32,414 bases of DNA from an uncultured Bacteroidales bacterium. GTDB taxonomy: Bacteria; Bacteroidota; Bacteroidia; Bacteroidales; Paludibacteraceae. Each line of letters begins with the position of its first letter. Position 1 is the stretch's first letter. This document shows positions 1 through 32,414 of this stretch, piece after piece. The translations under genes were made by a program, and so were the position numbers. The stretch spans positions 1 to 32,414 of the forward strand of contig CACZZL010000023.1 of the NCBI GenBank assembly GCA_902785605.1. The letters run 5' to 3'. The notes beneath the pieces are model-generated. The model saw nothing but the letters and a program-made list of their open reading frames with translations, did no database searches and was not told the origin of the DNA.

Positions 1-40
1 CGGCATAACGAGGACAAAATTGCATTTTTTTGCTAATTTA

Positions 41-72
41 TTTGCATATGTCAAATATTTGTAGTACTTTTG
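41..72 (+). promoter_or_regulatory. Promoter of rsmA (Bacteroidota -33/-7 type)
   Basis: TTG at 42-44 (TTTG from 41) and TACTTTTG at 65-72 are separated by exactly 20 bases, matching the Bacteroidota sigma consensus TTTG / TAnnTTTG. Transcription should start near 79-80. The first bases of that RNA would form a perfect 7-bp hairpin (AAAAGAG 80-86, CTCTTTT 92-98), followed by a near-palindrome TTTAGT-A-ACTAAA (100-112). The leader before rsmA is about 65 nt. Confidence 0.75.
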
Positions 73-145
73 CAGCCGCAAAAGAGTTTATCTCTTTTAT
101 TTAGTAACTAAAAGTAGTATTATATGGACGATTATCACGCGGAGA

Positions 146-937
146 ATGCAACAAGTACGTGCCAAAAAATTTTTGGGGCAGCACTTTTTGACGGACCTCA
201 CGGTCGCCCAAAGAATAGCTGAAACCCTCACCTCGGGCCGAACGATTGAAATCGGACCGGGTATGGGTGTGTTGACGCAATACCTTCTCAAGAATCCGAA
301 CATTCACCTGACCGCCATTGAGATCGACCGTGAGTCGGTCGCTTATCTGCGTGAGTGGTATCCGGAACTGGATTTGGTAGAAGGGGATTTCCTCAAACTG
401 GACCTGGACCAGTTGATTCCGGAAGGGGAATTCAACGTGATCGGTAATTATCCGTATAATATCTCCTCGCAAATTTTCTTCAAAGTACTGGACTACAAAG
501 AGCGTATCCCCGTTTGCTCGGGTATGATCCAAAAAGAAGTAGCGGAGCGTATCGCTTCCAAACCAGGCAAGAAAGCCTACGGTATTCTGTCCGTACTGTT
601 GCAAGCTTATTACGATATAGAATATCTGTTCACAGTGGACGAACATGTGTTCAACCCGCCTCCCAAGGTGAAGTCGGCTGTGATCCGCATGACGCGTAAC
701 AAACGACGACGGTTGGACTGTGATGAGGCGCTGTTTAAGACTATCGTAAAGACCGCCTTTAATCAGCGACGAAAACAGATGCGAAATTCCTTAAGGAATT
801 TAGTTGAGAGTTTAAAGTTGAGAGTTGAGAGAAGTTTAGAAGAAGAAAGTCGTTTAGATTATTTTCTCACTCGAAGGCCGGAACAGCTGAGCGTCGATGA
901 GTTCATAGAACTCACGACTTTAATTTCAAATTTATGA
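146..937 (+). CDS. rsmA: 16S rRNA adenine dimethyltransferase RsmA (KsgA)
   Basis: RsmA dimethylates the two adjacent adenines in the 3'-terminal hairpin (helix 45) of 16S rRNA late in 30S assembly, using S-adenosylmethionine. The protein has the family opening RAKKFLGQHFL, the SAM-binding motif EIGPGMG at residues 35-41 and the catalytic NYPY at 101-104 (NLPY in most homologues). The FNQRRKxxRNSL block follows near residue 205. The length of 263 aa is normal. Oddly, residues about 218-235 (LVESLKLRVERSLEEESR) are encoded by a low-complexity repeat of GTTGAGAG / TTTAAA units, giving roughly eight residues more than E. coli RsmA has there (compared from memory). The stop codon lies inside a second repeat, of ATTTCAA units. 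The gene has its own promoter at 41-72 and may be read through into corA, 30 bp downstream. Confidence 0.97.
   Translation: MQQVRAKKFLGQHFLTDLTVAQRIAETLTSGRTIEIGPGMGVLTQYLLKNPNIHLTAIEIDRESVAYLREWYPELDLVEGDFLKLDLDQLIPEGEFNVIGNYPYNISSQIFFKVLDYKERIPVCSGMIQKEVAERIASKPGKKAYGILSVLLQAYYDIEYLFTVDEHVFNPPPKVKSAVIRMTRNKRRRLDCDEALFKTIVKTAFNQRRKQMRNSLRNLVESLKLRVERSLEEESRLDYFLTRRPEQLSVDEFIELTTLISNL
798..840 (+). repeat. Low-complexity GTTGAGAG/TTTAAA repeat inside rsmA
   Basis: GTTGAGAG, TTTAAA, GTTGAGA and GTTGAGAG follow one another at 803-834. The same kind of unit (TTTAAAGTTGAAAG) occurs at the end of the acyltransferase gene at 4131-4166. It is in frame and encodes a charged helix-like stretch of RsmA. 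Confidence 0.65.
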
Positions 938-958
938 TTTCAAATTTCAAATTTAATA
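921..958. repeat. ATTTCAA-type repeat spanning the rsmA stop codon
   Basis: Three near-tandem copies of ATTTCAA(ATTT) run from the last codons of rsmA, across its TGA (935-937), into the short gap before corA. I see no hairpin with a T-tract, so it is not an obvious terminator. Confidence 0.6.
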
Positions 959-967
959 TTTAAGATT

Positions 968-1918
968 ATGAGCGAAATCAAGATATTCTATAAAGATAAG
1001 GAGAAGATCAAAGTAGCCCGTTCTATCTCCGCACTCAAAGAACTGGATAAGAAAGATATCATCTGGATTGACCTGCTTGACGTGAGTGACAAGACAGAGG
1101 ACACCTTGGAGGGATTCCTCAAAATCGATATCCAGGAAGATGAAGAGATGGAGGAGATCGAGCTCTCGTCCCGTTATATCCAGACGGACGATTCGATTGT
1201 GGCCAACTCTAACTTCCTTAAGAATAACTTCGAAATGGAGCCGGTTAACTTCATTTTGAAGAACAGTATTCTGGTGTCTATCCGCGACAATGAGTTGGAT
1301 ACGTTCAACGAGACATTCAAGAAAGTGTTCGTGAACACCCGCAATTTTCCGACCGGCTATCACGTGCTGGTAGCACTGTTCGAGACGCGAGTGGAGAAGG
1401 ATGCCGACCTGATCGAGGATACGACCGATATGATCACCGAACTGTCGCAACAGATCAACGCCGAGTCCGATCACGTCGATGAAGATTTGCTCGTACAGAT
1501 CAAGGACTTGCAGGAAAAAGTGACCATCATCCGACAAAACATCATGGATAAACAGCGCGTGATCTCCAACATCCTCAAGTGCGATTTCTTCCCCGAAGAA
1601 CTCAACCCGCGCCTGACGATGATCATCAAGGATATCAACTCGTTGTTTGACTATACCCGTTTCGGTTTTGACCGTCTGGACTACCTCCAGGATACCTTCC
1701 TCGGTTTGGTAAACATCGAGCAGAACCGTATCATCAAGATCTTCACGGTCATCAATATCATCTTCCTGCCACCTACCCTCATCGGTAGCCTGTACGGTAT
1801 GAACTTTGATATCATGCCCGAACTGCATTGGCAATACGGATACCTGTTTGCACTCGGACTGATGGTTATGTCTGTTGTAGTTATTTTGCTTATTTTCAGA
1901 CTTAAAAAGTGGCTCTGA
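968..1918 (+). CDS. corA: CorA-family magnesium/cobalt transporter
   Basis: CorA is a pentameric inner-membrane channel for Mg2+ (also Co2+ and Ni2+). This 316-aa protein has the expected plan: a long acidic, helical cytoplasmic domain, then two C-terminal membrane segments. The signature YGMNFD, with GMN at residues 277-279, ends the first membrane helix (IFLPPTLIGSLYG) and forms the ion-selectivity loop. The second helix (YLFALGLMVMSVVVILLIF) is followed by the usual basic end RLKKWL. It sits 30 bp after rsmA and probably shares its transcript. The start ATG is the only reasonable one and gives full family length. Specificity for Mg2+ over other divalent ions is by family, not seen here. 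Confidence 0.96.
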   Translation: MSEIKIFYKDKEKIKVARSISALKELDKKDIIWIDLLDVSDKTEDTLEGFLKIDIQEDEEMEEIELSSRYIQTDDSIVANSNFLKNNFEMEPVNFILKNSILVSIRDNELDTFNETFKKVFVNTRNFPTGYHVLVALFETRVEKDADLIEDTTDMITELSQQINAESDHVDEDLLVQIKDLQEKVTIIRQNIMDKQRVISNILKCDFFPEELNPRLTMIIKDINSLFDYTRFGFDRLDYLQDTFLGLVNIEQNRIIKIFTVINIIFLPPTLIGSLYGMNFDIMPELHWQYGYLFALGLMVMSVVVILLIFRLKKWL

Positions 1919-2160
1919 TAGCAATTAAAAATGAAAAATGAAAAATTAAAAATTATAGTTATTAACAAATTATAAACAACTGTTTTGTTACACATATAAT
2001 AACTTGTTCCACATTTCATTTTTCAAAACAACTAACAATCTGACACCCAAAAAATAGCATTATAACCCGTTGAAATCGAATAAAATCGCATATTTATTTA
2101 CAATTTCAACACCCTATAATATTCATTGGTTTAAAAAGAAAAAATATATATTGATAAAAA
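1919..2160. other. AT-rich intergenic region before nadA
   Basis: There is no gene here. It opens with an AATTAAAAATG-type repeat (1923-1955). Next come four sequences close to DnaA boxes: TTATTAACA 1959-1967, TTATAAACA 1970-1978, TGTTACACA 1986-1994 and TGTTCCACA 2005-2013. The last two lie in a direct repeat TTGTT(A/C)CACAT. Further on is an inverted repeat GTTGAAAT (2069-2076) / ATTTCAAC (2103-2110) with a 26-base spacer, then a very AT-rich tract up to the nadA start. I could not place a TAnnTTTG promoter with confidence. Confidence 0.5.
1923..1955. repeat. AATTAAAAATG(A) low-complexity repeat, intergenic copy
   Basis: It is built of AATTAAAAATG / AAAAATG / AAAAATTAAAAATTA units. The same units recur inside nadA (2462-2497) and at the end of the DUF819 gene (5336-5363), so this is a dispersed repeat family and not chance AT-richness at one site. 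Confidence 0.7.
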
Positions 2161-3135
2161 GTGATAGCTGAGATGGAGGATTTGAAACAACAGATTAGAC
2201 AATTAGCGAAAGAAAAGAATGCCGTCATTTTCGCACACTATTATACGCGTCCGGAGATACAAGAATGTGCCGATTTCATCGGAGATTCGTTGGCGTTGGC
2301 ACAACAGGCTACGCGCGTACAGGCGGATATACTAGTAATGTGCGGTGTGCATTTCATGGGTGAGACGATGAAAATCCTCTGTCCGGACAAGAAAGTGCTG
2401 ATACCGGATACGAACGCCGGTTGTTCGTTGGCAGACAGCTGCAAGGCGGAAGACCTCGCTGAATTAATTAAAAATGAAAAATTAAAAATTAAAAATAACG
2501 ATGCCGGTCAAGAGTTGATCGTAGTAAGTTATGTGAATACGAGTGCGGAAGTGAAAGCGCTGACGGATGTGGTGGTCACTTCCTCCAATGCCAAGAAGAT
2601 TGTCGATCAGCTTCCTGCCGATGCCAAGATCATCTTCGGTCCGGATCATAACCTCGGTTCGTATATCAATTCCGTCACGGGACGTAACATGCTGCTTTGG
2701 AACGGTGCCTGTCATGTTCACAGTCGTTTCTCGTTGGAGGCCTTGCTTCAACTCAAATTCGAGAACCCGGGCGTGGAAGTGCTGGCGCACCCCGAGTGCA
2801 AGGCGCCTATCTTGGCGCAGAGCGACGTAATAGGTTCAACCAAGGCACTGCTCGAGCACACCATCCGATCGTCCGCCAAGCGCTTCATAATCGCCACGGA
2901 AAGCGGTATTCTGTTTGAGATGCAGCGTGCGTGCCCGGATAAGGAGTTTATTCCGGTTCCGCCCGAAGTGACGGAAGGCGTAGGATGCTCGTGCAACGAG
3001 TGCGAGTACATGCGGATGAATACGCTGGAGAAACTATATACCTGTCTGCGCGATGAGCAGCCTGAGATGATTGTGGATGAACAGATAGCCGGCAAAGCGG
3101 TTTCTTCTATTGAGCGGATGTTGGAAATGAGTTGA
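2161..3135 (+). CDS. nadA: Quinolinate synthase NadA
   Basis: NadA condenses iminoaspartate with dihydroxyacetone phosphate to quinolinate, the second step of de novo NAD synthesis, using an oxygen-sensitive [4Fe-4S] cluster. The likely cluster cysteines are C88 (AGCSL), C184 (NGACHVHS) and C281 (CSCNECEYMRMN). The substrate-binding blocks FAHYYTRPEIQ, YVNTSAEVKA and VVTSSNAKK are all present. The start shown is GTG at 2161; an in-frame ATG at 2173 is an alternative. Residues 101-113 (ELIKNEKLKIKNN) are encoded by an AATTAAAAATG-type repeat and make the loop before VVSYVNTS about ten residues longer than in E. coli NadA (from memory). nadB and nadC are not in this window. The next gene starts 3 bp after the stop. 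Confidence 0.96.
   Translation: MIAEMEDLKQQIRQLAKEKNAVIFAHYYTRPEIQECADFIGDSLALAQQATRVQADILVMCGVHFMGETMKILCPDKKVLIPDTNAGCSLADSCKAEDLAELIKNEKLKIKNNDAGQELIVVSYVNTSAEVKALTDVVVTSSNAKKIVDQLPADAKIIFGPDHNLGSYINSVTGRNMLLWNGACHVHSRFSLEALLQLKFENPGVEVLAHPECKAPILAQSDVIGSTKALLEHTIRSSAKRFIIATESGILFEMQRACPDKEFIPVPPEVTEGVGCSCNECEYMRMNTLEKLYTCLRDEQPEMIVDEQIAGKAVSSIERMLEMS
2462..2497 (+). repeat. AATTAAAAATG repeat inserted in frame in nadA
   Basis: The units AATTAAAAATG, AAAAATTAAAAATTA and AAAAAT match the intergenic copies at 1923-1955 and 5336-5363. The tract is strikingly AT-rich against the GC-balanced nadA sequence on both sides. It adds lysine/asparagine-rich residues and keeps the frame. Confidence 0.75.
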
Positions 3136-3138
3136 TAA

Positions 3139-4149
3139 ATGGGGCAGATTCAAGACAGAGACAGGTGGTATGCATTCTTTAGGCCGTACGTGGATTGGAT
3201 GTTCCGCCATTCGTACCGGCATTTCCAATACGTAGGTAAGGAAAATATACCTACGGACGGAGCGGTTATTTTTTCTCCAAATCACGCCAATGCCCTTTGT
3301 GACGCGATGGCCATCTTAGGCATCGACCGGTCGCGTAAGGTGTTTGTGGCCCGTGCGGATATATTCAAAAATCCCCGCACGGCTGCTATCTTGACTTGGC
3401 TTAAGATCATGCCGATCAACCGCATCCGCGACGGAGTGGATGAGGTGAAGCACAATGATCAGACGATCGAGAAAGCGGTAGATACGCTGCAAGACGGTGT
3501 GCCGTTCTGTATTCTGCCGGAAGGTACCCATCGTCCTATGCACTCCCTTCTGCCGTTAGGTAAAGGAATCTTCCGCATTGCCCTCCGCGCCAATGACAAG
3601 TTCGGGCACGAGAAACCCGTCTATATAGTACCGGTTGGTTTGGAGTACGGGGATTATTACCACTTGTGGAACGATCTGACGGTTAACATCGGCAAACCAA
3701 TCAATGTTACGCAGTTTGTGAACGAGCATAGCGATCTGGAGCGGCCGCAGCTGATCATGGCATTGCGGGAAGAGCTGACGCTACGAATGCGGGAGCAGAT
3801 AATGTGGGTGCCGGACGATGAGCATTATGAGGAGAATTTTGCCAAACTGCGGGAGAACCCTCCTGCGCCTTTTAATAAGTTCAAACACCATCGTATTCCG
3901 CGGTGGCTGCTGTTCATTATCTTAGTGTTACTGTCTCCGCTGTTTCTGATCAGCCTGGTGTTCACGGTTCCGCTATGGGCAGCATGGCTGTTAATCCGCT
4001 GGACAGTGAAAGATCCGGCCTTCCATAACTCCGTACAATACGTTTGGCAGCTATTGTGCATTCCGCTTACTCTCTTTATAACTCTTCCTTTCTGGATGTT
4101 TTTACAGGAATACATGTACCAGGCAAGGAATTTAAAGTTGAAAGATTAA
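3139..4149 (+). CDS. PlsC-like lysophospholipid/glycerol-phosphate acyltransferase with C-terminal membrane hairpin
   Basis: This is a membrane-bound acyl transferase of the PlsC superfamily. The catalytic block is SPNHANALCD (H49, D55), with five residues between His and Asp, as in the yeast Sct1/Gpt2-type branch; plsC at 26.5 kb has the more common four. The LPEGT block is at 126-130. After the domain, two hydrophobic stretches (about residues 255-287 and 305-328) should anchor it in the inner membrane. The acceptor lipid cannot be told from sequence. The last residues (NLKLKD) and the stop codon are encoded by a TTTAAAGTTGAAAG-type repeat, so the tail is probably not conserved. It follows nadA by 3 bp. 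Confidence 0.88.
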   Translation: MGQIQDRDRWYAFFRPYVDWMFRHSYRHFQYVGKENIPTDGAVIFSPNHANALCDAMAILGIDRSRKVFVARADIFKNPRTAAILTWLKIMPINRIRDGVDEVKHNDQTIEKAVDTLQDGVPFCILPEGTHRPMHSLLPLGKGIFRIALRANDKFGHEKPVYIVPVGLEYGDYYHLWNDLTVNIGKPINVTQFVNEHSDLERPQLIMALREELTLRMREQIMWVPDDEHYEENFAKLRENPPAPFNKFKHHRIPRWLLFIILVLLSPLFLISLVFTVPLWAAWLLIRWTVKDPAFHNSVQYVWQLLCIPLTLFITLPFWMFLQEYMYQARNLKLKD

Positions 4150-4166
4150 TGTTGAAAGTTTAAAGA
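4131..4166. repeat. TTTAAAGTTGAAAG repeat over the acyltransferase stop codon
   Basis: TTTAAAGTTGAAAG, ATTAAT and GTTGAAAGTTTAAAG run from the last codons (stop TAA 4147-4149) to just before the next ATG (4169). The unit resembles the one inside rsmA at 803-834. Confidence 0.65.
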
Positions 4167-4168
4167 AT

Positions 4169-5341
4169 ATGATGAGAGTTTATTTGATTATCGCATTGTA
4201 CGTCTTAGTGCCGGTGTTGATCATTGAGTGTTTCAAGCGCTGGACGTGGATGCAGAAAATAGGTACGGTGGTAGCCGCCTATGCAGTAGGAATCATTTTT
4301 GCACTAACCGGTTTTGTGCATTTCGAACCGGAGACGGCTGAGGCTTTGTCGTTCGGTAAGATCCAATCTACGCTGATGTCGATAACAGTGCCGTTAGCTA
4401 TACCGCTGATGTTGTTTAACTGCGATTTCAAGTTATGGACCAAAGCACTGCCGAAAACCATCTGGTCGTTGGTAGGCGGTATAGTAGCGGTGCTGGTAGC
4501 GGTAATAAGCGGTTATTTCATCTTCCGCAATCCGGACATCCCGGATTTTAACAACGTAGCGGCTATGATGACCGGAATCTATACCGGCGGAACGATGAAC
4601 TTCAATGCGTTAGGTGCATCGTTAGGTGTGGACAAGACCCAGATGGCGATTGTGCTGGCATTCGAAATGGTACTCACTACGCCCTACATCTTCTTTATCA
4701 TAGGCGGCGGGTACAAAGTGTTCCGTAAGATCCTGCCCTATCAGGATATAACCCGCAAAGGACGTAGGGATGAAGAGGTAGAGACGAAAGATGTGGAGAA
4801 CTACCGCGGTATGTTTGCCAAAAAGAACATTGGTGGTATGCTGGCCGGTCTCGGTCTGAGTGTACTGTTCCTCGCTATCGGTGCCGGTTTGGCTTTGTTA
4901 CTCACCGGCAAACTGAATGAACTGGTAGTCATCCTGACCATCACCACACTCTCCATCATCGCTTCGTTCTTTAAGAAAGTTCGGGAACTGCCCAAGACCT
5001 TTGAGCTTGGTATGTTCTTCATCCTCATCTTCTCGGTTATTGTAGCTTCGCTGTTCGATATCCACAGCGTCAACGGCGGTTCGCTGTCTATCGGTCTGTT
5101 CGTAGCATGGGTGATGATAGTGGCAGCTGTTCTACACCTTATTCTCTGCCGCATTATGCACGTGAGCGGAGACCTGTTTTGCGTAAGCCAGATAGCGCTG
5201 CTCTGCTCACCTCCTTTCGTCCCGCCGGTAGTGGGTGCTATGCAAAACAAGAAAGTGCTGATCTCCGGTATAGTCATCGGACTGGTAGGTTATGCGATAG
5301 GTACCTATCTGGGCGTTGCGATCGCATTGATTTTGAATTAA
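4169..5341 (+). CDS. DUF819 family integral membrane protein
   Basis: This polytopic inner-membrane protein of 390 aa is of the DUF819 (YjcL-like) family, whose function is not established. I count about ten hydrophobic segments in two halves, split by a charged cytoplasmic loop near residues 190-215 (KGRRDEEVETKDVENYRG). The conserved glycine/asparagine motif TGGTMNFNALG lies near residues 138-150, and a matching region near the C-terminus reads CSPPFVPPVVGA. This two-fold pattern suggests a carrier fold. The stop codon sits at the beginning of an AATTAAAAATTA repeat. Its neighbours give no clue to a substrate. Confidence 0.85.
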   Translation: MMRVYLIIALYVLVPVLIIECFKRWTWMQKIGTVVAAYAVGIIFALTGFVHFEPETAEALSFGKIQSTLMSITVPLAIPLMLFNCDFKLWTKALPKTIWSLVGGIVAVLVAVISGYFIFRNPDIPDFNNVAAMMTGIYTGGTMNFNALGASLGVDKTQMAIVLAFEMVLTTPYIFFIIGGGYKVFRKILPYQDITRKGRRDEEVETKDVENYRGMFAKKNIGGMLAGLGLSVLFLAIGAGLALLLTGKLNELVVILTITTLSIIASFFKKVRELPKTFELGMFFILIFSVIVASLFDIHSVNGGSLSIGLFVAWVMIVAAVLHLILCRIMHVSGDLFCVSQIALLCSPPFVPPVVGAMQNKKVLISGIVIGLVGYAIGTYLGVAIALILN

Positions 5342-5363
5342 AAATTAAGAATTAAAAATTAAA
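5336..5363. repeat. AATTAAAAATTA repeat at the DUF819 stop codon
   Basis: AATTAAAAATTAAG, AATTAAAAATTAAA: the repeat carries the TAA stop (5339-5341) and fills the whole gap up to the next start codon at 5364. Confidence 0.65.
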
Positions 5364-6866
5364 ATGAAAAGATATTTAATAATTGCCCTTAGTGCTTTGT
5401 TCCTTGTTCCGGTGTATGCGAAGAAGGAGAAGAAACCGCAGGAAGTGGATTCGCTGGGAAACAAGATAAAGACAGGTTGGAACTTCGGTATTTTGCCTTC
5501 TATTGCCTATGATGCCGACTACGGTTTTCAAGGCGGTGTGCTGACCAATGTCTATTACTACGGCGACGGATCCCAGTACCCCGAGTATATCCATTCACTC
5601 TATCTCGAGGCTGCTTATACCACCAAACATCATGGTATATTCCGTTTTAACTACGACTCCAAGTACCTCATTCCGGGCTATCGTCTAACACTCGATGCCA
5701 CCTATTTGCCGGATGCGATGTGCGATTTCTACGGATTCAACGGCTACCAGTCCCAATACAACTTCGATTGGCACAACTGGAAGAAGAAAACCAGCAAAAT
5801 GGCGCACCCGGAAGAGTACCAATCGCGTGTGTTCTATAAGTACAAGCGCGACCTGATTCGTGTAGCCGGAGACATCGAAGGAACGATCTATAAGGACCTC
5901 AAGTGGAATGCCGGATTAGGCGTGCTCGGTTACATCATCGACGACTGCGACATCAACATGCTCAACGGTAAGAATAAGTTCGATCCGACCAAAGAGCGCT
6001 ATGAGCAGAAAGCACTCGATCCGTCTGTACAAGGCTTATACGATAAGTACAAGACCTGGGGATTGATTGGTGCCGATGAGATGAAAGGCGGATGGCACCC
6101 CTACGTACGTGCCGGCCTTACCTACGACACGCGTGACAAGCGTCAGGGACCGAACAAAGGTCTGTACATCGATGCGTTCTTCACCTACTCGGCTGCGTTC
6201 AATGCCGCCTACGGACAGCAAGCGACTGCCGGCTATAACCACCTGCAGTTCAACTTCACTTTCCGTCATTATGTGCCGTGTTACAAGGACAAGAACGGTA
6301 TAAACCGCATCACTTTTGCATACCGTATCGGTACGCAGAACAACATCGCCGGACGTTCGCCGTTCTATATGAACAACTACATGAACACCCTTTTCATCCA
6401 GCGTGTGTACTACGAAGGACTCGGTGGTGGTAACTCGATCCGTGGTATGATGGCGAACCGTATTCTGGCGAACGGCTTTGCGTTTGCCAACGTCGAGTTC
6501 CGTTTCCGCGTGGTTAATTTCGACATCGGTCGCCAGCATTTCTTCATCGGTCTCAATCCGTTCTTTGACTTAGGTGTGATCACCCAGCCGTATAATCTTG
6601 ACGACCTCGTAGCTCTGCATACCGGCGGACAGTACACGACCCTCAAGCAGATCATGGCTGACAAAACGCCGACCGACAAGTACGAGGACTACTTCAATAC
6701 CACCGATGACAAGAACGCCTATATGCCGCATATGTGTGCCGGTTTAGGTCTCAAGATCGGTATGAACGAGAACTTTGTCCTCTCTGCCGATTGGGCGATG
6801 CCGATCAACAAACAGGACAATCAGAAGTGGGCGAACTTCTACGTAAAAATGGGTTACCTGTTCTAA
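5364..6866 (+). CDS. Omp85/BamA-like outer membrane beta-barrel protein
   Basis: This 500-aa protein has a signal peptide (MKRYLIIALSALFLVPVYA, cleavage near residue 19) and then alternating-residue beta strands rich in Tyr, Phe and Gly. It ends in FYVKMGYLF, with the C-terminal Phe that outer-membrane barrels use for assembly. The strand pattern and the YEGLGGGNSIRGM element (near residue 350) match the barrel half of the Omp85 (BamA/TamA, surface antigen D15) superfamily; the element resembles the conserved (V/I)RG(F/Y) motif of loop 6. No POTRA domains precede it, so it is not BamA itself. What it inserts or exports is unknown. A strong terminator follows at 6908-6951. Confidence 0.82.
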   Translation: MKRYLIIALSALFLVPVYAKKEKKPQEVDSLGNKIKTGWNFGILPSIAYDADYGFQGGVLTNVYYYGDGSQYPEYIHSLYLEAAYTTKHHGIFRFNYDSKYLIPGYRLTLDATYLPDAMCDFYGFNGYQSQYNFDWHNWKKKTSKMAHPEEYQSRVFYKYKRDLIRVAGDIEGTIYKDLKWNAGLGVLGYIIDDCDINMLNGKNKFDPTKERYEQKALDPSVQGLYDKYKTWGLIGADEMKGGWHPYVRAGLTYDTRDKRQGPNKGLYIDAFFTYSAAFNAAYGQQATAGYNHLQFNFTFRHYVPCYKDKNGINRITFAYRIGTQNNIAGRSPFYMNNYMNTLFIQRVYYEGLGGGNSIRGMMANRILANGFAFANVEFRFRVVNFDIGRQHFFIGLNPFFDLGVITQPYNLDDLVALHTGGQYTTLKQIMADKTPTDKYEDYFNTTDDKNAYMPHMCAGLGLKIGMNENFVLSADWAMPINKQDNQKWANFYVKMGYLF

Positions 6867-6907
6867 CCGGTAATACCTATCGTAGAAAAATTTCCTATTA
6901 TTAAGAT

Positions 6908-6951
6908 AAAAAACACTATCGGTCATATTTTGTGACCGATTTTGTGTTTTT
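6908..6951 (+). terminator. Intrinsic terminator after the barrel gene
   Basis: There is an outer stem AAAAACAC / GTGTTTTT and an inner stem CGGTCA (6920-6925) / TGACCG (6933-6938), with the T-tract forming the 3' arm. The A-run on the other side would let it work in both directions. It closes the rsmA-to-barrel transcript group. Confidence 0.8.
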
Positions 6952-6973
6952 ATTTACGATTGTTGGAAAATAG

Positions 6974-7004
6974 TTGCGTATGCCGTAAAAAAGCAGTACT
7001 TTTG
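6974..7004 (+). promoter_or_regulatory. Promoter of the glycosyltransferase-esterase pair
   Basis: TTG 6974-6976 and TACTTTTG 6997-7004 have exactly 20 bases between them. The stretch AAAAAAGCAGTACTTTTGCA is shared letter for letter with the tRNA-Asn promoter. The expected start point is near 7011, about 35 bases before the gene. Confidence 0.75.
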
Positions 7005-7046
7005 CAGTCGATTTTGGTAAAATGATACAAAAAAGATTGGAAAAGT

Positions 7047-8297
7047 ATGAGAATTCTGTTTGTAGTAAATAGCTATTTCAGTCAAGGAAACGGCCTTGAC
7101 GAGTCAGCCAGACGAACCGTACAGGCCCTGCGGGATGCAGGACAAGAGGTGCGGGTGTTATCCGGAGAGAACTTTGAGAACCCGAACGGGCCGCAGCCGG
7201 AATACCGAATGAAGAAGTTCTATTTTCCGTTGATGCAGCCGATGTTGGATTCGTTCGGTTATGCGTATGCGGATTGGCACGGCCCGGTCGTGGAAGAAGC
7301 GGTTCGGTGGGCGGATGTGATTCATCTGGAGGAGACGTTCTTCTTACACCATGCCGCCATGAACAGGGCGCGTAAGTTAGGTAAACCGATCACGGGCACG
7401 TATCACGTGCATCCGGAGAATATCGTGTACAATTGTCTCGGACACAGAGCCGGTTTTTTGACTTGTCAAATCCTCTATCGGTATTGGTGCCGTGTGTTCT
7501 ATGACCACTATAACTACCTGCAGTGCCCGACGGATAATGTGCGGGAGCGTCTGGTGCGCCATCATGTGAAAGCGCACTGTTTCACCCTCTCCAACGGGGT
7601 TATTCCCGATACCTGTATCCGTCCGACAACACCTCCTGCCGACTACCTGGATGAGAACCGTCCGTTGGATCTTATCTACATCGGTCGTACAGCCATTGAG
7701 AAGGATCAGCCGACCCTCTACAAAGCCATTCGGTTGAGCAAGTACGCCAAGCGTATCCGTCTGCACATAGCCGGACGCGGACCCAAACTGGAGCAGTACA
7801 CGAAGATGGCGAATCAGTTGTATGAAGAAGGCGTTCTCACCTACCCTCCCGTAGTCGGTTTCTATAACCGCGATCAGCTGCGCCAATTGGCTGCCCATGC
7901 AGATTTGGCGGTACACTGTGCGTACGTCGAAGTAGAAGGAATGAGTATCACCGAAGCGCTGCAACAGGCGGTGGTGCCGGTCATCGCGACCGCACGGTAT
8001 TCCGGCACAGCTACGTATGCCCTGGATGACCGCAGCCGTTTTCCGGAAGGGGATGCCAAAGCATTGGCTGAGAAGATCGACTACTGGTTCGACCATCCGC
8101 AAGAGCGCTGGGAGATGGGCTTTAAGTATGCCGAATCGATGAAACAGTATGAGATCGCCAACTGTGCGCAATCCCTGATACAGATGTTCCAAAATGCAAT
8201 TGATGAAAAGAATGGCGAAACGCATGCTACTGATCGTCCTGTGCTTTCTTCCATTAAGCGCAAGGCCCTCGGAAAACTCCATAAGCACACCGCATAA
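7047..8297 (+). CDS. Family GT4 glycosyltransferase
   Basis: This retaining, GT-B fold glycosyltransferase has 416 aa. The N-terminal acceptor domain begins MRILFVVNSYFSQGNGLDESARR with the glycine-rich loop. The donor domain begins near LIYIGRTAIEKDQPTLYKAI, and the nucleotide-sugar site EVEGMSITEALQQA at about residues 294-307 is the E-x7-E signature. There is no signal peptide or clear membrane helix, so it probably acts at the cytoplasmic face of the inner membrane on a lipid or polysaccharide. The sugar and acceptor are unknown. The last 35 residues (after about IDEKNG) are read from the DNA that also encodes the esterase signal peptide in another frame, and are unlike a conserved family end. 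Confidence 0.9.
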   Translation: MRILFVVNSYFSQGNGLDESARRTVQALRDAGQEVRVLSGENFENPNGPQPEYRMKKFYFPLMQPMLDSFGYAYADWHGPVVEEAVRWADVIHLEETFFLHHAAMNRARKLGKPITGTYHVHPENIVYNCLGHRAGFLTCQILYRYWCRVFYDHYNYLQCPTDNVRERLVRHHVKAHCFTLSNGVIPDTCIRPTTPPADYLDENRPLDLIYIGRTAIEKDQPTLYKAIRLSKYAKRIRLHIAGRGPKLEQYTKMANQLYEEGVLTYPPVVGFYNRDQLRQLAAHADLAVHCAYVEVEGMSITEALQQAVVPVIATARYSGTATYALDDRSRFPEGDAKALAEKIDYWFDHPQERWEMGFKYAESMKQYEIANCAQSLIQMFQNAIDEKNGETHATDRPVLSSIKRKALGKLHKHTA

Positions 8298-8982
8298 CAT
8301 CCTCCATAGTTGGTGGTTTAGCCATTCGGAGAACATATACCGCCGTGTAGATATCTATCTGCCGGCGGCTTATGATACCTGCTCGCAACCGCTGCCGATC
8401 GTCTATCTCATTCATGGCATCAACGGCTATGAGGGTTCCTGGCAGGACATGGGCGATGCGGTCGATACACTGGAGTCACTCGTCGCGGCCGGACGGTGCC
8501 AACCGATGATACTGGTCATGCCGGACTGTAACAAATGGCCGTTCTTCGAACGACCTACCAATCATGGGAACTTATGGAAATGTGTGTTTCACTATGGTCG
8601 GTTGAGTCATGAGCATCAGATCGAATATGCCATCAGCGACCTGATGAACAGCATGGATTCGCTCTATCACCCAGCTTTCACTGCCATTGCGGGCCTCAGC
8701 GACGGAGCACGTATGGCAGCTAATGTGGCGAATGTGCGGCAGAGCTCCGTGCAGGCGGTCGGATTGTTCTCACCGGTGTTGCACAAAGACCAGTTGCCGG
8801 ACAACACTACCTCGTGCTACTATATCTATGCCGGGAAGCAGGACTTTTTTTACGGGCACGCCAACCGGTTTCATAAACGGATGGAGAGAGCGGAGTATCC
8901 GCATCAGTTTATCGCATGGGAAGGTGGGCATAACTGGCATATGTGGCGCCGATGCCTGGCCGATTTCTTGCTGCAGTTATAA
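8194..8982 (+). CDS. Secreted alpha/beta-hydrolase esterase
   Basis: This is an exported serine hydrolase of the putative-esterase (esterase D / mycolyltransferase-like) family. A signal peptide (KRMLLIVLCFLPLSARP) leads into a beta domain with YLIHGINGYEGSW (oxyanion region), the nucleophile motif GLSDG with Ser169, and a C-terminal GGHNWHMW carrying the likely catalytic His. Starts are possible at 8194, 8203, 8212 or 8224; 8203 (MKRMAKRM) gives the neatest signal peptide. All of them lie inside the glycosyltransferase gene, so the overlap is 74-104 bp. Its stop shares the six bases TTATAA with the stop of the convergent nuclease gene. Possible substrates are ester-decorated plant polysaccharides or surface glycans, which is a guess from the family. 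Confidence 0.88.
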   Translation: MQLMKRMAKRMLLIVLCFLPLSARPSENSISTPHNILHSWWFSHSENIYRRVDIYLPAAYDTCSQPLPIVYLIHGINGYEGSWQDMGDAVDTLESLVAAGRCQPMILVMPDCNKWPFFERPTNHGNLWKCVFHYGRLSHEHQIEYAISDLMNSMDSLYHPAFTAIAGLSDGARMAANVANVRQSSVQAVGLFSPVLHKDQLPDNTTSCYYIYAGKQDFFYGHANRFHKRMERAEYPHQFIAWEGGHNWHMWRRCLADFLLQL

Positions 8983-9900
8983 GTGCAACAGCAACACAAT
9001 CGGCAAATGGTCTGAATAGCCGTTTTGGTATTGATAGCCGTTGTAGGTTCGTTTGGGTTTAAGGCCCAGAAACTTCTCGTCAGGTTCCTGTATCCACTCC
9101 GCATCGTAGATCGTCACCTCCGACACGCTATCCAAGGCAGGAGAGGTATAGAACTGATCCAGGCATGTCCAGCGGCCCTGGTGCTTATGCGTGCCTTCAC
9201 CACGTGACACATACTGCATCATGCGGTTGTTCAAGCCTCTTATATCCTCTTGGGGAGCGCTGTTCATATCGCCCATCACCAGGATGCGGGCCTGTGCATC
9301 GATAGTCAACACGGAATCCACGGTATGTTGCAGCACCTGTTTGGCCGCTTCTCTTTTCCAGGCACTCTCTGCCGCTCCGCCCAACTGACTCGGCAAATGG
9401 CAGACGAACAGATGAAGCGTGTCCCGTCGGTCTGCTATACATTCGACGTACAGGATATCCCGAGTCGTCTCCAAACCCAAATCCACCCGTATTGCTTGGG
9501 TCCGCAGGGTGTCTATGCGTGCTTTCTTATAGATCAGCGCCACATCAATACCTCGTTTGTCCGGGCTGTCGTAGTGTATCCATCCGTACTCGCCCGGCCG
9601 CAACGTATAGCACAACCGCTTCACCACGGCTTCGTTCTCCACCTCCTGCAATCCGACGACATCTACCCCATCCCACTCTCCGATAGTCGTCAGCACGCGG
9701 GCGATGTTCTCATCCTTGCGAAAATACCGCGCAAACGACCATCGGCGTTTGCCATCCTGTGTCCACTCGGTGTCCGGGTGGATGCTGTCCTGCTCCGGAT
9801 GAAACAGGTTCTCTACATTATAACTCACCACCCGCAGCGACTGCGCCGATGCGCTCAGCGCACCGCAAAGCAGTACCAATATGAGAAAACGGTTTCTCAA
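8977..9900 (-). CDS. Secreted endonuclease/exonuclease/phosphatase (EEP) family protein
   Basis: This metal-dependent phosphoesterase has the DNase I-like fold and 307 aa. It has a signal peptide (LILVLLCGALSASAQ, cleavage near residue 20). The EEP motifs follow in order: VVSYNVENLF (Asn28), GLQEVEN (Glu86, metal ligand), VMGDMNSAP (catalytic Asp/Asn) and YSDHLPIV near the C-terminus (Asp297, His298). Export suggests scavenging of phosphate or extracellular DNA, but the family also includes lipid and sugar phosphatases. The start is TTG at 9900, overlapping the sufS stop as TTGA; no ATG precedes the signal peptide. It is the last gene of the long minus-strand run, and no terminator follows. 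Confidence 0.88.
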   Translation of the reverse strand: MRNRFLILVLLCGALSASAQSLRVVSYNVENLFHPEQDSIHPDTEWTQDGKRRWSFARYFRKDENIARVLTTIGEWDGVDVVGLQEVENEAVVKRLCYTLRPGEYGWIHYDSPDKRGIDVALIYKKARIDTLRTQAIRVDLGLETTRDILYVECIADRRDTLHLFVCHLPSQLGGAAESAWKREAAKQVLQHTVDSVLTIDAQARILVMGDMNSAPQEDIRGLNNRMMQYVSRGEGTHKHQGRWTCLDQFYTSPALDSVSEVTIYDAEWIQEPDEKFLGLKPKRTYNGYQYQNGYSDHLPIVLLLHL

Positions 9901-11111
9901 CCTAAAATAGCTATACTCTTCTGTAAAGCCGCAATGAACGCATCCACATCCGCCCGGTCGTTATACAACCCGAACGACACCCGCACTGTTCCCGGTACGC
10001 CGATCTCGTCAATCAGCGGTTCGGCGCAATGGTGTCCCGTGCGTACGGCGACCCCCTGCTGGTCCAACAGCGTCCCGATATCAAACGGATGAATGAGCTC
10101 CTTCCCGTTGTACACATTGAAACTGATGACCCCTGCTTTGCGTTGGCCTGCCGCGTAGATACGGATACCGTCTATTGCCCGCAACTGCTGTTCACAATAC
10201 GCCGTCAATTCCTGCTCATGCGCCTCCATCGCGTCCCAACCAATGGCTTGCATATAGTCCATCGCGGTCTTCAGCGCCCAACTGCCCACATAATTCGGGG
10301 TGCCGGCTTCGAACTTATACGGTAACTCGTTATAGCTTGTTCCGCTCCAGCGCACATGGTTGATCATCTCTCCCCCACCCTCGTGCGGCGGCAGCTTCTC
10401 CAGCCACTCCCGTTTGCCGTACAGCACACCGATGCCGGTCGGACCGTATAGCTTATGTCCCGAGAACACCAGAAAATCACAATTCAATGCCTGCACATCC
10501 ACCGGCATATGCGGTACACTCTGCGCCCCGTCGATGCACACCGGGATATTGCTCTCGTGCGCCAGACGGATGATTTCTTCTACGGGTTGGATCGTACCTA
10601 ACACATTGCTCACATGTGCTACGCTCACCAACCGTGTCTTATCGTTTAGAAGGCCTTTAAAAGCCTCTATATCGAGCGATAGGTCATCTCGTAAGGGAAT
10701 ATGCCGCAGCACGGCTTTCTTGCGCTCACAGAGCATTTGCCACGGTACGATGTTCGAGTGGTGCTCCAGTCCGCTCACGATGATCTCATCACCTTCGTGC
10801 ACCAGCAGTTCGCCTAAGCAGAACGCCAAGGCATTGATGCTGTCCGTTGTGCCCTTGGTGAAAATGATCTCATCGCTGCTCTCGGCACCGATAAACGCCG
10901 CCACAGCCTTACGGGCTTCCTCGTGCTTCATCGTCGCCACCTGGCTCAGATGGTGCACTCCTCGGTGGATGTTACTGTTCCAATGGCTGTATGCCTCTAC
11001 GATTGCGTCCATCACCGGCTGCGGCTTCTGACTCGTAGCGGCATTGTCCAGATACACCAACTCACGTCCGTGTACGAGCTCTTTGAGTATCGGAAAATCG
11101 TTTCTATTCAT
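9897..11111 (-). CDS. sufS: Cysteine desulfurase SufS
   Basis: SufS is a PLP enzyme that removes sulfur from cysteine as a persulfide for Fe-S cluster assembly. It shows the SufS/CsdA pattern: TSQKP near the N-terminus, the PLP-bound Lys220 in SGHKLYGPTGIG, and catalytic Cys362 in RTGHHCAEPL. The length of 404 aa is normal. The rest of the suf genes (sufBCD) are not in this window, which is worth noting because sufS usually follows sufD in this phylum; the gene overlaps the MATE gene by 8 bp instead. CsdA is the alternative name for this type. Confidence 0.93.
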   Translation of the reverse strand: MNRNDFPILKELVHGRELVYLDNAATSQKPQPVMDAIVEAYSHWNSNIHRGVHHLSQVATMKHEEARKAVAAFIGAESSDEIIFTKGTTDSINALAFCLGELLVHEGDEIIVSGLEHHSNIVPWQMLCERKKAVLRHIPLRDDLSLDIEAFKGLLNDKTRLVSVAHVSNVLGTIQPVEEIIRLAHESNIPVCIDGAQSVPHMPVDVQALNCDFLVFSGHKLYGPTGIGVLYGKREWLEKLPPHEGGGEMINHVRWSGTSYNELPYKFEAGTPNYVGSWALKTAMDYMQAIGWDAMEAHEQELTAYCEQQLRAIDGIRIYAAGQRKAGVISFNVYNGKELIHPFDIGTLLDQQGVAVRTGHHCAEPLIDEIGVPGTVRVSFGLYNDRADVDAFIAALQKSIAILG

Positions 11112-12510
11112 ATGCTTTTTGATCTGCTAATCGTTTTAATTGTTTATGAAACCGCACGTGGAACAGTACGGCAGGGATGGCCAATGCGATCACGAACGCA
11201 ATCCACATGCCTTGTGCACCCCACCCCACAGGGAACGTGAGCGCTAAACCCAGCGGTAATGCTACCCCTATATAGGCGAATAGCGCAATGCGCATCGGTA
11301 CCCGTACATCCTGAATACCACGCAGCATTGCCGCTCCGATGCATTGGAGTCCGTCCGCGTATTGGAGCGTGCCTGCAATGATCAACAGGGATGAGGCAAT
11401 AGGTATCACTTGCGGATCTTCGGTGAAGATATACGGGATATAATGGCGTCCGAAGATCATGATCGCTGCCCCGATGGTGTTCATGGTCAGGCACAGATGC
11501 ACCGAAGCCCGACTCGCCATCTTTACTGCATGCAGGTCGCCTTTTCCTAATTGGTGACTGACCCGTATGGTGGTAGCCGAACCGATGCCCAGCGCCAACA
11601 TGAATGTCAGATCCGCCATCTGGTTCGCGATATGATGGGCTGCCAACGCTTCCTTATTGATCCATCCGATGATGATGAACGATGCGGTAAAAAGGAAGGC
11701 TTCTGCAAAGGACTGCAGCCCGATCGGCGTACCGATATGGATCAGATGTTCGACCTCGCGGCGGGTGATGAAACAAAGGCGGATAGCCTGTATATACCGT
11801 CTCCATTCGTCCTTGAGCAGCATTGCCACTAAGAAACAAACGGGCATCAGACAACGGGCGATAAGGGATGCCCACCCCGCTCCTTCTGCACCCATCGGCT
11901 CCAGACCGCAGTGACCGTAGATAAACACCCAGTTGAGCGCGATATTCAACAGGTTACAACCCAGCGTAATGAGCATCGCCACCCAGGTGTTGTCCAGACC
12001 TTCCAGGAACTGTTTGCTGAAGCAAAACAGCAGAAACGGTATGATGGACAGCACAATTAGCGTATAGTACGGTCGGGCACAGGCTACCACTTCCGGCTCT
12101 TGCCCGAACCGATCCAGAAACGCGATACACGGGACTAACAGTAACAACGAGAAGATACACATCAAACCCGTGTAAACCAATCCGTTAACCAGATACGAGG
12201 TGATCTGTTCGTGCTTGTGTGCAAGCTCTTCTTCCGGTGCGTTGAGTTGTTGCAGTTTCTCCAACCGTCCGTGCACATGTCCCACCAAGGGCGTGATACC
12301 CATCACAGCACCCATCGCAAACACCATCACAGTAAAGAAGATGGCATTCGAGAAACTGACGGCTGCCAGATCCGTTGTGCCGTAGTGACCGACCATGATC
12401 GAATCCGCCAAACCCACCATCGCTGCACCCAGTTGGGTCAGCATCACCGGAAGCGCCACCTTCAGATTGCGTTTGTAATAGGGTAGATATGTCCGAAACG
12501 AATAGGCCAT
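11104..12510 (-). CDS. MATE family multidrug efflux transporter
   Basis: This is a Na+- or H+-coupled exporter of 468 aa with twelve predicted membrane segments in two six-helix halves. The first helix pair carries PVMLTQLGAAMVGLADSIMVGHYG, the typical MATE opening, and the second half opens with IGTPIGLQSFAEAFLFTASFIIIGWI. It probably sits in the NorM-like branch. The substrate is unknown. It overlaps the upstream lipoprotein gene by one base (TAATG) and sufS by 8 bp, so it is translated within the same transcript. Confidence 0.93.
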   Translation of the reverse strand: MAYSFRTYLPYYKRNLKVALPVMLTQLGAAMVGLADSIMVGHYGTTDLAAVSFSNAIFFTVMVFAMGAVMGITPLVGHVHGRLEKLQQLNAPEEELAHKHEQITSYLVNGLVYTGLMCIFSLLLLVPCIAFLDRFGQEPEVVACARPYYTLIVLSIIPFLLFCFSKQFLEGLDNTWVAMLITLGCNLLNIALNWVFIYGHCGLEPMGAEGAGWASLIARCLMPVCFLVAMLLKDEWRRYIQAIRLCFITRREVEHLIHIGTPIGLQSFAEAFLFTASFIIIGWINKEALAAHHIANQMADLTFMLALGIGSATTIRVSHQLGKGDLHAVKMASRASVHLCLTMNTIGAAIMIFGRHYIPYIFTEDPQVIPIASSLLIIAGTLQYADGLQCIGAAMLRGIQDVRVPMRIALFAYIGVALPLGLALTFPVGWGAQGMWIAFVIALAIPAVLFHVRFHKQLKRLADQKAYE

Positions 12511-13514
12511 TAGGGTTTATAATAACTGTCTTCCAGTATCTTCTGTGCATCCCCTTCAGCCATCAATTGCTGAAGTGTAACATCCTCATTATGTTCCATA
12601 TAGCTCTCTACAATACGCCAACCAAGCCATATACCCAACCGTCCCGGTGCGTCTTGGGACACCTCCGATGTGAACGGTCCGTCGTTCAGGTAGCCGGTCA
12701 ACACCAGACTCTCGGTCTTGAACAGATCCCTTTTATCCATCACCAGATGCCAGATCGCTTTTTCGTTCTGTTCACACCATTTCCACTGCTCCTTCGTCCA
12801 ACCCATGACCTCGTATCCCGGCGTCTTGTCAAAGATCTGTGCCGTGAGATACATGATTTTACCGCGGTAGATCATCTGATCCAGCAACCGGCTCTTGGAA
12901 CTGGTGTAGGGGAGTGTCCGAAACAAGTACGCACTCACCACATCGACCGGGATACACTCCTTGCGCATCGTCTGTTTCTGGTACTCGTACACCACGCGGT
13001 TGTAGTACTCATAATGGCTGCCCAAATACATATCCGCCCCGACGCCGATGAGCTCGTCGTTGAAGTAGATCGGGGTCTGAAAACCGGAGATGAACAAGTA
13101 GATACTCGGAATATCCGTCTCCGGATAGAGATATTGAATACGTGCAAAAGCATGAGAAAGAGCGGATTGCAAATCCGTCACATCCTCAAACTGTTGTCTT
13201 TCGACTGCGTTCGTTTGCTTGAACCCGTACAAGGTGTCGTTCAAAAACTCCGGTAGCGCCTGCTCCAGATAAGCTGTGTCTGCGGACGGAATACCCAATA
13301 TATCTTCCACCCAGAGCGGCATGAAAAGCGGATACTCGTCGTAAAGCACGCGGATATCCTGTGCCACCGTTGCTTCGTGCACGTTCTGTATAGCCTGGTC
13401 AAAACGCACAATCTCAACCTCTTGCTTGGCTATATCCTTGGGAAAATAACTCCTTCCTTTTTGGCAACTCGTCAGTGCCAATGCACATAGTATGATGCAA
13501 ATCAGTTTCTTCAT
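12510..13514 (-). CDS. gldB: GldB-like lipoprotein
   Basis: This is a lipoprotein with signal peptide MKKLICIILCALALTSC; Cys17 would be lipidated. The body (VEIVRFDQAIQNV, LYPETDIPSIYLFISGF, GVGADMYLGSHYEYYNRV, GWTKEQWKWCEQNE) matches the GldB family first defined in gliding Flavobacterium but present in many non-gliding Bacteroidota, where its role is unclear. The HYEYYNRVVYEYQ and metallopeptidase-like spacing recall DUF2268, but I see no clear HExxH. The open frame extends upstream to 13550, but the ATG at 13514 starts a proper signal peptide and is preferred. It sits 7 bp after the LolD-like gene. Confidence 0.85.
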   Translation of the reverse strand: MKKLICIILCALALTSCQKGRSYFPKDIAKQEVEIVRFDQAIQNVHEATVAQDIRVLYDEYPLFMPLWVEDILGIPSADTAYLEQALPEFLNDTLYGFKQTNAVERQQFEDVTDLQSALSHAFARIQYLYPETDIPSIYLFISGFQTPIYFNDELIGVGADMYLGSHYEYYNRVVYEYQKQTMRKECIPVDVVSAYLFRTLPYTSSKSRLLDQMIYRGKIMYLTAQIFDKTPGYEVMGWTKEQWKWCEQNEKAIWHLVMDKRDLFKTESLVLTGYLNDGPFTSEVSQDAPGRLGIWLGWRIVESYMEHNEDVTLQQLMAEGDAQKILEDSYYKP

Positions 13515-13521
13515 TATCCCA

Positions 13522-14172
13522 TCATTTAATGATTCCGTCCTTGATCTCAATCACCCGGTCGGCAATGCCTGCCAACTCCTTATCGTGTGTCACGAGCAAG
13601 ATCGTCTGCCCGTATTCCTGTCTCAATTGGCGCAGCAGATCACTCAACTCTTTCTTGTTCTTCTCATCCAGACTGCCCGTCGGTTCGTCTGCCAGAATGA
13701 TATCCGGTTTCATCATCAGCGCTCTCGCTGCGGCTACGCGTTGTTTCTCACCGCCCGACAGCGCATTCGGCTTATGATGCATGCGCTCATGCAAGCCCAA
13801 CTCATTCAATAACCGTTCTGCACGAGCCTGATAATCAGTTTCTTTCTCACGTGCAATCATCGCTGGGATACAGACGTTCTCCAGCGCGGTGAACTCCGGC
13901 AACAACTGGTGGAACTGAAAAATGAACCCGATATGCTTATTTCGGAATGCTGCCAACTCGCTGTCGCGCATCCGGAACACATCCGTTCCATCAATCACCA
14001 CCTGACCCTTCGTCGGGCGGTCCAACGTGCCGATGATCTGGAGTAGGGTGGTCTTACCGGCACCGGACTTGCCGACAATAGCCACGATCTCACCTTTCTG
14101 TACCTGCAGGTTCACACCCTTCAGCACCTCCAAATCGCCAAACGATTTATGTATGTCTTTAACTTCTATCAT
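13522..14172 (-). CDS. lolD: ABC transporter ATPase, LolD-like
   Basis: This 216-aa ATPase is of the LolD/MacB/FtsE group. It has Walker [10 protein letters not shown] at 34-42, the Q-loop in [12 protein letters not shown], the signature LSGGE at 138-142, and Walker B DIILADEP at 157-164 followed by TGSLDE, typical of lipoprotein-release ATPases. The permease partners LolC/LolE are not adjacent. LolD frees lipoproteins from the inner membrane for transfer to the outer membrane. The next gene encodes a lipoprotein, which fits but does not prove this. A MacB-type ATPase is the alternative. Confidence 0.85.
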
Positions 14173-14187
14173 ACCGTTTATGTCTAA

Positions 14188-14655
14188 TCAACCTATCTCC
14201 AATCTTCGATCACCGTCTGCCATCGGTGTGATCTTAACACGGACGGTGTCTTCCGGCAGCAGCGGCGCAATCATCTCCGGCCATTCGATGAAGCAGTAGT
14301 TGCCCGAGTACAGATACTCCTCTGCACCGAAGTCCATCGCCTCGCGGATGTCTTTCAATCGGTAGCAGTCGAAATGGTACACCTCTCCTTGATACGGTTG
14401 TTCCACGTCGTACACGTTGACAATGGCAAAGGTCGGGCTGTTCACCACATCCATCGTTCCCATCTCTTCGCACAACTTTTTGATGAACGTCGTCTTGCCG
14501 GCACCCATCTGTCCGTCGAACGCAAACACCCGATGCGGTTCGGCTACGCGCAATATATCCAACGCACTCACTTCCTTTCCTTGCTCGTTGAGCAACAAAA
14601 GACCTTCTTTTTCGTGTTTTTTAATCGTGTATATACTCATGTTCTTGCTTTTCAT
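14188..14655 (-). CDS. tsaE: tRNA threonylcarbamoyladenosine biosynthesis ATPase TsaE
   Basis: TsaE is the small ATPase that works with TsaB and TsaD to make t6A at position 37 of ANN-decoding tRNAs. It has the P-loop DGQMGAGKTTFIKKL at residues 47-61, SPTFAIVNVY (switch-like), VYHFDCYRLKD and FIEWPE, all family hallmarks. The length is 155 aa. The start may be at 14655 or the ATG five codons later (14640, MSIYTI); the latter is nearer to usual family starts. It follows uvrC by 7 bp. Confidence 0.95.
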   Translation of the reverse strand: MKSKNMSIYTIKKHEKEGLLLLNEQGKEVSALDILRVAEPHRVFAFDGQMGAGKTTFIKKLCEEMGTMDVVNSPTFAIVNVYDVEQPYQGEVYHFDCYRLKDIREAMDFGAEEYLYSGNYCFIEWPEMIAPLLPEDTVRVKITPMADGDRRLEIG

Positions 14656-14662
14656 TCAATTC

Positions 14663-16483
14663 TCAGAGGCTTATTTGTGCCTGAATTTGTTCGTAAATGG
14701 CTGAACCTCTGCGTGTTCCGAGCAATTCTATCCATTCGTCCTTTTCGGCTGTTCTAGCACGCTTCACGGAACCGAAATGGGTCAATATCTTATGCTTGGT
14801 AACTTCGCCAACTCCTTGAATATCATCCAGTTGGCTATGTATTTGTGCCTTGCTTCGCTTCTGTTTGTGGTACGAAATGGCAAAACGGTGCACTTCGTCC
14901 TGTATGTTGGTCAGCAATCGGAACACTTCGCTTGTCACCGGCATGCCGATCTCTTTCGGAGGGAACCCGAACAGCAGGGTCTGTGTCCGGTGCTTGTCGT
15001 TTTTCTTCAGTCCCGCGATCGGTATCTGCAGTCCCAACTGATCCTCCACCGCTTCCCGGATGGCATGCATCTGTCCCAAACCACCGTCGGCAATGATCAG
15101 GTCCGGCATCTGTCCGCCTTCGTCGATCAGGTGTTGATAGCGTCTCCTTACTACCTCGCGCATGCTCGCGTAGTCGTCTGCGCCTTGCACCGTCTTGATC
15201 TCAAACCGTTTGTAGTCGCTCTTGCTCGGTTTAGCCATCCGATAGACGACACACCCTGCCACCGCATTGGTGCCCTGTATATTCGAGTTATCGAAGCACT
15301 CAATCCAACGGGGCAGAGTAGGGAGACCTGCCATCTGTTGCAGTTCGGTCAAAATACGTACGCCTCTTTGCTCCGGATTCAGTTTGTCTTCCTGTTTGAG
15401 CCGGTCGAGCTTATACTGCCGAACGTTCTGCATAGCCAGATCCAGCAACTTCTTCTTATCTCCACTGGTGGCAATGTAGATATGCAGCGAATCATCAAAT
15501 ACGTCCGGAATGAACGGAACAATCACGTCCTGCGTATGACTCTCCAGCTGCTGTCTCAATTCCATCATTCCCATCGCCAGCAACTCCTCTTTCTCTTCTT
15601 CCATCTTGCGGCGATACTCGATCGTCTGTCCGCGTACGATACATCCGCCGTGCACATGCAGCATCGATATATAGACACGGTCATCCTGCTCGTCGTATCC
15701 GAACACATCCACATCTTTTGCCGATGAATTCGTGATGATCGTCTTGCTCTTGAACTGCTCCAGCAACTCGATCTTACGCTTCATTTCTGCCGCCTCTTCA
15801 TACTTCATCTCAGCCGCTAACCGCATCATCTCATCCTCTAACTGCCGTCCGATCTCGTGTGCATCACCCTTAATCAGTTTGCGCGCCTGATCTATCCACT
15901 CTTGGTAATGCTCACACCCGGGCTTCATCTCACAGATACCACAGCAGTTCTTGAGGTGGTATTTGAGACACACACGCACCTTTTTTTTCTCGATCGAATC
16001 GGTTGTTAACGGCATGTTACAGGTTCGAATCGGGTAGAGTTTATGAATCAACTCCAGCACCAAATCCACCGTATAACCAAAACTGTACGGACCGTAGTAC
16101 TCGCCGGTTTTCTTATTGATCGTTCGCGTCTTGAAGATCCGCGGATACGGTTCACGCGTGATGCATATACTCGGGTAACTCTTGCCGTCCTTTAGCAGAA
16201 TATTGTAGTGCGGCTGGTATTGCTTGATGAGGTTGTTCTCGAGCAAGAATGCGTCTTGCTCACTCGCTACCACCACATATTTGATATCCGCTATATGGGC
16301 GACTAACTGCCTGGTCTTGCTGCTCTGGTGATCTTTGTTGAAGTAACTGTTTACACGCCGGTGCAAGTTTTTAGCCTTGCCGACATAGATGATCTGCCCC
16401 TCTTTGTCAAAGTACTGATACACTCCCGGACTCTCGGGAATGCGCTTTAACAGTAGGGCAATATGATCATCTTTCTTATTCAT
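14663..16483 (-). CDS. uvrC: Excinuclease ABC subunit UvrC
   Basis: UvrC makes both incisions in nucleotide excision repair. It has an N-terminal GIY-YIG nuclease domain (GVYQYFDKEGQIIYVGKAKNL, residues 20-40) for the 3' cut, four cysteines near residues 155-190 (CNMPL, CLKYHLKNCCGICEMKPGC) expected to bind an Fe-S cluster, and a UVR motif near residue 215. The RNase H-like domain (WIECFDNSNIQGTNAVAG, DLIIADGGLGQ) makes the 5' cut, and a helix-hairpin-helix follows near 570 (IQGVGEVTKHKILTHFGS). The length of 606 aa is full. It overlaps apt by 8 bp. Confidence 0.97.
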   Translation of the reverse strand: MNKKDDHIALLLKRIPESPGVYQYFDKEGQIIYVGKAKNLHRRVNSYFNKDHQSSKTRQLVAHIADIKYVVVASEQDAFLLENNLIKQYQPHYNILLKDGKSYPSICITREPYPRIFKTRTINKKTGEYYGPYSFGYTVDLVLELIHKLYPIRTCNMPLTTDSIEKKKVRVCLKYHLKNCCGICEMKPGCEHYQEWIDQARKLIKGDAHEIGRQLEDEMMRLAAEMKYEEAAEMKRKIELLEQFKSKTIITNSSAKDVDVFGYDEQDDRVYISMLHVHGGCIVRGQTIEYRRKMEEEKEELLAMGMMELRQQLESHTQDVIVPFIPDVFDDSLHIYIATSGDKKKLLDLAMQNVRQYKLDRLKQEDKLNPEQRGVRILTELQQMAGLPTLPRWIECFDNSNIQGTNAVAGCVVYRMAKPSKSDYKRFEIKTVQGADDYASMREVVRRRYQHLIDEGGQMPDLIIADGGLGQMHAIREAVEDQLGLQIPIAGLKKNDKHRTQTLLFGFPPKEIGMPVTSEVFRLLTNIQDEVHRFAISYHKQKRSKAQIHSQLDDIQGVGEVTKHKILTHFGSVKRARTAEKDEWIELLGTRRGSAIYEQIQAQISL

Positions 16484-17015
16484 TCACCTCAATTCCAAAC
16501 AAGCACTCTAAGCCATCCGACTTGCCTTCCAGGTACTGACGACCGTTCAGACCTTCCAACTCAATCAGGCAATTCACATAAACCTTCTTTACACCGAGTT
16601 TCTTCACCAACTCAATCGCTGCCTCCATCGAACCGCCGGTAGCTAAGATGTCGTCGTGAATGAGCACGATGTCGTCCTTGCTCAGTGCATCTTTGTGAAT
16701 CTGGATAGTGTCATCTCCGTATTCTTTTTTGTAGGTGACGGAGATCGTCTCTGCCGGCAGTTTGTTGTGTTTGCGGATAGGTACAAAGCCTGCACCCAAC
16801 TCGATTGCCACCGCCGGGGCCATAATGAAACCGCGGGACTCAATACCCACCACTTTCGTAATACCCTTGTCACGGTACAATTTTACAATTTCATCTCGCA
16901 TCCATACCATATACTCTGCTTTGAGCAAAGCGGTTGTGATGTCTTTAAACTGTATGCCCGGTATGGGGAAATCAGGCACATTGCGAATCGCATTTTTAAC
17001 TTCTTCTGCTGTCAT
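16476..17015 (-). CDS. apt: Adenine phosphoribosyltransferase
   Basis: Apt salvages adenine to AMP with PRPP. It has the family opening IRNVPDFPIPGIQFKDITTAL, GIESRGFIMAPAVA, and the PRPP-binding loop VLIHDDILATGGSMEAA at about residues 117-133. The start at 17015 (MTAEEVKNAIRNVPDFP) gives 179 aa, the usual length. The frame stays open to 17066 and includes another ATG at 17045, but the codons between 17045 and 17015 spell the parS site, so the upstream starts are rejected. Confidence 0.95.
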   Translation of the reverse strand: MTAEEVKNAIRNVPDFPIPGIQFKDITTALLKAEYMVWMRDEIVKLYRDKGITKVVGIESRGFIMAPAVAIELGAGFVPIRKHNKLPAETISVTYKKEYGDDTIQIHKDALSKDDIVLIHDDILATGGSMEAAIELVKKLGVKKVYVNCLIELEGLNGRQYLEGKSDGLECLFGIEVNE

Positions 17016-17028
17016 ATGTTTTGTAGTT

Positions 17029-17044
17029 TGTTTCACGTGGAACA
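17029..17044 (-). promoter_or_regulatory. parS: parS chromosome-segregation site (ParB/Spo0J binding)
   Basis: Read on the minus strand the 16 bases are TGTTCCACGTGAAACA, an exact match to the Bacillus subtilis parS consensus TGTTNCACGTGAAACA. The site lies in the mnmG-apt gap, just before the preferred apt start. ParB loads here, spreads along the DNA, and with ParA and SMC moves the newly copied origins apart. Such sites cluster near oriC, so this window is probably on the origin side of the chromosome. parA and parB are not in the window. Confidence 0.85.
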
Positions 17045-17079
17045 TTCCAGGTAGTTTGCTTTGCAAACTAAAGTTCGTA

Positions 17080-18945
17080 TTATCTTCCCATGAGTACCAG
17101 TAATACGCTTACATCATTCGGGCTGACACCCGGTATACGTTGTGCTTCTCCGATGGACTTGGGACGAATGCGGTTTAACTTCTGCCGTGCCTCAGTACTC
17201 AAACTTTGCACTTCGTCGAAATTAAAATGGTCGGGTATGCGTATCTGATCCAATCGTTGCAGTTTGGCGGCTTCCAGTTGCTCGCGTTTGATGTATCCGG
17301 CGTACTTGATCTGAATCTCGCAACTCTCTATGATTTCATCGGACAATTCTGCCGTTTTGACCTTCAATTCCGGTACCACTTCGGCGAGTCCTTTAATCGT
17401 CACTTGCGGGCGTAGTACCAACTCGCTTATTTTGCATCCTTCGTGCAGTGCCGAGCTGCCGATGCTCTCCAGCCACCCGTCGATGGTGCCTTTACGCACA
17501 GAGGTCTGCTGCATATATTCGATGAAATCGGCACAAGCTGTTTGTTTGTGGCAGAGCAGATCGTACCGTTCTCTGTCGGCCAGGCCCATCTCGTAACTGC
17601 GCTTCGTGAGCCGTTCGTCCGCGTTGTCCTGGCGAAGCAGGATACGGTACTCGGCACGGGACGTGAACATACGGTAGGGTTCGTCCACACCTTTGTTGAC
17701 CAGATCGTCAATCAGCACACCGATATAGCTCTCATTGCGTCCCATAGTGAACGGACTACCTCCATGCACATTGATATGTGCGTTCACACCGGCTACCAAT
17801 CCTTGTCCGGCTGCCTCTTCATAGCCGGTGGTGCCGTTGATCTGACCAGCGAAAAACAGATTTTCAATCTGTTTAGTCTCCAGGGTGTGGTGCAATTGGG
17901 TGGGGTCGAAGAAGTCATATTCGATCGCATACCCCGGTCGGTAGAGCACCACATCTTCCAATCCCTGAATAGTGCGCAGACCTGCAAGCTGTACCTGCCA
18001 AGGCAGACTGCTGGAGAATCCGTTGACGTAATACTCGTTACTATCCACTCCTTCCGGTTCCAGGAAGATCTGGTGCGCTTCTTTGTCGGCAAACGTAACA
18101 ATCTTGGTCTCTATGCTCGGACAGTAACGCGGACCGATGCTCTTGATTTGTCCGTTGAATAGGGGCGAATCTGCCAGTCCTGCGCGTAGCGCTTCGTGCG
18201 TAGTTGGATTGGTGTACGTGATCCAGCAGGGCATCTGTTTGAGTTCCCGTTTGACGCTATGCAGATACGAGAACTGGTGCCAACTGTCATCTCCGTCTTG
18301 GCGCACCAGTCGCTCGAAGTGAATAGACCGAGCATCGATGCGTGCAGGGGTTCCGGTTTTCATGCGGTCGGTGCGGAATCCTAATGAGGCCAGTTGTTCG
18401 GTGATGCCGTGTGAAGCGGGTTCGGAGGTACGTCCGCCGGGAATCTGTGTCTTGCCGCAATGCATGAGACCGTTCAAGAACGTACCGTTGGTCAGTACCA
18501 CTGCCTGCGCTTCCATCTCAATGCCTAACATCGTCTTTATACCGCATACCTTATTATCTCTGATAATAAGACCAGTCACTATATCTTGCCAAATATACAG
18601 ATTGTCGGTGTGTGCCAGTACGTTGATCCATTCCTCGATGAACCGCTTGCGGTCGCTTTGACTACGCGGACTCCACATAGCCGGACCCTTACTCTGGTTG
18701 AGTAAACGGAACTGGATAGCACTGCGGTCCGTCACGATACCCATCTGACCTCCGAGCGCGTCAATCTCACGCACAATCTGACCCTTGGCGATTCCGCCTA
18801 CGGCCGGATTGCAACTCATCTGGGCGATCTTGTTCATATCCATCGTGATCAGCAGCGTCTTGCTGCCCATACGGGCTGCAGCACTCGCCGCTTCGCAACC
18901 GGCATGACCGGCCCCGACTACTATCACATCGTATCTGAAATCCAT
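17080..18945 (-). CDS. mnmG: tRNA uridine-5-carboxymethylaminomethyl modification enzyme MnmG (GidA)
   Basis: MnmG is an FAD enzyme that, with the GTPase MnmE, adds the (carboxymethyl)aminomethyl group at U34 of tRNAs reading split codon boxes. It has the dinucleotide-binding motif GAGHAG at 11-16, the family signature SCNPAVGGIAKGQIVREIDALGG near 46-68, and GQINGTTGYEEAAGQGLVAG near 370-390. The C-terminal helical domain ends IPGVSPNDVSVLLVLMGR. The length of 621 aa is full. mnmE is elsewhere. gidA lies close to oriC in many bacteria, consistent with the parS site just after it. Confidence 0.98.
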   Translation of the reverse strand: MDFRYDVIVVGAGHAGCEAASAAARMGSKTLLITMDMNKIAQMSCNPAVGGIAKGQIVREIDALGGQMGIVTDRSAIQFRLLNQSKGPAMWSPRSQSDRKRFIEEWINVLAHTDNLYIWQDIVTGLIIRDNKVCGIKTMLGIEMEAQAVVLTNGTFLNGLMHCGKTQIPGGRTSEPASHGITEQLASLGFRTDRMKTGTPARIDARSIHFERLVRQDGDDSWHQFSYLHSVKRELKQMPCWITYTNPTTHEALRAGLADSPLFNGQIKSIGPRYCPSIETKIVTFADKEAHQIFLEPEGVDSNEYYVNGFSSSLPWQVQLAGLRTIQGLEDVVLYRPGYAIEYDFFDPTQLHHTLETKQIENLFFAGQINGTTGYEEAAGQGLVAGVNAHINVHGGSPFTMGRNESYIGVLIDDLVNKGVDEPYRMFTSRAEYRILLRQDNADERLTKRSYEMGLADRERYDLLCHKQTACADFIEYMQQTSVRKGTIDGWLESIGSSALHEGCKISELVLRPQVTIKGLAEVVPELKVKTAELSDEIIESCEIQIKYAGYIKREQLEAAKLQRLDQIRIPDHFNFDEVQSLSTEARQKLNRIRPKSIGEAQRIPGVSPNDVSVLLVLMGR

Positions 18946-18966
18946 CTTTCTTACTCGTTTACTTGT

Positions 18967-19401
18967 CTATCTCTTCTTTTTTCGCCATTTACCGGCACCG
19001 CTGAAACTGCCGGTGTTGCAAGTCCGCAGCGTGGGCGCAAACACATTTTCCAAGTGATTGCAGTAGGTCACTTCTTCCGTCTCGGGGTTGACCAGGATAC
19101 CGATGATATCAAACCGAGGCGATTTATCGGTATGGGTCTTTTTCATGTATGCATTGGCAGTTACCAGCATACGGTGTTTCTTGTCTTCATCCACGTACTC
19201 CTCCGGGCGTATATTGCCAAACTCAGTTGTTCGGGCTTTCACTTCGACAAACGCTATCTCCTGTCGGTTCTCTGCAATCAGATCTACCTCCAGATGCCCC
19301 ATGCGCCAGTTGTGCTCCAGGATCTTGAATCCTTTCTTTTTGAGCACCTTGGCGGCCTCTTCTTCTCCGATGATTCCTATGGGATCAGTAACAAACGCCA
19401 T
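18967..19401 (-). CDS. yraN: YraN / UPF0102 nuclease-like protein
   Basis: This 144-aa protein has a restriction-endonuclease-like PD-(D/E)xK fold. The core reads GHLEVDLIAENRQEIAFVEVKAR, with Asp40, Glu53 and Lys55 as the likely metal/catalytic set. The family is widespread, and its role (possibly processing of recombination or repair structures) is not settled. The last 25 residues are basic and low in complexity (SFSGAGKWRKKKR). It lies one base after rodA and 21 bases before mnmG. Confidence 0.92.
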   Translation of the reverse strand: MAFVTDPIGIIGEEEAAKVLKKKGFKILEHNWRMGHLEVDLIAENRQEIAFVEVKARTTEFGNIRPEEYVDEDKKHRMLVTANAYMKKTHTDKSPRFDIIGILVNPETEEVTYCNHLENVFAPTLRTCNTGSFSGAGKWRKKKR

Positions 19402-19402
19402 A

Positions 19403-20866
19403 CTAATTCAATTGCTCCATACGGGCTGCATCCAGCCGCAGTAAGATGAATAACAGCATCGTGAATCCCCATAGCGAACTACCGCCGTAACTGAAGAACG
19501 GCAGTGGAATACCGATCACCGGAAGCAATCCCAAGACCATGCCCACATTGATCGTGAGGTGGAACAGGAAGATGCTGGCCACAGCATAGGCATAGATACG
19601 TGTAGCGATGTTACGTTGTCTCTCCGCAATGAAGATGAGCCGTAGAATAAAGAACAGATAGAGGGCTAAAACGCCGATGGAACCGACGAAACCCCATTCT
19701 TCACCTACGGTGCAGAAGATGAAATCGGTGTCTTGCTCCGGTACAAACTGCAACTTCGTCTGGGTGCCGTTCAGATACCCTTTCCCTAAGAACCTTCCCG
19801 ATCCGATGGCAATACGTGCCTGATTGACGTTATAACCCGCTCCGGCCGGATCTTCTTTCATACCCAGCAGCACTTCAATACGGATCCGTTGGTGCGGTTG
19901 CAGCACTTTTTGGAACACGAAATCGCACGCGTGCGTATATCCGATACAGAACAGCGTGAACCCTGCCAGCACCAGCAACAGGTACTTACGCCAATAGAAA
20001 CTGACGAAGATATTGTACAGCACCAGCAGTACGACAATGCCCATGGAGATCCAATCGAACGGGACCTTGACCCATATGTTGATGAGCAGGCATATACCGT
20101 AGATCAGCGTCACGCTGCCGACCATGATCAGGGCTTGCCAACGTATCCGGTGCTCCTTGCAGATAAAATAGATCTCTACCGCTGTCAGCAGCAGCATACA
20201 ACTCAAGATACCGACGCTTCCTGTTCCGAGCGGAAGCGGAACCGAACCGAAACGGATACTGAGGATGAACAGCGCCACAGCGGCAACACCCATCCAGAGT
20301 ACATAACCGCTCATACCCTGTCGGTAGAATACTAACAGGAACGCCGCAAAAACGAGTGCCGAACCGGTCTCTTTTTGCAGTACCATGATGATGAGTGCCG
20401 GTACACCGATGAGCGCAAAAGGTACGATGAGATCGCGCCAAGTGCGTATTTTGTATTCGTATCTACCCATGTATTTGGCCACGGCCAACGCTACAATACA
20501 TTTGGCAAATTCCGCAGGCTGCAGACTGACAGGACCCAGCGAGATCCAGGACATGGATCCTTTGATATCCCGTGCCAAGAATGGGGTGGCTAACAGTAGC
20601 AGTAGCATCGCTCCGTAGGCGACATAGGTCAGCGTGTCGTAGGTCTTGTAGTCAATCATCAGGAGTACAAAACCCAAGATGAGCGAACCCATCATCCATA
20701 CAAACTGCTTACCTGCACGGTTGGAGAAATCGAAGATGCTCGTCTGGTCAAATGTATAGCTGGCACCGTAGATATTGAGCCAGCCGAAAACAGCCAGCGC
20801 AGCAAAGATACCGATGGTGATCCAATCGACATGTTTCCATATGTTACCACTTCTTGACGCCCTCAT
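19403..20866 (-). CDS. rodA: Rod-shape peptidoglycan polymerase RodA
   Basis: RodA is a SEDS-family glycosyltransferase that polymerises lipid II in the elongation complex with PBP2. This one has 487 aa and about ten or more membrane segments. Family blocks seen are GSMSWISLGPVSLQPAEFAK near residue 107, PGTGSAL-like KETGSALVFAAF, GxGYLNGTQTKLQFVPEQDTDFIF (SEDS loop), and the end GIPLPFFSYGGSSLWGF. It is longer than E. coli RodA (370 aa) because of an extra block of hydrophobic segments in the middle (about residues 200-300), as I recall for Bacteroidales RodA. It overlaps mrdA by 23 bp. Confidence 0.96.
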   Translation of the reverse strand: MRASRSGNIWKHVDWITIGIFAALAVFGWLNIYGASYTFDQTSIFDFSNRAGKQFVWMMGSLILGFVLLMIDYKTYDTLTYVAYGAMLLLLLATPFLARDIKGSMSWISLGPVSLQPAEFAKCIVALAVAKYMGRYEYKIRTWRDLIVPFALIGVPALIIMVLQKETGSALVFAAFLLVFYRQGMSGYVLWMGVAAVALFILSIRFGSVPLPLGTGSVGILSCMLLLTAVEIYFICKEHRIRWQALIMVGSVTLIYGICLLINIWVKVPFDWISMGIVVLLVLYNIFVSFYWRKYLLLVLAGFTLFCIGYTHACDFVFQKVLQPHQRIRIEVLLGMKEDPAGAGYNVNQARIAIGSGRFLGKGYLNGTQTKLQFVPEQDTDFIFCTVGEEWGFVGSIGVLALYLFFILRLIFIAERQRNIATRIYAYAVASIFLFHLTINVGMVLGLLPVIGIPLPFFSYGGSSLWGFTMLLFILLRLDAARMEQLN

Positions 20867-22682
20867 TGAGTACTGTACTGCCTATTCGTTTACGTAAATC
20901 TTTGCGTTTGACCTCACCGGTGAGGTATTGCTCCATCATCATGGTGGCAATCGGGCACGCCCATGTGGCACCAAACCCGGCGTTCTCTACCACCACAGCT
21001 ACAGCGATCTGCGGATCCTCTATCGGCGCAAAACCGATGAAAATAGCGTGGTCGCGGCCATGCGGGTTTTGGACCGTACCGGTCTTACCTGCCATATGCA
21101 GACTGTCTATCGCATGATGGCGTCCCGTACCAAACACCATCACACGACCCATACCTTCTTTCACTACTTCGAAATGCCGTTGGTCGATATCCAGTTGGTG
21201 AACATGGGTCAGCATCGAGTCGTTCTTGTTGAGGTGCGGCGTGATGAAGTAGCCTTCATTGGCGATCGTGGCTGCCTGGTTAGCCAGTTGTAGCGGAGTG
21301 ACTAAGATCTCACCCTGTCCGATACTGAGCGAACGGATCGTGATGGCTTTCCAACCGGTTTTACCGTAGAATTTATCAAACAACTTGGTGCTCGGAATGC
21401 TGCCGCTGGACTGCTCGCTCAGGTCCGAGTCGGTGAACTTCTGACCCAAACCGAAGGACATGACCGCATCCCGCCATAACTCGTACCGGTGACGAAAATC
21501 TGCATTGTCCTTACCATACCCGTCCATCTGCAGCAAGTCGCGGAATGCGCACCAGAAATAGGGGTTGCAACTCTGCTCGATAGCACGGTCCAGTGCTACC
21601 GGTGAACCGTGATGGTGCGTGCACTTGATCGGCGTACTACCCGGTCCGGAGCAGGGATAGAGCGTGTTCGGTGTGATAGCACCTTGGTCCAGACATACCA
21701 GCGACTGAATGGTCTTGAACGTAGATCCGGGAGGGTAGGTGGCTTGTGTGGCACGGTTCATGAGCGGTTTGGTTTTGTCCTTGAGCAGCATGTTGTAATT
21801 CTTGCTGCGCTCTTTACCTACCAGCACTCTGGGGTTCCATGTCGGGCTGGAAGCCAGCGCCAGGATCTCGCCTGTCTTAGGCTCAATGGCCACCACACTG
21901 CCTATCTTACCGGCTAACAGTTCTTCTGCCAGCAACTGTAATTGAATATCCAGAGTCGTGTGCAGATCCGTTCCTGCTTTGGCTGTGACGTCCAACTCAC
22001 CGTCTTGGTAACTACCTTGTATACGCCCGCGCACATCGCGCATGAGCACGCATACACCTTTCTCTCCACGCAGTTGTTGCTCGTACGTACGCTCCAATCC
22101 GTCGCGACCCGAGTAGTCACCGCGCGAATAGTACGAGTCGCGGTCTATATCGTTCTGATTGACTTCCCCCACACTGCCCAGCACATGAGCGGCAGCGTTG
22201 TAGGTGTAGTCGCGTAGGGTACGTTTCTGAATCTGTACGCCCGGGAACAGAAAAATAGACTCTTGCAACGTGGCAATGTCCTCTTTCTTCAACTGACTCA
22301 TGAACACCTGTGGGGTCCAACGGGAGTAACCGCGGTTTTTCTTACGGTCCTTAATATCCTCCATACGCGCATCGAACTCAGCTCTGCTAATCTGCAGACA
22401 CTGGCAGAAAGCGAGTGTATCCCACTCTTTGCCCATGTCACGCATGGTCATGGTCACCTCGTAGATAGGTTGATTGAAAACGAGCAGTTCGCCGTTTCGG
22501 TCGTAGATCAGACCGCGAGAAGGGTAGATGGTCTGTTTGACCAATGCGTTGTTATCCGCTTGGTCTTTGGTGGATTGGTCGATGACTTGCAAAAAGAACA
22601 AACGCAGACCATAGACCAACACTACAGCGACAGCAATACCGCTGATGACATATCGACGTCTATAGTACTTGTCGTTAATCAT
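20844..22682 (-). CDS. mrdA: Penicillin-binding protein 2 (elongation transpeptidase)
   Basis: This is the class B PBP that cross-links the glycan made by RodA. It has an N-terminal membrane anchor (VISGIAVAVVLVYGLRLFFL, residues 12-31) and a dimerisation domain with RGLIYDRNGELLVFN. The transpeptidase domain carries the active-site serine motif STFK at 320-323, SCN at 371-373 and KTGT at 533-536. The length of 612 aa is normal. It overlaps mreD by 4 bp (ATGA) and rodA by 23 bp, so translation is probably coupled. Confidence 0.97.
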   Translation of the reverse strand: MINDKYYRRRYVISGIAVAVVLVYGLRLFFLQVIDQSTKDQADNNALVKQTIYPSRGLIYDRNGELLVFNQPIYEVTMTMRDMGKEWDTLAFCQCLQISRAEFDARMEDIKDRKKNRGYSRWTPQVFMSQLKKEDIATLQESIFLFPGVQIQKRTLRDYTYNAAAHVLGSVGEVNQNDIDRDSYYSRGDYSGRDGLERTYEQQLRGEKGVCVLMRDVRGRIQGSYQDGELDVTAKAGTDLHTTLDIQLQLLAEELLAGKIGSVVAIEPKTGEILALASSPTWNPRVLVGKERSKNYNMLLKDKTKPLMNRATQATYPPGSTFKTIQSLVCLDQGAITPNTLYPCSGPGSTPIKCTHHHGSPVALDRAIEQSCNPYFWCAFRDLLQMDGYGKDNADFRHRYELWRDAVMSFGLGQKFTDSDLSEQSSGSIPSTKLFDKFYGKTGWKAITIRSLSIGQGEILVTPLQLANQAATIANEGYFITPHLNKNDSMLTHVHQLDIDQRHFEVVKEGMGRVMVFGTGRHHAIDSLHMAGKTGTVQNPHGRDHAIFIGFAPIEDPQIAVAVVVENAGFGATWACPIATMMMEQYLTGEVKRKDLRKRIGSTVLNEGVKKW

Positions 22683-23173
22683 CTGTATCTCAAAGCATTA
22701 TATCCTAATAGTACAACCAAAGTGAGGACGCTGCTGACCAGGGTCTCAATCAATATAAACCCGATGTGATACCAACTCCATGCTCCCAAAGCGAACACCA
22801 TCAGGTGGTGAACAGCCACCAGAATAGCGGCATACTTAAGTAACGGAACCAAGCCGATGGTCTGCTGGTTGATCTGCTCGGTCAGACGTTCCTTGTCGTT
22901 GATGATCACACCCAGTATATACGGACGGAGGAACATGAGCAGGATACAGGCCGACATATGGATACCCAGCGAGTTGCAGAACACATCCATGATCAGACCG
23001 ACCACGGCTCCAATCACCATATCCACGCTGTGCGGGAGTGTGATCGGCATCATCAGCAGACACATCACATAGATGTACGGATGGCATACTCCAAACAGTT
23101 GTAGCTGGTTGAAGAGCAACACCTGCAGCAGCATCACAATCGCATAGCGTCCTATCTGTTTAGTCCAATCCAT
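22679..23173 (-). CDS. mreD: Rod-shape-determining protein MreD
   Basis: This small integral membrane protein of 164 aa belongs to the elongation complex. Sequence alone is weakly conserved; I see about five hydrophobic segments (MLLQVLLFNQLQLFG, YIYVMCLLMMPITLP, MVIGAVVGLIMDVF, LLMFLRPYILGVII, a long one near 105-150). The call rests on these and on its position between mreC and mrdA. It overlaps mreC by 14 bp. Confidence 0.9.
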   Translation of the reverse strand: MDWTKQIGRYAIVMLLQVLLFNQLQLFGVCHPYIYVMCLLMMPITLPHSVDMVIGAVVGLIMDVFCNSLGIHMSACILLMFLRPYILGVIINDKERLTEQINQQTIGLVPLLKYAAILVAVHHLMVFALGAWSWYHIGFILIETLVSSVLTLVVLLGYNALRYR

Positions 23174-23951
23174 GGTTCAACTCCTCCAATTCGTTTTGAT
23201 GCTTGTTCTGAATGACCTCCACATATTTCAATCGCTTGAAATCAGTGTGCAGGCGCACGCGTATGGTGTGGTACGAATCGCCTTCCTTGAGTACGCTGTT
23301 TTCTACGGTTCCAACGGGAATTCCTTCCGGGAAAACAGGACTCAATCCACTGGTTATGATGGTATCTCCTTGGTTCACCACCATGTGTGCTGCCACATCG
23401 GTGAGCATCGCAAACCGGCTGTTTTTACCGTCCCATATCAGGGTACCGATATAGTCGTTTTTTGCAAAGCGGCAACTGAGGTTCGTGTGGGTGTTGATGA
23501 TCGGCATCACCACGCTGTAGTTACGTCCCACAGTGCGCACGATACCGACCACACCGTCTCCATTACGTACTCCCTGACCGCGTTGGATGCCGTCTTTGCT
23601 GCCGCGATTGATGGTGAGGTAGTTGTGCTGTTCATCGGTGGTCATCTGCACCACTTTAGCAGCCGCATAATACAGTGCTTCGCCCGTTTGGACCGAATCG
23701 ATCGCACTCAACTGATTGCGTAGCGCCGCGTTCTCCTCCGCCAATAACTCGTTCTGATGGCGCAGACTGAAATAGCCGTTGATCTCGCTCACTTGCTCGT
23801 GCTGCCACGCTACCACCTGATTGGCAGTGCTGAGCACACTACTCCTCGGATAGGGGTTGTTGAAGCCGATCAGCAAAAATGCAGCAACTTCCAGGACAAT
23901 GAATACCAGGAAGTTGCTATAACGCAGCAGTATCTTGAGCAAATTCTGCAT
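23160..23951 (-). CDS. mreC: Rod-shape-determining protein MreC
   Basis: MreC is the periplasmic scaffold of the elongasome that activates PBP2. It has one N-terminal membrane helix (FLVFIVLEVAAFLLIG, residues 14-29), then a coiled coil (SLRHQNELLAEENAALRNQL) and a double beta-barrel domain with LTINRGSKDGIQRGQGVRNGDGVVGIV. The length of 263 aa is typical. The short acidic tail is read through the mreD start. Confidence 0.96.
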   Translation of the reverse strand: MQNLLKILLRYSNFLVFIVLEVAAFLLIGFNNPYPRSSVLSTANQVVAWQHEQVSEINGYFSLRHQNELLAEENAALRNQLSAIDSVQTGEALYYAAAKVVQMTTDEQHNYLTINRGSKDGIQRGQGVRNGDGVVGIVRTVGRNYSVVMPIINTHTNLSCRFAKNDYIGTLIWDGKNSRFAMLTDVAAHMVVNQGDTIITSGLSPVFPEGIPVGTVENSVLKEGDSYHTIRVRLHTDFKRLKYVEVIQNKHQNELEELNHGLD

Positions 23952-23967
23952 AGGCGGCTACGATGGG

Positions 23968-24987
23968 TTAACGCAGCAGGAAGCCGAAGTTATTCACGTT
24001 CTTCAGTGCCACGCCGGTACCGCGTGCAACAGAGTGCAACGGATCGTCTGCTACGTGGAACTGAATCGTGATCTTGTCCGTCAGACGTTTGGCCAGACCA
24101 TGGAGCAATGCACCACCACCGGTCAGGTAGATACCACGTTTAACGATATCCGAGTACAACTCCGGCGGAGTCGTCTCCAGCGCCTGAAGGATAGCGCCCT
24201 CGATTTTGCTCACACTCTTCTCCAGACAGTGCGAGATCTCTTGGTAACTAACCGGAACAGACATCGGCAGCGCCGTCACTTTGTTCGGGCCGACAACGAT
24301 GAAGTCCTCCGGAGCGTCCTCCAGTTCCGGCAGTGCCGAACCGACCTGAATCTTAATGCGTTCAGCCGTCGGCTCATCGATACGCAGGTTGTGCATACGA
24401 CCCATGTATTCGATGATATCCTGGTTGAAGTCGTCACCTGCGATCTTGATGGACTTGTTGCTCACAATACCCCCCAGCGAGATCACGGCGATCTCCGTCG
24501 TACCACCACCGATATCTACGATCATACAGCCCTCCGGACTCTCTACGTCAATACCGATACCGATCGCTGCGGCCATCGGCTCGTAGATCATGTAGATGTC
24601 ACGTCCTCCTGCGTGCTCCGAGCTGTCACGCACGGCGCGGATTTCCACTTCGGTTGAACCCGAAGGAATACATACCACCATACGAATAGACGGAGAGAAG
24701 AGTCGCGTCTGCTTCGGAATCATCTTGATCATACCGCGGATCATCATCTCGCAGGCATAGAAGTCTGCGATCACACCGTCGCGCAGCGGGCGTACGGTGC
24801 GGATCATGGTGCCGCCTTTACCAATCATCTGTTGTGCCTTGCGGCCGACAGCAACCATCTTGTTGTCTGCCATTGAGATAGCTACTACCGACGGCTCGTC
24901 CACTACGATCTTATCATCGCACATGATGATGGTGTTGGCCGTTCCCAAGTCAATAGCAATCTCTTGTGTAAAAGAAAAAAGTCCCAT
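23968..24987 (-). CDS. mreB: Rod-shape-determining actin homologue MreB
   Basis: MreB is a bacterial actin that forms membrane-bound filaments and guides RodA/PBP2. It has phosphate-binding loop 1 DLGTANTIIM near residues 13-22, phosphate 2 MIVDIGGGTTEIAVISLGGIV, and the adenosine motif YLTGGGALLHGLAKRLTD near the end. The length of 339 aa is full. It is the first gene of the 15-gene minus-strand run and has its own promoter 35-70 bases upstream. Confidence 0.98.
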   Translation of the reverse strand: MGLFSFTQEIAIDLGTANTIIMCDDKIVVDEPSVVAISMADNKMVAVGRKAQQMIGKGGTMIRTVRPLRDGVIADFYACEMMIRGMIKMIPKQTRLFSPSIRMVVCIPSGSTEVEIRAVRDSSEHAGGRDIYMIYEPMAAAIGIGIDVESPEGCMIVDIGGGTTEIAVISLGGIVSNKSIKIAGDDFNQDIIEYMGRMHNLRIDEPTAERIKIQVGSALPELEDAPEDFIVVGPNKVTALPMSVPVSYQEISHCLEKSVSKIEGAILQALETTPPELYSDIVKRGIYLTGGGALLHGLAKRLTDKITIQFHVADDPLHSVARGTGVALKNVNNFGFLLR

Positions 24988-25026
24988 ATAGTTATTGTTT
25001 TAAGTGCCTATTTCTGCAAATTAGCG

Positions 25027-25070
25027 TGCAAAATTACAAATAATTTTTGATATATGCAAGCGTGCGCGTA
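25027..25070 (-). repeat. Left arm of a 44-bp imperfect inverted repeat (mreB promoter side)
   Basis: Read on the minus strand these 44 bases match 25218-25261 on the plus strand at 34 of 44 positions without gaps. Both arms contain TACGCGCRCGCTTGCRTAT upstream and TAATTTTGCA as the -7 element. Confidence 0.75.
25029..25059 (-). promoter_or_regulatory. Promoter of the mreB operon
   Basis: On the minus strand, TTG (25059-25057) and TAATTTTG (25036-25029) are 20 bases apart. Transcription should start near 25021, leaving a leader of about 35 nt before mreB. Confidence 0.78.
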
Positions 25071-25217
25071 ACTTTTTTGTGCAAAAAAATTCGCAGTATT
25101 TTTCTTAAAAATGTAAGTTCATTCGATTTCATCGGAACTATTTTCGTTGTTTCGCGGTGGAAATGTATTTGTCTGACCCGCGCTTTTCCTTGTTCGACGT
25201 TTTTCTTTCTAAAAAAA
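25071..25217. other. Non-coding core between divergent promoters
   Basis: I see no gene here. The open frames across it are low-complexity and lack any recognisable domain. The DNA alternates T/A runs with short GC-rich bits, and there is a weak hairpin around GTTC-ATTCGAT-TTC-ATCG-GAAC (25118-25139). It may hold regulator sites for the two outward-facing promoters. Confidence 0.4.
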
Positions 25218-25261
25218 TACGCGCGCGCTTGCGTATTCCAATTTTTTTTACTAATTTTGCA
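25218..25261 (+). repeat. Right arm of the 44-bp imperfect inverted repeat
   Basis: This is the partner of 25027-25070; the mismatches are mainly in the A/T-rich spacer between the promoter boxes. It carries the rightward promoter. Confidence 0.75.
25229..25259 (+). promoter_or_regulatory. Rightward promoter facing the pfkB operon, antisense to tRNA-Asn
   Basis: TTG 25229-25231 and TAATTTTG 25252-25259 have a 20-base spacer. The expected start near 25266 lies about 267 bases before pfkB, and the RNA would run antisense through the tRNA-Asn gene. I see no plus-strand terminator between, so it could be the pfkB operon promoter with a long leader, or the promoter of a small RNA. Confidence 0.6.
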
Positions 25262-25279
25262 GCGTTTTTCGGGGAGGGG

Positions 25280-25312
25280 AAAAAAGAAAGCACCCACGGA
25301 AACCGTAAGTGC
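25280..25312 (-). terminator. Intrinsic terminator of tRNA-Asn
   Basis: On the minus strand the ten-base arms GCACTTACGG and CCGTGGGTGC pair fully (two G-T pairs) around a TTT loop and are followed by TTTCTTTTTT. It lies three bases after the encoded CCA end. Confidence 0.88.
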
Positions 25313-25314
25313 CT

Positions 25315-25391
25315 TGGCGCTCCCTCTAGGACTTGAACCTAGGACCCCCTGATTAACAGTCAGATGCTCTAACCGACTGAGCTAAGGAAGC
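25315..25391 (-). tRNA. tRNA-Asn (anticodon GTT)
   Basis: A full cloverleaf can be drawn: acceptor GCTTCCT / AGGGAGC (one T-G pair), D arm GCTC...GAGC, and anticodon stem TCTGA / TCAGG with loop CTGTTAA, giving anticodon GTT. The T arm is CTAGG-TTCAAGT-CCTAG. The discriminator is G and the 3' CCA is encoded in the DNA. It has its own promoter and terminator, so it is a single-gene unit. TsaE, encoded in this window, takes part in the t6A37 modification that this ANN-decoding tRNA should carry. Confidence 0.97.
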
Positions 25392-25424
25392 GTGTTCTAT
25401 GCTCTCGTTTTTCGAAAGCGGGTG

Positions 25425-25455
25425 CAAAAGTACTGCTTTTTTCTGACATGTGCAA
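25425..25455 (-). promoter_or_regulatory. Promoter of tRNA-Asn
   Basis: On the minus strand, TTG (25455-25453) and TACTTTTG (25432-25425) are 20 bases apart. The upstream element TGCATTTTTTTGC (25476-25464) is shared with the rsmA promoter; over 58 bases (25476-25419 against 21-78) the two agree at 46 positions. The transcript would start about 27 bases before the mature tRNA. Confidence 0.78.
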
Positions 25456-25532
25456 ATTTTTTGGCAAAAAAATGCATGTAGAGGTCACTTTTTTTGAAAA
25501 ACAACCCTATTTAAGGTCAAAAACATACAAAA

Positions 25533-26540
25533 ATGAAGAAAATTTTAGGATTAGGTAATGCGTTGACGGACATTCTGCTCCAGGTGAGTGAAGATGATTT
25601 GCGCGAACTCGGTTTTCCGAAAGGAAGCATGAACCTCATTTCTAAAGATCAGGCAGAGCAGATTCAGTATCGTTTTCTGTCGGTTCGTAAACGTATGGTA
25701 GCAGGCGGTTCTGCTTCTAATACCATCAACTGTATTGCTTCATTAGGCGGAAAAGCAGCCTTCATCGGTAAGATCGGAAATGATGAGGTAGGTGATTTCT
25801 ACCGCGAGGACATGCTCAAGAACGGTGTCAAGCCGATCTTGTTGCTCTCGACCCAAAACGCTATGTCGGGTGTGTCCATCGTCTTGGTGACCCCGGACGG
25901 TGAGCGTACGTTCGCTACCTATCTGGGCGCTGCGGCGGAACTGTGCGCCGATGATATCTCCAAAGATGCGTTCAACGGGTATGATATTTTCCATATCGAG
26001 GGCTATCTGGTGCAGAACCATGAGTTGCTGGAGAAATCGCTTCGCCTGGCCAAAGAGTCCGGTTGTATGGTGTCGCTCGATCTGGCGTCCTACAACGTGA
26101 TTAACGAAAACCATGCTTTCCTCAAAGACCTCGTTAAACAGTACGTCGATATCGTCTTTGCCAACGAGGACGAGTCGTTCGCTTATACGCACCTCAATCC
26201 CGAAGAGTCCGTACAGATGATCGCTGAGCAATGCGACATAGCGGTTGTCAAAGTAGGTAAGAACGGCTCCTATGTACAGCAGGGCAGCAAGCGTCACCAC
26301 ATCGGTGCCATCACGACCAGTTGTACCGACTCGACCGGTGCCGGTGACTATTTTGCAGGCGGTTTTTTGCACGCACTCGCAGACGGCTTTGATATTCGTC
26401 GTTGTGCGGAGATCGGTACGATTGCTGCCGGTCGTGTTGTGGAGGTGGTCGGTACCAAACTGAATGAAGATACCTGGGAAGAGATCCGTCGTATCTGTGC
26501 CCTCTACCGCGGTTTTATGCAGAAATATGATAAAGACTAA
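25533..26540 (+). CDS. PfkB-family sugar/nucleoside kinase (adenosine kinase-like)
   Basis: This 335-aa kinase is of the ribokinase/PfkB family. It has an N-terminal GLGNALTDILLQV, the GGSASNTINCIASLGGKAAFIGKIGNDEVGDFY signature near residues 56-90, and the ATP/catalytic motif DSTGAGDYFAGGFLHAL with catalytic Asp272. Bacteroidota copies are usually labelled adenosine kinase or plain carbohydrate kinase, and the substrate cannot be told from sequence. It heads a plus-strand operon with plsC 6 bp downstream. Its promoter may be the one at 25229-25259. Confidence 0.88.
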   Translation: MKKILGLGNALTDILLQVSEDDLRELGFPKGSMNLISKDQAEQIQYRFLSVRKRMVAGGSASNTINCIASLGGKAAFIGKIGNDEVGDFYREDMLKNGVKPILLLSTQNAMSGVSIVLVTPDGERTFATYLGAAAELCADDISKDAFNGYDIFHIEGYLVQNHELLEKSLRLAKESGCMVSLDLASYNVINENHAFLKDLVKQYVDIVFANEDESFAYTHLNPEESVQMIAEQCDIAVVKVGKNGSYVQQGSKRHHIGAITTSCTDSTGAGDYFAGGFLHALADGFDIRRCAEIGTIAAGRVVEVVGTKLNEDTWEEIRRICALYRGFMQKYDKD

Positions 26541-26546
26541 CGAATC

Positions 26547-27272
26547 ATGAAATATATATTTCTTCCGTTTTATTGGTTGTGGCAGTATCTGATTGCATGG
26601 CCGATTCTCTGTGGTCTGACCGTGTTCACTGCCGTATTCACCATCTGCACGTTCCCTTGGCGTAATGCGGAGTTCGTGCACAAAGTGCAGCAGTTCTGGT
26701 CCCGTTCGTTCTTCTGGCTGATGTTCATTCCCGTCTCGGTGGACGGAGAGGAGCATATCGTGAAGGGGCAGAGTTATGTGTTTGTGGCGAACCATCAGTC
26801 GATGTTCGATGTGTGGCTCGTGTACGGCTGGCTGCCGGTGATCTTCAAATGGCTCATGAAAGCCGAACTGCGCCATGTGCCGTTCGTCGGCATCGGGTGC
26901 AAGGCTGCAGGACACATCTTCGTCGATCGCCGGAATGCGAAAGCGGCGATGGAGAGCCTCAAAGAGGTGGGTAAGCAATTGGTGAACGGAGTATGCACCG
27001 TCATCTTCCCGGAGGGAACACGTTCCAAGAACGGTGAGATCGGACGGTTCAAACGCGGTGCGTTCCAGATCGCTTGGGAACTGGGTCTGCCGGTCATCCC
27101 GCTCTCGCTGGACGGCTGTTTTGAGGTGCTGCCCAAGGGCAAGCCGTTCGTGCATCGTCACCCCGTGCATATGCATATCGGCGAACCGATGGACCTGAAA
27201 CAGTATGCGGACGCCAACGAAGCGATTGAGGCGGTGCGGAATGCCGTCATCAACGGACGAATCAAAAAATAG
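26547..27272 (+). CDS. plsC: 1-acyl-sn-glycerol-3-phosphate acyltransferase
   Basis: PlsC makes phosphatidic acid from lysophosphatidic acid at the inner membrane. It has an N-terminal membrane segment (WQYLIAWPILCGLTVFTAVFT, 12-32), the catalytic NHQSMFD with His83 and Asp88, and the substrate motif FPEGTR at 154-159, followed by GAFQIAWELGLPVIPLSL. The length of 241 aa is normal. This is the better candidate for the housekeeping enzyme of the two PlsC-like proteins in the window. Confidence 0.94.
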   Translation: MKYIFLPFYWLWQYLIAWPILCGLTVFTAVFTICTFPWRNAEFVHKVQQFWSRSFFWLMFIPVSVDGEEHIVKGQSYVFVANHQSMFDVWLVYGWLPVIFKWLMKAELRHVPFVGIGCKAAGHIFVDRRNAKAAMESLKEVGKQLVNGVCTVIFPEGTRSKNGEIGRFKRGAFQIAWELGLPVIPLSLDGCFEVLPKGKPFVHRHPVHMHIGEPMDLKQYADANEAIEAVRNAVINGRIKK

Positions 27273-27281
27273 TATCGAGAC

Positions 27282-28445
27282 GTGCTTTTTCGCGATATCA
27301 TAGGGCAAGAGGCAACCAAACAGCAGCTGCGTCAGAATGTGCGTGAGGGACGAATCCCGCATGCACAACTCTTTGCGGGCATATCGGGTATCGGCAAACT
27401 GCAGTTGGCGCTGGCCTATGCGCAGTACCTTAATTGCCCCAACCGCACGGACGAGGACAGTTGTGGCACGTGTCCGACCTGTCTGCAGTACCAACACCTG
27501 CAACACCCGGATCTGCATTTTGTGTTCCCGATCGTCAAAACAGACGCGGGAGACACCTGTGATGCGTTCTTGGAGCCTTGGCGCGAGATCATCCTTAACA
27601 AGCATTATTTCAATCTCGAAGAATGGCATGAGGCGCTTGGCGTGGAGACCAAGCAATCCATGATCTACGAGAAAGAGAGTGGGGAGATCCTGCGCAAACT
27701 GAGTCTCAAAGCGTACGGGGACGGTTATAAGGTCATGATCATCTGGCAGCCGGAGAAGATGAATGCCGACTGCGCCAACAAGTTACTTAAGATCCTCGAA
27801 GAGCCGGCCGAGAAGACGGTGTTCCTGCTGGTGAGCGAACACCCGGAGAAACTGCTATCCACCATTCAGTCCCGTGTGCAGACGGTGCGTGTGCCGCGGC
27901 TGGAGACGGAGACGATTGCTGCCGCGCTGATGCAGAGAGGGATCGATGCAACCAAAGCGACCGATATCGCCCGAATCGCGAACGGCAGTTATCTGGCAGC
28001 GGTTCACAAAGCCGCTGAGACCGAGGAGAATCAGCAGGAATTGCGCGATTTCATCGCACTTTTCCGAGATGCTTATACGGTGGGCGTGCTCAGTGATCCG
28101 CAGAAGAAATACGAATCGCTCAAGCGCTTGCGTCAGTGGAGTCTGGATATGGCCGATGCCAAAGTGGGCCGAGAGCGTCAGAAGCATTTTCTGCAGTACG
28201 CTCAGCAACAGGTGCGCGAGAACTATATCCGTAACATTGGGCAACCCGAACTCAATTACCAGATGGAAGCCGAGCGCGATTTTTCCGTCCGCTTTGCGCC
28301 CTTCATTCATGACGGTAATGTGGAGGCCATCATGAACCAACTGGATCTGGCAGAACGACAAATAGAACAAAACGGCAATGCGAAGATGATCTTCTTCGAT
28401 CTTTGCCTGCAAATGATAGTGTTGATTAAACGTAAAAAAGTATGA
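27282..28445 (+). CDS. holB: DNA polymerase III subunit delta' (clamp loader)
   Basis: This is the delta' subunit of the sliding-clamp loader. It has FRDIIGQEATKQQL, PHAQLFAGISGIGKLQLALAYAQYL (a weakened Walker A; delta' does not hydrolyse ATP), and a small zinc module with CPNRTDEDSCGTCPTC. Sensor-like blocks KVMIIWQPEKMNADCANKLLKILEEPAEKTVFLLVSE and LLSTIQSRVQTVRVP (SRC becomes SRV) follow. The 387 aa fit the family. The start is GTG at 27282, 9 bp after plsC. The stop overlaps the ricT start (ATGA). Confidence 0.92.
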   Translation: MLFRDIIGQEATKQQLRQNVREGRIPHAQLFAGISGIGKLQLALAYAQYLNCPNRTDEDSCGTCPTCLQYQHLQHPDLHFVFPIVKTDAGDTCDAFLEPWREIILNKHYFNLEEWHEALGVETKQSMIYEKESGEILRKLSLKAYGDGYKVMIIWQPEKMNADCANKLLKILEEPAEKTVFLLVSEHPEKLLSTIQSRVQTVRVPRLETETIAAALMQRGIDATKATDIARIANGSYLAAVHKAAETEENQQELRDFIALFRDAYTVGVLSDPQKKYESLKRLRQWSLDMADAKVGRERQKHFLQYAQQQVRENYIRNIGQPELNYQMEAERDFSVRFAPFIHDGNVEAIMNQLDLAERQIEQNGNAKMIFFDLCLQMIVLIKRKKV

Positions 28446-29542
28446 AATCATATACAACAGGAGCTGAACATACCGAGCTGGAAGCGGCTGCTACCAAGCG
28501 GAACTCGGCACATATGTTGCCGGTGTGTGATTGGTTAGCCGACCTGCCGGAGAACACCCGACTGACCGACCTGATTGAGGTGCAGTTTAAGAACACCCGC
28601 AAAGGCTATTACCACAACAGTGCGCACTTACCGCTGGAGAAAGGCGTGCAAGTGGTTGTGGAAGCGAACCCGGGTTATGACGTGGGCGAAGTGGTGCTGA
28701 CGGGTAAACTGGTGGAACTGCAGATCAAAAAGAACAAGATTGACTCGTCCCGATATGAGATCCGTCAAGTGCTTCGTATCGCGACCGAACAGGATTTGGA
28801 GCGTGCTGCACAGGCGCATGCGCGGGAGCACGAGACGATGATCAAAGCGCGCGAACTGGCCAAATCGCTTGGTCTGGAGATGAAGATAGGCGATGTGGAG
28901 TACCAGGGAGACGGATCCAAGGCCATCTTCTTCTATATCGCAGACGGTCGTGTGGACTTCCGCCAACTCATCAAGGTCTATGCCGAGACTTTCCGTATCC
29001 GTGTGGAGATGAAACAGATCGGTGCACGTCAGGAAGCCGGTCGTATTGGTGGAACAGGTCCGTGCGGACGCGAGTTGTGCTGCTCAACCTGGATGATCAA
29101 TTTCTCGTCGGTCGGTACCGGTGCTGCCCGACTGCAGAACATATCTCCCAACCCGCAGAAGTTGGCAGGTATGTGCGCGAAACTGAAGTGCTGTCTCAAC
29201 TACGAGGTGCCGGTCTATGAGGATGCCTCTAAGTTATTACCGTCCCGTCATGCGGAACTGGAGACCAAGGATGCAACGTACTATTTCTTCACGTCTGATC
29301 CCTTGGCAGGCACGGTGACCTATTCGTCTGACCCGCATGTGCCGGCTAACCTCACGACGCTGACGGCCGCCCGGGCGCATGAGATCATCGCCATGAACCG
29401 AAACGGCGAGAAACCCGATACGCTGGAAGGATCACGGGCTGTGATGAACGAGATCGGCTACCAGACAGGACACGGAGACGTGACACGATTTGATCGGAAA
29501 AAGAAAAAACACCATGACCGGGATAGGAGGGACAGAAGATGA
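28442..29542 (+). CDS. ricT: PSP1-domain Fe-S protein, RicT (YaaT) homologue
   Basis: It is related to Bacillus RicT, part of a [4Fe-4S] complex that affects RNase Y activity and biofilm or sporulation choices. It has a PSP1 C-terminal domain in residues 85-190 and then the cysteine clusters GPCGRELCCSTW (C208, C213, C214) and MCAKLKCCLNYE (C245, C250, C251). The end is highly basic ([15 protein letters not shown]). Its Bacillus partners RicA and RicF are not seen here. Placement directly after holB and before gldH is, from memory, common in Bacteroidota. Confidence 0.9.
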   Translation: MKSYTTGAEHTELEAAATKRNSAHMLPVCDWLADLPENTRLTDLIEVQFKNTRKGYYHNSAHLPLEKGVQVVVEANPGYDVGEVVLTGKLVELQIKKNKIDSSRYEIRQVLRIATEQDLERAAQAHAREHETMIKARELAKSLGLEMKIGDVEYQGDGSKAIFFYIADGRVDFRQLIKVYAETFRIRVEMKQIGARQEAGRIGGTGPCGRELCCSTWMINFSSVGTGAARLQNISPNPQKLAGMCAKLKCCLNYEVPVYEDASKLLPSRHAELETKDATYYFFTSDPLAGTVTYSSDPHVPANLTTLTAARAHEIIAMNRNGEKPDTLEGSRAVMNEIGYQTGHGDVTRFDRKKKKHHDRDRRDRR

Positions 29543-30015
29543 ATAGAAAGGTGATAGGTTATAGGTTATGGGTTATGGTGATTGCTTGTTTGGCATTCAC
29601 GTCGTGTCAAAACGACATCGTCTATAGTCAGTTTTGTTCGATTCCATCGGGCGAATGGTCGATAGACGATCAGGCTTCGTTTGACTATACGGTGGCCGAT
29701 ACGACCGCCGGTTACGACATGCTCCTCTACGTGCGTCACACGGAGCGCTATCCGTATCAGAACATGTGGTTGTTTGTGACCAATAACAATCGCGTGGACA
29801 CGATTGAGTTCTATCTGGCAGACGACCGCGGACAGTGGTTGGGTGATAAACACCATGGGTTCATCGAGATGCCGGTACTGTTGGAGGACCATTATCATTT
29901 TACAGATACCGGAACCTACCACATGACCGTGCTGCACGGAATGCGCGACAGCCTGTTGCGCGGTGTGACGGATGTCGGATTGGAAATACGCAAGAACAAC
30001 GATGGGAAAAAATAA
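29539..30015 (+). CDS. gldH: GldH-like lipoprotein
   Basis: This is a 158-aa lipoprotein of the GldH family (gliding-motility lipoprotein in Flavobacterium, widely kept in non-gliding relatives). The lipobox AFTSC has Cys23. The body has the family pattern [33 protein letters not shown] and [12 protein letters not shown]. The first 14 residues are encoded by a seven-base tandem repeat (ATAGGTT, ATAGGTT, ATGGGTT) that forms the n-region and the start of the hydrophobic core. The gene overlaps ricT by 4 bp and trmB by 14 bp. Confidence 0.87.
29554..29581 (+). repeat. Seven-base tandem repeat (ATAGGTT) encoding the GldH signal peptide
   Basis: ATAGGTT, ATAGGTT, ATGGGTT and ATGGTGA follow in register. 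Because seven is not a multiple of three, the units are read in shifting frames as IGYRLWVMV (residues 6-14). Confidence 0.7.
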
Positions 30016-30772
30016 GCTAAAGAAGTTCGCGGAGATGGAGACATTCAGCAACGTGTTCCAGTGCGGAGCGCGCGAGATGCTTCCGTCGGGTGGTATGCAC
30101 GAGATGGCAGGTCATTGGCGCGACCGATATTTTCATAACGACCATCCCATCGTGTTGGAACTCGGCTGCGGCCGCGGCGAGTACACGGTCGGTTTGGCGG
30201 AGCGGTACCCGGACAAGAACTTCATCGGCGTGGATATCAAAGGCGCGCGTATGTGGGCCGGTGCCAAGCAGGCCGAACTGGCAGGGCTGAAGAACGTTGC
30301 TTTTCTGCGTACTAACATAGAGATCATCACTGCGTTCTTCGCCAAGGATGAGGTGGATGAGATATGGATCACGTTCTGTGACCCGCAGATGAAAAAAGCG
30401 ACCAAACGTCTGACCAGCACGTACTTCATGCAGCGCTATCAGCAGATTGTCAAACCCTCCGGGCTTATTCATCTCAAGACCGACAGTCCGTTCCTCTATA
30501 CCTATACCACGGAGATGCTGCGGCTTAATCCGTATCCGGTCATCGTGCATACAGACGATCTGTACGGCGCGGAATCGGCGCTGTTGGCGGATGCCAAAGC
30601 GCTGCAGACACACTACGAGAAGCAGTGGTTAGACCGCGGGTTGAGCATCAAGTATATCGAGTGGCAACTCACTCCGCTGACGAAATGGGAAGAGCCGACG
30701 ATTGAGATTGAGAAAGATACCTACCGCTCGTATGGGCGTAATTATCAGGTGAAGCATGACAGAGAGCAGTAA
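30002..30772 (+). CDS. trmB: tRNA (guanine-N7-)-methyltransferase TrmB
   Basis: TrmB makes m7G46 in the variable loop of tRNAs. It has the SAM-binding [19 protein letters not shown] and [10 protein letters not shown], the acid/substrate block [20 protein letters not shown] in place of the FPDPWPKKRHxKRR of proteobacteria, and [12 protein letters not shown]. Reading from the ATG at 30002 gives 256 aa; the frame is open to 29972, but [12 protein letters not shown] is the better start. It overlaps gldH by 14 bp. Confidence 0.94.
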
Positions 30773-31649
30773 AAAAGCATTCCTGTGGGTGGCTAAGGTC
30801 ACCACGTGGCTGGGCATCATGATGGTGCTGGGCCTCGGTTTGGTGTTGGTATGGGCGCTGGTGTCACATGGGAGTACGGATGTGACGAGTCTCAAGTGGG
30901 GACAGTTCGTTCAGACGCTCGGCGTGTTCCTGCTGCCGCCGCTGTTGTATGCGGTCATATGGGATCAACGTAGCAACCCGTTCAACCTGCTGCGGCTCAA
31001 TAGGGGCGCGAACTGGAGCGTGTTCCTGATGGCGGTGGCCATCATGTTGTGTGCCTTCCCGGCTATCAACCTGTTGGTGGACCTGAACGGTCGTATCGTA
31101 CTGCCGGAATGTTTGCAGGGTGTCGAGCAGTGGATGAAGAAAATGGAGGACGCAGCGGAGCAGCTGATGACGGATTTTCTGAAGGTGGACAGCATATGGG
31201 GTCTGCTGATCAATGTGGGCTTGATTGCGTTGCTGCCGGCTATCAGTGAAGAGTTGACCTTCCGCGGAGTGCTGCAGCAGCTCTGTCACGGGGATGCGTG
31301 GCAAGAAGGGCGCGCCAAATGGAAGATCCATATGGGCATATGGGTAGCGGCGTTCATCTTTTCTGCCATCCATCTGCAGTTCTACGGTTTCATTCCGCGT
31401 ATGCTGATGGGCGCTATGTTCGGTTACGCGTTCGTGTGGACGGGCAGTCTGTGGGTACCGATTGTCATGCATTTCACCAATAATTTCATGGTGGTCGTGG
31501 TCAATTATGCGCTGGACCAATACGCACCCGAGGATACAAATTATGCCGACACGTTCGGTGCCGGCACAACTTGGTGGTTAGGCGTTCTGAGCCTGATCGT
31601 GGTCTGTGCACTGCTGGGACTGTTGTACCGCAGCACGCACAAAGAGTGA
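30756..31649 (+). CDS. CPBP-family intramembrane glutamic protease
   Basis: This 297-aa integral membrane protease is of the CAAX-protease/bacteriocin-processing (CPBP, Abi) family. About seven hydrophobic segments are visible. The catalytic motifs are [10 protein letters not shown] (Glu165, Glu166, Arg170), [16 protein letters not shown] (His206) and MHFTNNF (His239, Asn242). Substrates are unknown. There is no bacteriocin gene nearby, so an immunity role is not suggested. It overlaps trmB by 17 bp and ends one base from the next, convergent gene. Confidence 0.9.
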
Positions 31650-31650
31650 A

Positions 31651-32385
31651 TTACATCTCCGGATCTACGAGAATACGTCCGCAGAACTCGCACACGATGA
31701 TTTTCTTGCGAGTGCGGATATCCAACTGCTGCTGAGCAGGGATCTTGGCGTGGCAACCGCCACACGAGTCACGCTCGATCTTGACCACAGCCAGACCGTT
31801 GCGGGCGTTCTTACGGATACGCTTGAATGCGGTGAGCAGACGCTCGTCCATTTTCTTCTCCAGTTCGTTGGAACGCAGAATCAGGGCCTCGGTCTCAGCC
31901 TTGGTCTCCGACAGGATCTGGTCGAGTTCCGAACGTTTCTGGTTCAGATCGACGGTGCGCTCCTCGATATCCTTGGTCGTCTTGGCCTTGTCAGCCAGAC
32001 GTGCCTCGAGTTCAGCGGTGAAGTGTTTGATCTTACGCTGCGAAGCCTCGATCTCCAACTCCTGATACTCGATCTCCTTGTTCAGGTTATCAAACTCGCG
32101 GTTGTTACGCACGCTGTTCTGCTGCTCTTTGTAACGCGAGATAGAAGCGTTGGCGTTCTCCGTGCGTACACGGTGATCCGAGATCTGGGTCTCACACTCC
32201 TTGATGTCGTTCTCGATATTGGTCAGACGGGTCTTGAGACCTTCCACTTCGTCAGCCATGTCTTTTACTTCCTGGGGCAACTCACCGGCCAGGGTGCGCA
32301 AGTTATCAATCTTGGTGTCCACTTGCTGCAGTTCGTAGAGCACTTTCAAACGGTCCTCTACCGTTAATTCTTTTGTTCTTGCCAT
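31651..32385 (-). CDS. Coiled-coil protein with C4-type zinc ribbon
   Basis: This 244-aa protein has a long N-terminal coiled coil (about residues 10-185, rich in Glu, Lys and Leu heptads) and a C-terminal zinc ribbon with cysteines C208, C211, C232 and C235 (CGGC...CEFC). This is the C4-type zinc-ribbon domain family, which includes the Helicobacter flagellar protein FlgZ (HP0958). In Bacteroidota it is common and of unknown role. It starts 29 bp from the window edge, and its promoter lies beyond. Confidence 0.88.
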   Translation of the reverse strand: MARTKELTVEDRLKVLYELQQVDTKIDNLRTLAGELPQEVKDMADEVEGLKTRLTNIENDIKECETQISDHRVRTENANASISRYKEQQNSVRNNREFDNLNKEIEYQELEIEASQRKIKHFTAELEARLADKAKTTKDIEERTVDLNQKRSELDQILSETKAETEALILRSNELEKKMDERLLTAFKRIRKNARNGLAVVKIERDSCGGCHAKIPAQQQLDIRTRKKIIVCEFCGRILVDPEM

Positions 32386-32414
32386 ACTATAATTGGTGTT
32401 TTATCTGTTTGACT

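Follow-up and report, generated by a model that had tools for sequence, protein, structure and literature searches.

A 16-bp palindrome separates mnmG (gidA) from apt in an uncultured Bacteroidales bacterium of the Paludibacteraceae (assembly GCA_902785605.1, contig CACZZL010000023.1, positions 1 to 32,414; this whole stretch of 32,414 nucleotides is hereafter called the window), and the question that it raises is whether the sequence is a chromosomal centromere or only looks like one. In ParABS systems, ParB nucleates at parS and spreads, while ParA moves the origin region. A preliminary description of the window had taken the palindrome for a perfect parS, placed in a 15-gene cell-shape operon where it would bring ParB and SMC loading next to the elongasome genes. 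As set out below, a chromosomal parS is upheld by the site itself, by an encoded ParB, by the junction kept in relatives and by a link with the origin in relatives, and the parts of that description concerning SMC and the elongasome are not.

The 16-mer and the genes around it

The site, TGTTCCACGTGAAACA, is a 16-bp palindrome with one asymmetric position. It had been described as matching the parS consensus perfectly and as the only full match in the window, and both statements are confirmed: the window scan gave 0 mismatches against TGTTNCACGTGAAACA at this place, and 3 mismatches at every other matching place. The gap to the mnmG stop (17080) is 35 bp and that to the apt ATG (17015) is 13 bp. 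Scanning of the draft genome (2,077,741 bases, or 2.08 Mb, in 28 contigs; 83.5% complete) with the palindromic form TGTTNCACGTGNAACA, at most one mismatch being allowed, returned the site as a single place, with no scatter of hits and none for the control. When two mismatches of TGTTNCACGTGAAACA were tolerated over the whole draft, two further places appeared, which we read as chance-like because the reversed-pattern control matched more often (4 per strand). Given the completeness of the draft, additional parS sites may be missing from this count.

Table 1. Positions of the site and of other features in the window
Feature	Position	Strand	Basis or remark
parS site TGTTCCACGTGAAACA	17029..17044	minus	exact consensus match; sole place in genome at <=1 mismatch
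mnmG (gidA), gene accompanied by the site	17080..18945	minus	TIGR00136, 814.9 bits (cut-off 524.85)
apt, adenine phosphoribosyltransferase, start taken as ATG 17015	16476..17015	minus	NF002636 and TIGR01090 over cut-off; phase analysis in relatives
uvrC, next gene	14663..16483	minus	TIGR00194 over cut-off
GldB-type lipoprotein gene	12510..13550		227.9 bits (cut-off 190); same run as mnmG
Omp85-family gene	5364..6866		left of the run
ORF region with weak match to the middle of the SMC profile	31651..32385	minus	match at 31807..32334, E 1.4e-7, below cut-off

The preliminary description had also warned that an apt start at 17045 or 17066 would wrongly turn the site into protein (MFHVKQ), and the relatives agree with it. 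Among 57 named loci in which mnmG and apt flank the site, its phase against the apt frame was random (20, 18 and 19 loci); that frame stayed open upstream across the site in 17, and 5 had an ATG at the site or ahead of it; the spacing between site and apt was likewise varied. The site as a protein-coding N-terminus of apt was rejected on account of this random phase. Judged from these sequences, MFHVKQ is not conserved as a protein end, and the start of apt is likely the ATG at 17015.

The 15 genes counted earlier do form a co-directional run, extending from mreB (24987) to a gene at 8977 in the order mreB, mreC, mreD, mrdA, rodA, a YraN-like gene (below curated cut-offs), mnmG, apt, uvrC, tsaE, an ABC ATPase gene closest to LolD (below cut-off), gldB, a MATE transporter gene, sufS and an endonuclease-like gene (weak match). 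A general link of the site to the elongasome was rejected because only 10 of 80 mnmG loci had mreB detected ahead of the gene, some of the 80 being too short on that side to tell; the companion of the site is mnmG and not the mre genes.

Conservation of the site beside mnmG

These 80 named loci are those kept, out of 588 that encode a relative, by a protein search with mnmG that was blind to parS. According to record titles they include Paludibacteraceae, Dysgonomonas, Parabacteroides, Bacteroides, Prevotella, Muribaculaceae, Porphyromonas, Prolixibacteraceae and Alistipes, and the nearest named loci among the matches listed (L034-L040; 72-90% identity) are from uncultured Bacteroidales and Paludibacteraceae. 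Of the 80 loci, 77 carry the palindrome TGTTYCACGTGRAACA, with at most one mismatch, between -20 and +330 bp relative to the mnmG end, and in 61 of the 77 it is exact. Over the same 80 of 588 loci, the mnmG-end zone contained 83 sites in 29,280 bp, versus 24 in 1,415,024 bp elsewhere, and a permuted-palindrome control was present in none. When the 77 loci were aligned by the match, the 16 core positions were near-invariant and the flanks a few bases off were not, the core columns being partly selected. Three loci had no near-mnmG site: L056, with two exact sites 3.6-4.6 kb downstream; L107, with one-mismatch sites at -434, +687 and +2862; and L092 (Porphyromonas catoniae), with none at mnmG and the sole candidate of its genome, which carries a core mismatch, elsewhere.

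Within the family, the exact pattern was found in 38 of 101 genomes and the reversed control in none of the 101. Eight family genomes, five of them of the source organism's own genus (the source genome, G000, included), were scanned at up to one mismatch of TGTTNCACGTGNAACA; every place lay at the mnmG 3' end, bar one one-mismatch match in G024, and the control pattern gave one match, in G033. All four other genomes of the genus that were examined have the site at the mnmG 3' end, as the exact 16-mer in G021, as a fully symmetrical form in G070 and G087, and one base off in G050. In G050 and G070, apt is absent from the junction and the site still follows mnmG, standing between it and uvrC (L196, L198). 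Retention of the 16-mer at this junction by relatives, which the preliminary description had put forward as a check, is thus exact in G021 and extends, as the palindrome at the mnmG 3' end, to the 77 loci. Fifteen genomes hand-picked via named loci, including the genomes of L056, L092 and L107, all gave at least one match, near the mnmG end in 12 (the rest being those three) and at more than one place in 13; as control matches were also seen in 8 of the 15, the extra one-mismatch matches of this looser pattern are taken to be at about chance level.

Other arrangements were seen besides. Two genomes of one genus in the family carry parS arrays near uvrC, consisting of 7 exact sites and 1 one-mismatch site within 1.5 kb (L327, G037:C45:1-9000, at 2056-3502) and of 6 exact sites and 1 one-mismatch site (L328, G004:C25:1-14000, at 7024-10868). 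Locus L329 (G069:C31), from another genome of the family, has an exact parS within the mnmG coding sequence and two symmetrical copies behind the gene (3991, 5384 and 5541). In two Parabacteroides genomes a second parS-like site, TGTTACACGTGAAACA, occurs ~330 kb from the mnmG site in P. gordonii (G102:C1:2579852) and ~307 kb from it in P. goldsteinii (G105:C11:221883; L325 2884), in the latter inside a 738-aa ORF.

Across the phylum, the exact palindrome was found in 72 of 99 genomes and the control in 1 of 99, the other 27 genomes being without an exact site in what was an exact-match scan only. Context was inspected for 39 of the 45 genomes listed among the 72, the source genome being one of the 45; the 39 comprise 29 with a locus supplied and 10 hand-picked (G159, G163, G186, G209 and G213, of the already well represented family f16, are not among the 39). 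The site lay at most 1 kb from mnmG in 36 of these 39 genomes with an exact site and, as judged within the inspected stretch, was (i) only 5' of the gene in 22, (ii) only 3' in 13 and (iii) on both sides in 1. Inspected genomes with no mnmG within 1 kb are those of L285, L286 and L291; in L291 the site is near the contig start beside ybeY, a gene that in 7 other loci lies opposite the site from mnmG. Among the matches listed, parS pairs whose spacing of 1.90-1.95 kb roughly equals one mnmG gene occur in at least 15 genomes, and in L312 such a pair was seen flanking mnmG on both sides.

Could the palindrome instead be an operator or RNA element regulating apt or mnmG, with a coincidental likeness to parS? 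Its symmetry and its place in a short gap ahead of apt would suit such an element; we nevertheless hold this to be very unlikely, since the site still lies at the 3' end of mnmG in loci whose junction lacks apt (L196, L198), is found on the 5' side of the gene in 22 of the 39 inspected phylum genomes, keeps neither phase nor spacing to apt, and has the sequence of the published ParB site in a genome that encodes a ParB with R173 and G201. Equally improbable is a non-functional relic, preserved by linkage or by chance: the flanking genes are of an essential type and slow to change, but the near-invariance of the 16 positions against variable flanks in the 77 loci (aligned by match, core columns partly selected) and the absence of the permuted palindrome from all 80 loci count against this reading.

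ParB, condensin and the position of the origin

A ParB that could act on the site as parS is encoded in the draft. There is one ParB_N gene (E 1.6e-34, over cut-off; TIGR00180 also over cut-off), and parA adjoins it (L144, a ParA-like ORF beside ParB), so that the check for parB in the genome came out positive. The parAB locus, against which the preliminary description had proposed to plot the hits, is not adjacent to the site, the ParB gene being on another contig, and in two closed relatives parB is ~0.82 and 0.21 Mb from the site, with parAB and dnaA not adjoining the latter. Solved structures matched by the ParB of the source genome include chains of Spo0J and ParB (best E 8.6e-53) as well as its relatives Noc and KorB. 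In the available part of PMC7383237, which gives the parS-contact and specificity positions, ParB is characterised by R173 and G201 and Noc by Q173 and R201, S is conserved at ParB position 172 and K at 184 is frequent in Noc; positions 1 and 6 distinguish the Noc site from parS. The residues of the source ParB at the corresponding positions are Q162, G170, K171, K172, R173, N178, Y179, K184, G201 and R204, the departures being K172, where S is conserved, and the K184 common in Noc. The parS-type pair R173 and G201 is present in all 8 family ParBs, and the Noc-type pair Q173 and R201 in none of them; position 204 is K in 2 of the 8. That the site serves a nucleoid-occlusion protein of the Noc type, or a plasmid-type relative of ParB, instead of a chromosomal ParB is at most hinted at by the structural matches to Noc and KorB and is scarcely credible in view of the single ParB_N gene adjoining parA, the ParB-type residues at 173 and 201, and the two positions at which the Noc site differs from parS (PMC7383237, same part).

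Loading of SMC at the site, as proposed earlier, was unsupported. ScpA was detected in 0 of 41 family genomes, among them the source genome and a 100%-complete genus relative, and in 9 of 14 controls; SMC_prok_B scored over cut-off in 0 of the 41 and in 10 of 14 controls, with up to 12 candidates scored per genome. This condensin search covered ScpA and SMC. Because ScpA and canonical SMC were not detected, SMC-ScpAB loading was left out of the account given below, and the site is apparently independent of SMC-ScpAB. In other genera of the family, two long ORFs that match SMC weakly (1,128 aa, G026:C69:32237-33208, and 1,150 aa, G031:C6:37395-39236) are possible divergent SMC-like proteins, and the weak SMC match in the window (Table 1) is probably just coiled coil. 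Clear condensin homologues were not found in B. caecimuris and T. muris, according to the portion of PMC10197239 available.

The origin was placed by fitting a step in coding-corrected GC skew, by log-likelihood, on sampled stretches rather than whole chromosomes. In the closed relative G001, support for the step spans 2.510-2.535 Mb, and parS, at 2.536 Mb, is 2.0 log-likelihood units below the best fit; an origin at dnaA is worse by 62.2 units and at parB by 56.2. In the closed relative G024, the support spans 2.000-2.095 Mb with parS at 2.045 Mb (1.0 units), and dnaA and parB are worse by 23.9 and 16.0 units. On large contigs of two other species, the step falls beyond the site, by 56-136 kb in P. 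gordonii and by 21-31 kb in B. ihuae, an origin exactly at the site being worse by 11.8 and 17.2 units, respectively. The best step is on the mnmG 3' side in all four, the support in G024 spanning both sides. The relation to GC skew suggested in the preliminary description is thus found in G001 and G024, where the origin is at or near parS, and is looser in P. gordonii and B. ihuae, where it is 21-136 kb off.

Within the window, the residual skew changes sign at 17 kb, passing from negative to positive values as it would at an origin. Of 114 comparison stretches (some of them near origins), 7 have a positive step of this size and 15 have one in either sign, and with smaller coding coefficients the step shifts from 17 to 25 kb. 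As proof of an origin in the window, the 17-kb step was rejected because 7 of the 114 stretches equal it and its place varies with the coding coefficient; for the window itself, an origin-proximal position of the site is no more than suggested. No DnaA-box cluster (four or more TTATNCACA within 600 bp) was found in the window, in the joined G001 and B. ihuae skew-step stretches or in the other sampled stretches scanned, and for this reason oriC itself was not located. In Bacteroidetes oriC lies far from dnaA (PMC4755523, in the part available), and the origin does not always accompany dnaA (PMC10197239, likewise in part).

A kept address and its counterparts in known systems

Overall, we are confident that the site is a chromosomal parS, the origin-proximal centromere of this Bacteroidales (Paludibacteraceae) bacterium, at which ParB would nucleate and slide and from which ParA would drive segregation. 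The one ParB of the genome, whose gene adjoins parA on another contig, would nucleate on the palindrome, load onto the DNA with CTP and then slide outwards across mnmG, apt and the genes nearby, and ParA would separate the two new origin regions; ParB binding, spreading and segregation at this site are in this respect predictions drawn from sequence. The site codes for no part of mnmG or apt and owes its location to an old, kept address beside mnmG. As a genuine parS it is ordinary in kind, and what is noteworthy is the address, kept over much of the phylum, together with the apparent independence from SMC-ScpAB.

We lean, by a modest degree, towards a broader reading, in which parS beside mnmG is a centromere address kept through much of the phylum (3' of the gene in Bacteroidales, 5' or on both sides elsewhere) and has kept its place close to the origin as dnaA and parAB moved off, the window's family working without SMC-ScpAB; the pair would then mark the origin generally in genomes and drafts of the phylum, and would be what is left of an ancestral gidA-origin-parS cluster. 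In E. coli gidA adjoins oriC, and gidAB-parAB clusters are known from other bacteria; the kept address at mnmG fits an ancestral gidA-origin-parS cluster from which dnaA and parAB later departed. Our literature search, of partial coverage, found no earlier report of the mnmG-parS pairing, which we do not claim to be unreported. A predicted parS at mnmG forecasts where ParB should bind, and its setting offers a natural case for the role of ParB-parS where SMC-ScpAB was not detected; annotators are warned of apt starts that translate the site. Since dnaA is no guide to the origin in this phylum (PMC4755523, in part, and our own skew fits), a centromere that keeps to one gene would serve as a simple origin marker, also where a draft is fragmented.

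The site resembles the parS of the ParABS systems of Bacillus subtilis, Caulobacter and Pseudomonas in being a 16-bp palindrome, in a genome encoding both ParA and ParB, and in lying near the origin, here in relatives. It differs from them in that parAB and dnaA do not adjoin parS in the closed relatives and SMC-ScpAB was not detected. With the origin-linked gidA of E. coli and the gidAB-parAB clusters of other bacteria it shares the association of mnmG with the origin; it differs in that parS alone has remained beside mnmG, parB and dnaA being elsewhere. For B. subtilis, 8-10 parS sites are tabulated in the available part of PMC7022226, as against one site in the present draft. Closest in phylogenetic setting are the Hi-C maps of gut Bacteroidota, where parS clusters mark the origin and, as here, dnaA does not always do so (PMC10197239); the gene adjoining parS is not named in the part of that study available, and the pairing with mnmG is added by the present analysis.
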